Shown: piece by piece, positions 1-64,000 of the stretch | Layout of the letters: every line of letters begins with the position of its first letter | How positions within the stretch are numbered: the stretch's first letter is position 1 | Source of the DNA: Hyphomicrobiales bacterium | GTDB taxonomy: Bacteria > Pseudomonadota > Alphaproteobacteria > Rhizobiales > RI-29 | NCBI GenBank assembly: GCA_016125495.1 | Contig: WGLQ01000004.1 | Coordinates: 62,001-126,000 of the forward strand | Reading direction: 5' to 3' | Length of the DNA stretch: 64,000 nucleotides | Notes under the pieces: model-generated | What the model was told of the DNA's origin: nothing | Databases searched by the model: none | The model's input: the letters and a program-made list of their open reading frames with translations, nothing else | Made by a program: the position numbers and the translations under genes

Positions 1-607
1 TCCGATAGCCGGAATTCCATATCTCGATGAAGCGGCTGACGACTCCCTCGGGCGGCGGCAGATAGACGGGATCGGTTTGCCAGCCGAGATAGGGCTTGAA
101 GAAGAGGCGGTTGCCGGGGGCGAGGATGACCTCACCGCCGTCGACGGGTACACTCTCGGAAACCTTGATGGCCTGCCCCGCGACGCTGGTTATCGTCAGC
201 CCCTTGCCCTTGTCGCGGTCGTTCGCGAGCACGCTGACAGAGGCCCCGATGCGCGCGTTGGTGTAGGCGAAATCATCCGTCGCCGGCCCGTCGGACGCCA
301 GCTCCGTGGGCCTGGCGGGGGGGCTTTCGCCCCGCTCGATGACGACGATCGTCACCTTCGCCTCGCCCTTGGCACCATCCTCGCCCACCACCGTGTAGGA
401 TACGTTCGTGGTTCCAAGGAACGGCGCCGGAGCGTGGAACGGCACCAGCCGCGAGCCTGTGAAGACACCCCAGAAGAGGAATATCGCAAAGACCGAGAGG
501 ATGGAGGCGATGCGGTTGGCGGTGATCGCGCTCTCGTCGCCGAATGTAACGGTCTTGCGCTCGACGAAGCTGGACTTGCGCAGTCCGAGCATTGAGAGCA
601 GGTCCAT
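1..607 (-). CDS. tauC: Taurine-type ABC transporter permease, TauC/SsuC family (N-terminal part, cut by window edge)
   Basis: The gene starts at ATG 607, two bases past the tauB stop, and runs off the left edge, so about 202 residues are visible. Residues 1-29 look cytoplasmic and about 30-50 form a first membrane helix (ASILSVFAIFLFWGVF). Next come roughly 110 polar residues not expected in a TauC permease. They include VSYTVVGEDG...VTIVV and then SVSVLANDRD...LTITSV, which resemble the strands of cadherin-like/VCBS-type repeats. The classical permease core must lie beyond the window. Position after tauA and tauB supports a role as the membrane channel of the taurine importer. The family is sure from context; the meaning of the insert is not known. 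Confidence 0.8.
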   Translation of the reverse strand, partial: MDLLSMLGLRKSSFVERKTVTFGDESAITANRIASILSVFAIFLFWGVFTGSRLVPFHAPAPFLGTTNVSYTVVGEDGAKGEAKVTIVVIERGESPPARPTELASDGPATDDFAYTNARIGASVSVLANDRDKGKGLTITSVAGQAIKVSESVPVDGGEVILAPGNRLFFKPYLGWQTDPVYLPPPEGVVSRFIEIWNSGYR

Positions 608-609
608 CG

Positions 610-1410
610 TCAAGCCTCCTGCCGGCCCATGATTTCTTCTTCCATGTCCCAGATCATCTCGAGGATTTCCTCGCGCCTTTGGGCGAACTCGGGGTGCTTC
701 TTGATCTGGCGCAGGTCCGTTGCCACGCCGAGTTCGGCGAACGGCAGGCGGTATTCCTTGTGGATGCGCCCGGGTCGCGGCGCCATCACCAGCAGCCGTT
801 CGCCGAGCAGCAGCGCTTCCTCGACGGAATGTGTGATGAGGATGATGGTCTTGCCGGTTTCCTTCCAGAGCCTCAGTACGAGCCCTTGCATCTTCTCGCG
901 TGTCAGCGCGTCCAGGGCTCCGAGCGGTTCGTCCATGAGGATGAGGTCGGGATCGTTGGCCAGACAGCGCGCGAGCGCGACGCGCTGCTGCATGCCTCCC
1001 GAGAGTTCGTAGATCATCTTATCGCCGAAGTCCTTGAGCCCCACGGTGATCAGGAGATGATCGACGATGTCGTTGATCTCCGCCCGTGGCACCCCCTTCA
1101 TCTCGGGCCCGAACCCGATGTTCCGGCGCACGCTCATCCATTCGAAGAGCGCTCCCTTCTGGAACACCATGCCGCGTTCGGGATGTGGGCCTCGAATCTC
1201 GTGGTCACCGAGGATGGCGCGCCCGCTGGTCGGTGCGAGGAACCCGGCGACGATGTTGAGCAGCGTCGTCTTGCCGCAGCCGGATGGGCCGAGCACCGAG
1301 AGCAGCTCGCCCTGCTTCAGCGTGAGATTGATGTTCTTGAGCGCTTCGATCGCCGAACCGTTCGGCAGCCGGAAGGTCATCGAGAGGTTTTCGATTGTGA
1401 GGTCCGACAT
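610..1410 (-). CDS. tauB: Taurine-type ABC transporter ATP-binding protein
   Basis: This 266-residue ATPase powers the importer made with TauA and TauC. It has a Walker A GPSGCGKTT near residue 42, a Q-loop (MVFQKGALFEW), the ABC signature LSGGMQQRVALAR, a Walker [13 protein letters not shown] and the switch histidine in LITHSVEEAL. These features and the length match the TauB/SsuB/NrtD group. The upstream tauA stop lies 174 bases away and the tauC start follows at once, so tauABC is one unit on the minus strand. Taurine rather than another sulfonate is inferred from xsc, tauR and ald nearby. Start ATG 1410 begins in register with the family N-terminus. Confidence 0.9.
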   Translation of the reverse strand: MSDLTIENLSMTFRLPNGSAIEALKNINLTLKQGELLSVLGPSGCGKTTLLNIVAGFLAPTSGRAILGDHEIRGPHPERGMVFQKGALFEWMSVRRNIGFGPEMKGVPRAEINDIVDHLLITVGLKDFGDKMIYELSGGMQQRVALARCLANDPDLILMDEPLGALDALTREKMQGLVLRLWKETGKTIILITHSVEEALLLGERLLVMAPRPGRIHKEYRLPFAELGVATDLRQIKKHPEFAQRREEILEMIWDMEEEIMGRQEA

Positions 1411-1584
1411 GCTCGCCCGTGTTGGCCTCCCGTTGGCGCTCGTCTCGGTTGGCAGTGCCCCCGATTCATGTCTCCCGTGGCGAGTTGTCGGCGGCCGCTG
1501 CGGTCAGTCCTCGCCTCTTGCCGTCGCGGCCGGGGTTGCAGCCCGGCCGCGACGCTGTTCGTCATACCGTTCGAGGCGCTGGCA

Positions 1585-2586
1585 TCACATGCCCTTGGCG
1601 GCCTGCAACGGACCGGTGTTGATCGCGCTCTCGTAGGAGTCGCGCGCCGAGGGGATGTTGCCGGTGGAGACGAAGAAGTCGGCCACGCCCTTCACGAAGG
1701 TCGGCGTGCCGCCGCCGAACCACTTCTCGCCGAGCTGCTCGTCGACGGTCGGGAAGTGGAAGTTGTCGAGCGTCGCCTTCGTGGCGACTTCGTCCATGCC
1801 CGCGTCCTTGGCGATCACGGGGATCATCTCGGCGGCCTTGGAGAGATACATCTGGTTGGCGTCCGCGGTGACGCGCAGGAACTTGGCGACGAGATCCGGG
1901 TTCTCGGCGACGAACGTGGAAGGCGCGCTCGTCACGTCGAAGACGAAAATCCCGAGGGCTTCCTTTTCGGCTCCGGTCAGCAGCACGTTGCCGTGCTCCT
2001 TCATGCGCCGCAGTGCGCCGCCCCAGCCGCACACCATGTCGAGGTTGCCGCCGGCGAACGCGGCCGCGCCATCCTGCGGCGACATGTCGACGATCTCGAG
2101 CTTGCTGGTGTCGATGCCGAAGTGCGCCATCTGCTTGAGGAAGCCGAAGTGCGCCGCCGTGCCGATCGGCACGCCGACCTTCTTGCCCTCGATCGCCTTG
2201 GCGTTGTCCTTGGTGATGCCGTGCGAGGCGCGCACCACGCAGTTGTCGTTCTCGGAATAGCTGACCGCGATATCGACGATCTGGAGGTCCTGTCCGGCCG
2301 AGGTCGCGACCACGAACGGCGGCACGCCCTGGCTGACCGAAAGGTGCACGTCGCCTGACGCCATGGCCGCCGACATCGCCGTGCCCGTCTCGAATGCACG
2401 CCAGTTGATCTTGATCCCGAGCGCCTTCTCATAGGTGCCCATGACCTTGGCGTACTGGAACGGCATCGGCCATTCGAGGAAGTACGCGACCGTGATCTCG
2501 CTCGGGGCAGCGGTGCTCGGCTGCGGGGCCGAGGCGATGCCCGCGGCGGCGATGCCCGCCGCTGCGACAGTCCAAAGGATTTTCAT
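1585..2586 (-). CDS. tauA: Taurine ABC transporter substrate-binding protein
   Basis: A 333-residue periplasmic protein of the NMT1/TauA type. The N-terminus is a cleavable signal sequence with a hydrophobic stretch (ILWTVAAAGIAAAGIASA). The mature part has the family landmarks FLEWPMPFQYAKVMG, QGVPPFVVATSAG, VGVPIGTAAHFGF and GNLDMVCGWGGAL. ATG 2586 was preferred over an in-frame GTG at 2595 because GAGG sits four to five bases before it. The gene lies 200 bases after the aminotransferase on the same strand, with a strong hairpin between, and ahead of tauB and tauC. It would capture taurine for the importer. Confidence 0.92.
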   Translation of the reverse strand: MKILWTVAAAGIAAAGIASAPQPSTAAPSEITVAYFLEWPMPFQYAKVMGTYEKALGIKINWRAFETGTAMSAAMASGDVHLSVSQGVPPFVVATSAGQDLQIVDIAVSYSENDNCVVRASHGITKDNAKAIEGKKVGVPIGTAAHFGFLKQMAHFGIDTSKLEIVDMSPQDGAAAFAGGNLDMVCGWGGALRRMKEHGNVLLTGAEKEALGIFVFDVTSAPSTFVAENPDLVAKFLRVTADANQMYLSKAAEMIPVIAKDAGMDEVATKATLDNFHFPTVDEQLGEKWFGGGTPTFVKGVADFFVSTGNIPSARDSYESAINTGPLQAAKGM

Positions 2587-2668
2587 AGTCCTCACTCCCT
2601 TCTAGTAGCACCAGCCGGTTGGCTGGGGGGCCATTGAGCTCGCACCACCGTCTCGGTAAAGACGTGGC

Positions 2669-2697
2669 GGCACGCGCGCAAGCTCGGCGCGCGTGCC
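2669..2697 (-). other. Strong intercistronic hairpin between the aminotransferase and tauA
   Basis: Two 11-base arms, GGCACGCGCGC at 2669-2679 and GCGCGCGTGCC at 2687-2697, are perfectly complementary around a 7-base loop. No T-tract follows on the minus strand, so it is not a textbook intrinsic terminator. It could partly terminate transcription or protect the 5' end of the tauA message, which would fit the high protein level binding proteins usually need. Role is inference. Confidence 0.6.
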
Positions 2698-2786
2698 TGT
2701 GGTGGCCCGCGACGCCTCGACGTTTCCTCCGGTTGCAGTCGCCCCGCTTCTGCGTCGGGGCGTCCTGCGGCAGTCCCGCGCCGCCG

Positions 2787-4109
2787 TCAGGCGGTCTCGG
2801 CCTCGAGCGTGCGACGCAGGATCGTGACAAGATCGTCGATCTGCGACTTTTCGACGACCAGGGGCGGCGCGATGATACCCGCATCGCCGGTGAATTTGAT
2901 GTGCAGCCCTTCCCAGAAAAGTTTTTTCTGGAGCTTGGTGCCGCGCGCGCCGGGCTTACCGCCCTCCGTTGCCACGTCGATCGCCGCCATCAGTCCGTAG
3001 CCACGGATATCCGTGACGATCTTGAGGTCGCGCAGGTCGAAGACAGCGTCGAGGAAGTAGCTCGAAAGCTCCGCCGCCCGGTCGAACAGCTTCTCGCGAT
3101 TGTAGATTTCCATGGTCGCGAGCCCTGCCGCGCAGGCCGCCGGATGCGCCGAGTAGGTGTAGCCGTGGAAGAACTCGATCGCCCCCTCCGGCGCCTTGTT
3201 GACGACGGTGTCGTAGATCTCGTCCTTGACCGCGACGGCCCCCATCGGTTGAGCGCCATTGGTGATCGCCTTGGCCATCGTCATGATGTCGGGCGTGACG
3301 CCGAAGGCCTGCGAGGCGAACGGCTTGCCGAGCCGCCCGAAGCCGGTGATGACCTCGTCGAACACCAGCAGGATGCCGTGCTGGTCGCAGATTTCGCGCA
3401 AGCGCTCGAGATAGCCCTTCGGCGGCACCAGGCAGCCGGTCGAGCCCGCGATCGGTTCGACGAACACCGCCGCGATCGTCTGGCCGCCGTACATCTGCAC
3501 GGCCCGCTCGAGATCGTTGGCGAGGTCGACGCCGCCGTGCTCGCCCTGACCGCGCGTATAGCGGTTCTCGGGCAGCCACGTGTGCCGGATGGTGGCGACG
3601 TACGGCATGGTCAGCGGGAAGGTGTCGCGGTTGCGCACCATGCCCGACAGCGAGACGCCGCCGATGTTGACGCCGTGGTAGGCCCGCTCGCGCGTCACCA
3701 TGCGCATCCGCGCGTTCTGGCCGCGGGCGTTGTTGTAGGCCATCACGATCTTCAGCGCCGTGTCGATCGCCTCCGATCCCGAGTTGGCGAAGAACACGTG
3801 ATTGATGCCGTCCGGCGTCAGCTTGGCCACTTCACGGGCGAGCTGGAAGGAGCCCGGGTGGCCGAGCTGGAAATGCGGCGTGTAGTCGTTCGTCTTGAGC
3901 TGCTGGTAGACGGCCTCGGAGATCTCCGTGCGGCCGTGCCCACAGGCGACGTTGAAGAGCGCCGACGAGCCGTCGAGCAGCTTGCCGCCCTTGTGGTCCC
4001 AGAAATAGCAGCCCTCGGCCTTTACGACGAGCCGGGGGTTTTCCTTGAAGTCCCGATTGCCGGAGAACGGCATCCAGTGCTCTTCCAGGGAGTTCGCATT
4101 GAACTGCAT
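2787..4109 (-). CDS. Class III omega-amino acid:pyruvate aminotransferase (taurine/hypotaurine/beta-alanine type)
   Basis: A 440-residue PLP enzyme of fold type I, class III. Visible landmarks are NSGSEAIDTALK near 109-120 (cofactor phosphate), AYHG near 143, the cofactor aspartate in DEVITGFGR (D251) and the Schiff-base lysine in MTMAKAITNG (K280). The N-terminus (LEEHWMPFSGNRDFKENPR) is like omega-amino acid:pyruvate transaminases acting on beta-alanine. In this island it most likely moves the amino group of taurine (or hypotaurine) to pyruvate, giving sulfoacetaldehyde and alanine. ATG 4109 was chosen over an upstream open frame because GAGG sits just before it. It is divergent from tauR. 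Substrate is inferred from neighbours. Confidence 0.85.
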   Translation of the reverse strand: MQFNANSLEEHWMPFSGNRDFKENPRLVVKAEGCYFWDHKGGKLLDGSSALFNVACGHGRTEISEAVYQQLKTNDYTPHFQLGHPGSFQLAREVAKLTPDGINHVFFANSGSEAIDTALKIVMAYNNARGQNARMRMVTRERAYHGVNIGGVSLSGMVRNRDTFPLTMPYVATIRHTWLPENRYTRGQGEHGGVDLANDLERAVQMYGGQTIAAVFVEPIAGSTGCLVPPKGYLERLREICDQHGILLVFDEVITGFGRLGKPFASQAFGVTPDIMTMAKAITNGAQPMGAVAVKDEIYDTVVNKAPEGAIEFFHGYTYSAHPAACAAGLATMEIYNREKLFDRAAELSSYFLDAVFDLRDLKIVTDIRGYGLMAAIDVATEGGKPGARGTKLQKKLFWEGLHIKFTGDAGIIAPPLVVEKSQIDDLVTILRRTLEAETA

Positions 4110-4317
4110 GACATCCTCACGATGATCTGGCGCCAGCCTCGGCCCTGCGCTCGCGCCGAGTGTGCGCGAAGTGCGTGGTCCAGGCAATGGCGCGCCGGTC
4201 GGCCGGGGGTCGACTTGCCTCGTCAAGGCGCTGACGGTAGCTTCGGCGGGGCGAGCGCCACAGAGCCAGTTGGCGGCCGATCTTGATTCCAGTCGATTGG
4301 TGTGGGCGCCGCCCGCG
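4110..4317. promoter_or_regulatory. Divergent control region between aminotransferase and tauR
   Basis: This 208-base gap must hold the promoters for the minus-strand aminotransferase/tauABC group and for tauR. On the minus strand I see CTGGACCACG (4183-4174) and CTGGAATCAA (4292-4283), both similar to the CTGGAC-type direct repeats that I recall for TauR in Rhodobacter. Their 100-base spacing is larger than expected for a single dimer site, so the assignment is tentative. No clear -35/-10 pair stands out. Confidence 0.35.
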
Positions 4318-5796
4318 ATGCGTGATCTGCTCTTTCATCTGCAGCCCCAGGGCCAGTCGAGCCTTCAGTCGCAGATTCGCGAAAAACTGGTCGATGCGAT
4401 CACCGGCGGCCAGATTCCGAGGAACGAGCGCCTGCCGTCCTCGCGCCAGCTCTCGCGCATGCTCGGCGTCTCACGCAACACCGTGACGCTCGCGTATCAG
4501 ACACTGATCGACGACGGCTTCATCGTCGCCCGCGAGCGCAGCGGCTATTTCGTCAACGAGGCGGTCCTCGACGGTCGCCTCTCGGCCCCCTCGCGCCAGC
4601 GCGACGGTCACATCGACTGGACCGGGCGCTTTCGCGTGCGCCCATCGCGCCAGGCCAACATCTCCAAGCCGACCGACTGGCACCGTCATCCGTTCCCGTT
4701 CATCTACGGTCAGGTCGACGATGCGCTCTTTCCGGTCGCCGAGTGGCGCGACTGCTCCCGCCGCGCGCTCGGCCGACAGTGGCTCGACACCTGGACCGCC
4801 GATCACCACGCCAGCGACGACGCCATGCTGGTCGAGCAGATCCGCACGCGCATCCTGCCACGCCGCGGCATCCTCGCCGACGACGACGAGATCCTGATCA
4901 CCGTGGGTGCTCAGCAGGCTCTCTATCTCGTCGCGAGCCTCTTCGTGACCCCGCGCATGCGCGTCGGCATCGAAAACCCCGGCTATCCGGACATCCGCAA
5001 CATCTTTTCGCTGCGCACCGATGCCGTCGTGCCACTTCCGCTCGATGCCGGCGGCCTCCTCGTCGGTCCCGAGATCGCGGGTTGCGGCCTCGTCTATACC
5101 ACCCCGAGCCATCAGGCCCCGACCGGCGTGACGATGCCGGACGAGCGTCGACGCGCGCTGTTGGCCTGGGCCGAGAGCAGCGACGCGCTCATCGTAGAGG
5201 ACGACTACGAACTCGAGACCAACTTCGTCTCCAAGCCCAGTCCAGCTTTGAAGTCGTGGGATCGCGACGGCCGCGTGATCTATGCCTCGAGCCTTTCGAA
5301 GACGCTCTTTCCGGGCCTGCGCCTGGGCTTCATCGTCGCCGATCCCGAGGTGATCCGCGAGGCACGCGCATTGCGGCGGTTGATGGTGCGCCATCCCCCC
5401 AACCTGCCGCAGCGCACCGCCGCCCTCTTCATCGCCCTCGGCCACTACGAATCGATGCTCATGCGCTACCGCCGCAGCCTCGCCGTTCGCTGGGCCGAGA
5501 TGCGCCGCAGCGTGCGCGTGCACTTGCCGCGCCACGAACTGATGCCGAGCCTCGGCGGCTCCAGCGTGTGGCTGCGCGGGCCGGAAGGCTTCGATGCCAA
5601 TCGTTTGGCCCGCGAGGTGCTCGAGGAAGGGGTTGTGCTCGAACCGGGCGACATCTATTTCGCCGACCGCGATCCGCCCCGCAACTGCTACCGCCTCGGC
5701 TTTTCGTCCATCGACGTCGGTGCCATCGACGAGGGCATACGGCGCATCGCCGAGGTCTCCCGGCGCCAGGAGCAGCGCTCGCCCGGCTCGCCATGA
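4318..5796 (+). CDS. tauR: MocR-family (GntR-aminotransferase) transcriptional regulator, TauR-like
   Basis: A 492-residue MocR protein: an N-terminal GntR winged helix (residues about 10-80, with LPSSRQLSRMLGVSRNTV) joined to a class I aminotransferase-like domain that binds PLP. The PLP-lysine region is visible in VIYASSLSKTLFPGLRLG, and VEDDYELE holds the cofactor aspartate. Family members of this location (TauR) activate taurine genes when taurine or GABA is present. ATG 4318 gives MRDLLFHLQPQ, the usual MocR start, and avoids a proline-rich upstream extension. It is divergent from the aminotransferase and precedes ald, cupin and xsc, which it likely also controls. Confidence 0.85.
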   Translation: MRDLLFHLQPQGQSSLQSQIREKLVDAITGGQIPRNERLPSSRQLSRMLGVSRNTVTLAYQTLIDDGFIVARERSGYFVNEAVLDGRLSAPSRQRDGHIDWTGRFRVRPSRQANISKPTDWHRHPFPFIYGQVDDALFPVAEWRDCSRRALGRQWLDTWTADHHASDDAMLVEQIRTRILPRRGILADDDEILITVGAQQALYLVASLFVTPRMRVGIENPGYPDIRNIFSLRTDAVVPLPLDAGGLLVGPEIAGCGLVYTTPSHQAPTGVTMPDERRRALLAWAESSDALIVEDDYELETNFVSKPSPALKSWDRDGRVIYASSLSKTLFPGLRLGFIVADPEVIREARALRRLMVRHPPNLPQRTAALFIALGHYESMLMRYRRSLAVRWAEMRRSVRVHLPRHELMPSLGGSSVWLRGPEGFDANRLAREVLEEGVVLEPGDIYFADRDPPRNCYRLGFSSIDVGAIDEGIRRIAEVSRRQEQRSPGSP

Positions 5797-5950
5797 CTGG
5801 ATCTCACTGCGCGCGCTGGCACCAGAATTGCGGCGACCCTGGCTCTATCTGACCCCATTGCCCCGGCCCTAGATGAATGAGACGCGCGGCAAGTCGGCGG
5901 CGCCCTGCGCCCCTCCGCGTGCCCCTTAAACCCTGGCGGAGACTGCGGTC

Positions 5951-7063
5951 ATGCTCATCGGCGTACCCAAAGAGATCAAGGTTCGAGAGTACCGGGTCGG
6001 CATGACGCCGACGAACGTGCGCGAGGTCGTAGCGCATGGCCACAGCGTCCTCGTGGAAACCGGTGCGGGCGATGGCATCGGCATCACGGATGCCGTCTAT
6101 GAGCAGGCCGGCGCAAAGATCGCCGCCACTGCCGCCGACGTCTTCGCCAAGGCCGACATGATCGTGAAGGTCAAAGAGCCCCAGGCCGTGGAGCGCAAGA
6201 TGCTGCGCAAGGGCCAGGTGCTGTTCACCTACCTGCACCTTGCTCCCGATCCGGCCCAGACCAAGGACCTCGTCGACAGTGGCGCCACCTGCATCGCCTA
6301 CGAGACCGTGACGTCCTCTGCCGGCACTCTGCCGCTGCTCGCACCGATGTCCGAGGTCGCCGGCCGCCTCTCCATTCAGGCGGGGGCCTACTTCCTCGAG
6401 AAGGCCCATGGCGGCCACGGTGTTCTCCTCGGCGGCGTGCCGGGGGTCGATCCCGCGAAGGTGGTCGTCATCGGCGGCGGCGTCGTCGGCCGCCACGCCA
6501 TCCACATCGCCCTCGGCATGGGCGCCGACGTCTGGGTGATCGACCGCAGCGTCGACGTGCTGCGCTCCCTCTGGATGCAGTTCGGCCGCCCGCTCAACAC
6601 CGTCTTTTCCACCCGTGACGCCATCGAGAAGCACTGCATGGAAGCGGACCTCGTCATCGGTGGCGTTCTCATCCCCGGCGCGGCCGCACCCAAGCTCGTC
6701 ACGCGCGATCTGGTCGCCAAGATGAAAACCGGCTCGGTGATCGTCGACGTCGCCATCGACCAGGGCGGCTGCTGTGAGACCTCCAAGCCGACGACGCACG
6801 ACGACCCGACCTACATCGTCGATGGCGTCATCCACTATTGCGTCGCCAACATGCCCGGTGCCGTGCCCAAGACCTCGGCCCATGCCCTCAACAACGCCAC
6901 GCTTCCGTTCGTGATGGCGCTTGCCGACAAGGGCTGGCGCAAGGCCCTCAAGGACAATCCTCATCTCAAGAACGGCCTCAACGTGCACGAAGGCAAGATC
7001 ACGCACCCGGCCGTCGCCGAGGCCCTTGGCTATGCCTTCGTCGATCCGGACAGTGTCCTCTGA
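5951..7063 (+). CDS. ald: Alanine dehydrogenase
   Basis: A 370-residue NAD-dependent enzyme that oxidatively deaminates L-alanine to pyruvate and ammonium. Catalytic Lys75 (in VKVKEPQ) and His96 (in FTYLHLAPD) fall at the residue numbers known for the family, and the NAD-binding motif [12 protein letters not shown] follows near 175. The sequence is colinear with known alanine dehydrogenases throughout. In this cluster it regenerates the pyruvate consumed by the transaminase. ATG 5951 is preceded by GGCGGAGA. The stop overlaps the next start (TGATG at 7061-7065), implying translational coupling to the cupin. The 154-base gap upstream contains three CTGG repeats but no promoter I can assign. 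Confidence 0.95.
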
Positions 7064-7374
7064 TGTCTGCGGGAATAACCTTCCACGCTGCTCCCGGTAG
7101 CGCCACGGCCCGCGTCCTCGTCGACAACGAGCGCACGACGGTGACCGAATGGCGTTTCCGTCCCGGTGAAAACACCGGATGGCACCGCCACGAGCGTGAC
7201 TACGTGGTGGTGCCGATGCTCGACGGGCGCGTCCGGCTGGCCGAGCCGGGCGGCATCGAGCGCGTCGTCGCCATGAAGGCAGGTGAGCCCTACTACCGCG
7301 CCGCTGGCGTCGAGCACGACGTCATCAACGCGGGTGACGCGGACTATGTCTTCATCGAGGTCGAATTCAAATAG
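7063..7374 (+). CDS. Small cupin-domain protein within the taurine operon
   Basis: A 103-residue single-domain cupin. The first metal-binding motif is seen in WRFRPGENTGWHRHERDYVVVPMLDG (His-x-His and a downstream Glu-like position), and the second half shows GEPYYRAAGVEHDVINAG with a histidine in the expected place. ATG 7063 overlaps the ald stop by one base, so the protein is very likely made with Ald. I do not know its function; candidates are a metal-dependent accessory enzyme, a metabolite sensor, or damage control of sulfoacetaldehyde. The upstream in-frame sequence is antisense-like and was not included. Confidence 0.8.
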   Translation: MSAGITFHAAPGSATARVLVDNERTTVTEWRFRPGENTGWHRHERDYVVVPMLDGRVRLAEPGGIERVVAMKAGEPYYRAAGVEHDVINAGDADYVFIEVEFK

Positions 7375-7455
7375 CCGGCCATCGTGGTGGCGCCGTGCGC
7401 GCCGCTGCGCCGAACACTGCCGGGCACCTGTCAGGGAAGGAAAAACAAAGTGCGC

Positions 7456-9228
7456 ATGACCACCGAGGAGGCCTTTGTCAAGGTGCTCCAGATGCATGGG
7501 ATCGACCAGGCGTTCGGCATCATCGGCTCGGCCATGATGCCGATCTCGGATATTTTTCCGGCAGCCGGCATCACGTTCTGGGACTGCGCGCACGAGTGCA
7601 ACGCCGGAATGATGGCCGACGGCTACACCCGCTCGACCGGCAAGATGTGCATGGCGATCGCGCAGAATGGGCCTGGCATCACCAATTTCGTAACGCCCAT
7701 CAAGACCGCCTATTGGAACCACACGCCACTCCTGCTCGTTACCCCTCAGGCCGCCAACCGCACCATCGGTCAGGGCGGCTTTCAGGAGATCGAGCAGATG
7801 GCCCTCTTCGAGGATATGGTCTGCTACCAGGAAGAGGTGCGCGATCCGTCCCGCATCGCCGAGGTGTTGAACCGCGTCATCGAGAAGGCATGGCGGGCGA
7901 GCGCCCCTGCCCAGATCAACGTGCCGCGCGACTATTGGACCCAGGTGATCGACATCGATCTGCCCCAAGTCGTTCGCCTCGAGCGCCCGGCCGGCGGCGA
8001 GAGCGCCGTCGCCGATGCCGCCCGTCTGCTTTCCGAGGCGCGTTTTCCCGTGATCCTCAACGGCGCTGGTGTCGTCCTCGGCGGTGCCATCGAGGCGAGC
8101 CGCCTCCTCGCCGAACGGCTCGATGCGCCGGTCTGCTGCGGCTACCAGCACAACGACGCCTTTCCGGGCTCCCACCCGCTCTTTGCCGGACCGCTCGGCT
8201 ACAACGGTTCGCGCGCGGCCATGGAGCTGATCTCGAAGGCCGACGTCGTGCTCGCGCTCGGCACCCGGCTCAACCCGTTCTCGACGCTTCCAGGCTACGG
8301 CATCGACTACTGGCCGAAGGACGCGCGGATCATCCAGGTGGATATCAATCCCGATCGCATCGGCCTCACCAAGAAGGTGACGGTCGGCATTTGCGGCGAT
8401 GCCCGCAAGGTCGCCGAGGCGATCCTGCAGCGGCTCGCGCCGGCTGCGGGGGACGCTGGTCGCGCTGAGCGCAAGGCTCTGATCCACAAGACGAAGTCTG
8501 CCTGGCTGCAGGCCCTTTCGTCGATGGATCACGAGGACGACGATCCGGGGACCACCTGGAACGAGCGCGCCCGCGCCGCCCATCCGGACCGCATGTCGCC
8601 GCGCATGGCCTGGCGCGCCATCCAGGCGGCGCTGCCCAAGGAGGCGATCATTTCCTCCGACATCGGCAACAACTGCGCCATCGGCAACGCCTATCCGACC
8701 TTCGAAAAGGGGCGGAAATACCTGGCGCCTGGCCTTTTCGGCCCCTGCGGCTACGGTTTCCCCTCCATCCTCGGGGCCAAGATCGGTTGTCCCGACGTGC
8801 CTGTCGTGGGCTTCGCCGGCGACGGCGCCTTCGGCATCTCGATGAACGAGCTGACCGCCTGCGGCCGCGACGAATGGCCGGCCATAACGATGGTGATCTT
8901 CCGCAACTACCAGTGGGGAGCGGAAAAGCGCAATTCCACCCTCTGGTTCGACGACAATTTCGTCGGAACCGAGCTCGACCTCGACGTCAACTATGCGCGC
9001 ATCGCCGAGGGCTGTGGCCTCAAAGGGGTGCAGGTGACGTCCATGGCGGCCCTGACGGAGGCGCTGCGCACCGCGATCGATGCTCAGATGAACGCCAAGG
9101 TCACGACCCTCATCGAGGTGATCCTCAACCAGGAACTCGGCGAACCGTTCCGTCGCGACGCCATGAAGAGGCCGGTTCGGGTCGCCGGCATCCGCCGGGA
9201 GGACATGCGCCCGCAGCAGGGCGCCTGA
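7456..9228 (+). CDS. xsc: Sulfoacetaldehyde acetyltransferase
   Basis: A 590-residue thiamine-diphosphate enzyme that cleaves sulfoacetaldehyde with phosphate to acetyl phosphate and sulfite. It has the three-domain ThDP architecture, with the Xsc-typical N-terminus (MTTEEAFVKVLQMHG, HECNAGMMADGYTR, the catalytic glutamate of the PYR domain being in this zone) and the ThDP motif GDGAFGISMNEL...N near residues 455-485. The C-terminus (RDAMKRPVRVAGI) is also typical. ATG 7456 matches the family, but a GTG at 7450 is nine bases after GGAAGG and may be the true start, adding two residues. No phosphotransacetylase gene follows, so acetyl phosphate must be handled elsewhere. Confidence 0.95.
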   Translation: MTTEEAFVKVLQMHGIDQAFGIIGSAMMPISDIFPAAGITFWDCAHECNAGMMADGYTRSTGKMCMAIAQNGPGITNFVTPIKTAYWNHTPLLLVTPQAANRTIGQGGFQEIEQMALFEDMVCYQEEVRDPSRIAEVLNRVIEKAWRASAPAQINVPRDYWTQVIDIDLPQVVRLERPAGGESAVADAARLLSEARFPVILNGAGVVLGGAIEASRLLAERLDAPVCCGYQHNDAFPGSHPLFAGPLGYNGSRAAMELISKADVVLALGTRLNPFSTLPGYGIDYWPKDARIIQVDINPDRIGLTKKVTVGICGDARKVAEAILQRLAPAAGDAGRAERKALIHKTKSAWLQALSSMDHEDDDPGTTWNERARAAHPDRMSPRMAWRAIQAALPKEAIISSDIGNNCAIGNAYPTFEKGRKYLAPGLFGPCGYGFPSILGAKIGCPDVPVVGFAGDGAFGISMNELTACGRDEWPAITMVIFRNYQWGAEKRNSTLWFDDNFVGTELDLDVNYARIAEGCGLKGVQVTSMAALTEALRTAIDAQMNAKVTTLIEVILNQELGEPFRRDAMKRPVRVAGIRREDMRPQQGA

Positions 9229-9306
9229 TCAGCGTGGACGGCGGGTGGAGCGGGGTGAACCCGGGCCACCGCCGCGGCGAATGGATCGAATCGAAGGGCG
9301 GCGGGC

Positions 9307-10068
9307 GTGACGGGCGAATTTGCCGCATTGCCCCTCGGGCTCGGTGAAGCGGGGGCGGCGTTCCTCGCGCTCGCCGTGCTCGGCGCGGGCTTCGTGCGTG
9401 GCTACGCCGGCTTCGGCTTTTCCGCCCTCGTCGTCTCGGCGTCCGCCTTCGTCACCAATCCGCTCCTCGTCGTACCTGTCGTGATGCTCCTCGAGATCGC
9501 GGCGACCGTCGGCCAGGCGCCGCGTGCCTGGCCCGACCTCGACCGGCGTCTGACGCTTCTCCTCCTCGCCGGCGCCGTCGTTGCCTTGCCGCTCGCCGTG
9601 GCGCTGCTGACGCTGCTTTCGGTTGATCACCTGCGGCTGGTGATCTCGGGCTTCATCCTGGCCATCTCCCTGGCGCTGCTCATGGGCTGGACGTTGCGCC
9701 GCGCGATCGGGACGGGCGGCACCTTTGGTGTCGGCCTCGTCTCGGGCTTTGCCAATGCCGCTGCTGTCGGTGGGCTCCCGGTCGCGCTCTTCATGACGGC
9801 TCAGGCGATCCCCGCCCGCCGTTTCCGCGCGACCATGATTTTCTATCTGACCGCCATCGATCTCGCGGCCCTGCCGATGCTTTGGCTGGCCGGCGTCTTC
9901 ACGCGCGAGAGCGTCGTTGCCGCTTTGTTAGCGCTGCCGCTCATGGTGCTCGGCGTCACCCTCGGCGGCCGTCGCTTCCTGTCGACCCCGCCCGAGAGCT
10001 TCCGGCGCATGGTGATCGCGCTGCTCGCCGTCCTGGCCGGCCTCGGCCTCGCGAAATCGCTGATTTGA
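9307..10068 (+). CDS. tauE: TSUP-family sulfite exporter, TauE/SafE-like
   Basis: A 253-residue integral membrane protein with about eight hydrophobic helices and the TSUP motif GFVRGYAGFGFSALVV near the start, repeated in degenerate form around GLVSGFANAAAVGG. Members beside xsc export the sulfite that Xsc releases. The frame begins at GTG 9307, 78 bases after xsc. The last helix ends almost at the C-terminus (LAVLAGLGLAKSLI), so the protein is complete. It closes the plus-strand taurine group; after it the base composition becomes AT-richer. Confidence 0.88.
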   Translation: MTGEFAALPLGLGEAGAAFLALAVLGAGFVRGYAGFGFSALVVSASAFVTNPLLVVPVVMLLEIAATVGQAPRAWPDLDRRLTLLLLAGAVVALPLAVALLTLLSVDHLRLVISGFILAISLALLMGWTLRRAIGTGGTFGVGLVSGFANAAAVGGLPVALFMTAQAIPARRFRATMIFYLTAIDLAALPMLWLAGVFTRESVVAALLALPLMVLGVTLGGRRFLSTPPESFRRMVIALLAVLAGLGLAKSLI

Positions 10069-10127
10069 ACCGGCCGGGCGGCCATCGAGAAATGCCCGCC
10101 GCGGCGGCGCGGTGAGAGGTCGTCGGA

Positions 10128-10191
10128 TTGACATCTATAGCGTAGTTATCCAAGTATATCGGAAATCGCGTATAACCGCATAACTTCGCTA
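10128..10191 (+). promoter_or_regulatory. AT-rich promoter with a 12-bp inverted repeat ahead of the AAA ATPase gene
   Basis: TTGACA at 10128-10133 is a perfect -35 match; GTATAT at 10154-10159 is the best -10, though the 20-base spacer is long. TAGCGTAGTTAT (10138-10149) and ATAACTTCGCTA (10180-10191) are complementary at 11 of 12 positions. One arm lies between -35 and -10 and the other abuts the start codon at 10199. This is the arrangement of an operator or a hairpin masking the ribosome site. Regulator unknown. Confidence 0.5.
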
Positions 10192-10198
10192 GAGATCG

Positions 10199-11386
10199 AT
10201 GGACCCGGTTCGCAATCCTTACTCGCCCGGCGCCGGCACGCAGCCCCCCGAACTGGCCGGGCGCGCGGCGTTGCTCGACATGGCATCGATCGCCCTGCAA
10301 CGCATTGCTCGAGGCCGGGCGGCGCAGAGCCTGATCCTGGTTGGCCTGCGCGGTGTCGGCAAGACGGTTCTGCTCAACCGTATGCGCGAAATCGCCGAGG
10401 AGCACCACTATCGGACGGTTCTCATCGAGGCGCACGAAGGCAAGTCCCTGCCCGAGCTTCTGGCGCCGAGGTTGCGGGAAATCCTGTTGAACCTCAACCG
10501 CATGCATGCGGCCAAGGCCGCGTCCGGCAGGGCGTTGCGGGCGCTCGTGGGTTTCGTGCGCTCGATCAAGATCACGATCGGCGAGATCGACATCGGCATT
10601 GGCATGGGCTCGGACCAGGGTGTCGCCGACAGCGGCGACGTCGAGGCGGACCTGCCCGTGCTGATGGTTCTGGTCGCGCAGGCAGCCGAGGCGGCTGGAA
10701 CTCCGGTTGCGATACTCATCGACGAGATCCAGTATTTGAAGTCGCAGGAGTTCAGCGCGCTGATCATGGCCATCCACGCCGTCAACCAGCGCAACCTGCC
10801 GCTGGCGCTGGTCGCCGCCGGCCTTCCGCAGACGCTTGGCCTCGCGGGCAATTCCAAGTCTTACGCGGAGCGACTGTTCAGGTTCCCCATGATCGGGCCG
10901 CTGACGCCCGAGGACGCGCGCACTGCGCTCGTTGATCCGGCGCGTGCGGAGGGGGTCGAATACACCGAGCCTGCCGTTGCGGAAATCCTCCGTGTAACGG
11001 AGCGCTACCCCTATTTCCTCCAGCAGTGGGGATATGAGGCCTGGAACGCGGCCGAAGCGAGCCCGATCGACATCGCGATCATGCCAGCCGTGACCGCGGC
11101 TGCGATCGCCGAGCTGGACGAGAGTTTTTTCAAGGTTCGCTTCGAGCGTTGCACGCCGTCGGAAAAGCGCTACATGCGTGCGCTCGCCGAGTTTGGCCCG
11201 GGGGCGCATCGCTCCGGAGACATCGCCGACCTGCTCGGTGTCAAGGTGCAGTCGGTCGGGCCGGTCCGCAACAGCCTCATCAAGAAGGGCATGATTTATT
11301 CGCCGTCGCACGGCGACACCGAGTTCACGGTCCCGATGTTCGACCAGTTCATGCGCCGTGTCATGCCACAGGTGCCACCGGCCTGA
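10199..11386 (+). CDS. AAA-family ATP-binding protein with C-terminal winged helix
   Basis: A 395-residue protein with an AAA_16/Orc1-like P-loop ATPase: Walker A GLRGVGKT at residues 49-56, Walker B with catalytic acid in VAILIDEIQYL near 180, and a sensor-like segment LALVAAGLP near 202. The last 80 residues (TPSEKRYMRALAEF...GDIADLLGVKVQSVGPVRNSLIKKGMI) look like a winged helix-turn-helix. Such stand-alone ATPases are patchily distributed in bacteria and their role is mostly unknown; DNA-linked regulation or defence are possible. It stands alone, downstream of an AT-rich promoter unlike its neighbours, which hints at separate origin. Confidence 0.75.
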   Translation: MDPVRNPYSPGAGTQPPELAGRAALLDMASIALQRIARGRAAQSLILVGLRGVGKTVLLNRMREIAEEHHYRTVLIEAHEGKSLPELLAPRLREILLNLNRMHAAKAASGRALRALVGFVRSIKITIGEIDIGIGMGSDQGVADSGDVEADLPVLMVLVAQAAEAAGTPVAILIDEIQYLKSQEFSALIMAIHAVNQRNLPLALVAAGLPQTLGLAGNSKSYAERLFRFPMIGPLTPEDARTALVDPARAEGVEYTEPAVAEILRVTERYPYFLQQWGYEAWNAAEASPIDIAIMPAVTAAAIAELDESFFKVRFERCTPSEKRYMRALAEFGPGAHRSGDIADLLGVKVQSVGPVRNSLIKKGMIYSPSHGDTEFTVPMFDQFMRRVMPQVPPA

Positions 11387-11407
11387 GCCCGCGGCCCCGC
11401 GCCATGC

Positions 11408-12973
11408 CTACCGCCCCATCGCCGAGCGTGGCAGGCGCACCGGAAAGCGTGCGCGGATCGCCTCGTCGACCTCGACCGGGATGTGGCGAGGATGAAAATC
11501 CGAGAGAATCGCCTTCTTGCGTGCGATGGCCGTCTCGATGATGTCCGGCCGTCCCGCCTCGTCCCACTCCTTGGGGCTCATGCGGTTGCCGATCTTGGGA
11601 TAGATGTACTCCGTCTGCATCAGCGAAAGAGTCTGGCCGTGCCCGAGGTAGTGTCCGGGCCCGGAGAGACAAACGTCGCGGATGGTCTCGACCGAGAGCG
11701 CCTCGTCCCCGACATCGATGCCGCGCACGCAGCGCATGCACTGCCCCAGCATGTCGTTGTCGATGATGAGGCTTTCCAGGCAGAAGCCGAGCAGCGAGGC
11801 GTGCATGCCGGCGGACTCGTAGACGAGATTGACGCCCGCGAGCCCGGCCATGACGTTGGTGATGCCCTTTTCATAGCCGGCCTGGACGTCCGGCAGCTTG
11901 GAATCCGCCATGCCCGCCGCCGAGCCACCAGGGAGATCGAAATACTGCGCCATCTGCCCGCACGCCGCCGTCAGCAGCGCCTGCTCGCCCGAGCCGCCCG
12001 ACATCGCCCCGGTTCTGAGGTCGGAAACGAATGGCCACGTCCCGAAAATTGCCGGGTGGCCGGGCACGAGCGCGTTGACGTAGACGAGCCCGCCGAGCAC
12101 TTCCGCGACCGCCTGCACCACAGCACCTGCTATCGCGGCCGGCGCCGTCGCGCCCGCCTGACCCGCCGACAGCAACAGCACCGGCATGCCACCCCGCACC
12201 GCCGCTTCGAGACACCGGCAGGCGTCCTCGGCGAACTTCAGCGGCGGCACGACGAAGCAGTTCGATTGCGAGACGAAGGGCCGCGCCCGCCATTTGTCCT
12301 CCCCGCCTGCCACCATGTGCAGCATGGCGATCGTCTCGTCGACGTGCTCGGGCAGAACGAAGCTGGCGCCGACGTGTTTTCGCGTCGCCGATACCGCCGC
12401 ATAGACGGTATTGAAATCGAGATCGCGCGGGTCAGGCAGGTCGCGCGCCACCATCGGGCGCTGGAAGTAGTGGATGTTGTCCATCAGCTCGACGATGCGC
12501 CCTGCGTCGTAGATGTCCTTGAGATAGGATTCGCGATAGCTGCGCGTCTCGAGGTCGACCACGTGCACCGCCGCCCCGGCGGTTCCGTAGTGCACCTTGC
12601 GCCCCATGGGGTGCAGGTCGTGCTCCTCGCTCTGACCGTAGAGCGGGAAATGCCGGGCCGCGCCCGCGATCACATCCTCGACCACCGCCCGCGGGAATTT
12701 GAGGCGGCCACCTTCGTAGATGGCGCCGCGCGCGGTGCACGCCTCGATGCAGCTCGGGATGGCGTCGGCGTAGCCGATCTCTTCCAGAACCGTGAAAACC
12801 GCGTCGGCGATGCGCTTTTGCGCGGCGGCATCGAGCGGCTGGAAGCGACCGCCCTCGAGGCCGGCGCGCACGGGAGCAAGGTCCGCCGCCAGCGGTTGAG
12901 AGCGAAGCTCCCGCCGCGCGTCGCGTCCCCCGCTCCTGCGCTTGCGAGCGCTCGTCTCTTCGATCGCGGCCAT
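11408..12973 (-). CDS. Non-pyrrolysine MttB-family (trimethylamine methyltransferase-like) methyltransferase
   Basis: A 521-residue member of the MttB superfamily (TIM-barrel corrinoid-dependent methyltransferases). Landmarks are RPMVARDLPDPRDLDFNTVY, the NCFVVPPLKF segment, GGMPVLLLSAGQAGATAPA and GMADSKLPDVQAGYEK. The frame is open throughout with no in-frame amber codon, so it belongs to the non-pyrrolysine branch, some of whose members demethylate glycine betaine or related quaternary amines. ATG 12973 has GGAGG six bases upstream. No corrinoid protein, activator (RamA-like) or CobN gene is next to it, so its methyl acceptor is unclear. Substrate is unknown; the rest of the window suggests a methylated amine. 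Confidence 0.82.
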   Translation of the reverse strand: MAAIEETSARKRRSGGRDARRELRSQPLAADLAPVRAGLEGGRFQPLDAAAQKRIADAVFTVLEEIGYADAIPSCIEACTARGAIYEGGRLKFPRAVVEDVIAGAARHFPLYGQSEEHDLHPMGRKVHYGTAGAAVHVVDLETRSYRESYLKDIYDAGRIVELMDNIHYFQRPMVARDLPDPRDLDFNTVYAAVSATRKHVGASFVLPEHVDETIAMLHMVAGGEDKWRARPFVSQSNCFVVPPLKFAEDACRCLEAAVRGGMPVLLLSAGQAGATAPAAIAGAVVQAVAEVLGGLVYVNALVPGHPAIFGTWPFVSDLRTGAMSGGSGEQALLTAACGQMAQYFDLPGGSAAGMADSKLPDVQAGYEKGITNVMAGLAGVNLVYESAGMHASLLGFCLESLIIDNDMLGQCMRCVRGIDVGDEALSVETIRDVCLSGPGHYLGHGQTLSLMQTEYIYPKIGNRMSPKEWDEAGRPDIIETAIARKKAILSDFHPRHIPVEVDEAIRARFPVRLPRSAMGR

Positions 12974-13135
12974 GATAACCTCCAGAGCCAATGCGCCTTG
13001 CCCCGCATGTTGCGCCGCGGGCATGGCGCGCCGCGTCGGCCTTGCCGCGCGCAATTCGTCGATCATCTCGTGGCAGAATTCGCCTTTCGGCGCGCGACCG
13101 GATGCGACGCCCAATGGCGTCCTGGGAGTTCCCGA

Positions 13136-13957
13136 TCAGCCGCGGCGGGGCAGCGGCTGTGTCGGCTCGATCTCGGCGCATTCTCCGTCGCCGCGGGCCT
13201 GAACGACGAAAACCGTGGCATTGTCCTGGTAGGGCTCGGCCGCGGCCGCGACCGCCTCGAGCAGCGCATCCGCTACTCGATCCGCGCCTTCCCCCTGCTG
13301 CCGACGCAGGATCGCCTCGATGACCCCTTCCGGCAACGTTTCCAGTCCGTCGCTTGCCAGCAGGACGCAGTCGTTGGCCTCGAGTGCGATCGGCTCGTCC
13401 GGCAGGTCGATCATTTCCATCGAGCGCCCCGTGAGCGCCGAGCGCAGATGGTGTCGTCGCGGCGAATGACGGGCCTCGAGGCGGTCCATGAGGCCGCGCT
13501 CGGCGAGGTCGTCGAGAACCGGTGCCATGGAATGGTCGGCGTTGAGGCGACGCAGCCGACCGTTCCGGAAGAGATAGAGGAGCGAATCACCAACGCTGAC
13601 CCAGCGCAGCCCGTCGGCATCGATGACCGCCGACACCAGCGTACAGCCCATGCCGTCGAACTGCGGTTCCTCGATCGTCCGCTGCATGATGGCGGCGTTG
13701 GCCGCCTCGAGGGCCGAGAACCGGCGGTCCCTTTCGGTGCTGCGTCGCATGACGTCGAGGAAGGCCTCGACCGCCGTCCGGCTGGCCTCCTCGCCCGCGG
13801 CATGTCCGCCCATCCCGTCGGCGACGACGGCGACCAGCATTTGCGCCCCTGCATCGCTCCCGTCGGCTGCGAGCACGGTGGAGCCGCAGGCATCCTCCTG
13901 GTTTTCACGGGCGCCGATGATCGCGGCACTGGCATGGGCGAAATGCGTGATGCTCAT
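13136..13957 (-). CDS. PP2C-family serine/threonine protein phosphatase
   Basis: A 273-residue metal-dependent phosphatase. Motif 1 (ARENQEDACG), motif 2 (VADGMGGHAAGEEAS, metal aspartate D47), the GDSLLYL strand, LLASDGLE and the final EPYQDNATVFVV are all present, so it should be active. Its start (13957) overlaps the stop of the FHA gene (ATGA), so the two are co-translated. Together with the divergent kinase it makes a complete phosphorylation circuit: kinase, phosphatase and phosphothreonine reader. Soluble; no membrane segment. Confidence 0.9.
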   Translation of the reverse strand: MSITHFAHASAAIIGARENQEDACGSTVLAADGSDAGAQMLVAVVADGMGGHAAGEEASRTAVEAFLDVMRRSTERDRRFSALEAANAAIMQRTIEEPQFDGMGCTLVSAVIDADGLRWVSVGDSLLYLFRNGRLRRLNADHSMAPVLDDLAERGLMDRLEARHSPRRHHLRSALTGRSMEMIDLPDEPIALEANDCVLLASDGLETLPEGVIEAILRRQQGEGADRVADALLEAVAAAAEPYQDNATVFVVQARGDGECAEIEPTQPLPRRG

Positions 13958-14745
13958 TCGAGATCGGCGAACTCCGACCAATCGAAGTCTTCCCCGCAGA
14001 ACGGCACGAACACCATCTGCGTCTGGCCCATCGTGATGACGTCAATGGGCTGGAGCTTCACTGCCGAGGTCGGTTTGTGCTCGTTGACCGAGACGACGTT
14101 GGTCTTCGAGAGGTTGGGAACGAAAAGGAATTCGCGGTCCGCCGCATCGTAGCGGACGTAGGCCTGCTCCTGGCTCGAAATCGAATCGTCGCCGAAGTCG
14201 ATCGGCACGCGGTTCGTGGTCGCCCGCCCGATGGTGTTGTTGCCGGTAAAGAGCGGTCGGAACGCACCGAGCCCCGGTCCACCGATGATCACCAGCCAGG
14301 CAACCACCGGCTCCTGGTGGAAATCGGTCCGCGTCGGACGGCGCTGGCCTCGGATGATCTGGGTCTTGGGAACGTTCATCGCGCTGCTGTCTCCCCGGAT
14401 CTGAGGCGTCGGGCGCGCCTCGGCGCCGCTGCTTGGCGGCGGAGCGGCGGGCCGCACCGCACGCTCGGCGGAGCCGCCGGCGTGCGACTCGCTGGATGCG
14501 GGCTGTTGGATCGCCTCGGCCCGGTTTGCCGCATCGGCATCCTCGTTGGCAAGTGCGTCGTTGACGGCATTGAGCGCCTGGCGAAGCGAATCCTGTCGTT
14601 GCGCGAGTGTCTCGACCGGGCGAGGTGGCTTGTCGGCGCGCCGCGCGATCACCACCATCTGCTCTTCCGCGGCCCCGGGCGCGTTGGGCGTCGCCGCCGG
14701 GCGTCCGCCCGCCCCCGCGTCCGCTCGACGATCGTCACCAGCCAT
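13954..14745 (-). CDS. FHA-domain protein with disordered N-terminus
   Basis: A 263-residue protein. Residues 1 to about 145 are rich in Ala, Pro and Glu with a short helical stretch (QRQDSLRQALNAVNDALAN) and look mostly disordered. Residues about 160-255 form an FHA domain: LVIIGGPGLGAFRPLF, the phosphothreonine-reading IGRATTNRV, then DSISSQEQAYV where the usual SxxH histidine is glutamine, then a conserved asparagine further on (LSKTNVVSVN). ATG 14745 is preceded by GGGGGAGG at good spacing; upstream in-frame codons were left out. It should read phosphothreonine marks placed by the divergent kinase. Confidence 0.85.
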   Translation of the reverse strand: MAGDDRRADAGAGGRPAATPNAPGAAEEQMVVIARRADKPPRPVETLAQRQDSLRQALNAVNDALANEDADAANRAEAIQQPASSESHAGGSAERAVRPAAPPPSSGAEARPTPQIRGDSSAMNVPKTQIIRGQRRPTRTDFHQEPVVAWLVIIGGPGLGAFRPLFTGNNTIGRATTNRVPIDFGDDSISSQEQAYVRYDAADREFLFVPNLSKTNVVSVNEHKPTSAVKLQPIDVITMGQTQMVFVPFCGEDFDWSEFADLE

Positions 14746-15102
14746 CGCAACCTCCCCCTGGTATCCGGCCTGCCGCCGGCTCGGCGTCTTCGCCATCGAG
14801 CTGAGCCCCGCCATACTCCCGGCCCGAGCACGAATTGTTGCCGCGCCAGTTGGCGAACTTGTGGCGGTCGCGACCAATTGTCACGGTCGCGTTCGCCGGG
14901 CCGCCGACATCCTCGGCGTCTCGAGCGTCGCTCGCCGGCCCCCGTCCGCCTGTGGACGGTCCGACACCGATGGCGCACATCTCCTTACTTCGGCCATTTG
15001 CTGTTGCCAGCAATCACCATCATCGTATGGCATGGCCTGAACGAGGCCGCTACGCTGCGTGGGGTCCAGGCAATAGGGCCGAGCCGGGACGGCAGGGGGA
15101 TC
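14746..15102. promoter_or_regulatory. Divergent intergenic region between FHA/PP2C genes and kinase
   Basis: These 357 bases hold no convincing gene. I see a small hairpin CCGTCC/GGACGG (14942-14959), the palindrome GGTCGCGACC and the arms GGCGAAC/GTTCGCC flanking it near 14850-14900. They could be operators or leader structure. No clear promoter boxes. The ribosome site AGGGGGA lies just before the kinase ATG. Confidence 0.3.
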
Positions 15103-17937
15103 ATGGACCATCTGCTCGCATTGCCGCAGGGAACCGAGCTCGTCGGCGATTTCAGCCTGAAACGGGTGCTCGGCGCTGGCGGCTTCGGGATCACCTATCT
15201 GGCGCGCGACCTCCAGCTCGATCGCAATGTCGCGATCAAGGAGTATTTCCCGAGCGAATTCGCCGCGCGCGAGGGCGCCGCGATGGTCCGCTGCCGCTCC
15301 CAGTCGAGCGAAGTCGACTATCGCACCGGCCTCGAGCGGTTCGTCGACGAGGCTCAGGCGCTGGCCCGCTTCGAACATCCCAACATCGTGCGCGTGTTCC
15401 GCTACTTCCGCGCCAACAATACGGCCTACATGGTGCTGCAGTTCGAGGCTGGGCGGAGCCTGAAGGGCTGGCTCGACGATCTCGGCCGTCGCCCGCTCCA
15501 GTCGGAACTCGACAGCATCCTCTTGCCCTTGCTCGACGCGCTCGAGCTGCTCCACGCCAACGACTTCCTGCACCGCGACATTGCGCCCGACAACATCCTG
15601 ATCCGGCCGGACGGTTCGCCCGTCCTCATCGACTTCGGCTCGGCGCGCGGCGATCTCGCCGAGCGCTCGCGCACCGTCAGCGCCATCGTCAAGCCGGGGT
15701 ATTCACCGTTCGAGCAGTATTCCTCGCGCGGCCAGCGCCAGGGGCCCTGGACCGACATTTACGCCCTGGCGGCAACGCTCTATCACGCGATCACCGGCGA
15801 GCGCCCGCTCGATGCCCCTTCGCGCATGTCCGGCAGCGAGATCCGCCCGGCTCGCGCGGTTGGTCAAGGCGACTACCGGCCCGGATTTCTCGCGGCGATC
15901 GACCAGGCGCTGATGGTGCGTGCCGAAAGCCGCCCGCAATCCATTGCTGCCTGGCGCCGCATGCTGTTCGGTCCGACGGAGCCGCCACGGGTCTACGTCG
16001 GCGCGCCGCAGCAGGCGCGAGCGCTGGCCCCGAGCCCATCGCCAGGACCAGCTCAGGCGCATGCCCAGACCCATGGCAAGTCCCCGGTCGAGGTGACTGC
16101 TCATACGACCCACCTTCACGCCCACGCGCCGGCCCCCGGCCCGCAGCCCCAAGGCTCGCAGGCACAGAGCCCGCAGGCGAGCGTCGCGAGTCCGCCTCAG
16201 ATCGCTGCCCGCCCGCCGGCTGGCACGCAGACCGGAGCCCCGTCCCGCAATCCGCCCGCCGCCGGCATGCCACCCCAGCAGACCCGCAAGATCGAGACCG
16301 GAGCCGCCCCGCCCCTGGTCTGGAAGCGGCACGAGCGCCCGGTGGACGTCGCACGGCCCGACGGCGAATTCCCGCTTTCGCCGGCAGGAAGGGAGGGCGA
16401 GGCAGTCAACTCCGCTCCGCCCGGTGCGCCGCTCGGCACGCCAGCCGATGTTCCCCGCTCACTGAGCCGCCCGCCGCGCTCCCAGCCCGCTGTGGCCGCT
16501 GGCCTCGGCCTCGCCGGCCGCCTCGCGCGCGCGCTCGCCGACAAGCTCCAGGGGGCAGCGAGTGCCTTCGACGAGCCGACACACCGGCCTGCCCCGCCCG
16601 CTCAGGCCGCTCGGCCCATCGACAGCGGGCCGTCTGCCCCGGTGGCCGGAGCGACCATGCCCTCGTCGCGGTTCGACGAGGAGTTGCAGGCGAGCGTTGC
16701 ACGCGTCGAGGCCGAGATCGAGGCGGCCCGTCTCAACGCCGCAAAGGCCGTCGAAGCGCGTGCCGCCGCCGCCGCCCGCGAGGCCAAGCGCCTCGCCAGC
16801 CGGGAGCAGGCTGCCGCCCGCCGTGCCGAACGCCGGTTGGAACGCCAGATGCGCTGGTCCGCCTTCGAGGCGCGTCTCGGCGCGGCGACGCGCGCGGGTT
16901 TGCGCACCGGAGTTCGCCTCGCCCTCTTCGGCGGGATCGTCTTTTTCGCCGTCAAGATGCCCGGCCTCATATCGCAACCCAACATCATTCCGACGGCCGC
17001 CGTCGGTATTTCGCTCGATGCCGGACCGAGCGCGGTTGGCCTGGCGCGCACGCTACGCGGCCACGAGGCACCGGTTCTCGCCCTGGCATACGGGTCAGCG
17101 GACCGCCGACTGATCTCGATCGACAGCGCGCAGGGCATGCTGATCTGGGATCTCGAGGGCTCGGAGAAGCCGCAGCATCTCCGCCTCGACGGTGAAAGCA
17201 TTACTGCTCTCGAGACCGACGCGCTCCAGTTGTTGGTCGGCCGTGCGACGGGCGCGCTCGATGTCGTGGACCGCCGAACCGGCGGGACCCGGGCGATCCG
17301 CGGCGGGGAGGGTGGCGCCATTACTGCAGTCGCTCTCCTCAGAGATGGCCGGCGGGACCATGCCGTGGCCGCGATCGCCGATGGCTCGCTCCGCCTCTAC
17401 GATCTAGGGCGCGGACGCTATCGCACGATGCGGGATTCCGGTTCACCGGTGACCGCGATGGCGACCGCCACCCAGACGGCGGACGAATTGGTCATCGGCG
17501 GACAGGACGCGGCCGTCAGAATCTACAGTTTGCGCCGCAACCGCGTCCTGCAGACCTTCCATGCCCATGCAGACGGGGTATCGGCGCTGGCCTGGGCGCG
17601 CGAGGCCGGGCTCATCGCTTCCGGCAGCCGCGACCGCTCCATCAAGGTCTGGGATCCGAACTCGCCGGCCAGCCTCAAGACCCTCAGCGGCCACGAGGGT
17701 ACCATCACCGCGCTCGCGTTCACGCCGGACGGCCGTCACCTCGTCAGTGCGAGTGAGGACCACACCATCAGATTGTGGGATCTCGCGAGCGGCCGTTTGG
17801 AGCACACGTTCATCGGCCATACTGCGGCTGTCCGCGCCATCGCCCTCATCGGTGATGGTGCCTGGCTGGCGAGCGCGGGCGACGACGAGTCGATCCGCAT
17901 CTGGGGGTTGGCCCAGCAGCCGCCGGGCGCCTCGTGA
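15103..17937 (+). CDS. Membrane-anchored Ser/Thr protein kinase with C-terminal seven-bladed WD40 propeller
   Basis: A 944-residue modular protein. Residues 1-285 are a eukaryotic-like kinase: glycine loop GAGGFGITYLA, lysine in NVAIKEYFP, catalytic LHRDIAPDN, DFG in LIDFGSARG, and activation end KPGYSPFEQY, all intact. About 290-520 is a Pro/Ala-rich linker; 527-596 is a charged coiled coil; about 607-624 is a membrane helix. Residues 646-944 carry seven WD repeats (GHEAPVLAL..., SGHEGTITALAF..., IGHTAAVRAIAL...), enough for one closed propeller outside the membrane. ATG 15103 has AGGGGGA before it. Divergent from FHA and PP2C. No type VI secretion genes are in view, so its output is unknown. 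Confidence 0.9.
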   Translation: MDHLLALPQGTELVGDFSLKRVLGAGGFGITYLARDLQLDRNVAIKEYFPSEFAAREGAAMVRCRSQSSEVDYRTGLERFVDEAQALARFEHPNIVRVFRYFRANNTAYMVLQFEAGRSLKGWLDDLGRRPLQSELDSILLPLLDALELLHANDFLHRDIAPDNILIRPDGSPVLIDFGSARGDLAERSRTVSAIVKPGYSPFEQYSSRGQRQGPWTDIYALAATLYHAITGERPLDAPSRMSGSEIRPARAVGQGDYRPGFLAAIDQALMVRAESRPQSIAAWRRMLFGPTEPPRVYVGAPQQARALAPSPSPGPAQAHAQTHGKSPVEVTAHTTHLHAHAPAPGPQPQGSQAQSPQASVASPPQIAARPPAGTQTGAPSRNPPAAGMPPQQTRKIETGAAPPLVWKRHERPVDVARPDGEFPLSPAGREGEAVNSAPPGAPLGTPADVPRSLSRPPRSQPAVAAGLGLAGRLARALADKLQGAASAFDEPTHRPAPPAQAARPIDSGPSAPVAGATMPSSRFDEELQASVARVEAEIEAARLNAAKAVEARAAAAAREAKRLASREQAAARRAERRLERQMRWSAFEARLGAATRAGLRTGVRLALFGGIVFFAVKMPGLISQPNIIPTAAVGISLDAGPSAVGLARTLRGHEAPVLALAYGSADRRLISIDSAQGMLIWDLEGSEKPQHLRLDGESITALETDALQLLVGRATGALDVVDRRTGGTRAIRGGEGGAITAVALLRDGRRDHAVAAIADGSLRLYDLGRGRYRTMRDSGSPVTAMATATQTADELVIGGQDAAVRIYSLRRNRVLQTFHAHADGVSALAWAREAGLIASGSRDRSIKVWDPNSPASLKTLSGHEGTITALAFTPDGRHLVSASEDHTIRLWDLASGRLEHTFIGHTAAVRAIALIGDGAWLASAGDDESIRIWGLAQQPPGAS

Positions 17938-17985
17938 GGCTGTCAAGGCAAAGCCGCCCTTGAGCGGTTCGAAGGAGCTGCATCC

Positions 17986-18705
17986 GTGAGCGGTGGCGGC
18001 AACGATGACGACCACGACGGCGAGGTGGAGAGCGGTGCGCCGACTGGCTACGCCTCGCCCCCCTGTTTCATACATGAGATCGATCCGGCATACGCCGGCT
18101 TGGCGGGCGACGGTGCATGGCTGGACGTCGCGCGCTGGCGCAAGGCCGAGCGCGAGCGTCTGATCGCCGCCCGTCTCGCCCTTTCGCCCACCGAGCGCGA
18201 AGCGGGATCGGGCGAAATCGCCCGCGCCCTGGACGATCTGCTTCCATCGAGCGGCGACGTCGTCGTCAGCCTCTATTGGCCGTTCCGCGGTGAGCCGGAC
18301 CTGCGCACTTGGATGGCGCGGGCCGTTGCGCGCGGTCTGCGCGTCGCGCTGCCGGTGGTCGTGGCCAAGGCGACCCCGCTGGTGTTCCGCGAATGGACCC
18401 CGGGTTGCGCGATGACGAGAGGTGTTTGGGGCATCCCGATCCCGGCGGAGACCGCGCCAACGCTGCTGCCGACCGTGGTCATCGCTCCGCTCGTCGGCTG
18501 CGATCCGGCTTGCTACCGGCTCGGCTATGGGGGTGGGTTCTTCGATCGCACACTCGCGCAACTGGCTCGCCTCGGCCGGCCGGCGCTGGCGATCGGAGTC
18601 GGCTTCCACGTCGCGGAGATCCCGACGATCTACCCGCAACTCCATGATATTCCAATGGATTGGATCGTCGTCGCGGGTCAGCCGGTGCGCCGACGCCCGG
18701 CCTGA
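17986..18705 (+). CDS. 5-formyltetrahydrofolate cyclo-ligase
   Basis: A 239-residue enzyme that uses ATP to turn 5-formyl-THF into 5,10-methenyl-THF. The family motifs are RLGYGGGFFDRTLA near residue 180, VVSLYWPFRGEPDL and the N-terminal WRKAERERLIAARLAL. The first 40 residues are a non-conserved extension. The start is GTG 17986, supported by GAAGGAG eight bases upstream. It lies 48 bases after the kinase on the same strand. The activity suits an organism with heavy folate one-carbon flux, as the methylamine genes of this window suggest. Confidence 0.88.
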   Translation: MSGGGNDDDHDGEVESGAPTGYASPPCFIHEIDPAYAGLAGDGAWLDVARWRKAERERLIAARLALSPTEREAGSGEIARALDDLLPSSGDVVVSLYWPFRGEPDLRTWMARAVARGLRVALPVVVAKATPLVFREWTPGCAMTRGVWGIPIPAETAPTLLPTVVIAPLVGCDPACYRLGYGGGFFDRTLAQLARLGRPALAIGVGFHVAEIPTIYPQLHDIPMDWIVVAGQPVRRRPA

Positions 18706-18749
18706 AGGCTATTGCACATCCGTGCGGCAGGCCAGCAGGAATCACCCCG

Positions 18750-18791
18750 AAAAGAAACAGCCGCCCGATGCTCGCGCGCATCGGACGGCTG
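18750..18791 (-). terminator. Intrinsic terminator of the TPR gene
   Basis: CAGCCGCCCGATGC (18758-18771) pairs with GCATCGGACGGCTG (18778-18791), 14 bp with one mismatch and a 6-base loop. On the minus strand the stem is followed directly by TTTCTTTTC (18757-18749). It sits 17 bases past the stop of the minus-strand TPR gene, so it is a textbook Rho-independent terminator, and it may also slow transcripts from the convergent cyclo-ligase gene. Confidence 0.8.
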
Positions 18792-18807
18792 CAATCACTG
18801 CGGCGGA

Positions 18808-19386
18808 TCAGGAGGCTTGGCGACGATGCTCGGCGATCGCCTTCTCGAGCATCGTGTATTCCTCGCAGCTCGTCCCGCAGATCGTCTTGATCTGCTCGAG
18901 CTCACCGAGCGCGGCGACGACGTCGCCCTTCATCAGGTGCGCCTCGCCGAGGTACTCGCGCGCGACCACGTAGTTCGGATCGATGCTGAGCGCGCGGGCG
19001 TAGTAGCCGAAGGCTCCGTCCACGTCGCCGAGTTTACGCATGGAAAAGCCGATGTACGTCAGCACGCGGGGGTCGTTGGTGTGCTCGGCCTGCTTCAGCG
19101 TCGTCACGGCGTCCGCGTATTCGCCCCGCATCGCCATCCAGTAGCCCACCGCATAGATGTCCTCGGGGCTCAGCTGCGAGGTGTGGCGCTTGATGCAGCG
19201 CTTCTGCTTTTCCGAGCCCTCGGCGTACTGCCGGCAGGGTTCGGGTATGGTCGTCGTGGTGGTGCTCGGCGTCTCGCCCTTTGCGGCCACCGGCTGGCCC
19301 GACGTCGCGAGGGCGCCGATCCCGACGATGGCGGCAACGGCGCCACAAATCGCCAATTGGCCGAGTGCTTTCGAAGTCGATGCCAT
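18808..19386 (-). CDS. Secreted or periplasmic TPR-repeat protein
   Basis: A 192-residue protein with an N-terminal hydrophobic signal-like segment (about residues 13-33), a Thr-rich spacer (PSTTTTTIPEP) and then about three tetratricopeptide repeats between residues 70 and 170, including DVDGAFGYYARALSIDPNYVVAREYLGEAH. Cysteines near 54, 65 and 172/176 may form disulfides in the periplasm. ATG 19386 was chosen over an ATG twelve bases upstream because GGAGAG precedes it. A protein-interaction scaffold is the safest description; no partner is evident. Confidence 0.8.
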   Translation of the reverse strand: MASTSKALGQLAICGAVAAIVGIGALATSGQPVAAKGETPSTTTTTIPEPCRQYAEGSEKQKRCIKRHTSQLSPEDIYAVGYWMAMRGEYADAVTTLKQAEHTNDPRVLTYIGFSMRKLGDVDGAFGYYARALSIDPNYVVAREYLGEAHLMKGDVVAALGELEQIKTICGTSCEEYTMLEKAIAEHRRQAS

Positions 19387-19621
19387 ACGGCTCTCCATTG
19401 AGCGTTCAGAAACGAGGAATCTTCATCGGCGTGATTGAACCGCCATCATACACGCAAGTTGCCACCTTGGATCATCAAAGTGGTGTGACGATGTCCACAT
19501 CCCCGGCCGTCGTGCTCCGGCAGGAGCGATGCGACAGGGACGGCCACGCCGTTCCGCGATTGGAGGAACGAGAGGCGAATTCGCGGTTGCCGGCGCCTCG
19601 AGGTGGCATGAACGCAGGGCT

Positions 19622-21421
19622 TCACCGGTCCTCCCGAGCGGCCAGCGCCTGTTCGACCTCGGCGTCCTCCCGGAACAGTTTTTCGAGATCGGCCGTCGCC
19701 TTGCGGGCGCCCTCGCGCAGTTTCTCGGCATCCTGGTAGTGCTCGTGCTCCTCGATGAGGCGCCGCTGGTCGTAGGCCGCGAATGTTTCGACCGTCCGGC
19801 GCGCCTCCCGCTCGCTGATGCCGAGCCCGCGCAGGACATCGTGCGCCAGCGCCACGGCGGAGTGGAAGGCTTCGCGCTGCAACAGATGGACCCCGAGGTC
19901 CATGAGCTTGTGTGCGTGTTCGCGATCGTGTGCCCGCGCGTAGACGGGCACGTGTGGAAAGTGCGTGCGCATCACTTCGGCCGTCTTGAGTGATCGTTCG
20001 ACGTCGTCCACCGCGAGCACGAAAGCGCGGGCACTGCGTGTGTTGGCGGCGTTGAGGATGTCCAGGCGGCTGGTGTCGCCATAGTAGGCCTCGCTGCCGA
20101 AGGCCCGCACCAGCTTGACTTGCTGCACCGAGGCTTCGAGGGCAGTGAACGGGATTCCCTTGGCCTTGAGGATGCGCGCGACGATCTGCGCGAAGCGCCC
20201 GAAACCGGCAATGACGACGTGACTGTCGGCCTCTGGCATGCTTTCGAATTCGTCCTGCCCCCCTTTGCCCGCAATGCGACGAAGGCGCTCCTCCAGCACG
20301 AGCAGAAGCGGTGTCAGCGCCATCGAGATCGTGACGACGAGGGTGAGCAGGTCGGCGAGTTTGCGATCGAGAAGCCCACCACCGACGGCGGACGTCATGA
20401 TGACGAAGGCGAATTCGCCGCCCTGCGCCAATGCCACAGCGAGCCGTCGCGATTCGGCGTGGCTGAGGCCCTGTTGGCGACCCGTGGCATAGAGGACGAC
20501 GCCTTTGACGGCCACCAGCCCGACCACCAGCAGCAGCACCAGCGTGGGTTGCTGGGCGAGGATGCGAAAGTCGATGGTCATGCCGATGGCGGTGAAGAAG
20601 AGCCCGAGCAGGAGCCCCTCGAACGGTTGGATGTCGGCCTGGATCTGATGGCGGAACTCGGATTCGGCGAGCAGAAGCCCGGCAAGGAATGCACCGAGCG
20701 CGGCCGACAGCCCCGCCATCTCCATGAGAAGTGCGACGCCGACCACCGTGAGGAGCGCCGTTGCGGTCATGGATTCCCGCACGCCCGACGAGGCGACCAG
20801 CCGGTAGATGTGCGGCAGCACGTAGTGGCCGACCCCAACCACCGCGGCCACGATAGCGATGCCCTTTATCGCGCCGACCGCATCCATGCCCTGAGTGCGG
20901 GCGCCGAGTGCCGCCACCAGCGCGATCATCGGGATGGCGGCGATGTCCTGCAGCAGCAGAATTGCAAAGGACAGGCGCCCGTGCCGGGTCTGCAGTTCGC
21001 GCCGTTCCTCGAGGATTTGCAGCACGAACGCCGTGGAGGAAAGCGAGAGCGCCATCGCCAGGATGACGGCCGCGCCGATCGGGACGCCGAAGAGGAGCCC
21101 GGCTGCGAGCAGCGCCATCGTGGTCGGCACCAGCTGCATGGCACCGCCACCGAACACCGAGCGCCGCATCGACCAGAGCCGTCTCGGCTTCAATTCGAGA
21201 CCGATCAGGAACAGCAGCATGACGACGCCGAGTTCGGCGAAATGCAGAATGCCCTTGACCTCGTAGAGGCCATAGACGAAGCCGAGTCCGAACGGTCCGA
21301 TGAGCACACCGGCCGCCAGATAGCCGAGCACCGAGCCGATCCGCAGCAGCCGCGCAGCAGGTGCCGCGAACACGGCCGCGGCCAGATAAACGACCGCCTC
21401 GAGGAGCAAACTGTCCTTCAC
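19622..21421 (-). CDS. CPA2-family monovalent cation:proton antiporter (KefB/KefC-like) with RCK domain
   Basis: A 599-residue membrane protein. Residues about 1-390 form 12 or so helices of a Na/H exchanger fold, with the family motifs AELGVVMLLFLIGLELKPRRL, LALSLSSTAFVLQ and LQDIAAIPMI. A TrkA-N/RCK nucleotide-binding domain follows (SHVVIAGFGRFAQIVARIL, from about residue 405), then a C-terminal charged tail. It should exchange potassium (or sodium) for protons under control of a cytosolic nucleotide or glutathione adduct. It stands alone on the minus strand and is divergent from the FAD oxidase operon across 261 bases. Confidence 0.88.
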   Translation of the reverse strand: MKDSLLLEAVVYLAAAVFAAPAARLLRIGSVLGYLAAGVLIGPFGLGFVYGLYEVKGILHFAELGVVMLLFLIGLELKPRRLWSMRRSVFGGGAMQLVPTTMALLAAGLLFGVPIGAAVILAMALSLSSTAFVLQILEERRELQTRHGRLSFAILLLQDIAAIPMIALVAALGARTQGMDAVGAIKGIAIVAAVVGVGHYVLPHIYRLVASSGVRESMTATALLTVVGVALLMEMAGLSAALGAFLAGLLLAESEFRHQIQADIQPFEGLLLGLFFTAIGMTIDFRILAQQPTLVLLLVVGLVAVKGVVLYATGRQQGLSHAESRRLAVALAQGGEFAFVIMTSAVGGGLLDRKLADLLTLVVTISMALTPLLLVLEERLRRIAGKGGQDEFESMPEADSHVVIAGFGRFAQIVARILKAKGIPFTALEASVQQVKLVRAFGSEAYYGDTSRLDILNAANTRSARAFVLAVDDVERSLKTAEVMRTHFPHVPVYARAHDREHAHKLMDLGVHLLQREAFHSAVALAHDVLRGLGISEREARRTVETFAAYDQRRLIEEHEHYQDAEKLREGARKATADLEKLFREDAEVEQALAAREDR

Positions 21422-21682
21422 CCGCCTCTCCCCGCTTGTCGCGACGGTCCACCGCCCGCGCCGTGCATACCACCCGGCGCCGGACGAAGGCGCGCGTGTC
21501 AGCTATCCGAAGACCGTGACGGACCCTTGACGAACCCGCCACCACGTGCGGCCTGTGGCCCCAGGCCCGACCACGGCAGATATCGCGGGGATCGACCACG
21601 TGAATTGCCTCGTCGCCGCCCTCGCGTGCTCGGCGATCCGATCCCGACGCCCTGCCGTAGCAATTCAGCAAAGCACGTCTGA

Positions 21683-23056
21683 ATGGAACCCCCCAACATG
21701 TCGCAATTGAAAGTAGCCGTCGTCGGAACGGGCATTTCCGGACTTTCGGCGGCCTGGCTGCTGTCCGAGCGCCATCATGTCACATTGTTCGAGGCGGCGC
21801 CGCGCGCCGGTGGACATTCGAACACCGTGACCGTCGAGGAGCCCGGGGGACCCGTCGCGATCGACACCGGCTTCATTGTCTACAATCGCGCGAGCTATCC
21901 GAACCTCGTCAACCTGCTCGCCGCGCTCGGGATCGAAGGGGCGGCGACCCGGATGTCCTTTTCCGTCTGCCTCGGCGCCGGGGCGTACGAGTACTCGGGC
22001 GACGGTCTCGCCGGGCTCTTCGCCCAGCCTGGCAACATCGTTCGCGCCGACCACTGGCGCATGGTCCGGGACCTCTTGCGCTTTTTCCGCCGCGCCGAGC
22101 GCGATTTGACTGATGGCATCGCCGCCGGCTGTTCACTTGCGGAATATCTCGAGCGGCGCGGGTTTTCGTCTTCCTTCAGGGATCGACATATACTCCCCAT
22201 GGCGGCGGCCATCTGGTCGACCCCGAGCGCGCGCGTCATGGACTTCCCGGCCGAGAGCTTCCTGCGCTTTTTCGCCAACCATGGCCTGCTGCGCCTGCGC
22301 AATCGCCCGCAGTGGCAGACGATCCCCGGCGGTTCCGCCCGCTACGTTTCGCGCATCCTGGAGAAAATCTCCGGACCGACGCGGCTGTCGACCCCCGTCG
22401 CGCGCATCGAGCGCCCGGGCCCATTCGTTCGTGTCGTAACGGCGGGCGGTGCGCGTGAGGAATTCGATCAGGTGGTTCTCGCCGGCCACGCCGACCGGAT
22501 GCTCGGCCTCCTCGCCAGCCCGGCGCCCGAGGAGCGGCGTCTCCTGTCCGCCTTCCGGTATTCGGCGAACCGTGCCGTGCTGCACGGCGATCCCGCGCTG
22601 ATGCCGACCCGCAGGCGCGTCTGGTCCGCCTGGAACTACCTCGATGCCGGCGCCGACAGGGACCGGACGATCGGCGTCACCTACTGGATGAACGCGCTGC
22701 AACCGCTCGCCACGCAGCAGCCCTATTTCGTCTCCCTCAATCCGCCCCGCGAGCCGCGCGCCGATCTCGTGCACTGGACCGGAGAATATCGCCACCCCGA
22801 GTTCGACGCCGCTACCCTGGCGGCTCAGAAGCGGCTCTGGTCGCTCCAGGGTGCGAACCGGACCTGGTATTGCGGCAGCTATTTCGGTTATGGGTTCCAT
22901 GAGGATGGCTGCGAGAGCGGCCTCGCGGTCGCCGAGCAGCTCGGCAATCTGAAGCGGCCCTGGCGCGTGGATCCGGGCAAGGCGCGGGTGCATGTGACGG
23001 CACCGGCCGTCGCGCGGGAGCGCACGCGGGTGCCGGCAAGGAGTGGCGTTGCGTGA
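21683..23056 (+). CDS. FAD-dependent amine oxidase-type protein of the DUF1365/Cfa operon
   Basis: A 457-residue flavoprotein: Rossmann motif VAVVGTGISGLSAAWLLSERH at the N-terminus, then FEAAPRAGGHSNTV, and a C-terminal FAD site (TWYCGSYFGYGFHEDGCESGLAVAEQL). It belongs to the flavin amine oxidase/phytoene desaturase fold that is regularly encoded with DUF1365 and Cfa-like proteins in RpoE-ChrR regulons, where related genes act on unsaturated membrane fatty acids. ATG 21683 is shown, but ATG 21698 (MSQLKVAVVG) is equally possible; neither has a strong ribosome site. Its stop overlaps the next start (GTGA). Confidence 0.85.
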   Translation: MEPPNMSQLKVAVVGTGISGLSAAWLLSERHHVTLFEAAPRAGGHSNTVTVEEPGGPVAIDTGFIVYNRASYPNLVNLLAALGIEGAATRMSFSVCLGAGAYEYSGDGLAGLFAQPGNIVRADHWRMVRDLLRFFRRAERDLTDGIAAGCSLAEYLERRGFSSSFRDRHILPMAAAIWSTPSARVMDFPAESFLRFFANHGLLRLRNRPQWQTIPGGSARYVSRILEKISGPTRLSTPVARIERPGPFVRVVTAGGAREEFDQVVLAGHADRMLGLLASPAPEERRLLSAFRYSANRAVLHGDPALMPTRRRVWSAWNYLDAGADRDRTIGVTYWMNALQPLATQQPYFVSLNPPREPRADLVHWTGEYRHPEFDAATLAAQKRLWSLQGANRTWYCGSYFGYGFHEDGCESGLAVAEQLGNLKRPWRVDPGKARVHVTAPAVARERTRVPARSGVA

Positions 23057-23880
23057 ACGATCCGGTCGCCATGGCGGCGGTCTATGTCGGGGAGGTGGTG
23101 CACAAGCGCCTGCGCCCCCGCCCGCACGCGCTCTCTTACGGTGTCTTCACGCTGCTCCTGGACCTCGACCGCCTGGACGAGATCGCTTCCGGCTGCCGGT
23201 TGTTCTCGGTCAATCGCCCGAACCTCATCGCTTTCCACGAGCGCGACCACGCCGACGGCTCCGCCGATGGCGAGCCCCGTTCCCGCCGGCTCGCCGACGT
23301 CGTGCGCGAGGCGATGCGCAACGAGGGGATCGAGACGGGTGATTGCCGCATCCTCGCACTCTGCTACCCGCGCGTCCTCGGCTATGTCTTCAATCCGATC
23401 ACCACCTATTTCGCGGTCGATGCGGCGGGTCGGGTGATCGCCACCGCCTACGAGGTCTCGAACACCTTCGGCGAGCGCACGACCTATGTGCTCGCGGCGG
23501 ACGCCGGTCCGGACGGTCGTCTCTATCAAGCCTGCCAGAAGCGCCTCTACGTCTCGCCGTTCAACGAGGCGCATGGTCGATATACCTTCCATGTCGAGGC
23601 GCCCGGCGAGCGCGTGGTGGTGGGCGTCCTTCTGCGCGACGGCGCGGGGCCCCTCCTCAAGGCGCACTTTGCGGGTGACCGGCGCCCCTTGACCGACCGC
23701 GTCCTCCTCGCTCTCCTGGTGCGCCGGCCGCTGATGACCCTCAAGGTGATGGCAGCCATCCACTGGGAGGCATTGCGCCTCTGGCTCAAAGGAATGAAGC
23801 TGGTGCGGCGTCGACCGGCGGCGGCAGGCCGTTGCGAGGCGCCGCGAACCGACCAACCCGTGCTGCGTGAACCACGATGA
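23053..23880 (+). CDS. DUF1365-family protein
   Basis: A 275-residue member of DUF1365, with the typical segments RPRPHALSYGVFTLLLDLDRLDE, NLIAFHERDHADG, LALCYPRVLGYVFNPITTYF and KRLYVSPFNEAHGRYTFHV. Biochemical function is not settled; the family always travels with the flavoprotein before it and the methyltransferase after it, pointing to modification of membrane lipid acyl chains. It starts with GTG 23053 inside the previous stop and ends in an ATGA overlap with cfa, so all three are tightly coupled. Confidence 0.88.
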   Translation: MNDPVAMAAVYVGEVVHKRLRPRPHALSYGVFTLLLDLDRLDEIASGCRLFSVNRPNLIAFHERDHADGSADGEPRSRRLADVVREAMRNEGIETGDCRILALCYPRVLGYVFNPITTYFAVDAAGRVIATAYEVSNTFGERTTYVLAADAGPDGRLYQACQKRLYVSPFNEAHGRYTFHVEAPGERVVVGVLLRDGAGPLLKAHFAGDRRPLTDRVLLALLVRRPLMTLKVMAAIHWEALRLWLKGMKLVRRRPAAAGRCEAPRTDQPVLREPR

Positions 23881-25127
23881 CGGAGTTATTGAGGGAGCCA
23901 TTGGCCGGAACCGTCGACGACGGTCCGCATCTGCCGGTTCCGGGCTTCATCGCCCGCCTCGCGTTGGTGGCGACGGGCCGGTTGCTGAACAATCTCGATC
24001 GCGGCAGCCTGACCCTCGTACTTGGCCCCGGCGTTCGCCGCACCTTCATCGGCCGCACCGGAGGCGCCGATGCGGTCATTCATGTTCACGGCCTTGGTTT
24101 TCTCACCCGTTCCCTCTCCCGCGGCACCATCGGCATCGCCGAGAGCTACCTTCGCGGCGAATGGACGACGCCCGATCTCGCCGAGGTCTTTCGGTTCTTC
24201 ATCGACAACAAGACGGCCCTGGTCGGCGCCGGCGCGGGCCTCTTTCGCGTGCGGGCCAGCGACACCCGTGCCCATGTCGCGAACGCCAACACGCGCGAGG
24301 GCAGCCGTCGCAACATCGCCGCCCACTACGATCTCGGCAATGCGTTCTATTCCCGGTGGCTCGATCCCTCCATGACATACTCGAGCGCGCTCTTTGCCCG
24401 GGCCGATGAGCCTCTCGCTGAGGCGCAGTTGCGCAAATACCGCCGGGTCGCCGACGCCATCGCCTGCCCGCCGGGTGGCCGCATTCTCGAAATCGGCTGT
24501 GGTTGGGGCGGCTTTGCCGAGGTTGCCTGCCGCGATCTCGGCCTCGAGGTCCATGGCATCACGCTTTCGAGCGAGCAACTCGCGTTCGCCCGCGAGCGCC
24601 TCGCGCGCCAGGGTCTCGCCGGGCGGTCCCGGATCGAGCTTCTCGACTATCGCGACACCAGCGGCCGATACGACGGGATCGCCTCGATCGAGATGATCGA
24701 GGCGGTCGGTCGCGAACACTGGCCGGAGTATTTCGGCGTCGTCTGCGAGCGGCTGCGTCCCGGGGCGCGCGCCGCGATCCAGGCGATCACGATCAGCGAG
24801 GAACTCGCCGCGAGCTACCGCCGCGCTCCCGACTTCATTCAGCATTTCATCTTTCCGGGCGGTGTGCTTCCGACCGTGCGCGAACTGCGCGAAGGCGCCG
24901 GCAGGGCCGGCCTCTCGGTCTCCGTCGATCTCTGCTTTGCCTCGAGTTACGCCGAGACCCTCTGGCGCTGGCGTCGCTCGTTCCTCTCGCGCTGGAGCGA
25001 AATCCGCGACTTGGGCTTCGACGAGCGCTTCCGGCGCATGTGGGATTATTATCTCACATATTGTGCCGTCGGCTTCGAGCGCCGCACCATCGACGTCGGC
25101 ATTTACGTTCTCTCGCACGCCCGCTGA
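23877..25127 (+). CDS. cfa: Cyclopropane-fatty-acyl-phospholipid synthase family methyltransferase
   Basis: A 416-residue SAM-dependent enzyme acting on double bonds of phospholipid acyl chains. Residues about 1-130 are the lipid-binding part; the catalytic domain has HYDLGNAFYSRWLDPSMTYSSALF, the SAM motif RILEIGCGWGGFAEVA, and SIEMIEAVGREHWPEYF. The sequence is complete. In RpoE regulons such homologues make cyclopropane or methylated/furan-type fatty acids that protect against singlet oxygen, so the product need not be a cyclopropane ring. It ends 11 bases before the convergent SDR gene. Confidence 0.88.
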   Translation: MTELLREPLAGTVDDGPHLPVPGFIARLALVATGRLLNNLDRGSLTLVLGPGVRRTFIGRTGGADAVIHVHGLGFLTRSLSRGTIGIAESYLRGEWTTPDLAEVFRFFIDNKTALVGAGAGLFRVRASDTRAHVANANTREGSRRNIAAHYDLGNAFYSRWLDPSMTYSSALFARADEPLAEAQLRKYRRVADAIACPPGGRILEIGCGWGGFAEVACRDLGLEVHGITLSSEQLAFARERLARQGLAGRSRIELLDYRDTSGRYDGIASIEMIEAVGREHWPEYFGVVCERLRPGARAAIQAITISEELAASYRRAPDFIQHFIFPGGVLPTVRELREGAGRAGLSVSVDLCFASSYAETLWRWRRSFLSRWSEIRDLGFDERFRRMWDYYLTYCAVGFERRTIDVGIYVLSHAR

Positions 25128-25138
25128 TCGGCGGCCCG

Positions 25139-25888
25139 TCAGCCCTGACGGTTTCCCGCGAGCCGCCGGGTCAGCGCGAAGAAGAGGCCGGGCGGAAGCA
25201 GTGCCAGCAGCTTCATGAGGAGCACGAGCTTCCATGGAAACGCGATTTCGAACCGCCTCGAGGACAACCCGCGAAGGATCGCCGCCGCCGCTTCGGATGC
25301 GCTGATGATGAACGGCATGGGGAATGTGTTTGCCGCCGTCATGGGCGTGGCAACGAAGCCCGGATTGACGACCTGTACCTTGATGCCGTCACCGGCCAGA
25401 TCGCCCCGCAGTGTTTCCGCCAGGTTGATCAGCGCCGCCTTGGTCGGCCCGTAGGCGGCCGCTCTCGGCAGGCCCCGGTAGCCCGAAACGGACGAGACGA
25501 TCGCGATGTGCCCCGATCGCCTCGCCCGCATCGGCCCGACGACGGCGAGCACGGCATGGACCACACCGAGATGGTTGACCTCCATCGCCTGGCGGAACTT
25601 CGCGGCGTCGTAGTCGACGGGATCCATCATGTGCCAGACGCCGGCGGCGGCAACGAGGAGGTCGACATCGCCGTGCGCGTTCACGATGCGCTGGTGCGCG
25701 GCTTCGACGGCGGTCGCATCGGCGACGTCGACGGCGAGAGGAACGATTGCCGGCTCGCCGGCGGCCAGTTCGTCGAGGGCCTCGGCCGAGCGCGCGCTCG
25801 CGACCACCCTCCAGCCTTGCCGCGCGAGCAGGATGGCGAGTTCACGTCCGATGCCCGAACTCGCCCCCGTGATCCAGGCGACCCGCAT
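25139..25888 (-). CDS. Short-chain dehydrogenase/reductase
   Basis: A 249-residue classical SDR. The cofactor motif is TGASSGIG at residues 8-15, the NAG-like motif is LLVAAAGVW, and the catalytic Ser-Tyr-Lys are in SSVSGYRG...AAYGPTKAAL. The C-terminus has a hydrophobic stretch (WKLVLLMKLLALLPPGLFFALTR) that may bind the membrane. ATG 25888 was chosen because AAGGA lies four bases before it; an ATG at 25906 is also possible. It follows chrR closely on the same strand and probably belongs to the same singlet-oxygen/envelope-stress unit. Substrate unknown. Confidence 0.85.
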   Translation of the reverse strand: MRVAWITGASSGIGRELAILLARQGWRVVASARSAEALDELAAGEPAIVPLAVDVADATAVEAAHQRIVNAHGDVDLLVAAAGVWHMMDPVDYDAAKFRQAMEVNHLGVVHAVLAVVGPMRARRSGHIAIVSSVSGYRGLPRAAAYGPTKAALINLAETLRGDLAGDGIKVQVVNPGFVATPMTAANTFPMPFIISASEAAAAILRGLSSRRFEIAFPWKLVLLMKLLALLPPGLFFALTRRLAGNRQG

Positions 25889-25908
25889 CCGGTCCTTGAC
25901 GCCCATGC

Positions 25909-26577
25909 CTACATGCCGATGAAGGGTTGCGCGAGGCGGCCCTTCAAGGTGCGAAAGCGCGCTTTGTCTTCCGTCGCCACGAGGCAAACGCACGGCAACC
26001 CCGGGGTCACCACCGGCTCGTGATCGATCTCCTCGTCCATGTCGGCCACGTCGCCGCGCTGGAAGAGCCCGAAACTGTCGCGGTAGGCACCGCTCAACAC
26101 GAGCGTCAGTTCGGCGCCTCCGTGGCCGTGCTCGGGCACCTTGCGCCCCGGCTCGATCATGAGAAATCTGAGGTCACCGCTCTCGCCGGGAGAAAGCGCC
26201 ACCTTGCTGTAGCGGATTCCGGGAGCGAGCCATTTCCAGGTCACGGTCTCGATGCCGCCGCCGATGCGCCTTGCAACGCTCGCCGGCAGCACGCCCGTAA
26301 CGACTTCGCCACCTGCTCCCGTCCGAACCGGCAGCCGCTTGACTTTGTCGGCCTCGCGCGCGCGCGTGAGCAGCGCTTCGAATGCTCCAGCCGCCACCTC
26401 GGCCGGCTCCGCGGCTTCCAACATTGCCCCGCCGACCGCCTCGGATCGGGCGAGCCCGCTCCGGCAGGTCGGACACCAGTCGATATGGCCGCGCGCGACG
26501 ACTTCGAGTGCCTCGCCGAGCGTACCCGCCGCCAGCGCCAACACCGTCGCCTCGTCGAGATGATGCGAGATGTTCAT
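25909..26577 (-). CDS. chrR: Zinc anti-sigma factor ChrR
   Basis: A 222-residue anti-sigma factor. The N-terminal zinc site is His6, His31, Cys35 and Cys38 (GHIDWCPTC), exactly the residue numbers of the Rhodobacter ChrR. The C-terminal cupin has His150, His152, Glu156 (PEHGHGGAEL) and His186, the second metal site needed for the singlet-oxygen response. It binds and silences the sigma factor until singlet oxygen or peroxides act. Its start overlaps the rpoE stop (ATGA), fixing a 1:1 translation pair. Confidence 0.95.
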   Translation of the reverse strand: MNISHHLDEATVLALAAGTLGEALEVVARGHIDWCPTCRSGLARSEAVGGAMLEAAEPAEVAAGAFEALLTRAREADKVKRLPVRTGAGGEVVTGVLPASVARRIGGGIETVTWKWLAPGIRYSKVALSPGESGDLRFLMIEPGRKVPEHGHGGAELTLVLSGAYRDSFGLFQRGDVADMDEEIDHEPVVTPGLPCVCLVATEDKARFRTLKGRLAQPFIGM

Positions 26578-27173
26578 ATTTCCCCTTCGATGGCCGAACG
26601 GACCTTTTGATAGGCGAGCCGCATGCGTGATTTCACCGTCCCGAGCGGCAGCTCCAGCCGGCTCGCGATCTCGCTGTGCGAGAGCCCATCGACGAACGAG
26701 AGCCGGATCACCGCCATCTGCTCCTCCGGCAACCCTTCGAGCACGCGCCCGACGATGGCATTTTCCTGGTTCTGTCCGACGATGGCATCGGCGAGCGGCT
26801 CGTCACTTGCCTCCTCCGGCATGTCGTCGCTGATCGGCTGGAGATGGGACTGGCGTCGCAAACGGTCGATGCGAATGTTTCGGGCGATGGTGAAGATCCA
26901 TGTCGACGCACTGCCCTTTTCTTCCGAAAAGAGGTGCGCCTTGCGCCAGACGGTCAGCAGCGTGTCCTGTGCGATGTCCTCGGCCGTGTCGCGATCCGCT
27001 CCCTGACGCATCATGAGCGATTTCACGCGCGGTCCGAGCGCATCGAACAGCTCCTTGAACGCTGCTTCGTCGCGCTCGTCCGCTATTCGCCTGAGACAGG
27101 CCGCGAGCATTTGCGCCTGGGAACTCGCCTGACGCGCCACGTTCCTCGTACCCCTGGCTCCCGGTTGTGCCAT
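26574..27173 (-). CDS. rpoE: ECF sigma factor RpoE, ChrR-controlled (ECF11-like)
   Basis: A 199-residue extracytoplasmic-function sigma factor. Region 2 covers about residues 35-105 (TAEDIAQDTLLTVWRKAHLF, STWIFTIARNIRIDRLRR) and region 4 about 140-195 (LPEEQMAVIRLSFVDGLSHSEIA, LELPLGTVKSRMRLAYQKVR). The adjoining chrR defines it as the singlet-oxygen type. ATG 27173 was taken rather than an in-frame TTG at 27185. A TGATCC-type promoter lies 27 bases upstream, suggesting autoregulation. Likely targets here are itself, chrR, the SDR gene and the convergent FAD/DUF1365/Cfa operon. Confidence 0.93.
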   Translation of the reverse strand: MAQPGARGTRNVARQASSQAQMLAACLRRIADERDEAAFKELFDALGPRVKSLMMRQGADRDTAEDIAQDTLLTVWRKAHLFSEEKGSASTWIFTIARNIRIDRLRRQSHLQPISDDMPEEASDEPLADAIVGQNQENAIVGRVLEGLPEEQMAVIRLSFVDGLSHSEIASRLELPLGTVKSRMRLAYQKVRSAIEGEI

Positions 27174-27199
27174 GTCGTGATCCAACTGCTGCCCGAGAT

Positions 27200-27228
27200 G
27201 TCAACGCTCGGGCCGGCTGGTCGGATCA
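27200..27228 (-). promoter_or_regulatory. rpoE: Putative RpoE-dependent promoter of rpoE-chrR
   Basis: On the minus strand TGATCC (27228-27223) is followed after 17 bases by GTTGAC (27205-27200). The TGATCC -35 is the known preference of ChrR-controlled sigma factors; the -10 is less certain. The distance of 27 bases to the rpoE ATG suits a short leader. Inference from motif similarity. Confidence 0.5.
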
Positions 27229-27266
27229 CCCGATCCTTCGCGTCCGGCCGTCCGCGAGCCGTCGGA

Positions 27267-27779
27267 TCAGACGCCTTCGCCCTGCTCGATGAGCGTGCAG
27301 CCGTTGATGCGCCAGACGCCGTCGATCAGTACGAGTTCGTATCGCGCCAGCGTCAGCGCGCCGTCGGGCCCCGTCAAGAGCACGTCCTGGACCAATGTGT
27401 CGCCCTCTTGCCGAAGTGAGACGAAGCGATAGTCGCGTGGCCGATAGACCGGTCGATAGCCGCGCTTGACCATGTCCATGAACGTGGCGGCGTTACCGAA
27501 CCGTCGCTGGATCATCGGTGAGGCATGGGCAAAGGCGCGGGCTTGGTCATCGGCGCCGAATGCGGCGATTTGATCGGCGATGACGGACTGGATGGCGACC
27601 CCGGGCGCGCCGTCGTCGGCCACCGCACGGCCGGCCGTCGCCGGTACCATGACGCTCACCAGGACCAGTGCGAGGACCGCGACGATCGCGCGCCTCCATC
27701 CGGCTCGGCTGCTTGCGCCCAAGTCGTGCCCGCCGCGCCGCGGCCCTGTCCGGCGCGTAGTGCCGATCCAATCCGTCAT
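27267..27779 (-). CDS. DUF4864-type exported protein
   Basis: A 170-residue protein with an N-terminal basic stretch and one hydrophobic signal segment (AIVAVLALVLVSVMVPATAG, about residues 30-50). The mature part (IQSVIADQIAAFGADDQARAFAHASPMIQRRFG...FMDMVKRGYRPVYRPRDYRF...GVWRINGC) matches the small DUF4864 family, whose fold is SnoaL/NTF2-like. Function is unknown. ATG 27779 has AAGGGAGG at ideal spacing; upstream open codons were dropped. It lies between the PuuB-like gene and rpoE on the minus strand. Confidence 0.75.
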   Translation of the reverse strand: MTDWIGTTRRTGPRRGGHDLGASSRAGWRRAIVAVLALVLVSVMVPATAGRAVADDGAPGVAIQSVIADQIAAFGADDQARAFAHASPMIQRRFGNAATFMDMVKRGYRPVYRPRDYRFVSLRQEGDTLVQDVLLTGPDGALTLARYELVLIDGVWRINGCTLIEQGEGV

Positions 27780-27817
27780 GCCAGCCTCCCTTGTTCGCCC
27801 AGCCGGCCTTGCTGTCC

Positions 27818-29107
27818 TCACAGCATGTCGCGCAGCCGATAGTAGATCATGCCGAGCGCCAGAATCTGGCTGCCCGCCCACCCGTCGACCGGGATCCGGG
27901 TGTGGCGGATGCGCTCGAAGAGATCGAAACGGCCCCGCGTGCCGGTCACGGCCTCGGCCAGGATGACCCCGGCGAGGTGCGCGAAGTTGACACCATGGCC
28001 GGAGTAGCCCTGGGAGTAGAATACGTTCGGCGCGAGCCGGCCGATCGCCGGCACCCGGTTGATGATGATGCCGATCTTTCCGCCCCAGGCATGCTCGATG
28101 CGCTTGCCGGCGAGTTGCGGGAAGATCTCGACCATGCGCGGACGGATCGAGCCGGCGATGTCGCTCGGCTCGCGGTTGGAGTAATTGCAGCGACCTCCGA
28201 ACAGCATCCGGCCGTCGCCCGAGAGCCGGAAATAGTCGAGCACCATGTCGGTGTTGGAGACGGCGACGTCGTTGGCGATGAGCTGGCCTGCGAGCGTCCC
28301 GAGCGGCTCGGTCGCCACGATGTAGCTGCCGGTCGGAAACAGCAGGCCCTTGAGGCGCTGGCGCTCGAGGCGATGGTAGGCGCCTCCTGCCAGCACGACG
28401 AAATCAGCGTGCACCGACCCGCGCGGCGTCCGCACGATCGCCTTGCGGCCATGCTCGATGCCGACCACGGGGCTGTGCTCGTGAACCGCGACGCCGAGAC
28501 CCGTCGCCGCATCCGCCTCCCCGATCGCGAGGTTGAGCGGATGCAGATGGCCACTGCCATGGTCGATCAATCCGCCGTGGTAGGCCCGCGTCCCGAGCAT
28601 GGTGGCGAGCCGGTCCCGGTCGACCATCTCGAACGGATGGCCCTGGTCCATGTGCTCGCGGCAGTCCGCCTCGAGCCATTTCATGTGGCGGGGTTTTGTT
28701 GCGGCATACATCCAGCCGCGTTTGAGGTCGCAGGCGATGCCGTAGCGCGCCACCCGCTCCTCGACGATCCGGTTGCCCTCATAGAAGGTTTCGCGCAGGA
28801 ACCGTCGCCCGTCTTCGCCGAGCTGACGTTCGAAGGCTTCGCTGCCGCTCATGCCGCCGATCAACTGTCCGCCGTTGCGCCCGCTTGCCCCCCAACCAAT
28901 GCGGTTGGCCTCGATGAGCGCCACCCGATGGCCGCGCTCGGCGAGGGCAATGGCGGCGGACAGGCCCGTGAAGCCGGCCCCGACGACGGCGACGTCCGCG
29001 TTGGTTTCGCCCTCGAGCGGGGCGAAATCGGTGCGTCTGTTGGCGCTTGCCGCGTAATAGGAGGATGTGTGCTCTTCGTGGTCCGGGCTGGCTGGTCGCT
29101 CCAGCAT
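27818..29107 (-). CDS. FAD-dependent oxidoreductase, gamma-glutamylputrescine oxidase-like
   Basis: A 429-residue DAO-family flavoenzyme. The FAD motif is VAVVGAGFTGLSAAIALAERG (residues about 39-58), followed by ASGRNGGQLIGG, typical of PuuB-like enzymes. The C-terminal FAD contact is AWGGKIGIIINRVP...YSQGYSGHGVNFAHLAG. Related enzymes oxidise gamma-glutamyl-putrescine to an aldehyde, peroxide and ammonia. ATG 29107 has AAAGGTGAT before it. It directly follows the PuuA-like ligase (53-base gap), so the pair probably breaks down a gamma-glutamylated polyamine or ethanolamine-like amine. Exact amine unknown. Confidence 0.85.
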   Translation of the reverse strand: MLERPASPDHEEHTSSYYAASANRRTDFAPLEGETNADVAVVGAGFTGLSAAIALAERGHRVALIEANRIGWGASGRNGGQLIGGMSGSEAFERQLGEDGRRFLRETFYEGNRIVEERVARYGIACDLKRGWMYAATKPRHMKWLEADCREHMDQGHPFEMVDRDRLATMLGTRAYHGGLIDHGSGHLHPLNLAIGEADAATGLGVAVHEHSPVVGIEHGRKAIVRTPRGSVHADFVVLAGGAYHRLERQRLKGLLFPTGSYIVATEPLGTLAGQLIANDVAVSNTDMVLDYFRLSGDGRMLFGGRCNYSNREPSDIAGSIRPRMVEIFPQLAGKRIEHAWGGKIGIIINRVPAIGRLAPNVFYSQGYSGHGVNFAHLAGVILAEAVTGTRGRFDLFERIRHTRIPVDGWAGSQILALGMIYYRLRDML

Positions 29108-29160
29108 CGATCACCTTTGCGTTTCGGGCACCAGGATCGCGGGACCCCGGCGCGGCACAT

Positions 29161-30516
29161 TCAAACGACCCTCAGATACCACGTGTAGTCGCGGTCGCTG
29201 ACTTCTGCGTTGAAGCGTTCTTCCTCGCTGCGCTTGGTGCGCACGTAGACGTCGATCGCCTCCTGACTGAGGTAGCGTGGCAGCACTTTGGCCTTGGCCA
29301 GCGCCTCGATCGCCGGCTTCCAGCGGGTCGGAAAGGGTGCCCCGTCGCCGCGCAGCGGCTCACCCTCTCCGATCGGTGCGATGGTGGGCTCCTTCGCCGA
29401 CTCGAGACCATGCAGCATGCCCGCGAGCACCGCCGCCACAACCAGATAGGGGCAAGCGTCGGCGCCGGCGATGCGGTGCTCGAGCCGCCGCGCCATGCCA
29501 CTCGCGAGCGGCAGCCTGATCGCGACCGCGCGGTGGTTCTCCCCCCACGTTCCCGTCGTCGGAACGAAGAAGCCCTCCTGGAAGCGGCGGTAGGAGTTGG
29601 CGTTTGGCGCGATGAGCGCGATCTGCTCGGTGAGCGTCTCCAGCAATCCGCCGACCGCATGGCGCAGCCGCTCGTCCTTCGTGAAGATGTTGCGCCCGGC
29701 CTCGTCGAGCACGCTGACGTGAACGTGCAGCCCGTTGCCCGCCATGCCCGCGAAGGGTTTGGCCATGAACGAAGCCAGCCAACCGTTCTCTCGGGCGACG
29801 GACTTGACGATCCGCTTGAGACACATCGCCTGATCCGAAGCGGTGAGCGCTTCGCCGTGCTCGAGATTGGCCTCCAGCTGGCCGTCGCCATATTCGCTGA
29901 GCACCGACGTCAGCGGCACCTTCTGGGCCCGGCAGCAGTCCTCCAGCCGGCGCACGAAGGGAGCGTAGTCGGCGAGCGCCTCCATCGTCATGGACTGTGG
30001 TCCGGTGAGCGGCGGGAACGGTCCCTCGGGCGCGGTCGGCACCGGCTTTCCGTCCTTGAACGAGAGCAGATAGAATTCGAGCTCGATGGCGATGACGGGC
30101 CTGAGGCCGATCGCGTGGTAGCGCTCCAGTACGCGTGCGAGGGTCTGGCGCGGATCGACGCGCTCGGGTTCGCCCTCGCGGTCGTAGCCGGCGACCAAAA
30201 GCTGCGCCGTCGGGCGGTCCGCCCACGGCACCGGCACGAGGCTGCCCGGCACGGGTCGGAACACGGAATCGGGATCGCCTTCGCGCCAACCGCGCAGCAC
30301 CTCCTGTGGAATGCCACCGAGCGCATCGTGCAGAATGCTCGTGATCGGAAACAGCACGCCCGCTTTGCCGATCTTGTCGAGCACCGAGGGCGGATACTGC
30401 TTGCCGCGGATGATGCCGTTGATGTCCGTCGTCAGGACCTCGACGATCTCGGGCTCCGGATGGGCGGCTCGATAGGCTGCGACCTCGCTTTCGAAGTCGA
30501 CGGTGGCTGGCTTCAT
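29161..30516 (-). CDS. Glutamine synthetase-family ligase, gamma-glutamylpolyamine synthetase (PuuA-like)
   Basis: A 451-residue member of the glutamine synthetase superfamily. Family motifs include VLTTDINGIIRGKQYP near the N-terminus, the metal/glutamate segment SEYGDGQLEANL, GNGLHVHVSVLDEAG (ATP/metal), ANSYRRFQEGFFVPTTGTWGENHRAVAIR and the catalytic RLEHRIAGADACPYL. The N-terminal pattern and neighbours fit PuuA-like enzymes that couple glutamate to amines rather than ammonia assimilation. ATG 30516 gives MKPATVDFE; the ribosome site is weak. It is divergent from a class I amidotransferase gene across 203 bases. Confidence 0.85.
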   Translation of the reverse strand: MKPATVDFESEVAAYRAAHPEPEIVEVLTTDINGIIRGKQYPPSVLDKIGKAGVLFPITSILHDALGGIPQEVLRGWREGDPDSVFRPVPGSLVPVPWADRPTAQLLVAGYDREGEPERVDPRQTLARVLERYHAIGLRPVIAIELEFYLLSFKDGKPVPTAPEGPFPPLTGPQSMTMEALADYAPFVRRLEDCCRAQKVPLTSVLSEYGDGQLEANLEHGEALTASDQAMCLKRIVKSVARENGWLASFMAKPFAGMAGNGLHVHVSVLDEAGRNIFTKDERLRHAVGGLLETLTEQIALIAPNANSYRRFQEGFFVPTTGTWGENHRAVAIRLPLASGMARRLEHRIAGADACPYLVVAAVLAGMLHGLESAKEPTIAPIGEGEPLRGDGAPFPTRWKPAIEALAKAKVLPRYLSQEAIDVYVRTKRSEEERFNAEVSDRDYTWYLRVV

Positions 30517-30719
30517 GATGGACCCGGGTTCTGTTCGCAATGCGCGTGCAACTTGGCGCTGCACTTGACCGCAGCTTCGGCGAGGCTCATCTGAGATGGC
30601 CGGGCCGCGACTGTCAACGATGACCCGGTCGGGTCGGCGAACCGCCGCCATCGGTCTTGCGAGCCGTGCGAGGCTGGCAGGCTGCCCCGAGCCACCCGGA
30701 CAGCCTGCGGAGGACGAGG

Positions 30720-31463
30720 ATGCGCATAGGGATAATCGAGACCGGTCGCCCGCCCGCCGAGCTTGCTGAGCGCCACGGCGACTACCCGGCGATGTTCCGC
30801 AGGCTCCTCTCGGGGATCAGCCCCACGCCCGAATTCGCAACCTATGCCGCCATCGATGGCGAGGTGCCGAGCGATCCGCACGCGGCTGATGCCTGGCTCA
30901 TTACCGGCTCGCGCCACGGCGTCTACGAGCGGCTCGAATGGATGCAGCGGCTCGCCGAATTCGTGCGCGCCGTCGTCGATGCGCGGGTGCCGCTGGTCGG
31001 CATCTGCTTCGGCCACCAGATCATCGCCGACGCGCTCGGCGGAGAGGTCGTCAAATCCGACCGCGGTTGGGGCGTCGGGGTGCAACGCTACGAGGTCACC
31101 GACGTGCCGGAGTGGGCAGAGGAAGTGCTGCGACCGGGCGAGAGCCTCGCGGTCCATGCCGTTCACCAGGACCAGGTGGTGCGCCTGCCCGAGGGCGCGA
31201 ACGTCATCGCCAGCTCGCCGTTTTGCCCCTACGCGGCGCTCACTTATGGCGATGGGGTTCTGACTGTCCAGCCGCATCCGGAAATGGAAGAGCCATTCAT
31301 GCGCGATCTGATCCATGTGCGGTTGTCCGGCGTCGTGCCGCCGGAGGTCGGTTCGGCCGCGCTCGCGTCGCTGGGTGTCGCCATCGACAGCGACAGGTTC
31401 GCGGCGATGATCGAAGCGTTCCTGCGTTCGGCCCTCGAGCGGCGGGCCGCAAGGGCCGCCTGA
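30720..31463 (+). CDS. Class I glutamine amidotransferase-like protein
   Basis: A 247-residue free-standing GATase1 domain. The nucleophile is Cys96 in GICFGHQIIADAL and the other triad residues are His186 and Glu188 in VQPHPEMEEPF, all intact. It is closest in style to the GMP synthase-like branch, not the C26 PuuD branch. Beside PuuA/PuuB-like genes it may hydrolyse a gamma-glutamyl product such as gamma-glutamyl-GABA, which is inference. ATG 30720 has GGAGG six bases upstream; a hairpin (30677-30684 with 30701-30708) immediately precedes that ribosome site. Confidence 0.82.
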   Translation: MRIGIIETGRPPAELAERHGDYPAMFRRLLSGISPTPEFATYAAIDGEVPSDPHAADAWLITGSRHGVYERLEWMQRLAEFVRAVVDARVPLVGICFGHQIIADALGGEVVKSDRGWGVGVQRYEVTDVPEWAEEVLRPGESLAVHAVHQDQVVRLPEGANVIASSPFCPYAALTYGDGVLTVQPHPEMEEPFMRDLIHVRLSGVVPPEVGSAALASLGVAIDSDRFAAMIEAFLRSALERRAARAA

Positions 31464-31518
31464 TTCCGCAGCGGCGACGAATAGGTCCGCGACAAGCGGA
31501 ATTGTAAGGTAGCGTCGG

Positions 31519-32778
31519 ATGCCGGACGGAATGCATGGGGCGAGACTGCGCCGAAGCTGGCGCATGCCATCGCCGGTTGCCCCGTCCCTGGTCGTTCTCA
31601 CGCTGCTGAGCGCCATCGGCCCGTTCACGATGAACGTCATGGTGCCGATGATGCCGGCGCTGGCGCGGGAATTCTCGACCAGCTACGGCGTCGCGCAGCT
31701 GACGCTGACGCTTTATCTCGTCGGAACCGCAGTCTCGACGCTCGCCCTCGGCGCGCTTTCCGATCGCTTCGGGCGCCGTCCGGTGATGCTCGTCGGCCTC
31801 TCGCTCTACGTCGCCGGCACGCTCGTGGCGGCCATCGCGCCCGACATCGGTTGGCTGCTCGCCGCCCGCATCCTGCAAGCGCTCGGCGGGACGGCGGGCC
31901 TCGTCCTCTCGCGCACCATCCTCTACGACGTCCATGGCCGCGACCGGGCCGCAAGCATGATCGGCTATGTGACCATGGCGATGGTGGTGGCACCGATGGT
32001 GGCGCCCGCGATCGGCGGCCTCGCCGTCCAGGCGGGCCTTTGGCGCGAGCTGTTCCTCGCCATGTCCCTGGCCGGCGCCGCGCTGCTCGCCCTTGGTGTT
32101 CTGCGGCTCGGCGAGACGCTGCCCGCGAATGCCGGCGCCACCTCGCGCTTCAGCCGCGACAACATCGCGCACCTCCTCGGTTCGCGCGCCTTCTGGGGCT
32201 ATACGCTCAACCTCAGTTTCGCCTCCGGCATTTTCTTCTCGTTCGTTGCCGGCGCACCCTTCGTCGTGGTCAACGTACTCGGCCTCGAGGCGAGCACGTA
32301 TGGCTTCTGGTTCGTCATCGTCTCGTGCGGCTACATGCTCGGCAACTTCGCATCCGCCCGCCTCTCGCGCCGGCTCGGCGCCGAGACCATGGTGGTCTGC
32401 GGCTCCATGGTCGCCTTCCTCGGCATCGCCGCCCTCTGGCTGCTCTCCGGCATCGCCTCGCCTCTCGCACTCTTCATTCCGATGTCGCTGGTCGCGGTCT
32501 CGAACGGACTGACGCTGCCGAGCGCCACCGCGAGCACGATGGCCGTCGAGCCGGAACTCGCCGGGACCGCCTCCGGCCTTTCGGGCGCGATCCAGATCGC
32601 CGTCGGGGCACTCGTGACCATCGCGGTCGGCGCCGTCATCGTCGATGATGCCCTGCCGATGCGCATCTCGATGACGGCCTGCGCGGTGCTCTCGCTCGTG
32701 GGCGTGACCGTGGCGCTCGGGACGCGCCGGTTGCTCACGATCCTGGCGCGCTTGCGCCGACCGCTCCAGGCGCCCTGA
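31519..32778 (+). CDS. Bcr/CflA-family MFS efflux transporter
   Basis: A 419-residue major facilitator protein with 12 predicted helices. The motif-A loop is GALSDRFGRRPVMLVGLSLY and the drug:H+ antiporter motif C lies near MVVAPMVAPAIGGLAV, which is typical of the Bcr/CflA (DHA1) branch. It likely exports drugs or metabolites. The first in-frame ATG (31519) is shown, though ATG 31564 (MPSPVAPSLVV), just before the first helix, is a realistic alternative start. It follows the amidotransferase by 55 bases and converges on sdaA. Confidence 0.85.
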   Translation: MPDGMHGARLRRSWRMPSPVAPSLVVLTLLSAIGPFTMNVMVPMMPALAREFSTSYGVAQLTLTLYLVGTAVSTLALGALSDRFGRRPVMLVGLSLYVAGTLVAAIAPDIGWLLAARILQALGGTAGLVLSRTILYDVHGRDRAASMIGYVTMAMVVAPMVAPAIGGLAVQAGLWRELFLAMSLAGAALLALGVLRLGETLPANAGATSRFSRDNIAHLLGSRAFWGYTLNLSFASGIFFSFVAGAPFVVVNVLGLEASTYGFWFVIVSCGYMLGNFASARLSRRLGAETMVVCGSMVAFLGIAALWLLSGIASPLALFIPMSLVAVSNGLTLPSATASTMAVEPELAGTASGLSGAIQIAVGALVTIAVGAVIVDDALPMRISMTACAVLSLVGVTVALGTRRLLTILARLRRPLQAP

Positions 32779-32800
32779 GCCGTGTGCCGCGAACTGATCA

Positions 32801-32825
32801 CAGGCGTGCCTTCAGCGCGCGCCTG
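32801..32825. other. Stem-loop between convergent MFS and sdaA genes
   Basis: CAGGCGTGC (32801-32809) pairs with GCGCGCCTG (32817-32825), nine pairs with one G-T wobble, 7-base loop. It sits 23 bases after the MFS stop and 15 bases before the end of sdaA. AAAAAT follows on the plus strand, so there is no proper T-tract in either direction; a shared factor-assisted terminator is likely. Confidence 0.4.
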
Positions 32826-32839
32826 AAAAATCCGTTGCC

Positions 32840-34231
32840 TCAGCACTCCACGACGGCGACGTTGACGGCAAGGCCCCCTTGCGAGGTCTCCTTGTACTTG
32901 GTCTGCATGTCGAGCCCGGTCTGGCGCATCGTCTCGACGACGGTGTCGAAGAAGACGATGTGCCGGCCGTCACCGGCAAGCGCCAGCGAGGCCGCGTTGA
33001 TCGCTTTGATCGCCCCCATGGCGTTGCGCTCGATGCACGGCACCTGGACGAGACCGCCGACCGGATCGCAGGTCATTCCGAGATGGTGCTCGAGAGCGAT
33101 CTCTGCCGCGTTCTCGATCTGCTCCGGCGTGCCGCCGAGCGCCGCGCAGAGCCCCGCCGCGCCCATCGCGCTCGCGCTGCCCACTTCCCCCTGGCAGCCG
33201 ACTTCCGCGCCCGAAAGCGAGGCGTTGTACTTGATGATCGCGCCGAATGCCGTCGCCGTCAGGAGGAAAACGTGAACGCCGCCGTGGTCGGCTCCAGGGC
33301 AACAGTCGCGATAGTAGCGCAGAACCGCCGGAATGACGCCGGCCGCCCCATTGGTTGGTGAGGTGACGACCCGGCCGCCAGCGGCGTTTTCCTCGTTCAC
33401 CGCGATCGCATAGGCACTGACGCGGTCGAAGAACTGGTGCGGATACTTGAGGTTCTTCTCCTCGCCCGCGATCGCCTTTTCATAGAGGCCCTTCGCGCGT
33501 CGCCGCACCGAAAGGCCGCCAGGCAGGATGCCCTCGAGACTGAGCCCCCGGTCGATGCAGGTCATCATCGCCTTCCACAGACGGTCGATGCCTTCGTCGA
33601 CCTCCTCGGCCGGCCGCAGCGCGCGCTCGTTGGCCAGCACGATCTCCGCGATGGTGGTCTTTTCCCGCGCGCACGTGTCGAGCAACTCGCGCGCATTGCG
33701 AAACGCGAAGCGTTCGGGCCGATGCGCGAGTTCGCCGCCCGCCGGCTCGCCCTCCTCGTAATTGTCCTCCGTCGTCACGAACCCGCCGCCGACCGAGAAG
33801 TAGACGCGGTTCGCCAGTTCCGCGCCCGTGCCGTCATAGGCGATGAGGCGCATGGCGTTGGGATGGCCCGGCGACGGTGTCACGAAGTCGAGCACGATGT
33901 CGGTCGCTGGATCGAGCGGGATGCTGCGCCGGCCCGCGAGCATGATCGTCTTGTTCGTCTGGACGTCTCGGATCATCTCATCGATGCGCTCGACGGCGAC
34001 GCCGGCCGGCGTCTCCCCCATCAACCCGAGGAGCACGGCCTTGTCCGTGCCATGCCCTTTGCCGGTGAAAGCGAGCGACCCGTAGAACTCGCACCTGACG
34101 CGCGCCACCGCTTCGAGCTGGCCCGCCCGCTCGAGGCGCCTGAGAAAGCGCCCAGCCGCCACCATCGGCCCGACCGTGTGTGAACTCGAGGGGCCGATGC
34201 CGATCTTGAAGATGTCGAAGACGCTGACCAT
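32840..34231 (-). CDS. sdaA: L-serine ammonia-lyase (iron-sulfur L-serine dehydratase, single chain)
   Basis: A 463-residue enzyme converting L-serine to pyruvate and ammonia with a 4Fe-4S cluster. The beta-type domain comes first ([19 protein letters not shown]) and the alpha-type domain second, with the cluster cysteines in the zone [12 protein letters not shown] and [19 protein letters not shown]. Both halves are complete and fused as in proteobacterial SdaA. AGGAGG lies six bases before ATG 34231. In this methylamine-rich region it could drain serine made from glycine and methylene-THF into pyruvate. It follows the DUF1194 gene by 108 bases. Confidence 0.93.
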
Positions 34232-34339
34232 GCCGACCTCCTGGCGTGCCGAGCCACCTGCTTGGCATCCCCGCTCGCAGCGCGCCGTTCCGGTTGCGCC
34301 ACGACAATGCGTCGCTGGCGTCGCAACGGGGCCGCCCCA

Positions 34340-35098
34340 CTACGTGATCGGTCCTGCGATTTCCTGGACCAGTTTGCGCCGGATCGCTGCGGCATAGGCG
34401 CTATAGTCGTCCGCCACTTCGACGAACGCGCCCGGACCGCCGGTCACGTGATTGCGGAACCAGTGGTGCAGGTAGTCGTACTGGGTGAGGATGGCGAGCG
34501 CGTTGATCGTGATTCCGGCCGCGACTGCCCGGTCGCGCGCGACGTGGGCGGCCGCGCCCGAATTGTTGTAGCCGTCGGCCGAGATGTCGATCACCCGCCG
34601 GCCGGTGCGCACGGGGGCCCGCAGATGGAGCACCACGCCTGCGTCGATCGCGCCGCTGACCGAGGTCGCGCCATCGGCGGTCGCGCGCGGCGCCGCCTCG
34701 ATCTCGGCCGCGAGCGCGAATGCCCGTTCGTCGTTGCCGATCACGCGCCATGGCACGACGACCACCTGCGATTTGACCCCGCTCCACTGTACGAGGGCGA
34801 CGGCGATGCGCTTGCGCGCCCCCGCGGAGATCACCGCCAGCACCTCCGGGCTCCGGAAGGCTTCCGCGAGCCCGGTCATCTGTTGATGGAATTCTCCGCC
34901 ATCGACGCTGTAGGAGCAATCGACCGCGAGAACGATGGCGACGTCGACTTCGACGCCGACACCGTCGCCGGCTTCGCCGGCCGGCATGAAGGGCCAGCTG
35001 GCGAGCGCCACGACCACGACGGCAACGGCCGCGGCGAGCCAAGCCAGTCGCGCCCTCTGGATCCCCGAGATTCCGAACCGGGATGCGCGCCGCCCCAT
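34340..35098 (-). CDS. DUF1194-family VWA-like exported or membrane-anchored protein
   Basis: A 252-residue protein with one N-terminal hydrophobic segment (about residues 18-38, LAWLAAAVAVVVVALASWPF). The rest is a von Willebrand A-like fold of DUF1194 type: the MIDAS-like DCSYSVDGGEF near 60, then SGAIDAG and RRVIDISADGYNNSG holding further metal-type residues. Function is unknown; the fold usually binds protein partners through a metal ion. It begins five bases after the last gene of the Pot-type operon on the same strand and so is probably cotranscribed with it. Confidence 0.82.
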   Translation of the reverse strand: MGRRASRFGISGIQRARLAWLAAAVAVVVVALASWPFMPAGEAGDGVGVEVDVAIVLAVDCSYSVDGGEFHQQMTGLAEAFRSPEVLAVISAGARKRIAVALVQWSGVKSQVVVVPWRVIGNDERAFALAAEIEAAPRATADGATSVSGAIDAGVVLHLRAPVRTGRRVIDISADGYNNSGAAAHVARDRAVAAGITINALAILTQYDYLHHWFRNHVTGGPGAFVEVADDYSAYAAAIRRKLVQEIAGPIT

Positions 35099-35103
35099 CG
35101 TGA

Positions 35104-36054
35104 TCAGCCGGGCGACATGCCGCGCAGCCGCTCGCCGCGCCGCCGCAACAACTCGAGCGCCGTCAGCAGGAGGATCGAAAGCACGACCAGGATGGTTGCG
35201 ACCGCCAGGATCGTCGGCGAGATCTGCTCACGGATGCCGGCGAACATCTGGCGCGGGATGGTGCGCGTTTCATAACCGTCGAAAAAGATCACCGCCACCA
35301 CCTCGTCGAACGAGGTGATGAAGGCAAAGAGGGCGCCCGAGATCACGCCCGGCAGGATGAGCGGCATGATCACCTTGAAGAACGTGGTGGTCGGCGAGGC
35401 CCCGAGGCTCGAGGCCGCGCGCACGAGGCTCTTGTCGAAGCCGACCAGCGTCGCCGTTACGGTGATGACGACGAACGGTGTGCCGAGCACGGCGTGCGTG
35501 ATGACGATGGCGATGAGGTTCGGCGTGATCTTGAGGAAGCCGAGATCGATCGGATCGAGCTGGGTGAGCTGCGAGTAGGAGGCGAAAAAGAACATCGCCG
35601 CCGAGGTGATGATGATCGGCACGATCATCGGCGAGATCAGCAGACCCATGAGCAGCCCGCGGTAAGGCAGGTTCGACTGGCTGAGCCCGAGCGCCGCGAT
35701 CGTGCCGAGCGTGGTCGAGATGATGGTCGCCGCGATCGCGATGATGAACGAGTTCTTCGTTGCGTGCACCCACTGCGCGTTCGCCCAGCTGTCGGCCAGC
35801 CACTTCCAGGTGTCGGGCTCGTCCGGATTGGCCATGCCATTCGTCAGGATGTTGAGGTACCAGCGCATCGAGTAGGCGTCTTTCTCGAACGCCAGCATGC
35901 CATCCGTGAACGTGAAATAGGGCTCGGCGTTGAACGAGAGCGGCACGATGATGAGGATCGGCATGATCAGGAAGAGGAGGACCAGGCCGCAGAAGAAGCG
36001 GAAGAAATAGAACCAGGCCGTCTCGAGCGGGCTCGCGTGCGCCGGTAGTGCCAT
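35104..36054 (-). CDS. potC: Spermidine/putrescine-type ABC transporter permease, PotC-like
   Basis: A 316-residue inner-membrane permease with six helices and the EAA-type loop LVRAASSLGASPTTTFFKVIMPLILPG that contacts the ATPase. A periplasmic loop follows helix 1 (residues about 45-95). It pairs with the PotB-like permease encoded just upstream. The operon order on the minus strand is potA, potD, potB, potC, DUF1194. Substrate is not certain; the divergent dimethylglycine dehydrogenase gene makes a small methylated amine or betaine as plausible as a polyamine. Confidence 0.88.
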   Translation of the reverse strand: MALPAHASPLETAWFYFFRFFCGLVLLFLIMPILIIVPLSFNAEPYFTFTDGMLAFEKDAYSMRWYLNILTNGMANPDEPDTWKWLADSWANAQWVHATKNSFIIAIAATIISTTLGTIAALGLSQSNLPYRGLLMGLLISPMIVPIIITSAAMFFFASYSQLTQLDPIDLGFLKITPNLIAIVITHAVLGTPFVVITVTATLVGFDKSLVRAASSLGASPTTTFFKVIMPLILPGVISGALFAFITSFDEVVAVIFFDGYETRTIPRQMFAGIREQISPTILAVATILVVLSILLLTALELLRRRGERLRGMSPG

Positions 36055-36118
36055 GGTTTTTTGTCCCTTGCTTGCGTCCCGCAGCCACGGCCGCCCCGTC
36101 CAGCGGCCGCCCGACGTC

Positions 36119-37417
36119 TCACCCGAGCTTCATGTTGTCGACGCCGACGATGCGATTGTAGACCCAGTAGAGAACCAGAACGCCGATCAGCAGCAGGGCA
36201 GAGAGCGCCGCCGCCAGCCCCCAGTTGAGCGACGTCTTCATGTGGTAGGCGATGAGATTGGAAATGAGCTGGCCGCTCTGGCCGCCGACCAGCGCCGGCG
36301 TGATGTAGTAGCCGATGGCGAGGATGAAAACGAGGATGGCGCCCGCGCCGATGCCCGGCACCGTCTGCGGGAAATAGACCCGCCAGAAGGCCGTCCATTG
36401 CGTCGCCCCGAGCGAACGGGCCGCCCGCACGTAGCTCGGCGAGATCGTCTTCATGACGCTGTAGAGCGGCAGAATCATGAAGGGCAACAGGATGTGCGTC
36501 ATCGCGATGACGGTTCCCGTCGCGTTGAAAATCATCTGGATCCGCCCCTCGTCGGAAATGATGCCGACGGCGACCAGGAGGTCGTTGATCACACCTTGGG
36601 TTTGCAGGAGCGCGATCCAGGAGGTCGTGCGCACCAGGAGCGAGGTCCAGAATGGCAGCAGCACGAGGATGAGAAGCAGGTTCGAATAGCGCATCGGCAG
36701 CGACGCGAGCAGAAAGGCGACCGGATAGCCGAGCAGGATGCAGGCGATCGTCACGGCTCCGCTCAGCCAGAGCGTGCGGATGAAGAGTGTCACGTAGATC
36801 TGCCGGTCCTCGGGTTGCGAGACGACGCCCCCATCGGGCCCGGTCGCGAGATCGAGGGAGTTGAGGAAGTGGATCGGCGTCAGCGGCTTGCTCATCTGGC
36901 GGATGTGGCCCCAGACGTCCGGACGCGACCAGACGCGGTCGTAGGAGAGGATCTTTTCCTTCCAGGGGCCGCTCTCGCCTGCCTTCACCTTGCGGGCTGT
37001 ACCCGTGAAGGCCGCGCGGGTGCCGGGCACCACGAAGTTGAAGCGCGTCGCCGCGCGCCCGATCGTCTTTTCCTTGCTCGCCTGCGCCATGTCGGCGGCG
37101 AACGCGGCGAAAATCTCTTCCGGAGGCAATTCGCCGTCCCGATACGTCCACGACGGAATGGCGGCGGCGGTGCGGTGGAAAATCGTGCCGAATTCGTAGT
37201 TGTCGACGCTGCGGAACAGCATGAGGCCGAGCGGCGCGAGGAACGTCAAAAGGACGAAGAGCAGCAGCGGCAGGACCAGCATGAAGGCCCGCGTCTTCTG
37301 CTTGCGCGTTGCCCGCGCGAGCCGGGTCTTGAGCGGAACCCCGTCAATGGTCGAGAGCATCCCGGCAGGGCTGGCGGCGTGACCGCTTTGCTGCGAGCCG
37401 ATGGTCGTGTCGGCCAT
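36119..37417 (-). CDS. potB: Spermidine/putrescine-type ABC transporter permease, PotB-like
   Basis: A 432-residue permease, longer than E. coli PotB (about 285) because of an extra 130 residues between helix 1 (AFMLVLPLLLFVLLTFLAPLGLM) and helix 2. The insert spans about residues 75-205, is polar and must be periplasmic. This long-loop form is one I associate with alphaproteobacterial members. The EAA loop YVRAARSLGATQWTAFWRVYFPQTVPG is intact. It sits 64 bases upstream of potC and 122 bases after potD. Confidence 0.87.
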   Translation of the reverse strand: MADTTIGSQQSGHAASPAGMLSTIDGVPLKTRLARATRKQKTRAFMLVLPLLLFVLLTFLAPLGLMLFRSVDNYEFGTIFHRTAAAIPSWTYRDGELPPEEIFAAFAADMAQASKEKTIGRAATRFNFVVPGTRAAFTGTARKVKAGESGPWKEKILSYDRVWSRPDVWGHIRQMSKPLTPIHFLNSLDLATGPDGGVVSQPEDRQIYVTLFIRTLWLSGAVTIACILLGYPVAFLLASLPMRYSNLLLILVLLPFWTSLLVRTTSWIALLQTQGVINDLLVAVGIISDEGRIQMIFNATGTVIAMTHILLPFMILPLYSVMKTISPSYVRAARSLGATQWTAFWRVYFPQTVPGIGAGAILVFILAIGYYITPALVGGQSGQLISNLIAYHMKTSLNWGLAAALSALLLIGVLVLYWVYNRIVGVDNMKLG

Positions 37418-37539
37418 TGTTTGGCTCTCCTCCTCGAGCCGTCACTGACGACTTCGTGTCAGCCCGGCGCCCGATCCTCTTTGGCTCGCTGCGCGATGTG
37501 TCCGGGCGGCGTGCGCCGCCCGGACCGCTGTCGTTTGGA

Positions 37540-38622
37540 TTACTTCGCGAGCCAAGCGTTGAACCGCTCGTTGAGCTGGTCCGCATTGTCGGCCCAGAAC
37601 ACGAAATCGTTCTGCAGCGCGTTCTTGAAGTTGTCCGGGGCCGTCGGCATGTGCGGGCCCATCGGAATGCCAGCCTCGGCGTGATTGCCGACGAGCGGGT
37701 TCGAGGAGGCGCGCACGGGGCCGTATGAAATCCAGGCGGCCTGATCGGCGAGGCGCTGGGTGTCGGTCGCGAAGGCGATGAACTTCAGCGCGGCTTCACG
37801 GTTCTTCGAACCCTTGACCAGAACGAAGAGGTCGAGGTCCCACACCTGGCCGTCCCAGACGATCGGGAAGTTCTTCTTCTCGGTCGCAACGGCGTTGAAG
37901 ATACGGCCGTTGTAGGCAGTGGTCATGGCGACCTCACCGTCGGCGAGGAGCTGCGGCGGCTGCGCGCCGGCCTCCCACCAGACGACCTGGCTCTTGATGG
38001 TGTCGAGCTTGGCGAACGCGCGATCGACGCCTTCGGGGGTCGCCAGCAACTCGTAGACCTGGCTGGCCGGAACGCCGTCCGCCATCAGGGCGAATTCGAG
38101 GTTCGCCTTCGGGCCCTTGCGCAGGCCGCGCTTGCCGGGGAACTTGGCGAGGTCGAAGAAGTCGGCCATCGTGGTCGGCACGGTGCCGGTGATCTTGTCG
38201 CCGTCATAGGCATAGACCGTCGACCAGACGATGCTGCCGACCGAGCATTCCGTCAGCGAGCCTTCGACGAAATCCTTTTCGGCGGGCGTCCCGTCGGGAG
38301 CCGGCGGCAGGATGGCCTTGTCGATCGGCTCGAGCAGGCCCTCGTCGCAGCCACGCACCGCGTCCGACAATTCGACGTCGACCACGTCCCACGTGACGTT
38401 GCCGGCTTCGACCTGGGCTTTGATTTCCGCGAGACCGCCGTTGTAGTCCACGGAATTGACCTTGATGCCGGTCGCGGCCGTGAAGGGCTCGTGGTAGGCC
38501 TTGATCTGGCTCTTCGTGTAGGCGCCGCCCCACGAGACCACATTGATCTCCTGGGCGCTCGCGGTGGTGACCCCGCCGACGAGGGCGGCCACGGCCACCA
38601 TGCCGATCAGCTTGAGTTTCAT
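37540..38622 (-). CDS. potD: Spermidine/putrescine-type ABC transporter substrate-binding protein, PotD-like
   Basis: A 360-residue periplasmic protein with a clear signal peptide (MKLKLIGMVAVAALVGGVTTASAQ, cleavage after ASA). The mature start EINVVSWGGAYTKSQIKAYHEPF and WDVVDVELSDAVRGCDEGLLEPID are typical of the Pot/Opp-type family 1 proteins. It lacks the obvious acidic polyamine box that I could confirm by eye, so ligand remains open. It is separated from potA by a 252-base hairpin-rich spacer, and followed by potB. Confidence 0.87.
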   Translation of the reverse strand: MKLKLIGMVAVAALVGGVTTASAQEINVVSWGGAYTKSQIKAYHEPFTAATGIKVNSVDYNGGLAEIKAQVEAGNVTWDVVDVELSDAVRGCDEGLLEPIDKAILPPAPDGTPAEKDFVEGSLTECSVGSIVWSTVYAYDGDKITGTVPTTMADFFDLAKFPGKRGLRKGPKANLEFALMADGVPASQVYELLATPEGVDRAFAKLDTIKSQVVWWEAGAQPPQLLADGEVAMTTAYNGRIFNAVATEKKNFPIVWDGQVWDLDLFVLVKGSKNREAALKFIAFATDTQRLADQAAWISYGPVRASSNPLVGNHAEAGIPMGPHMPTAPDNFKNALQNDFVFWADNADQLNERFNAWLAK

Positions 38623-38743
38623 GCTTCTTCTCCTCCTGGCTCATTTTTTGAGCCTATTCACCGACTCCCCGCCCGATCTGCCGGCTTGCGGCCGTAAGCG
38701 CGAGCTGGGCTTGCATTGGGTCCCCGGTATTCCGGTGGACCCG

Positions 38744-38877
38744 ATCGCAGCGGACGATAGCCCGCTGCGATGTTCTCCGGCCCTTGCGGCCGTTCAGGAC
38801 GCCCACCCGCCGACCGCACGGCACGTCCCGTGCCGTCGTTCGCCTTGGGTAGGCATGGAACACCGTTGCCGTGCCTA
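38744..38877 (-). other. Array of three hairpins in the potA-potD spacer
   Basis: Three stems lie in a row: 38744-38753 with 38762-38771 (10 bp perfect, ATCGCAGCGG arm, 8-base loop); 38818-38825 with 38829-38836 (8 bp perfect, 3-base loop); and 38850-38858 with 38869-38877 (9 bp, one wobble), the last one overlapping the potA stop codon. None has a T-tract. They may act as processing or mRNA-stability elements that raise potD level, or as attenuators. Confidence 0.55.
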
Positions 38878-39987
38878 GCTCGCATCGAGCGCGCGGCAAT
38901 CGCTGATCGCCCAACCGATCCTGGTTTCGCGGCCTTCCTCGAGCGGTGCGTGGCCATAACGGTTCGGCACCTTCACGATGAAATCGTCGTGTCCGGCGAC
39001 GCTCATCCGAGTGCGGATGTGGTCCCCATGGTAGATGAGTTCCGCGACGCGCCCGGTCAGCACGTTGTCCGTCGTGCCTTTGGCGGGATCGATCTCGATA
39101 CGCTCCGGTCGGATCGAGAGCATCGTGCGCGAGTCGACGCCATCGACCTTGACCGCGAGCGCCCGGACCATCTCCCCCCCCTCGATCTCGACGTCGCAGA
39201 CGTCGCCGTTGCGCGCGCGGACAATCCCATTCAGCCGGTTGTTCTCCCCGATGAACTGGGCAACGAAGCTCGAGGTGGGTTTTTCATAGAGTTCGTCGGG
39301 CGAGGAGAGCTGCTGGATGACGCCATCGTTGAACACGGCGATCCGGTTCGACATGGTCAGCGCCTCGGACTGGTCGTGCGTTACGTAGACGACGGTGACG
39401 CCGAGGTTCTCGTGAATGTGCTTGATCTCGTACTGCATCTGCTCGCGCAATTGCTTGTCGAGAGCGCCGAGCGGCTCGTCCATCAGCACGAGATCGGGTT
39501 CGAACACGAGGGCCCGCGCAACGGCGATCCGCTGCTGCTGGCCGCCCGAGAGTTGCGCCGGGCGCCGCCCACCCATTTGCGGCAATTCGACCATCTCGAG
39601 AACGCGTTTGACGCGCTGCTCGGTCTCCGCCTTCGAGACCCCACGCACCTGTAGCGGAAAGGCCAGGTTCTCGTTGACCGTCATGTGCGGAAAGAGAGCG
39701 TAATTCTGGAACACCATGCCGATGCCGCGCTTGTGCGGCGGCACGTTGTTGATCGGCCGTCCGTTGAGATAGATTTCGCCGTAGGTCGCCGGCTCGAAGC
39801 CGGCGAGCATCATGAGGCACGTCGTCTTGCCCGAACCGGATGGTCCGAGCATGGTCAGGAACTCCCCCCTCGCGATATCGAGGTTGAGATCCTTTACGAC
39901 CAGAGACACACCGTCGTAGCTCTTCTGGACGCCCTCGAAGCGAACGTATGCACGCTCGCTCGCATCGCGCGAGACAGCTTGCGCCAA
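38875..39987 (-). CDS. potA: Spermidine/putrescine-type ABC transporter ATP-binding protein, PotA-like
   Basis: A 370-residue ATPase with Walker [11 protein letters not shown]-loop [14 protein letters not shown], signature [15 protein letters not shown], Walker [13 protein letters not shown] and a C-terminal TOBE domain (about residues 280-370). The open frame extends further upstream without a usable ATG. I placed the start at TTG 39987, which is preceded by GGAGGAAGG and gives exactly the family length, with the ATPase domain starting at [13 protein letters not shown]. First gene of the potADBC operon, divergent from the dehydrogenase gene at 40474. Confidence 0.88.
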
Positions 39988-40473
39988 ACCGCCTTCCTCC
40001 CGTCGGGTCGACACCCCGCCGACGGGTCGCGAGGCGACCCGGTCTTTGCGGCACGAACCCAATTTCGTGACGGGCACCACTGGCGCGGAGCGCCATTCGT
40101 GACCGCCGACCCTAGACACCTGTGACCGTCGCTTCTTTTGGCGACTGGCCGGAACCTCGCAGCTCCCATCGGCCGACAGCCCCGTTCGACGAGGGCGTTC
40201 AGCCTTCTGGATTCGTAGCACGATTGTCGTCGAGTGCAAGCCGGTCGCTGACGCGAGCCATCCTTAGGCTTGATGGCGGGAGCGCCGAGCGGGCTGGAAG
40301 GACGGAATTCGCGCCTGTCGCAGGTGATCCGGGTGGTGTCGCAAATCGACCACGGGCCGGGCGTCGGGCGTTCGTAAATTGCCGGCGTTGATCGGTCGTG
40401 CCGGACGGGCACGGCCGGTTGTCGAGGCGGGTTCGAGACGAGACGTGAGGCCGATGGCCTGGGGAGGCGAGCG
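39988..40473. promoter_or_regulatory. Divergent control region between potA and the dimethylglycine dehydrogenase-like gene
   Basis: These 486 bases contain no credible gene. I see a tight hairpin GGGTCGC/GCGACCC (40024-40040) in the potA leader, an inverted repeat GCCATC/GATGGC (40257-40277), and AGGCC-GAT-GGCCT (40448-40460) immediately ahead of the GGGGAGG ribosome site of the plus-strand gene. One of these may be an operator shared by transporter and enzyme. No firm -35/-10 pair. Confidence 0.35.
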
Positions 40474-42999
40474 ATGAAGACCGAGGCACGCGTGGTGGTT
40501 GTCGGTGGCGGTGTGGTCGGCGTTGCGACGCTTCATCACCTCGCCCGCAAGGGCTGGAGCGACGTCGTGCTGATCGAGCGAAAGGAGCTGACCTCGGGCT
40601 CCACCTGGCATGCCGCCGGGCTGCTGCCGCTCTTCAACCTCAGCTACTCCGTCGGCCAGATTCACAAGTACTCGGTGCGCTTCTACCAGGAATTGCAGCG
40701 TGAGACCGGCATGAACGTCGGCTTCTCGCAGGTCAGCAACATCCGACTCGCCCGCACCCGCGACCGCCTCGACGAATACCACTATTACGCTGGCGTCGCC
40801 GAGACCATCGGCGTGCCGCTGAAGTTCCTGACGCCCGCTGAACTGAAGGAGGTCTGGCCACTCTGCGAGACCGATGGCATCCTCGGTGCGATCCAGCATC
40901 CGGGCGACGGCTACATCCAGCCGGCAGACCTCACCCAAGCGCTCGCCAAAGGCGCCCGTGACCGGGGCGCGACGATCTACCGCAACACCGTCGTCACCGG
41001 CATCGACCAGCGCGGTGACGGCAAGTGGGTGGTCACCACCGACAAGGGCGCGATCGTCTGCGAACACGTCGTCGCCGCGACCGGCAACTTCGCCCGTCGG
41101 ACCGGTGCCATGGTCGGCCTCGAGGTCCCGGTCATCCCCGTCGAGCACCAGTACATCGTCACCGAGCCGCATCCCGCGATCCTCGAACGCAAGCGCCAGG
41201 GGCTGCCCGAGATGGGCGTGCTGCGCGAAAGCGGTTCCTCCTGGTACATGCGAGAGGAGAACGGCGGCCTGTTGCTCGGGCCCTACGAGCACGGCGCCCC
41301 CTGCTGCTACGTCGACGGCCCCTCCGATCAGAGTGAGTACGAGCTGTTCCAGGAGGATCTCGACCGCCTCATGCCGCACATCGAGACAGCGGTCGCGCGC
41401 GTGCCGGCGTTCGGCGAGGTCGGCATCAAGAAGGTCTACAATGGCGCGATCGCCTACACGCCCGACGGCTCACCGATCATCGGCCCCGCGCCGGGCCTGA
41501 AGAACTTCTGGCTCAACGAAGGGCATTCCTTCGGCGTCACGGCCGCTGGTGGCGCCGGCTGGCAGCTCGCGGAGTGGATCGTCGACGGCGAGCCGACAAT
41601 CGACATGATGGGCGTCGACCCGCGCCGCTTCGGGCCCTACGCGACCGAAGGCTACCTCCGGCAAAAGAACGAGGAGGCCTACGCCAACGTCTTCACGATG
41701 CACTACCCCGACGAGGAGCGCGCCGCCGCCCGGCCCCTCAAGACGACGCCCTGCTATGAGCGTATGAAGGCGCTCGGCGCGGTCTTCGGCTCGGTCTACG
41801 GCTGGGAGCGGCCGAACTGGTTCGCCCCGGCCGGGTACGAGGTGCCCAAGGACCAGCTCGGCGTCGGTGCCGACGTCATCACCAGCCACAACCACGCCGC
41901 CCCCCTGGAGGATGGCCGCATCGTCGAGAAATGGTCGTTCCGCCGCTCCAACTATTTCGAGCACGTCGGCAACGAGGTGAAGGCCGTGAGCGCCGGCGTC
42001 GGCCTTCAGGACATGAGTGCCTTCGCCAAGTGCTGGATCTCCGGCCCCGGCGCCGAGGCCTGGCTGTCCTCGATCCTCGCCAACAAACTGCCAAAGAGCG
42101 TCGGGCGCATTGCACTCTGCCACTTGCTGACAAAGCATGGCGGCGTGCGCTCGGAGTTTACCGTCTACAAGCAGCCCACCGGCTTCTATCTCGTCTCGGC
42201 CGGCGCCTACGAGGCGCACGACCACGACGTTCTGCACAAGCTGCTGCCAACCGACGGCAGCGTGCGCATGACGTCGATGACCAGCCAGTGGGGTGTTCTG
42301 GTCATCGCGGGACCGCGCGCGCGCGACGTCCTTGCAAAGCTGACCCGGACCCCGCTCGACAACAAGAGCTTCCCCTGGCTGACCGGGCGACAGATTTCCC
42401 TCGGCGCCGCAACCGCCCATGCCCTGCGCGTCAACTTCGTCGGTGAACTCGGCTGGGAGTTCCACCATCCCATCGAGCAGCAGAACCACATCTTCGATCA
42501 ACTCATGGAAGCGGGCGCCGAATTCGGCATTCGGCCCTACGGCATCCGCGCCATGACGGCGATGGCGATCGAAAAGAGCTACCGCCTCATCCCGCGCGAA
42601 CTCTCGATCGAGTACTCGGCCTGGGAATCGGGCCTCGACCGTTTCGTCGCGCTCGACAAGGGCGACTTCCTCGGCCGCGAGGCGCTGGTTGCCCAGAAGG
42701 AAAAGGGTCTCGGCTGGAATTTCGTGACCATGGAGGTTCACGGCATCACCGATTGCGACGCCCGTGGCAACGAGGCGATCCACGATCCGTCCGGCAACCT
42801 CGTCGGGCGCGCGACGCACGGGGGCTATGGCTGGCGGTGCGGCAAATCCCTGGCGCTTGCCATGGTCAAACCCGAGCACGCCGCCATCGGCACGAAGCTC
42901 ACGATCCGCATCCTCGGCAAGGACCATGGGGCGGTGGTGATCCCCGAGAGCCCGTTCGATCCCGCGAATGCCCGCCTCAGGGCCGACGCCGGGGCATGA
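40474..42999 (+). CDS. Dimethylglycine/sarcosine dehydrogenase-family flavoprotein (DAO-GcvT fusion)
   Basis: An 841-residue enzyme. Residues 1-380 are a DAO-type FAD domain with VVVVGGGVVGVATLHHLARKG and the segment SGSTWHAAGLLP, whose His46 is at the covalent-FAD position of dimethylglycine and sarcosine dehydrogenases. A FAO-type linker follows, and about 430-830 is a GcvT folate-binding domain (YGIRAMTAMAIEKSYRLIPREL). Such enzymes oxidatively demethylate an N-methyl amine and hand the carbon to tetrahydrofolate. GGGGAGG precedes ATG 40474. Which substrate (dimethylglycine, sarcosine or another) cannot be read from sequence; the importer next door likely supplies it. Confidence 0.88.
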   Translation: MKTEARVVVVGGGVVGVATLHHLARKGWSDVVLIERKELTSGSTWHAAGLLPLFNLSYSVGQIHKYSVRFYQELQRETGMNVGFSQVSNIRLARTRDRLDEYHYYAGVAETIGVPLKFLTPAELKEVWPLCETDGILGAIQHPGDGYIQPADLTQALAKGARDRGATIYRNTVVTGIDQRGDGKWVVTTDKGAIVCEHVVAATGNFARRTGAMVGLEVPVIPVEHQYIVTEPHPAILERKRQGLPEMGVLRESGSSWYMREENGGLLLGPYEHGAPCCYVDGPSDQSEYELFQEDLDRLMPHIETAVARVPAFGEVGIKKVYNGAIAYTPDGSPIIGPAPGLKNFWLNEGHSFGVTAAGGAGWQLAEWIVDGEPTIDMMGVDPRRFGPYATEGYLRQKNEEAYANVFTMHYPDEERAAARPLKTTPCYERMKALGAVFGSVYGWERPNWFAPAGYEVPKDQLGVGADVITSHNHAAPLEDGRIVEKWSFRRSNYFEHVGNEVKAVSAGVGLQDMSAFAKCWISGPGAEAWLSSILANKLPKSVGRIALCHLLTKHGGVRSEFTVYKQPTGFYLVSAGAYEAHDHDVLHKLLPTDGSVRMTSMTSQWGVLVIAGPRARDVLAKLTRTPLDNKSFPWLTGRQISLGAATAHALRVNFVGELGWEFHHPIEQQNHIFDQLMEAGAEFGIRPYGIRAMTAMAIEKSYRLIPRELSIEYSAWESGLDRFVALDKGDFLGREALVAQKEKGLGWNFVTMEVHGITDCDARGNEAIHDPSGNLVGRATHGGYGWRCGKSLALAMVKPEHAAIGTKLTIRILGKDHGAVVIPESPFDPANARLRADAGA

Positions 43000-43063
43000 G
43001 GCGACGGGGCATCCAGCCGACGGGCGATGCGCTCGCCCGTCGGGGGTGCGTCGAGCGCGATTG

Positions 43064-43312
43064 TCAGGCGCGCTTCACGAAACTGATCACGAGCAGCAGG
43101 ATGACCGCACCGATTGTCGCCGAGATGATCTGGCCGAGAAGGCCGGAGAACGGCAAGACACCCGGAAGCAGGAAGCCTGCGACGATGGCGCCGAGAACGC
43201 CGACGATGATGTTACCGACGAGGCCGAAGCCGCCACCCTTGATGATCTGACCTGCCAGCCACCCGGCGACCGCGCCGATCGCCAGCATCACGATGATTGC
43301 AACGGGATCCAT
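43064..43312 (-). CDS. GlsB/YeaQ/YmgE-family small membrane protein
   Basis: An 82-residue, very hydrophobic protein with three membrane segments and the family pattern GAVAGWLAGQIIKGGGFGLVGNIIVGVLGA. Members are stress-induced inner-membrane proteins once annotated as transglycosylase-associated; the mechanism is unknown. GGAGA lies six bases before ATG 43312. It is a single gene between the dehydrogenase gene (convergent, 64-base gap) and the cytochrome c' region. Confidence 0.88.
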   Translation of the reverse strand: MDPVAIIVMLAIGAVAGWLAGQIIKGGGFGLVGNIIVGVLGAIVAGFLLPGVLPFSGLLGQIISATIGAVILLLVISFVKRA

Positions 43313-43628
43313 GGTCGTCTCCTGTCCATGCCTGGACCGATCCCTCCACATGACACAACGCGCGAGCGGCCCGGCTCGCGGGTCGAATCGCCCGCCCGAC
43401 GAGCTTAAACCAAAGTCGCAATCGTACGAAGCGCCCCGAGTGTCGCCTGGTGTCTGGGTGATGTGCCCGCCCGCAACGCGCTCCGCCGGGTTCGGTCAAC
43501 TTGATGTGATCGACGAGATGTTCGGACTTTGGTCTGTTCACCATCGTGCCACGATGTCGCTATGTGGGGGCGGTAAGAATCCGTGTTCCGCCTGTTCCGG
43601 GCGGTCGCGACCCAATCGGAGGAGTCAT
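43313..43628. promoter_or_regulatory. Divergent intergenic region upstream of the cytochrome c' gene
   Basis: The 316 bases carry the promoters of the small membrane protein and of the cytochrome pair. ACCAAAGTC (43409-43417) and GACTTTGGT (43525-43533) are perfect 9-base inverted arms, but 107 bases apart. No confident promoter or gene. GGAGGAGT precedes the cytochrome ATG. Confidence 0.3.
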
Positions 43629-44096
43629 ATGCGCTTTCGTACACTCGCCGCGGCGGCTCTCGGTGTGGCAGCCGTGGCGGCCGCCTCGACGGTGGCTGTC
43701 GCCAACGAGAATGCCGTGGCGGCCCGTCGCGGCTACTACCAGATGGTTCTCTTCAGCTTCGGCCCATTGTCCGGCATGGCCAAGGGCGACGTCGCATACG
43801 ATGCGGCGATGGCCCAAAAGCACGCGGACGAACTGAAGGCGCTCGCGGCATTCGGCTCCGGCCGCTACTTCGTGCCCGGCACCTCGAATGAGGACATGCC
43901 CGGCAAGACCCGCGCCCTGCCCGCGATCTGGGCGGCTGGCTCCGACGTCGGCGACAAAGCGTCGGCCTTTTCTGCCGCCATCGACAAGCTCGCCGCCGCC
44001 GCCAGCGGTGGCAAGGATGCTCTGACCGCGGCCGTGGGCGACCTCGGCGCGGCCTGTGGCGCCTGCCACAAGGCGTTCCGCGCCAAGGATTTCTGA
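43629..44096 (+). CDS. Periplasmic cytochrome c' / c556
   Basis: A 155-residue protein with a signal peptide (MRFRTLAAAALGVAAVAAASTVAVA) and a four-helix bundle ending in the haem motif C143-G-A-C146-H147-K, the usual C-terminal position in cytochrome c'. The N-terminal helix has RRGYYQMVLFSFGPLSGMAKG, typical of the c556 group with a potential methionine ligand. It probably carries electrons or binds NO in the periplasm. ATG 43629 has GGAGGAG before it. The cytochrome b561 gene follows after 151 bases, as is common for this pair. Confidence 0.93.
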   Translation: MRFRTLAAAALGVAAVAAASTVAVANENAVAARRGYYQMVLFSFGPLSGMAKGDVAYDAAMAQKHADELKALAAFGSGRYFVPGTSNEDMPGKTRALPAIWAAGSDVGDKASAFSAAIDKLAAAASGGKDALTAAVGDLGAACGACHKAFRAKDF

Positions 44097-44247
44097 TCCT
44101 GCAGGTGGCGAGATCCTGAACGACAGCGCCCGCGGCAGGCTTGCCTCCCGCGGGCGCATCTGCGACTGGGGCGGAGTATCGACGCCAGCGCGACGCCAAT
44201 TCGGGGCGACGTCGCCGCGTCGGAGGGGCGGATGCGAGGGGGGAATC

Positions 44248-44868
44248 ATGACGGATCGACGGGATGAGGAGATTGTCCGCGTCCGGGTTTGGAGTGTGCC
44301 GGTTCGTCTCTTCCATTGGCTCCTGGTGGCGGCCGTCGCGACCGCTTGGATCCTCGGCGAGTTCGGTCCCTCGATCAAAACCAACCATTTCTATGCTGGC
44401 TATGCGGTCGGTGGCTTGGTGGTCCTGCGCCTTCTCTGGGGCCTCTTCGGGCCGCGCGTGGAGCGGTTTTCCGGGTTCGTTGCCGGGCCACGCCGCACCC
44501 TGTCCTACATGGCCGGTATGTTTTCGCGCAGCCCGAGCGGCTGGTACGGCCACAACCCTGTCGGTGGCTGGTCGGTCGTCGCGATCCTGCTGGCGCTGCT
44601 CCTCCAGGTCGCGACCGGTCTCGTCGCCGACGACGAAATCTTCAACAAGGGGCCGTTCGCGGATCTGGTCGGCACGGATCTCAGCTTGCAGGCGACCGCC
44701 CTCCACCACCTGCTCTCGAAGGTCGTGCTGGCGCTCGTCGTCATTCACGTCGCCGCCGTCGCGTTCTACGCGATCTGGAAGCGTGAAAACCTCGTCCATC
44801 CGATGATTACGGGCTGGAAGAAGGTCCGCCGGTCCGCCTTGCCGCAGGATTCGGGACGGACCGATTGA
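44248..44868 (+). CDS. Cytochrome b561-family membrane protein
   Basis: A 206-residue dihaem membrane cytochrome with four helices. Haem-ligand histidines are seen in VRLFHWLLVAAVA (helix 1), NHFYAGYAVGG (helix 2) and ALHHLLSKVVLALVVIHVAAVAF (helices 3 and 4). It would pass electrons from the membrane quinone pool to the periplasmic cytochrome c' next door. ATG 44248 is preceded by GAGGGGGGAA. It converges with the regulator gene at 44927. Confidence 0.9.
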   Translation: MTDRRDEEIVRVRVWSVPVRLFHWLLVAAVATAWILGEFGPSIKTNHFYAGYAVGGLVVLRLLWGLFGPRVERFSGFVAGPRRTLSYMAGMFSRSPSGWYGHNPVGGWSVVAILLALLLQVATGLVADDEIFNKGPFADLVGTDLSLQATALHHLLSKVVLALVVIHVAAVAFYAIWKRENLVHPMITGWKKVRRSALPQDSGRTD

Positions 44869-44926
44869 GCGCGCCACTGAAGGGTCGCCTCGCGCTGGCG
44901 GCTCGGCACTTGGCTGCCGGTTTGGC

Positions 44927-45985
44927 TCAATGCTCGCCGAGGGTGCCGTTCGACATTTCGTCGGCACTCGCCGAGAATTCGCCAGAGAATGCGCGGTCCG
45001 GCTCGAACTCGCGGCGGTCGGCCTGAGGCGTCACGTCGTAGCGTTCGCGATAGCGCTTGGAGAAATGCGAGGCCGACACGAACCCGGCCGCGATCGCCAC
45101 TTCGACGATCGGCAGGTTCGAGTGCCGCAGCAGCCGCCGCGCCCGCTCTAGCCGCACGTCGAGATAGTAGCGAGCCGGCGAGCGTCCGAGGAACTGGCGA
45201 AACAATCGCTCGACGTGACGTCGCGAGATGCCCGTCACATCCGATATCTCGGCGAGCGAGAGAGGCTCCGAGACGTTCGCCTCCATCAGCTCGATGATGC
45301 TGAGGAGACGCGGGTTCTGGACGCCGACTCGAGCGCCGATCGGCAACCGCTGGCGATCCTGCGCCGGCCGGATGCGGTCGATGAGGCAGAGTTCACAAAC
45401 CCGTGCCACCACCTGCTCGCCATGGCTCGAGCCGATGAGGTGGAGCATCATGTCGAGTGACGACGTGCCGCCGGCACACGTATAGATGTTCTGGTCGACC
45501 TCGAAGAGGCATGAGCGCACCGCAACATCCGGGAACTGCTCGGAAAAACCGGGCAGGTTTTCCCAATGGATGGCGCAGCGGCGCCCATCCAGCAGCCCGG
45601 CGCGCGCCAGGATGTGAGCGGCGGTGCACAGCCCCCCGAGGGCGGCCCCGCGGCTGTAGAGCCGGCGCAACCAGCCGAACACCACCGGTTCGTTGTATTT
45701 CTCCACCTCGATGCCGGCACACACGATGACCATCGACGAGGAGGTCGGGTCCGAGGTCGCCTTGCGCACGGCCTCGAGGTCCAGCGTCGTATTGACGGCG
45801 ATGCCGTTCGAGGCCGCCACCGGCTGGCCGTCCTTGGAGACGATGTGCCAGCGATAGGTGTTGCTTCCTAGAACGCGGTTCGTCAGGCGCAACGCCTCGA
45901 CGGCGACCGAAAACGCCATCATCGAGAAGTTCGGCGTCAGGAAGAAATAGATGTCACGAGCCAGTTGCCGGGCTGGAGACAACAT
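44927..45985 (-). CDS. GlxA-family AraC-type regulator, GbdR-like
   Basis: A 352-residue regulator: a DJ-1/PfpI-like sensor domain at residues about 10-190 (DIYFFLTPNFSMMAFSVAVEALRLTN) and a C-terminal AraC domain with two helix-turn-helices (about 235-330, SLAEISDVTGISRRHVERLFRQFLGRSPARYYLDVRL). In the conserved Cys region the sensor has ALGGLCTAAHILARAG. GbdR, the closest known type by context, activates glycine betaine, dimethylglycine and sarcosine genes. It is divergent from soxB, which strongly supports this role. Confidence 0.85.
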   Translation of the reverse strand: MLSPARQLARDIYFFLTPNFSMMAFSVAVEALRLTNRVLGSNTYRWHIVSKDGQPVAASNGIAVNTTLDLEAVRKATSDPTSSSMVIVCAGIEVEKYNEPVVFGWLRRLYSRGAALGGLCTAAHILARAGLLDGRRCAIHWENLPGFSEQFPDVAVRSCLFEVDQNIYTCAGGTSSLDMMLHLIGSSHGEQVVARVCELCLIDRIRPAQDRQRLPIGARVGVQNPRLLSIIELMEANVSEPLSLAEISDVTGISRRHVERLFRQFLGRSPARYYLDVRLERARRLLRHSNLPIVEVAIAAGFVSASHFSKRYRERYDVTPQADRREFEPDRAFSGEFSASADEMSNGTLGEH

Positions 45986-46281
45986 CGCGACCTCCGAGGA
46001 ATGCTGTGGGGGCGCATCGGGCGATCCCGACGCGGTTCGGATGACGGCATTCGATCAGTTCCAATTCCGACATCTGCAAGCCGCGCTGCGACCTGACCCT
46101 CGTTCGACATCAACACGGAAACCAAGGCGAACGCAATCCCGGTGGCGGCCATCCGGACGCACTTCCGTCACGCCGGCCGATGTCGTATCCGAAACAGCAT
46201 TGATCCTGGGGGTCGGCAATCTGGCGGCGGTCCGCTGGCGCGTCGTCGGCGGGGGCCTGACGCGGAGGGAAGGGGCGATCG
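45986..46281. promoter_or_regulatory. Divergent control region between GbdR-like gene and soxB
   Basis: The 296-base gap must hold the promoter of the sox operon and of its regulator. I find no long inverted repeat or convincing -35/-10 boxes. GATGTCG occurs near 46181 and its complement CGACATC near 46076 and 46106, which could be half-sites but may be chance. GGAGGGAAGGGG precedes the soxB start. Confidence 0.25.
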
Positions 46282-47532
46282 ATGTCCGACTATTCGTTCT
46301 GGAAGCTGCTTCGTCAGGGCATCGCGGGTCACCACGGGTGGCGCCCGGCCTGGCGCGATCCGTCTCCGAAGCCGTCCTATGACGCGGTCATCATCGGTGG
46401 CGGCGGTCATGGTTGCGCGACGGCCTATTACCTCGCCCGCCAGCACGGCATGACCAACATCGCGATCATCGAGAAGGGCTGGATCGGTGGCGGCAATGCG
46501 GGCCGCAACACCACGATCATTCGCTCGAACTACCTCTACGACGAGAGCGCGGCGATCTACGACCACGCCATGCAGCTCTGGAAGGGGCTCGGGCGTGAGT
46601 TGAACTACAACATCATGATGAGCCACCGCGGCGTGCTCAACCTCGCCCACGATGACGGCGAGATGCGCACCTTGAAGCGCCGCGTCGAGGCCAACCGCCT
46701 CAATGGCGTCGATGCGGAATGGCTCGACGCCAAGCAGGTCAAGGAGTTCTGCCCGATCATCAATATCTCGCCCGACATCCGCTTTCCGGTTCTCGGCGCG
46801 ACGCTCCAGCGCTCCGGCGGCGTCAACCGCCATGACGCGGTCGTCTGGGGCTATGCCCGCAAGGCCGACGCGATGGGCGTCGACATCATTCAGAACTGCG
46901 AGGTGACGGGCATCAAGGTGGAGGCGGGTCGGGTCGTCGGCCTGACCACCACGAAGGGCGACATCCGCACCCCCAAGATCGCCTCCGTCGCGGCCGGCCA
47001 CACCAGCGTCATCGCGCGCATGGTGGACCTGCGCCTGCCGATCGAGAGCCACCCCCTCCAGGCGCTCGTTTCCGAGCCGATCAAGCCGGTCAATCCGTGC
47101 GTCGTCATGTCGAACGCCGTGCACGCCTATTGCAGCCAGTCCGACAAGGGCGAACTGGTCATCGGCGCCGGCATCGACCATCAGATCTCCTATACCCAGC
47201 GTGGCGGCTTCGACCTCATCGAGGAGACCATTCAGGCGATCGTCGAGATGTTCCCGATTTTCTCCCGTCTGCGCCTCATGCGCCAGTGGGGCGGCATCGT
47301 CGACGTCTGCCCGGACGCCAGTCCGATCATTTCCAAGACGGACGTCGAAGGTTTCTACGTCAACGCCGGCTGGGGCACCGGCGGCTGGAAGGCGACGCCA
47401 GGCTCGGGTCACGCCTTCGCCGACCTCGTCGCCCGCAACGAGCCCAACGCCATCGCCGCCCCCTTCACCATCGACCGCTTCCGCTCCGGAAAGCTCGTCG
47501 CCGAGCACGGCGCGGCCGCCGTGGCGCACTGA
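46282..47532 (+). CDS. soxB: Sarcosine oxidase beta subunit
   Basis: A 416-residue flavoprotein subunit of heterotetrameric sarcosine oxidase, which turns sarcosine into glycine, peroxide and methylene-THF. The family N-terminus [26 protein letters not shown] motif [19 protein letters not shown] and [16 protein letters not shown] are present. His184 in [15 protein letters not shown] is at the position of the covalent FMN attachment. The C-terminal [16 protein letters not shown]-type region is intact (here [15 protein letters not shown]). First gene of the operon; the other subunits come only after two inserted genes. Confidence 0.95.
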
Positions 47533-47599
47533 ATTTTCTTCTCGAGGCGCGGGCGTCGACCGTCCGCATCCCGTTCGCCTGTTCAACCTGTGTCGATAC

Positions 47600-48463
47600 A
47601 TGAAGCACCACTGGCACCTTGACGACAGCGCTGAAACGTCCGCGGGCCGCCTCGCCTGCGGTCGTGCCGGCGCGCCAAGTCGCCCGCCGCTGGTGCTGAC
47701 TCATGGTTGGCCCTGGTCCTCGTTCAGTTGGCACCGGGTCATACCGGCGCTCGCCGACCGGTTCCATGTCCACTGGTACGACATGCCGGGCTACGGTCGC
47801 TCCGAAATGCGGCCTGATCAGGCGACTGGCCTCAATGTCCAGGGCGCCGTCTTTGCCGAGATGCTCGGGCACTGGGGGCTCCGTGAGGGAGCAGCCCGCC
47901 CGCTCGTCTGGGCGCACGACTTCGGTGGCGCGACGACCTTACGCGCGCACCTGCTGCATGGTGCCGAATACGCGCGGCTCCTGTTGATGAACGTGGTCGC
48001 CATGCGACCCTGGGGCTCGAGCTTCTTCGATCATGTCCGCGCCCACATCGATGCGTTCCTCGGGGTGCCGCCGCACATCCACGCCGCCATCGTGCGGGCC
48101 TACATCGAGGGCGCCCTCGTCTGTGACCTGCAACGCGGCGACGTCGACGCACTCGTTGCCCCCTGGTTGACCGAGACCGGTCGCATCAGCTTCTGGCACC
48201 AGTTCGCAGAAGCCGACGAGCGATGGACGGGCGAGGTCGAGCCGCACTATGCGGACATCCGCTGCCCGGCGCACGTCCTCTGGGGGAAAGCCGACCCGTG
48301 GATTCCGCTCGCCCGCGGTAAGGCGCTGCATGGCGCCATCGGTGCCAAGGGCGCATCGGTCGGCTGGGCCGTGCTCGAGGGTGTCGGCCATTTGCCGCAG
48401 CTCGAGGCACCGGATGCCGTCGTCGCCGCCGCATTCGAGTTCTTCGCGGGGGAGACACGTTGA
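47600..48463 (+). CDS. Alpha/beta hydrolase with Asp nucleophile (haloacetate/haloalkane dehalogenase- or epoxide hydrolase-like)
   Basis: A 287-residue alpha/beta-fold hydrolase. HGWPW at 35-39 supplies the oxyanion hole; the nucleophile elbow WAHDFGGAT has Asp107 instead of Ser, as in dehalogenases and epoxide hydrolases; the catalytic histidine is His264 in GVGHLPQLE, and an acid lies in LWGKADPWIP. It sits 67 bases after soxB and its stop overlaps the LysE start (TGATG), so it is part of the sox operon. Substrate unknown. The start ATG 47600 lacks a strong ribosome site. Confidence 0.82.
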   Translation: MKHHWHLDDSAETSAGRLACGRAGAPSRPPLVLTHGWPWSSFSWHRVIPALADRFHVHWYDMPGYGRSEMRPDQATGLNVQGAVFAEMLGHWGLREGAARPLVWAHDFGGATTLRAHLLHGAEYARLLLMNVVAMRPWGSSFFDHVRAHIDAFLGVPPHIHAAIVRAYIEGALVCDLQRGDVDALVAPWLTETGRISFWHQFAEADERWTGEVEPHYADIRCPAHVLWGKADPWIPLARGKALHGAIGAKGASVGWAVLEGVGHLPQLEAPDAVVAAAFEFFAGETR

Positions 48464-49119
48464 TGCTTTCCCTCGAGACCTGGCTCGCCTTTGCCTCGGC
48501 CACGGCGCTCTTTGCTTACATGCCGGGTCCGTCGCTGCTCTATGCCGCGGCCCAGACCATGGCCCACGGTCGAAGCGGCGGGCTGCGGGCGGCGCTCGGT
48601 CTGCACCTCGGTTGCTATGTCCATGTCCTGGCTGTTGCGCTCGGCTTCAGTGCCCTGCTCGTGGCGGTTCCGACGGCCTACGCCGCCATGAAGCTGGTCG
48701 GCGCGGGCTACCTGGTCTGGCTCGGCCTGCAGCTCGTCCGGGATGCGATCGCCGGCGTCCGGCCCGGGCCCGCAGGCGATCCGGCTGCAACCGAGCATGC
48801 TTTGCCGCAGCATGCCCGCCGGCCTTTGCTCAGCTCGGCGATCGTCGAGATCCTCAACCCGAAGACGGCATTGTTCTATTATGCCTTCCTGCCGCAGTTC
48901 GTCGACCCTGCATCCGGTGTCGCCCCGTGGCTGCAATTCCTCGTCCTCGGCACGCTGGTCAATCTGGCGTTTTCCTCTGCGGACCTCATCGCCGTCGTCT
49001 TCGCCGACTGGGTCTCCGGCACGCTTGCACGCTCGGCTCGTGCGGCGGCATGGGTCCGAGGTCTCGGCGGCACGATCCTCGTCGCTCTCGGCCTGCGCCT
49101 CGCAATGGATAGAAACTGA
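48463..49119 (+). CDS. LysE/RhtB-family amino-acid exporter
   Basis: A 218-residue membrane protein with five to six helices. It has the LysE-family N-terminus (WLAFASATALFAYMPGPSLLYAAAQTMAHG, with the PGP motif) and IVEILNPKTALFYYAFLPQFV in the middle. Members export amino acids or related metabolites. Within the sarcosine oxidase operon it may relieve excess glycine, sarcosine or another product, which is inference. ATG 48463 overlaps the hydrolase stop. Confidence 0.87.
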   Translation: MLSLETWLAFASATALFAYMPGPSLLYAAAQTMAHGRSGGLRAALGLHLGCYVHVLAVALGFSALLVAVPTAYAAMKLVGAGYLVWLGLQLVRDAIAGVRPGPAGDPAATEHALPQHARRPLLSSAIVEILNPKTALFYYAFLPQFVDPASGVAPWLQFLVLGTLVNLAFSSADLIAVVFADWVSGTLARSARAAAWVRGLGGTILVALGLRLAMDRN

Positions 49120-49132
49120 AAGGCTCCCCAAG

Positions 49133-49525
49133 ATGCTGGTCATCGAATGCCCACACTGTGGCCCGCGCGAGCAGGAGGAATTCTCCTACGGCGGCGAGGC
49201 ACACATCGCCCGTCCGACGAACTCCGCCGACCTCAGCGACGCCGAGTGGGCCGAGTACGTCTTCATGCGTTCGAATACGAAGGGCGTTTTCGCCGAGCGT
49301 TGGATGCACGCCGCCGGCTGCCGCAAATGGTTCAACGTGATACGCAACACCGCGACCGACCGCATCCTCGCGGTCTATGCCCAGGGTGCGCCGCGCCCCG
49401 TGGTCGACCTCGCGGGGGAGGCTTTGCGGACCCCGAGCGGAGAGCCGTTCGTCGGCTCAGGTAACGACGCCACGAAAGTTCTCTCGAGCGCCGAGAGCAT
49501 GGCTGGAAAGGCACGCTCGTCATGA
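49133..49525 (+). CDS. soxD: Sarcosine oxidase delta subunit
   Basis: A 130-residue zinc subunit. The zinc ligands Cys6, Cys9 (ECPHCGPRE), His59 and Cys63 (MHAAGCRKWFNV) fall at the positions seen in characterised delta subunits. The first 95 residues match the family; the last 35 (from about VVDLAGEALRTPSGE) are an extension rich in small residues. The stop overlaps the soxA start (ATGA). The frame is short and overlaps longer spurious frames, but the motifs make it certain. Confidence 0.93.
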   Translation: MLVIECPHCGPREQEEFSYGGEAHIARPTNSADLSDAEWAEYVFMRSNTKGVFAERWMHAAGCRKWFNVIRNTATDRILAVYAQGAPRPVVDLAGEALRTPSGEPFVGSGNDATKVLSSAESMAGKARSS

Positions 49526-52500
49526 CGAAGACTTCGCTGCGCAACTCGACCGGTGGGCTGGTCGATCGCTCGCACCCGGTCAGCTTCCGCTTCAACGGTC
49601 GCACCTACCGGGGCTTTTCCGGCGATACCCTCGCCTCGGCCCTGATCGCCAACGGCGTGCACATGGTCGGGCGCTCGTTCAAGTATCACCGTCCGCGAGG
49701 CATCCTGGCGGCAGGCTCCGAGGATCCTGCCGCGCTCGTCCAGGTCGGCCGTCCGGATCGGGCTGCCACCGAGCCCAACACGCGCGCCACCGAACTCGAG
49801 ATCCACGAGGGCCTCGAGGCGTTTTCGCAGAACGCCTGGCCATCGCTCGGCTTCGACGTCGGCGCTGTCAACGACCTGCTCGGCCGGTTTCTTCCGTCGG
49901 GCTTCTACTACAAGACCTTCATGGGTCCGCCGTTCGGCTGGATGTTCTTCGAGCCGTTCATTCGCCGGTCCGCCGGTCTCGGGCTCAGCCCCACGTTGCC
50001 GGACCCGGACCGCTACGAGCACACCAACCGCCACTGCGACGTCCTCGTGGTGGGAGGTGGCCCGGCCGGCCTCATGGCCGCGCTCAGCGCCGGTCGCGCA
50101 GGGGCCCGTGTCATCCTCGCCGAGGAGAGCGCCCGCCTCGGCGGTCGCCTGCTCTCGAGCGACCCCAAGGCCAGCCGCATCGGCGACTTCGCCCCGGCCA
50201 AGTGGGTCGCCGAGGTCGAGGCGGAGTTGCGCGCGCTGCCGGAGGTGAAAATCCTGACGCGGACGTGTGCGTTCGGCTACTACGGGGAGAATTTCATCGG
50301 CCTGGCGGAGAACGTCCAGGATCACCTGCCGCCCTCCCTGCGTGATGCCAAATTGCCCCGCCACCGATTGTGGCGGATTCGCGCGGGCCGCGTGGTCCTC
50401 GCCACCGGCGCCATCGAACGCCCGTTGGTTTTCCACCAGAACGACCGGCCCGGCGTCATGCTGGCGGGGGCGGTGCGCACTTATCTGCACCGCTATGGCG
50501 TCAAGGCGGGCACGCGCGCGGTCGTCTTTGCCAACAACTCGGACGCCTGGCAGACCGCCTTCGACCTCGTCTCCCACGGTGTCGAAGTGCGCGCCATCGT
50601 CGACACCCGCGCCGCCCCCGAGGGCGAACTGGTCCAGCGTGCCGCGACCCTCGACATTCCGGTCCACGCCGGCTCGACGATCGTTGCGACGGAAGGGCGA
50701 CGCCGCATTTCCTGCGCCATGGTGCGGCGCATGGACGGGGATGGAAAATTGTTGGGCGAGGCCGACCGGCTCGAGTGCGACCTTCTGGCGATCTCCGGCG
50801 GCTGGTCGCCGAACGTTGCATTGTTCTCGCAGTCGCGTGGAAAACTGCGCTATGACGAGGCGATCGCCGCCTTCCGGCCCGCCGTGTCCTGGCAGAAGGA
50901 GCGCTCCGTCGGCGGCGCTGATGGCGAATTCGATCTTGCCGCCGCGCTCTCGGCCGGTGCCGAGGCCGGGGCTGAAGCCGCCAAGGCGACCGGATTTGCA
51001 GGCGAGGCCGCCATGGTGCCGGCCATCTCCCGGCCAGCCGCGCATGTGCCCTACGGCGTCGAACCGGCTTGGGATCTCCCGAGCGAACGCTCCGCGGCCG
51101 CCACCCGCGCCTTCGTCGACACCCAGAACGACGTGACCGCCAAGGATCTCCACCTTGCCGTCCGCGAGGGATATCGTTCCGTCGAGCACGCCAAGCGATA
51201 CACGACCACCGGCATGGGCACGGACCAGGGCAAAGTCGTCGGCGTCAACGCCTTCGGCATCCTGGCCGGCGCGTTGGGCAAGGCGATCCCCGACGTCGGG
51301 GTCACGACCTATCGACAGCCGTTCAAACCGGTCTCCTTCGGCGCGGTCGCCGGCCAGCACGCCCGCCAGCTTTTCCATCCGCGCCGCACCACGCCGATGC
51401 ACGACTGGCACGTCGAGGCCGGCGCAACCTTCGAGGTCGTCGGCGACTGGCTGCGCGCGCGCACCTATCCCCGAGCCGGTGAGACGTTCCACGACGCGGT
51501 CCAGCGCGAGAGCCTCGCCGCCCGCCGCCAGACCGGCATCCTCGATGCCTCGACGCTCGGCAAGATCGACATCCGCGGCCGCGGCGCAGCCGAGTTCCTC
51601 GATCGCGTCTACACCAACTCCTGGAAGAAGCTGAAGGTCGGCACCTGCCGCTACGGCCTGATGCTGAACGAGGATGGCATGGTCTTCGACGATGGCGTCA
51701 CCGCCCGCCTCGCCGAGGATCACTTCCACATGACCACGACTACGGGCGGCGCGGCCCGCGTCCTCAATTGGCTGGAGGAATATCACCAGACCGAGTGGTC
51801 GGACCTCGAGGTCCACATGACGACTGTAACCGAGCAGTGGGCGGTTGCCTCGCTCTGCGGGCCGGAATGCCACCGACTGGTGGGCGATCTGGTCGACGAC
51901 CTGGACGTCTCTCCGGAGAACATGCCGTTCATGAGCGTTGCGACAGGAAGCATCGACGGCATTCCCGTCCGCGTCTTCCGTATTTCCTTCACCGGCGAAC
52001 TCTCCTACGAGATCAATATTCCGGCTTCCTACGGTCTCTGGCTCTGGCGACGCCTGATGGATGCCGGACGCATCTACGGGCTGACGCCCTACGGCACCGA
52101 GGCGATGCACCTGCTGCGCGCGGAGAAGGGTTTCATCATCGTCGGCCAGGATACCGACGGCACGGTGACGCCGCACGACCTCAGGATGGATTGGATCGTC
52201 AAGAAGGAAGGCGATTTCATCGGCCGGCGCTCGCTCTCGCGTTCGGACACCGCGCGCCGTGACCGGCCCCAGCTCGTCGGCCTCCTGACGAGCGATCCGG
52301 CATTCGTCATCGAGGAGGGCTCCCAGATCATCGCCACGGCGACGGAGCCGGAGCCGCGCGTGCCGATGCTCGGCTATGTGACGTCGAGTTACTTTTCCCC
52401 GAACCTGGGCCGTTCGATCGCTCTCGCACTGGTCAAGGGTGGCGGCGCAAGAATGGGCGAGACCGTCTACATCTCGCGTCGTGGCGCCTTGCCCGTGCCG

Positions 52501-52551
52501 GCGACGATCTCCGGAACGGATTTTCTTGCAGCCGAAGGGGCCAGGAAATGA
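49522..52551 (+). CDS. soxA: Sarcosine oxidase alpha subunit
   Basis: A 1009-residue subunit, the usual length. Residues about 12-105 are a ferredoxin-like Fer2_4 domain without cluster cysteines (VSFRFNGRTYRGFSGDTLASALIANG). A dinucleotide-binding oxidoreductase domain follows from about 170 (CDVLVVGGGPAGLMAAL), which holds NAD. The C-terminal third (about 610-1000) is a GcvT-type folate domain (GTCRYGLMLNEDGMVFDDGVTARL, GTEAMHLLRAEKGFIIVGQDTDGTV) that receives the methyl carbon as methylene-THF. It overlaps soxD before and soxG after by four bases each. Confidence 0.96.
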   Translation: MTKTSLRNSTGGLVDRSHPVSFRFNGRTYRGFSGDTLASALIANGVHMVGRSFKYHRPRGILAAGSEDPAALVQVGRPDRAATEPNTRATELEIHEGLEAFSQNAWPSLGFDVGAVNDLLGRFLPSGFYYKTFMGPPFGWMFFEPFIRRSAGLGLSPTLPDPDRYEHTNRHCDVLVVGGGPAGLMAALSAGRAGARVILAEESARLGGRLLSSDPKASRIGDFAPAKWVAEVEAELRALPEVKILTRTCAFGYYGENFIGLAENVQDHLPPSLRDAKLPRHRLWRIRAGRVVLATGAIERPLVFHQNDRPGVMLAGAVRTYLHRYGVKAGTRAVVFANNSDAWQTAFDLVSHGVEVRAIVDTRAAPEGELVQRAATLDIPVHAGSTIVATEGRRRISCAMVRRMDGDGKLLGEADRLECDLLAISGGWSPNVALFSQSRGKLRYDEAIAAFRPAVSWQKERSVGGADGEFDLAAALSAGAEAGAEAAKATGFAGEAAMVPAISRPAAHVPYGVEPAWDLPSERSAAATRAFVDTQNDVTAKDLHLAVREGYRSVEHAKRYTTTGMGTDQGKVVGVNAFGILAGALGKAIPDVGVTTYRQPFKPVSFGAVAGQHARQLFHPRRTTPMHDWHVEAGATFEVVGDWLRARTYPRAGETFHDAVQRESLAARRQTGILDASTLGKIDIRGRGAAEFLDRVYTNSWKKLKVGTCRYGLMLNEDGMVFDDGVTARLAEDHFHMTTTTGGAARVLNWLEEYHQTEWSDLEVHMTTVTEQWAVASLCGPECHRLVGDLVDDLDVSPENMPFMSVATGSIDGIPVRVFRISFTGELSYEINIPASYGLWLWRRLMDAGRIYGLTPYGTEAMHLLRAEKGFIIVGQDTDGTVTPHDLRMDWIVKKEGDFIGRRSLSRSDTARRDRPQLVGLLTSDPAFVIEEGSQIIATATEPEPRVPMLGYVTSSYFSPNLGRSIALALVKGGGARMGETVYISRRGALPVPATISGTDFLAAEGARK

Positions 52552-53183
52552 TCGATAGTCGTCGCCAGTCCCCACTCTCCCATCGCAAGCCCCTTGCCGC
52601 GCGCAGCGGCGAGGCCGCTCTTTGCGAACTGCCGTTTCGAGGCTTCCTGCAGCTCCGCGCGTCACCCGAGGTCGCAGCGCCTGCTGTCACGACGGCTCTC
52701 GGCCTCGTCTTGCCGCAAGCCGTGCGTCAGACCGCCCGCGCCGGCGGGGTCACAGCCATTTGGCTTTCTCCCGACGAATGGGTGCTGACGACCGATCCCG
52801 GCGGGGTGACGGAGGCCCAGGGTGCGCTCTCTCGCGCGCTCGCCGGCCGCCATGCGCAGGTGGTCGACGTCACGGACTATTATACGACGATCGAGATCGC
52901 GGGCACGCGGGCCCGCGCGCTGCTGGCCAAGCTGGTCGCTTACGATCTCCACCCGCGTGCTTTCCATCCCGGCGAGGCCGTCGCCACCCGTATCGCCAAG
53001 GTCTCCGGCTGGATTTACTGCCCGGTGGATGGCGGTGGGGCGGGCAATGTCCTCCATGTCATGGTGCGCCGCTCGCTTGCCGACTATGTCTGGTGCCTCC
53101 TGGCGGACGCTGGCCGCGAATGGGGCCTGCCGGCCGAGGAGCCGCGCGGCGCGGTCAAGCTCCACCTGCCTCACTTCGACTAG
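52548..53183 (+). CDS. soxG: Sarcosine oxidase gamma subunit
   Basis: A 211-residue subunit with a GcvT-like fold, the least conserved of the four. Typical segments are AICELPFRGFLQLR-like (here ALCELPFRGFLQLR), WLSPDEWVL, VDVTDYYTTIEIAG and ARALLAKLVAYDLHPRAFHPG. It overlaps the soxA stop by four bases and ends the operon. No purU or glyA gene follows, unlike many sox operons. Confidence 0.92.
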   Translation: MIDSRRQSPLSHRKPLAARSGEAALCELPFRGFLQLRASPEVAAPAVTTALGLVLPQAVRQTARAGGVTAIWLSPDEWVLTTDPGGVTEAQGALSRALAGRHAQVVDVTDYYTTIEIAGTRARALLAKLVAYDLHPRAFHPGEAVATRIAKVSGWIYCPVDGGGAGNVLHVMVRRSLADYVWCLLADAGREWGLPAEEPRGAVKLHLPHFD

Positions 53184-53192
53184 TGTTGCGAT

Positions 53193-53266
53193 ACGGACGT
53201 TTGTCTCCCGGTCGCTGCAAGGCGATCTGCCAAGCGTCCGTGGCGGTAGCAACACCACGCGGTGGT
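53193..53266. other. Hairpins in the convergent gap after soxG
   Basis: ACGGACG (53193-53199) pairs with CGTCCGT (53235-53241) over a long loop, and ACCAC-GCG-GTGGT (53254-53266) forms a tight 5-bp hairpin. They lie in the 124-base gap between soxG and the minus-strand GcvT-like gene and may mark the transcription end of both. No T-tract. Confidence 0.35.
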
Positions 53267-53307
53267 CCGGCACGACACTGGCGGGCTCGTCCCACGCTCG
53301 GAACCGG

Positions 53308-54573
53308 TCAGGTGCGTGCCGGCGGGCTCGTCCAGCGCCGCGCCGGCGCATGGAATGGCCGGTCGACGACGCGCGCCGGTTCCATCAGCTTTTTCCACTC
53401 CAGTTCGTACTGCACGTAGATCTCGACGAAGAGCGGTTCGCGTCGGTTGAGGCCGTGCGGCCGCCTCAACGAGGCGAGGGCGATGTTGCGTTTGGTCGCC
53501 GGCGACCAGGTCGCCGCGGTGACATGGCCGACCTCGACCTTTCGCTCGGTATAGACGAGCGACTGGTGGGCAGGCTTGTTGCCGCCGATGTCGAGACCGA
53601 CGAGGCACCACTTCGAGGACTCGCTTTCCTTTTCCTCCAGCAGTGCGCGCCGTCCGTTGAAGTGTCCCTTCCCGAAGTCGACCATCCAGCCGAGCCCGAT
53701 CTCGAACGGCGATCGCGGTCGGCCCGAACGCACGGCGTGCTCGGCGGTGACGAAATCCTGGTTCGCCACGATGAAGCCGGCCTCGATCCGAGCGATGTTG
53801 AGGGCGGCGTTCCCGAACGGCATGATGCCGTGGGCCGCTCCCGCCGCCATCAGCGTGTCGTATAGCGCGAGCGCGCGCGCCGGCTCGGTCCAGACTTCAT
53901 AGCCGAGGTCGCCGGTGAAGCCGCTGCGCGAGATGGTCACCTCGCCGGCATCCGTGAGCGAAAAGCGGCCATGTTCGAACGGCTTGAGCGCGCTCGCGTT
54001 ACCGGCCCCGGCCGCCTCGAGGACCGCATAGGAGGTCGGTCCCTGCAGCGACAGCGCGCAGATCGCGTCGGAAATATCGTCCACGACGACGTCGAATCCC
54101 TCGGCGCCCGCCAGCAGCCAGGGCAGGTGCCGCTCCTGGCAGTGCAGCAGGAAGCTCGCCTGCGAGAGCCGCATCAGCGTGCCGTCGTCCATGACTTTTC
54201 CGTCGTCGTCGCACCAGGCGGTATAGTGCATGCGCCCGGGCGCCAGCCGCGCCACGTTGCGCAGCGTCAGACGGTCGAGGAACGCCTCGGCATCGTCGCC
54301 CTCGATCCGGTAGGTCACCATCGGCGACAGATCGAACAGTCCGGCCGAGTTGCGGATCGCGGTATACTCGAGTTCGAGGTCTCGAAAGACGTTCACCACG
54401 GTATAGCCCGCCCAGGTGGCCCAGTCGTTCAGCACGGCGAGTTCGCTCGTGCGAGCGTGGAACGGAGTCCGGCGCCGGGGCGTGCGGAATTCGAGTTGCG
54501 CCGGGGTGTGGGGCCCGGGCCCGCGCCCTCCGGTCTTTGCGGCCTTTGCAGCGTCCGACGGCCTCGCGTTCAT
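53308..54573 (-). CDS. GcvT-family (aminomethyltransferase-like, folate-binding) protein
   Basis: A 421-residue stand-alone GcvT-fold protein, longer than glycine-cleavage T protein (about 365) through an N-terminal 35-residue tail. The folate pocket aspartates are seen in GKVMDDGTLMRL, and GFTGDLGYEVW and ALNIARIEAGF correspond to the T-protein landmarks. The family moves one-carbon groups to tetrahydrofolate. Its start overlaps the stop of the upstream flavoprotein (ATGA), so it likely takes the carbon released by that enzyme. It is not a glycine-cleavage gene: no gcvH or gcvP is near. DmdA-like demethylation of a sulfonium compound is another possibility. Confidence 0.83.
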   Translation of the reverse strand: MNARPSDAAKAAKTGGRGPGPHTPAQLEFRTPRRRTPFHARTSELAVLNDWATWAGYTVVNVFRDLELEYTAIRNSAGLFDLSPMVTYRIEGDDAEAFLDRLTLRNVARLAPGRMHYTAWCDDDGKVMDDGTLMRLSQASFLLHCQERHLPWLLAGAEGFDVVVDDISDAICALSLQGPTSYAVLEAAGAGNASALKPFEHGRFSLTDAGEVTISRSGFTGDLGYEVWTEPARALALYDTLMAAGAAHGIMPFGNAALNIARIEAGFIVANQDFVTAEHAVRSGRPRSPFEIGLGWMVDFGKGHFNGRRALLEEKESESSKWCLVGLDIGGNKPAHQSLVYTERKVEVGHVTAATWSPATKRNIALASLRRPHGLNRREPLFVEIYVQYELEWKKLMEPARVVDRPFHAPARRWTSPPART

Positions 54574-56171
54574 GCCCGCTTCTCCTTGGCGAGGATTCGG
54601 CGCGCGGCGTTGAGCCCGGCGACACCGGTCACGCCGCCGCCCGGATGACAGCCGGCACCGCAGAGATAAAGTCCGGGGATGGGTGTGTCGTACTGCGCCG
54701 CGCCGGGGACCGGGCGTAGCATCAGCATCTGGTCGGGCGCCAGCTCCCCGTGGTGCCAGTGGCCGCCCGGCATGCGGTAACGCCGCTCGATGTCGACCGG
54801 CGTCAGCAGCTCGCGGTGAGCGATCTGGTTCTGGATCTGCGGTGCATACCGCGCGATCGTCGCGACGATCAGGTCCGCGAATTTCTCGCGTGCGCCGTCC
54901 CATCCGCCCGCGAGATCATAGGGAGCAAATTGTACGAGCGCGGACAGCACGTGCTTGCCGGGCGGCGCGAGCGTCGGATCGACGATGGAGGGGATGGTCA
55001 TCTCGAGGAGCGGCTCGGGCGAATACTGCCCATATTTTGCCGGATTGAAGGCCCGCTCCACCGCCTCGACGCTCGGTGCGACGACCAGCCTGCCATCGTG
55101 GTTGAGCCGGTCGAGGCCGTTGAAGCTCGGCAATCCGTCGAGCACCAGATGGAGCTTGGCGACGTTGCCCCGCGCGCGGATGTTGCGAACGCGCCGGGTG
55201 AAGCCGATGTCGAGGTGCTCGACCCCGACCAGATCGAGGAAGGTGGTGCGCGGGTCGATGGCCGAGACGACGAGGTCCGCGGCGATTTCGTCCCCTGTCG
55301 CCAGTTCGACGCCGACCGCCCGGTCGCCGCGCACGATGATGCGCTCGACCGGAGCGGATACGACGGTGCGCACGCCAGCCCGCTCACCGGCCTCCGCGAT
55401 CGCCTTGACGACGCCGCCCATGCCGCCCTGCGGGATCGCCCGTGCGCCACGCTCGCCGAGCACCTCGCCCGCCATCCGATACAGCAGACCGAGCACCGAG
55501 CCGGGTGAGCGCGGCCCGAGATGGCTGCCGAGCACGGCGTCGAAGGCAACCGCGCCGCGTAGCCGCTCGTCGGTCAATTCCTCGTCGAGGAGGTCCGCGA
55601 CGTTCATCAGCGCGATGCGCAGGAACTCGCGCATGTCCGCGCGCCCGAGCCGGCGGATCCTGAGCCCGAGACGCGCAAGCTTGAGGTTCTCGGCGAGGTT
55701 CGAGGAAGCAAGGCGCGGCGGCGGCTCCGCAAGCATCGGCGCCAACGCACCGGCAAAGCGCGAGAGGCGCTCGTTGAGTCGCGCCCAGGCCGCCTGCTCA
55801 CCGGCCGCCAGGTCCTTGCCGGCGAGTTCGCCCCGGTCGCGGCTTATGACGAGGTTCCGGCCCCGGGCATCGAGTGCCACGGTGTCGATATCGGGCGCCG
55901 CATACTGTAGCCCGCTCTGATCGAGGTCGAGTTCGGAAATCACCTGCGGGTGCAGGAGGTGAAGCACGTGCGCGAGCCCCGGAACACGCACGCCCGGCAT
56001 GATCTCGACCGTACGCGCGCCGCCGCCGACCTCGCCATCCGCCTCCAGCACCGTCACCGAGAGGCCCGCCTTGGCCAGCATGGCGGCGGCCACGAGCCCG
56101 TTGTGGCCGCCGCCGATGACGACGGCGGTGCGCGCCACTGGCGTTTTGTTCCCTTTGTTAGATGACGGCAT
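54570..56171 (-). CDS. PYROXD2/CrtI-like FAD oxidoreductase (first paralogue)
   Basis: A 533-residue flavoprotein of the phytoene-desaturase/PYROXD2 type. FAD motif VVIGGGHNGLVAAAMLAKAG near the start, GGMGGVVKAIAEAGERAGV in the middle and the C-terminal LYLCGAGCHPGGGVTGVAGLNAARRIL. It is clearly related to the next gene, with the same landmarks in the same order. ATG 56171 overlaps the upstream gene by 14 bases; a GTG at 56138 is an alternative start giving MARTAVVIGGG. Carotenoid genes are absent, so an amine or other small substrate is more likely than phytoene. Function unknown. Confidence 0.8.
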   Translation of the reverse strand: MPSSNKGNKTPVARTAVVIGGGHNGLVAAAMLAKAGLSVTVLEADGEVGGGARTVEIMPGVRVPGLAHVLHLLHPQVISELDLDQSGLQYAAPDIDTVALDARGRNLVISRDRGELAGKDLAAGEQAAWARLNERLSRFAGALAPMLAEPPPRLASSNLAENLKLARLGLRIRRLGRADMREFLRIALMNVADLLDEELTDERLRGAVAFDAVLGSHLGPRSPGSVLGLLYRMAGEVLGERGARAIPQGGMGGVVKAIAEAGERAGVRTVVSAPVERIIVRGDRAVGVELATGDEIAADLVVSAIDPRTTFLDLVGVEHLDIGFTRRVRNIRARGNVAKLHLVLDGLPSFNGLDRLNHDGRLVVAPSVEAVERAFNPAKYGQYSPEPLLEMTIPSIVDPTLAPPGKHVLSALVQFAPYDLAGGWDGAREKFADLIVATIARYAPQIQNQIAHRELLTPVDIERRYRMPGGHWHHGELAPDQMLMLRPVPGAAQYDTPIPGLYLCGAGCHPGGGVTGVAGLNAARRILAKEKRA

Positions 56172-57783
56172 AGGCTTCGCTGATGTCCTTGATGTCACCG
56201 GGTCGCTTGAGGTCCCTCAGGATCTCGACGGCGGCATTGCGTCCCGGCGCCCCCATGACGCCGCCACCCGGATGCGCCGACGAGCCGCAGAGATAAAGTC
56301 CGCGAACCGGCGAGCGGTACTGAGCGTAACCCGGCACGGGCCGGTTGAAGAGGAGTTGGTCGAATGTCAGCTCGCCCTGGAAGATGTTGCCCTCGGTGAG
56401 CCCGACCTCTTCTTCGAGTTCGCGTGGTGTGCGCACCTCCTTGTGCACGATGAGATCACGAAAGCCGGGGCTGTAGTCCGCGATCTGCGAGATCACCGTT
56501 TCCCCGAACGCGTCGCGGTCGGCGTCCGTCCACTCGCCCGTCGCGAGCCGTGGCGGGCAGTACTGCACGAAGCAGCTCATGAAATGGCGCCCCGGCGCCG
56601 CCATGGTTGGATCGACCGTGGTCGGGATCATCATGTCGAGGAAGGGGTCGGCCGACCAGCGCCCTTCCTTCCAGTCGTCGTAGCCACGTTCCATGCGCTC
56701 CATCGTGTCGGTGAAGTGCATGTCGCCGCGCACGCACGGCGATCCTTCCGGCAGCGCCGGGAACCGGGGCATGCCCGAGAGCGCGATGTTGACCTTGCCC
56801 GAAGAGCCGCGGATGCGGAAGTTTCGCACCTTGCGCACGAACTCGTCCGGCAGATTGTATTCCGCGATGAGCTTGAGGAAGGTGCGCTTGACGTCCGCGT
56901 TCGAGGCAACGATGCGCCCGTGCACTTCCTCGCCGGTCTCCAGCATGACGCCGATCGAGCGCCCGCCGCGGACCATGATCTCGGCGACCCCGGCGCCGGT
57001 CCGGATCTCCCCACCATAGCTCGCGAGCGCTGCGGCGAGCGCCTTGCTGATGCCCCCCATCCCGCCGCGCGAATAGCCCCATGCCCCGGAGCTTCCGTCG
57101 ACCTCGCCCATGTAGTGGTGGAGGAGGACGTATGCGGTGCCGGGCGAGTAGGGCCCGAGTGCCGTGCCGATGATCCCCGAGACGGCGAGCTTGGCCTTGA
57201 TCACCGGCGTTTCGAAGTATTCGTCGAGGAATTCCGCGATGCTCATGGTCCAGAAGCGGACCATGTCGCCCATCTCGCGCTCGGTGAGGTCGTTCAGCCG
57301 CTTGCCGAGCCAGAGCAGCTCCTGCACGTCGCGCGGTTTGAGGGATGTGGGATCGGGCGGCGTGCGCAGCAGCAGCGGGCGGATGAAGCGGCACTGGCGC
57401 AGCACGTCGACTGAATAGCGGTCGTAGGCCTCCGCATCGCGGGGCGAAAAGCGGGCGAACTCGCGGCGCTGCGCCTCGTGATCGCGGTAGCTGCCGAGGA
57501 AGTCGCCGTCCTCCGTGAACGTCGCGCCGCCATCGAAGGGGATGATCTGCAGGCCGTGGCGGGGCAGATCGAGGTCGCGCATGATCTCCGGTCGCAGTAG
57601 CGAGCAGACGTAGGAGCAGTTGGAGTAGAGCCAACCCTCTTGAATCTCGCGGCTGACGGCGGCCCCGCCGATGTAGTCGTTCTTCTCGACGACGACGACA
57701 TCGAGCCCGGCCCGCGCCAGATAGCAGGCGGTGACGAGCCCGTTGTGTCCCGCCCCGACGATCACCGCGTCATAGGTTTTCAT
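56158..57783 (-). CDS. PYROXD2/CrtI-like FAD oxidoreductase (second paralogue)
   Basis: A 541-residue flavoprotein with FAD motif YDAVIVGAGHNGLVTACYLAR at the N-terminus, SRGGMGGISKALAAALASYGGEIRTGAGV, TTVDPTMAAPGRHFMSCFVQY and the C-terminal LYLCGSSAHPGGGVMGAPGRNAAVEIL. It is paralogous to the gene that follows and overlaps it by 14 bases, suggesting a heterodimer or two consecutive oxidations. ATG 57783 is the obvious family start. First gene of the three-gene unit, divergent from a SAM methyltransferase gene across 188 bases with a perfect palindrome. Confidence 0.83.
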   Translation of the reverse strand: MKTYDAVIVGAGHNGLVTACYLARAGLDVVVVEKNDYIGGAAVSREIQEGWLYSNCSYVCSLLRPEIMRDLDLPRHGLQIIPFDGGATFTEDGDFLGSYRDHEAQRREFARFSPRDAEAYDRYSVDVLRQCRFIRPLLLRTPPDPTSLKPRDVQELLWLGKRLNDLTEREMGDMVRFWTMSIAEFLDEYFETPVIKAKLAVSGIIGTALGPYSPGTAYVLLHHYMGEVDGSSGAWGYSRGGMGGISKALAAALASYGGEIRTGAGVAEIMVRGGRSIGVMLETGEEVHGRIVASNADVKRTFLKLIAEYNLPDEFVRKVRNFRIRGSSGKVNIALSGMPRFPALPEGSPCVRGDMHFTDTMERMERGYDDWKEGRWSADPFLDMMIPTTVDPTMAAPGRHFMSCFVQYCPPRLATGEWTDADRDAFGETVISQIADYSPGFRDLIVHKEVRTPRELEEEVGLTEGNIFQGELTFDQLLFNRPVPGYAQYRSPVRGLYLCGSSAHPGGGVMGAPGRNAAVEILRDLKRPGDIKDISEAYAVI

Positions 57784-57888
57784 CTCCCGATCGTTCCCCT
57801 GCTGCGGGCATTCCGGGCGGGATGGGGCCCCGCTCGCCACGCTCCCGACGCCGTCATGCTTGCACGCGCCGCAAAAGCATGTCCAGCA

Positions 57889-57906
57889 ATCGAATGTCCA
57901 TTCGAT
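57889..57906. promoter_or_regulatory. 18-bp palindrome, likely operator, between flavoprotein and methyltransferase genes
   Basis: ATCGAATG-TC-CATTCGAT is a perfect 8-2-8 inverted repeat in a GC-rich divergent gap. Its AT content and central position fit a dimeric repressor or activator site (GntR- or TetR-like sizes) that could control both directions. No regulator gene is adjacent. Confidence 0.5.
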
Positions 57907-57971
57907 GATCCAGGTTGACGCCCGCGCTGGCACGCGCTGGAATGACACGATGATCTTATGAGGGCCACGGG

Positions 57972-58763
57972 ATGACTGCCACGGGCGACGCCGAGTACCC
58001 GGACGAGCTGATCACCTTCCTGGAGACGCTCTGGGGCGCGGGCTACCTGTCGCCTGGCGGGCCGGCCGAAGTGGACCGGGTTCTGGCGGGAATGTCGCTG
58101 GCGGGATGCGACGTGCTGGACCTCGGCTGTGGTTCTGGCGGCATCTCGCTGCATCTGGCGGAGCGCCATGGCGCGCGCTCGGTCACCGGCATCGACGTGG
58201 AGGGGCCGGTGCTCGCCAAGGCGCGCGAGCGGGTGGACGCCTCTGGCCTCGCCGACCGCGTTCGTTTCGCGCAGGTGGCCCCCGGCCCGCTGCCGTTTCC
58301 CGATCGCACGTTCGACATCGTCTTTTCCAAGGATGCCATCGTCCACATCCCCGACAAGCACGCGATCATGGCCGAGATTCACCGTGTCCTGAAACCGGGC
58401 GGACGGTTCGCCGCGAGCGATTGGCTGATCTCCCACGACGGCGAGCCGACGCCGCCCATGGCCGACTACATCCGTTCCGAAGGTCTCAGTTTCGGAATGG
58501 CCTCGCCAACGCGCTACCGGGAGGCGATGGTGGCCGCGGGCTTCGCCGAGGTCGAGCTGGTCAACCGCAACCCCTGGTATCGCGAGGTCGCTCGCGGTGA
58601 ATTCGAGCAGCTGTCCGGCGCACTTTACGAGCGTGCCGTCGCCGCCGCTGGCCGAGCGCTCGTCGATCACAACATCGGCACGTGGAAGCGCATGCTGACC
58701 GTCCTCGAGAGCGGAGAGCATTGCCCGCACCACCTGCGTGCCCGCCGTCCGCTGGGTGGGTGA
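57972..58763 (+). CDS. Class I SAM-dependent methyltransferase
   Basis: A 263-residue methyltransferase. SAM motif I is VLDLGCGSGGISLHLAERHG (residues about 44-63), motif II includes TGIDVEG, and VFSKDAIVHIPDKHAIMAEIHRVLKPGGRF is motif III-IV. The opening (FLETLWGAGYLSPGGPAEVDRVL) resembles phosphoethanolamine and small-amine N-methyltransferases. An N-methylating enzyme beside presumed demethylating flavoproteins is odd and may mean it acts on the same compound class. Substrate not provable from sequence. Confidence 0.83.
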   Translation: MTATGDAEYPDELITFLETLWGAGYLSPGGPAEVDRVLAGMSLAGCDVLDLGCGSGGISLHLAERHGARSVTGIDVEGPVLAKARERVDASGLADRVRFAQVAPGPLPFPDRTFDIVFSKDAIVHIPDKHAIMAEIHRVLKPGGRFAASDWLISHDGEPTPPMADYIRSEGLSFGMASPTRYREAMVAAGFAEVELVNRNPWYREVARGEFEQLSGALYERAVAAAGRALVDHNIGTWKRMLTVLESGEHCPHHLRARRPLGG

Positions 58764-58993
58764 GGCAGGCGCCGCTCGCCGCAAGGTTCGCCCGTGCCGC
58801 TGCCGGGAAAGTCGACGGAGCCGTATGCCGAGACGTCTTCGTTTCGCCCGGCCGGACGGCTACAGAGTGTTTCAGCCACCGGCTCCGGACGGTGGCGGGA
58901 GGCATGGCTTGGCAGGTCCAAACGCCAGGCTCTATTCCGGAGATGTCGCAGGTCGCTCCTTCGGGGGCGCCAAATCGGGAGGAACAGGAGAAA

Positions 58994-60103
58994 ATGGCTG
59001 CAACTGCTTTGCAAGGTACCCGGCGTGTGGTGCGCACGATCCGGTCGTTGGTCGGTGCGGCGGCGGTGGTCGGGCTCGCCTTCGCGTTCGCCCCGACCGC
59101 GTCCGCTGAGAGCCCCAACCTGACGCTCTTCGAGTGGGCAGGCTACGACGACGTCGAGTTCCACAAGGCCTATGCCGAGAAATACAACGGCTCGCCGCAG
59201 TATTCGTTCTTCGCGGATGAGGAGGAGGCATTCAACAAGCTGCGTGCCGGCTTCAAGGCGGACCTGATGCACCCCTGCATCCAGAGCATTCCGAAGTGGC
59301 GCGACGCTGGCCTACTCAAGCCGATCGACGTCAGCCGGCTGCCCAAGTGGGCTGACATCTACGAGCGCTTCCGCAACCTGCCGCACGTGATGACGAGCGA
59401 CGGCAAGGCCTGGTTCGTCCCCTTCGACTGGGGCAACTCCGGTATGACCTACATCACGGGCAAACTGACCGAGGAGCAGGCGTCGACCCTCCAGACATTC
59501 ATCGACCCGGCGATGGCGGGCAAGGTCTCGATCCCGGACAACGTCGACGATGCCTATGCGCTGGCCTTCCTCGCAACCGGCATCAAAGACTGGACCAATG
59601 TGACGGATGCCCAGTTCCAGGCCGCCAGCGATTGGCTGCGCAAGGCGCACCCGAACGTGCGTTTCTACTGGGGCGATCCCAATTCGCTCAACCAGGGGAT
59701 GGCAAACGGCGAGGTCGATCTCGCCTGGGCCTGGAACGAGACCCCGACCAACCTTCAGGAGGCCGGCCACGACGCCGTCATGAACAAGCAGGTCAAGGAG
59801 GGCGCCTCGACCTGGATCTGCGGCTTCTCCATGCTGACATCCGGTGAAGGCAGCGAGGATCAGGCTTACGACTACATCAACGCGTTCCTCGAGGACCAGA
59901 CGGCCAAATATCTCGTCTCCGAGTGGGGTTATGCCGCCTCGACGACGACGGGCATGGCTCAGTTCACCGAGGAGGAACTGACCGACGCGGGCTATGCCGA
60001 CATCGCGGGCTTCTTCGAGGCCACGCTCTTCCAGTCGGCCATGGACCCGCAGATCCGCGAGCGCATGATCGCCGAGTTCGCCAAGATCAAGGCGGGCTTC
60101 TGA
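58994..60103 (+). CDS. Orphan Pot-type (family 1) extracellular substrate-binding protein
   Basis: A 369-residue periplasmic binding protein. The signal peptide is long with a hydrophobic core (SLVGAAAVVGLAFAFAPTASA). The mature start is NLTLFEWAGYDDVEFHKAYAEKY, with FADEEEAFNKLRAGFKADLMHPC and VPFDWGNSGMTYITGKL typical of PotD-like proteins. No permease or ATPase gene follows, so it must dock to the PotABC-type importer at 35-40 kb or another set. ATG 58994 has AGGAG and GGAGG upstream. Its neighbours suggest an amine ligand. Confidence 0.87.
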   Translation: MAATALQGTRRVVRTIRSLVGAAAVVGLAFAFAPTASAESPNLTLFEWAGYDDVEFHKAYAEKYNGSPQYSFFADEEEAFNKLRAGFKADLMHPCIQSIPKWRDAGLLKPIDVSRLPKWADIYERFRNLPHVMTSDGKAWFVPFDWGNSGMTYITGKLTEEQASTLQTFIDPAMAGKVSIPDNVDDAYALAFLATGIKDWTNVTDAQFQAASDWLRKAHPNVRFYWGDPNSLNQGMANGEVDLAWAWNETPTNLQEAGHDAVMNKQVKEGASTWICGFSMLTSGEGSEDQAYDYINAFLEDQTAKYLVSEWGYAASTTTGMAQFTEEELTDAGYADIAGFFEATLFQSAMDPQIRERMIAEFAKIKAGF

Positions 60104-60162
60104 GGACTTCACGCCGAGGCATGCAGCGTGGTTACCGCTGCTCCCCGGCCCTCTCGAGACCA

Positions 60163-60190
60163 GGCGGCGCGCTCCCCGGGGCGCGCCGCC
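60163..60190 (+). terminator. GC-rich hairpin after the binding-protein gene
   Basis: GGCGGCGCGC (60163-60172) and GCGCGCCGCC (60181-60190) form a perfect 10-bp stem with an 8-base loop that can pair further (CCC/GGG). It lies 60 bases after the stop. It is followed by ATTGCCTTCC, not a T-run, so termination may need help. Confidence 0.5.
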
Positions 60191-60287
60191 ATTGCCTTCC
60201 CTGGTTTCGCACGGGTGCCCGACTGAGCTATCATTATTGTGCAGTCCTTCTGCGCCGCCCCCGTTGCCACCGCCCTTCGAGGCCCAG

Positions 60288-61304
60288 ATGACCGAACCCG
60301 ACCGCGCCCCTCTCGTCCCGACGCCCTCCGAAGTCGATGCCGCGATCGCGGCCTTGCGCGGACGGGTGATCGAAACACCGCTCGTTGCCGCCCCGCGCCT
60401 TGCCGCCGAGACGGGCGCCGCCCGCGTTCATGTCAAGTTCGAGACCTTCCAGAACACCGGCTCGTTCAAGTACCGGGGCGCCCTCTGGCGATGCTCCAAT
60501 CTCAGCGACGCCGAGCGCAAGGCCGGCGTCGTCGCCTTTTCCTCCGGCAACTTCGCGCAGGGGCTGGCCGCCGCCGCAACCTCGCTGGGCATTCCCTCGA
60601 CCATCGTCATGCCGATCGATGCCCCCGACACCAAGCGCCGCCGTACCGAGGGCTTCGGTGCCCGCGTCGTCCTCACCGAGCATGGCGAGCGCCCGCGCGA
60701 GGAGGTGGCGAGCGAGCGCGCCCGCGAACTCGCCCGCGCCGAGGGCATGACGCTGCTTCACCCCTTCGACGATCCCCTCATCATCGCCGGACATGCCAGC
60801 CTTGCCGGCGAGGTCGCCCGCGTCCTGGCGGCGGACGGCGAGGCGATGCCGGATGTGGTCCTCTGCTGTGTCGGCGGCGGCGGGCTGCTTGCAGGCCTCG
60901 CACTCGCCTTTCGCCGCTTCTCGCCCGACTGCGAGATCGTGCCCGTCGAGCCCCTGCAGTACGACGGGCTCGGCCGCTCGTGGCGCGCCGGCCAGATCAC
61001 GCCCGCCGAGGGCGGCCGGTCGACGATCTGCGATGCGCTCCAGGCCCGCCAACCGGGTGTGGCGCCCTTTGCCTGTGTGAAGGCGGCCGGCCTCGGTGAC
61101 CCGCTCGCCGTCTCGGACGAGGAAGTTCGCGCGGCGATGGCCCTCGCCTTCGACCAGTTCAAGGTGGTGCTGGAGCCTTCCGGGGCGGTCGCCCTCGCGG
61201 GGCTCCTCCAGCAGAAGGAGCGCTTCGCCGGGCGCCGCGTTCTGGTCATCGCTTCGGGCGGAAATATTTCGCTCGCAGCCTTTCATGCCCATCTGAACGC
61301 TTGA
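60288..61304 (+). CDS. Fold-type II PLP-dependent threonine/serine dehydratase-like enzyme
   Basis: A 338-residue PLP enzyme. The cofactor lysine is Lys61 in NTGSFKYRGA, SSGNFAQGLAAAA supplies the substrate-binding loop and CCVGGGGLLAGLAL the phosphate loop. The frame ends at VIASGGNISLAAF, as in IlvA/TdcB-like short dehydratases without a regulatory domain. It should deaminate threonine or serine, or a close analogue such as hydroxyaspartate. ATG 60288 is closest to the family start, though no strong ribosome site is visible. Confidence 0.87.
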   Translation: MTEPDRAPLVPTPSEVDAAIAALRGRVIETPLVAAPRLAAETGAARVHVKFETFQNTGSFKYRGALWRCSNLSDAERKAGVVAFSSGNFAQGLAAAATSLGIPSTIVMPIDAPDTKRRRTEGFGARVVLTEHGERPREEVASERARELARAEGMTLLHPFDDPLIIAGHASLAGEVARVLAADGEAMPDVVLCCVGGGGLLAGLALAFRRFSPDCEIVPVEPLQYDGLGRSWRAGQITPAEGGRSTICDALQARQPGVAPFACVKAAGLGDPLAVSDEEVRAAMALAFDQFKVVLEPSGAVALAGLLQQKERFAGRRVLVIASGGNISLAAFHAHLNA

Positions 61305-61416
61305 GACGGCCGCTGGCCCCGTCGCAGGCATATTAGCATTGGCGCGCTAGCGCAGCAGCGGCCGGCCGTCGCCGGGATGGACTTTCCCGCTCGAAGTCGC
61401 AGGGAGTGACGACGAC

Positions 61417-62271
61417 ATGTCCGGCATCCGCAACAGCCGACCGATCCTCGGCGCCGCCGTCATGCTCGACGATCTGGACCGCGTCCCGGGCCTGCGCGAG
61501 TTCCTCTTCGAGCGCGACCGAGACGTCGAGATCCAGGACCTGATCCCCGTGGAGGCCGCGCGCGGTGACGGCTGGCGGGAGTTTTCATCCCGCGCCCGCG
61601 CGGCATTCGACGGCCACCGTGGCCGCATCGGCATCCACGGCCCCTTCTGGGGCTTTGCGATCGATACGCCCGATCCGGACGTGCGTGCCATCGCTCAGGC
61701 CCGCCTCGACGTCGGCCTCGAAGCGCTCATCGCCGCGACACGCGGGCGCGGCGGTGCCCATATGGTGCTGCACAGCCCGTTCACGACGTGGGGCTGGTAC
61801 AACCGCGGAACCAAGCGACAGACCCGCGATGAGACGGCCGAATGCGTTCACCTCTGCCTCGCACCTGCCGTTCGCAAGGCTGAGGACCATGGCATCGTGC
61901 TCGTCATCGAGAATGTGGAGGATAAGGACCCCGCCGAGCGTGTCGCCCTGGCCGCATCGTTCGCGAGCCCCGCGGTGAAAGTCTCCCTCGATACCGGTCA
62001 CGCCCACTACGCCCACGGTGCGACCGGCGCCCCGCCCGTCGATGTTTTCGTCCGCGCCGCCGGCGATGCCCTCGCCCACGTCCACCTGCAGGACGCCGAC
62101 GGCTTTGCCGACCGTCACTGGGCGATCGGTCGCGGCACCATCCTCTGGCCCTGCGTCTTCGCGGCGCTGGGTGAGCTTGCCGAGTTGCCCCGCCTCATCG
62201 TCGAGATGAACGACGCGGCCGATATCCTGCCATCGGCACGCCACCTCCATGAGGCCGGCCTCGCCGAATAG
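61417..62271 (+). CDS. Sugar phosphate isomerase/epimerase-type TIM barrel protein
   Basis: A 284-residue AP-endonuclease-2/xylose-isomerase-like TIM barrel. Metal-site residues are seen in HSPFTTWG, VIENVEDKDP (Glu), SLDTGHAHYAH (Asp and His), HVHLQDADGFADRHWAIGRGTI and VEMND. Members isomerise or epimerise sugars, inositols or similar hydroxy-compounds. It is 112 bases after the dehydratase; the gap contains complementary arms GGCCGCTG/CAGCGGCC. No pathway partner is evident, so the substrate is unknown. Confidence 0.83.
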   Translation: MSGIRNSRPILGAAVMLDDLDRVPGLREFLFERDRDVEIQDLIPVEAARGDGWREFSSRARAAFDGHRGRIGIHGPFWGFAIDTPDPDVRAIAQARLDVGLEALIAATRGRGGAHMVLHSPFTTWGWYNRGTKRQTRDETAECVHLCLAPAVRKAEDHGIVLVIENVEDKDPAERVALAASFASPAVKVSLDTGHAHYAHGATGAPPVDVFVRAAGDALAHVHLQDADGFADRHWAIGRGTILWPCVFAALGELAELPRLIVEMNDAADILPSARHLHEAGLAE

Positions 62272-62621
62272 TGCGTCGTTCCGCCGTGCGCTCCGCCCCG
62301 CAATTTCCTTGACTTGTGCGGCGCAACATGAGACACGGGTTCGTCGCCGCGATGGCGACCTCGACGTTCGAGCTGCGTGAAAGGGCGCTACAGGGTCAGG
62401 CTTACACTCCGACCCGCTCAGGTTTCGCCCGCCTGTTCAGCACGTTGCAGTTTCATCCTATTCATCGGCGCCCAGGCCACGCGGGGTGCCGCGCAAGGCA
62501 CGGCATGACCCTTTGCGGCATGCCGGGCGTGCCCTGCGCCGGTTTCGCTCCCGCCGTCGATACGGCGATCGTGCGGAGGCCGGGCAGGCCGCGCCATCCG
62601 CCACGACCAGAAAGCGAACAC
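62272..62621 (+). promoter_or_regulatory. 350-base leader/intergenic region before the DEAD-box helicase gene
   Basis: No credible gene is present. CTTGAC at 62309-62314 is a fair alphaproteobacterial -35 but lacks a convincing -10. Structured segments occur near the 3' half: TGCCG/CGGCA around 62484-62502 and the palindrome CGGCATGCCG near 62517-62526. A long structured leader is common ahead of cold-induced RNA helicases, so regulation at the RNA level is possible. Confidence 0.3.
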
Positions 62622-64000
62622 GTGACGACATTTTCCGACCTCGGCCTCGCCGCGCCCCTCCTTAAGGCGCTCGACGCCGAAGGCTACACCGCGCCGACGC
62701 CCATCCAGGCTGCTGCCATCCCCTCCCTGCTCGCGGGAGAAGATCTCCTCGGCATCGCCCAGACCGGCACCGGCAAGACCGCCGCATTTGCCCTCCCCAT
62801 CCTCCAGCGCCTCGCCGCCTCCCCGCGTCCGGCTCCCCGCAAGGGCTGCCGTGTCCTCGTGCTGGCCCCGACGCGCGAACTCGCCAGCCAGATCGCCGAG
62901 GGCTTCCGGACCTACGGTCGCCACTACCGGTTCACCGTCGCGACCGTCTTCGGCGGCGTCGGATTCGCGCCCCAGATCAGGGCCTTCTCCTCGGGGACCG
63001 ATATCATCGTCGCGACCCCCGGCCGCCTCCTCGATCACATGGCCTCCGGTCACGCGAACCTGAAGGCGACCGAAATTCTCGTCCTCGACGAGGCCGACCA
63101 GATGCTCGATCTCGGCTTCGTCAAGCCGATCCGTCAGATTGTCGCCTCCCTCCCCTCCGCGCGCCAGACGTTGCTTTTTTCGGCCACGATGCCGGCCGAG
63201 ATCGCCGATCTCGCGCGCGCCTTCCTGAAGGACCCCCTCCGCGTCGAGGTGGCGCCCGCGGCAACCACCGCCGAGCGCGTCGCCCAGCGGGTCATCCATC
63301 TGCCGCGGTCCGAAAAGCGCCTGCGCCTCGTCTCGCTCCTTTCCGACCGCGCCATGGCCCGCACCCTCGTCTTCACGCGCACCAAGCGTGGCGCCGACCG
63401 CGTCGCCGGGCACCTCGAGGCGGCCGCCATCGGCGCTGCCGCCATCCACGGCAACAAGAGCCAGCGCCAGCGCGAGGCGGCTCTCGAGGCCTTCCGCTCC
63501 GGACGCATCCGGGTGTTGGTGGCGACCGACATCGCGGCGCGCGGCATCGACGTCGACGGCGTCACCCACGTCGTCAACTTCGAACTGCCCGAGGTCGCCG
63601 AGGCCTACGTCCACCGCATCGGCCGCACCGCGCGCGCCGGCGCCTCGGGCGAGGCGATCTCGCTTTGCGAGCCCGAGGAGCGCGATCTCCTGAGGGCGAT
63701 CGAGCGTCTGACCCGCCAGCGCATTCCGAGCGAGGACGCCATGGCATCCGCTGGCGCTTCCGGCGCGGCGCCCGCCGATGACGATCGCGAGAGTGGTCGC
63801 GAACGCCCGCGCAAATCCGGTGGTTCGCGGCGCGACGGCCCAGCCCGTTCGGCGCGCCCCGCGTCCGATCGCCGGGACGACCGCCAGCCGGCCCGCCGGC
63901 CGGACGGTGAGGCACGGCGCCGCGATGGAAAGGCCAAGGCCGGTGCCCGTTCGCCGCTCGAAGGCCAGCACCCGCAAGCCAAGTCCGGCGCCGACCGGGG
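62622..64000 (+). CDS. rhlE: DEAD-box RNA helicase, RhlE-like (C-terminus cut by window edge)
   Basis: At least 459 residues are visible and the frame is still open at the edge. All helicase motifs are intact: Q motif TPIQAAAIP, Walker A AQTGTGKTAAF, PTRELASQ, TPGRLLDH, DEAD in VLDEADQMLDLG, SAT, TRTKRGADRVA, TDIAARGIDV and HRIGRTARAG. After about residue 375 a basic, Arg/Gly/Asp-rich disordered tail begins, as in RhlE proteins. GTG 62622 gives MTTFSDLGLAAPLL, the usual N-terminus; the ribosome site is weak. It unwinds RNA in ribosome assembly and decay, often under cold stress. Confidence 0.92.
   Translation, partial: MTTFSDLGLAAPLLKALDAEGYTAPTPIQAAAIPSLLAGEDLLGIAQTGTGKTAAFALPILQRLAASPRPAPRKGCRVLVLAPTRELASQIAEGFRTYGRHYRFTVATVFGGVGFAPQIRAFSSGTDIIVATPGRLLDHMASGHANLKATEILVLDEADQMLDLGFVKPIRQIVASLPSARQTLLFSATMPAEIADLARAFLKDPLRVEVAPAATTAERVAQRVIHLPRSEKRLRLVSLLSDRAMARTLVFTRTKRGADRVAGHLEAAAIGAAAIHGNKSQRQREAALEAFRSGRIRVLVATDIAARGIDVDGVTHVVNFELPEVAEAYVHRIGRTARAGASGEAISLCEPEERDLLRAIERLTRQRIPSEDAMASAGASGAAPADDDRESGRERPRKSGGSRRDGPARSARPASDRRDDRQPARRPDGEARRRDGKAKAGARSPLEGQHPQAKSGADR

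Follow-up and report, generated by a model that had tools for sequence, protein, structure and literature searches.

Some of the described systems closest to this locus combine flavin-dependent amine oxidation with a GcvT domain, as in the heterotetrameric sarcosine oxidase / N-methylglutamate dehydrogenase (soxBDAG) and in fusions of the dimethylglycine dehydrogenase type, and the same combination is proposed here for a group of three genes (the trio). In trimethylamine N-oxide demethylase (Tdm), the GcvT half captures the released C1 unit on tetrahydrofolate (THF). The human flavoprotein PYROXD2, presumably a relative of the two flavoproteins of the trio, FlavA and FlavB, is an orphan and is not known to have a GcvT partner. 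In three reports (PMC9730628, PMC7878905, PMC13352909), PYROXD2 variants are associated with N6-methyllysine and N6,N6-dimethyllysine; significance at the locus did not survive a sensitivity analysis in one of these studies, and in another the rare-variant signal depended on common variants. The genetic associations reported for PYROXD2 also include trimethylamine. For SAR11, PMC3160333 describes aminomethyltransferases without an assigned substrate, one of them adjoining a monomeric sarcosine oxidase gene, an arrangement that differs from that of the trio. No description of this trio was found among the titles and abstract openings listed from an open-access library. Because its genes co-occur in many alphaproteobacteria beside genes for the uptake and breakdown of methylated amines, the trio is probably an undescribed enzyme that moves amine methyl groups onto folate, and we assign a probability of about 0.6 to its being a folate-coupled oxidative N-demethylase.

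The window, that is, the whole stretch of 64,000 nucleotides analysed on contig WGLQ01000004.1 of a Hyphomicrobiales bacterium, carries the features collected in Table 1. The three minus-strand reading frames were found at the coordinates originally given, with overlaps of 4 nt (GcvT-like/FlavB) and 14 nt (FlavB/FlavA), lengths that are approximate because the start codons were placed mechanically. FlavA and FlavB are indeed paralogous (38% identity over 525 aa), and the GcvT-like protein is longer than the glycine-cleavage T protein, as had been claimed (421 aa compared with 380 aa for the true GcvT of the same genome). Its scores of 191.4 bits for PF01571 (cut-off 25.6) and 38.5 bits for PF08669 (cut-off 25.9) place it in the GcvT/DmdA/Tdm superfamily. 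Both flavoproteins belong to the flavin amine oxidoreductases (PF01593; FlavB 88.4 and FlavA 51.1 bits, gathering score 19.8), with a match that covers nearly all of each protein; scores for the DAO family PF01266 also lie above its cut-off of 27.9 (FlavA 49.9 and FlavB 28.7 bits), but the best stretch in FlavA is confined to residues 5-45. The label "PYROXD2-like" for the two flavoproteins is presumptive.

Table 1. Features of the window around the trio, in order of position (scores in bits).
Feature	Position	Strand	Basis
Flavin + GcvT fusion, 841 aa	40474..42999	+	GCV_T match
soxB-like subunit	46282..47532	+	TIGR01373 669.1 (cut-off 529.45)
soxD-like reading frame	49133..49525	+	By position and eye only
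soxA-like subunit, itself containing a GcvT domain	49522..52551	+	TIGR01372 1388.3 (cut-off 1164); PF01571 230.3
soxG-like subunit	52548..53183	+	PF04268 79.3 (cut-off 21); TIGR01375 94, below cut-off 143.95
GcvT-like, stand-alone GcvT-fold protein, 421 aa (third trio gene)	53308..54573	-	PF01571 and PF08669
FlavB, amine-oxidase/CrtI-superfamily flavoprotein, 533 aa (second trio gene)	54570..56171	-	PF01593
FlavA, flavoprotein paralogous to FlavB, 541 aa (first trio gene)	56158..57783	-	PF01593
Divergent SAM-dependent methyltransferase	57972..58763	+	Pfam methyltransferase families; PDB 5wp5, E 2.6e-32
Polyamine-type ABC solute-binding protein	58994..60103	+	PotD/PotF-type NCBIfam far below cut-off; PDB polyamine binders, best E 9e-18

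The three genes are a conserved unit, contrary to the first of the refuting outcomes originally named. We compared the best 80 of 589 related loci, a set rich in Mesorhizobium that includes two metagenome-assembled genomes labelled Gammaproteobacteria; 10 of the 80 were dropped for having less than 3 kb beyond FlavA. Gene order and the single strand were kept in all 70 loci with room, so the association goes beyond chance, and 51 of the 70 also presented the 14-nt FlavA/FlavB overlap, as measured with mechanical starts. Of 20 additional regions, selected because they hold either a strong FlavA or two flavoprotein genes in tandem, 18 showed the same order; the remaining two (L119 and L120) are tandem pairs without a GcvT gene, which counts against the demethylase reading. 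When the search started from the GcvT-like protein in 385 alphaproteobacterial genomes, 26 of the 27 best matches had FlavA and/or FlavB as a neighbour within the contig, the sole exception being G227, where the flavoproteins lie on another contig. In a wider set of 30 places (the 27 best, two of fused length and G242), 27 had FlavA and/or FlavB alongside, the flavoprotein places used for this comparison being picked from search matches. At the 16 loci of non-trio flavoproteins (L126-L141, two with short flanks), no GcvT match was found nearby at E 1e-20. It should be noted that in deeper relatives the trio is surrounded by other genes, a further point against the demethylase reading.

Judged by the sequence trees, each of the three genes forms a clade of its own. 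The GcvT-like proteins of the trio fall on one side of a branch with support 100/98 in a tree of 39 rows, and in the flavoprotein tree the FlavA rows and the FlavB rows are each set apart with support 100/100; the non-trio flavoprotein group in that tree reached 91/53 only. Its FlavA and FlavB labels were assigned by gene position, no characterised desaturase is among its rows, and its deep placements are unsure because it contains four long branches, of which two join each other.

In the GcvT-like protein, most of the T-protein signature is retained. D130 aligns with D96 of the Thermotoga maritima T protein and E226 with E195, both invariant in 19 rows; these are key T-protein positions. At a third key position, F219 is invariant where T. 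maritima has Y188; this change from Tyr to Phe, also seen as Phe in SoxA, counts against the demethylase reading. The protein remained below the curated cut-offs for the glycine-cleavage T protein (TIGR00528, 160.8 against 235.85; NF001567, 208.1 against 300), DmdA (NF009133, 122.4 against 410), SoxA (TIGR01372, 149 against 1164) and Tdm (NF053776, 242.6 against 1100 bits, over profile positions 385-758 of 763 only). A role in glycine cleavage was rejected, since the T-protein cut-offs were missed and the true gcvT lies elsewhere. For SoxB (TIGR01373), FlavA scored 26.8 against 529.45, and FlavB was absent among the matches listed (best 25 of 35). The best NCBIfam match of both flavoproteins is CrtO (NF045689; FlavA 271.7 and FlavB 241.9 bits, cut-off 1000), and the CrtI model TIGR02734 (crtI_fam, cut-off 238.1) gave 134.9 bits for FlavB and 119.2 for FlavA. 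The misses at the CrtI and CrtO cut-offs support the original interpretation; that no curated demethylase cut-off was reached counts against the demethylase assignment.

Structure models were predicted for both flavoproteins, with a pLDDT of 88.1 for FlavB and a moderate 72.9 for FlavA. The closest solved fold to these predicted models is a gamma-carotenoid desaturase, 4rep (FlavB, TM 0.75 and Z 32.8; FlavA, TM 0.72), and the folds that come after it include amine and putrescine oxidases; for the predicted FlavB, amine oxidases, protoporphyrinogen oxidases and renalases follow at Z of about 20-25. With 4rep in first place and these other classes scoring alike, the fold does not reveal the function, which counts against the demethylase reading.

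Neighbours were counted in the 59 long loci (at least 20 kb) among the best 80 of 589, with one to three query proteins each, at E 1e-15 and with at least half of the query covered. Under these settings we found a BetI-type repressor in 57, a polyamine-type (Pot) binding protein in 54, class III aminotransferases of the PRK07036 type in 48 and of the GntE/GSAM type in 6, a SAM methyltransferase in 38 and a GbcA/CntA-like Rieske oxygenase in 27; the Rieske matches and most of the BetI-type matches lie below the NCBIfam cut-offs. The solved structure nearest to a representative Rieske protein is carnitine monooxygenase, and one non-trio relative has GbcA-like Rieske and BetI-like genes as its direct neighbours. 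The recurrence of repressor, binding protein, aminotransferases and Rieske oxygenase beside the trio points to a route that degrades a methylated or quaternary amine, in agreement with the amine oxidation first suggested. In the window-type binding protein, inspection by eye suggests that the PotF Asp is replaced. Within the 64 kb of the window, BetI-type, Rieske and close aminotransferase matches were absent, another point against the demethylase reading; on the same contig, an aminotransferase of 54% identity lies about 78 kb upstream and a Rieske protein of 36% about 70 kb upstream, and the best-scoring of the eight Rieske proteins of this genome is on another contig. The nearest solved structures to the methyltransferase of the window are plant phospho(methyl)ethanolamine N-methyltransferases; a SAM methyltransferase within a demethylation cluster is a point against the demethylase reading.

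Building on the gene order, the families, the conserved residues and the neighbours observed, the following route may be proposed. In many relatives, the substrate would be taken up by a polyamine-type ABC transporter, and the GbcA/CntA-like Rieske oxygenase would take the first methyl off a quaternary ammonium compound, leaving the others to the trio. There, an N-methyl group on a tertiary or secondary amine would be oxidised by FlavA and/or FlavB, as FAD enzymes of the monoamine-oxidase/CrtI superfamily, giving an iminium or a formaldehyde equivalent. The GcvT-like subunit, carrying THF and in a presumed complex with them, would capture the carbon as 5,10-methylene-THF. The class III aminotransferase would then deaminate the freed primary amine, under the control of the BetI-type repressor. 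The homarine pathway was considered as a candidate; no bacterial homarine operon for comparison was found among the titles and abstract openings listed, a result that speaks neither for nor against it.

How the two flavoproteins would share the work can be read in more than one way. Conservation is much higher in FlavA, whose identity is 69-80% in 26 relatives, than in FlavB (columns average 82% identity in 27 rows against 51% in 28 rows, largely from the same loci), which would suggest that one flavoprotein is catalytic and the other a structural or electron-transfer subunit. However, the Gly-rich FAD motif and the C-terminal His-Pro-Gly-Gly stretch are invariant in both alignments, and we hold this division, which is compatible with an N-demethylase, as possible while leaning somewhat against it. 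It has less chance, in our opinion, that the GcvT-like protein itself demethylates in the style of DmdA (S-methyl) or LigM/DesA (O-methyl), passing the methyl straight to THF while the flavoproteins oxidise the remaining skeleton. Stand-alone GcvT-fold demethylases do exist, and weak matches were obtained to DmdA, LigM (58.6 bits) and DesA (54.4 bits), but these are far under the cut-offs (580 for LigM and 800 for DesA), the tree separates the trio proteins from the DmdA-type rows that this genome also has, and the constant pairing with two flavoproteins described above suits oxidative capture better; this reading is unlikely.

Even less probable is that FlavA and FlavB are lipid or isoprenoid desaturases or isomerases, with the GcvT-like protein as chaperone or folate-dependent accessory. 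The top solved fold and the top NCBIfam match are of that kind, and two genes of the squalene/phytoene-synthase family occur elsewhere in the genome; nevertheless, the CrtO and crtI_fam cut-offs were widely missed, a search with ten neighbour families (three of them without any match) gave no carotenoid family, and the usual neighbours serve amine uptake and breakdown. A comparably small chance is left to an accessory role in ordinary sarcosine/dimethylglycine breakdown, together with the adjacent soxBDAG. The original statement that no carotenoid or glycine-cleavage genes are near was right for glycine cleavage, but it overlooked a heterotetrameric sarcosine-oxidase-like operon that is convergent with the trio and ends 124 nt away. 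The same window also holds the flavin-GcvT fusion, whose N-terminal half matches ThiO/SoxB models and whose C-terminal half matches SoxA/GcvT models, all below cut-off. Yet no soxA, soxB or soxG match was found within the flanks of the best 80 of the 589 related loci (59 of at least 20 kb), so this neighbour appears local to the genome of the window and the accessory function was rejected as a general role. Moreover, the trio is usually accompanied by another transporter, another repressor and another aminotransferase.

Returning to the folate-coupled N-demethylase, a bolder version is that the trio represents a separately assembled class of THF-coupled enzymes on a PYROXD2-type rather than a DAO fold, with an N-methylated amine resembling a polyamine, an amino acid or lysine as the substrate, and that members of the PYROXD2 family more widely, the human protein among them, are N-methylamine oxidases; we advance this only tentatively and would not yet bet on it. 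If true, it would add another route coupling flavin-dependent N-methyl oxidation to folate in plant-associated and marine alphaproteobacteria, open a breakdown route for a methylated amine, and make a human orphan enzyme, PYROXD2, easier to approach through bacteria.

Compared with known systems, the GcvT-like protein is closest to Tdm, its top NCBIfam and PDB match (242.6 bits; 9q5a/9q59, E about 4e-48). Tdm, however, is a single chain (model length 763) with a different N-terminal half; the genome of the window has its own copy above the cut-off (1158.2 bits), and the trio proteins lie apart from the Tdm rows in the tree. With GcvT the protein shares the fold and most signature residues, whereas the true GcvT of this genome reaches its cut-offs and is encoded beside gcvH on contig C14. 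FlavA and FlavB have the overall fold of CrtI/CrtO and of the monoamine-oxidase superfamily, but they miss the carotenoid cut-offs and have amine-breakdown neighbours; they presumably also bear a family resemblance to PYROXD2. Finally, where soxBDAG and the enzymes of the dimethylglycine dehydrogenase type have a DAO-fold flavin unit and a fused GcvT domain, the trio has two subunits of the amine-oxidase/CrtI superfamily and a free GcvT-like protein.

A new reading of the window's minus strand showed that the coordinates and overlaps of the original prediction, which took FlavA, FlavB and a GcvT-like protein as a possible folate-coupled oxidation system, were correct: the genes overlap by 14 nt (FlavA/FlavB) and 4 nt (FlavB/GcvT-like). 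FlavA and FlavB, 38% identical, are both members of the flavin amine oxidoreductase superfamily; among solved structures, a carotenoid desaturase has the closest fold, and the mixed list behind it includes amine and putrescine oxidases. None of the trio proteins reached the curated cut-offs of Tdm (TMAO demethylase), GcvT, DmdA, SoxA/SoxB or CrtI/CrtO.

Features of the window in and around the trio
Feature	Position	Strand	Remarks
FlavA	56158-57783	minus	PF01593
FlavB	54570-56171	minus	PF01593
GcvT-like protein	53308-54573	minus	both T-protein domains above their cut-offs
N-methyltransferase-type gene	57972-58763		divergent from the presumed demethylase genes
Alpha/beta-hydrolase-like and LysE-like genes	47606-49119		between soxB and soxD; named by eye

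The trio is a real, widely conserved three-gene unit. A contig search provided the best 80 of at least 589 FlavA relatives. In 70 of these, the sequence continues for at least 3 kb past FlavA, and every one of the 70 has FlavB and the GcvT-like gene next, in order on the same strand; the 14-nt overlap recurs in 51. The trio was also present in 18 of 20 further regions from alphaproteobacterial genomes, selected because FlavA was strong or a tandem pair was present, with FlavA identity as low as 35%; the other two (L119 and L120) carry flavoprotein pairs without GcvT. Thus, the three-gene order, whose check across genomes had been proposed, is upheld, and the arrangement exceeds chance. Of the 27 top-scoring matches to the GcvT-like protein in 385 alphaproteobacterial genomes, 26 adjoin FlavA and/or FlavB. 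By contrast, none of 16 non-trio flavoprotein loci has a GcvT match at E 1e-20 within the stretch analysed. In 349 genomes sampled across the phylum (E 1e-45), the single match outside the class was a 780-aa frame, whose length is that of a fusion. Among the 80 loci, two bear Gammaproteobacteria MAG labels, L039 (which ends after FlavA) and L093 (trio present). At this sampling, the trio looks mainly alphaproteobacterial.

A tree of 79 flavoproteins places all 30 FlavA rows to one side of a branch and all 29 FlavB rows to one side of another (100/100 each); the 20 non-trio relatives stand apart from both, with less support for a group of their own (91/53). Likewise, a 39-row tree of GcvT domains has a branch (100/98) that separates the 27 trio proteins from the remaining 12, which are Tdm, DmdA-type, SoxA, flavin-fusion and canonical GcvT rows plus two unnamed ones. 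Since each of the three proteins has its own branch side, the trio is an old unit and not a recent neighbourhood. FlavA is far more conserved than FlavB (mean column identity of 82% versus 51%), and both keep the FAD motif.

Among the 59 related loci of at least 20 kb, matches were obtained for a BetI-type repressor (57 loci), the ATPase (55), binding protein (54) and permeases (52 and 50) of a polyamine-type (Pot) ABC transporter, a PRK07036-type aminotransferase (48), a GntE/GSAM-type aminotransferase (6), the methyltransferase type of the window (38), a monoamine-oxidase-like protein (32; named by eye, no NCBIfam match) and a GbcA-like Rieske oxygenase (27). Representatives of the aminotransferase (PRK07036) and of one BetI-type repressor (PRK00767) exceeded NCBIfam cut-offs; a second BetI-type repressor and the Rieske proteins fell below them. 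Annotated plasmids of Shinella, Rhizobium, Parasedimentitalea and Fuscovulum carry much the same gene set, the trio being annotated only in general terms (two NAD(P)/FAD-dependent oxidoreductases and an aminomethyltransferase family protein). The nearest solved structure of the Shinella Rieske protein is carnitine monooxygenase, and those of the Fuscovulum binding protein are polyamine and putrescine binders. The Fuscovulum cluster (L124:23032-25483) also contains an amidohydrolase gene and one annotated as DMSP lyase family, the latter matched in 5 of the 59 loci. In the deeper relatives L109, L110 and L114-L118, the trio adjoins a glnE-like gene roughly 1000 codons long; on the other side of the trio, all except L116 (six of seven) have an EF-hand-like gene (both genes named by eye). 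A glutamine-synthetase/gamma-glutamylputrescine-synthetase-like gene, scoring below cut-off, is present as well in L114 and L118.

As for the window itself, the trio of the original locus picture stands, but an adjoining convergent sarcosine-oxidase-like operon, whose end lies 124 nt away, had been overlooked. Its soxB and soxA pass NCBIfam cut-offs and soxG a Pfam cut-off; soxA, soxB and soxG had no match in the 59 long loci. Also overlooked, further off, were genes for a flavin-GcvT fusion and a polyamine-type ABC transporter, and one of glutamine-synthetase type. The nearest solved structures of the methyltransferase are phospho(methyl)ethanolamine N-methyltransferases. The usual trio partners are not adjacent to the trio in this genome: neither a Rieske nor a BetI-type match lies in the window, which has a sole aminotransferase match (32%). 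On the same contig, an aminotransferase (54%) and a Rieske protein (36%) are located some 78 and 70 kb upstream, respectively. The best-scoring of the genome's eight Rieske matches is on a different contig. Upstream of the window, a BetI-type repressor domain (PF13977) and a Rieske oxygenase (PF00355, PF00848) share one 631-aa open frame (C4:43889-45784; L155:890-2785, minus), uninterrupted by a stop; this is either a naturally occurring fusion of regulator and enzyme or an artefact of the assembly. The 4.05 Mb genome has 22 GcvT-domain matches, 21 above cut-off; a TMAO demethylase (L157), a DmdA-type protein (L161) and a true GcvT (L158) each exceed their own NCBIfam cut-off.

A single non-trio FlavA relative (L132:5343-8920) adjoins GbcA-like Rieske and BetI-like repressor genes, all below NCBIfam cut-offs; therefore, the flavoprotein family itself may be linked to quaternary amines. 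Another (L127:828-7366) is situated some 3 kb downstream of genes for a choline ABC transporter, which score above their cut-offs.

Regarding the human orphan flavoprotein PYROXD2, to which FlavA is presumably akin, its association with dimethyllysine was the top one of a plasma study, whose authors mention earlier observations in urine, plasma and cerebrospinal fluid (PMC9730628). Urine N6,N6-dimethyllysine was also tied to PYROXD2, with a rare-variant signal that disappeared after conditioning on common variants (PMC7878905). The locus was further associated with missingness of N2-acetyl,N6,N6-dimethyllysine, significance being lost in a diabetes sensitivity analysis (PMC13352909), and with trimethylamine in a report that calls the precise function unclear (PMC8777681). 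As far as these accounts go, the associations are compatible with an N-methylamine oxidase.

D130 and E226 of the GcvT-like protein, invariant in 19 rows, align with Asp96 and Glu195 of the Thermotoga maritima T protein, and a Phe, which SoxA has there too, aligns with its Tyr188; all three are key positions of T proteins. Because D130 and E226 are kept, the protein likely binds folate and takes up a C1 unit. The order of the genes, the protein families, the conserved residues and the neighbouring genes are observed; all of the chemistry is our inference, as follows. The neighbouring transporter would import a cationic amine, the Rieske oxygenase would open the quaternary nitrogen by taking off the first methyl, the trio would move the next one or two methyls onto THF, and the aminotransferase would finally deaminate the primary amine; Rieske, trio, aminotransferase is the simplest reading of the order. 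No description of the trio was found in the literature searched. The trio is best read as a candidate variant of the folate-coupled N-demethylases in which the flavin unit has another fold.
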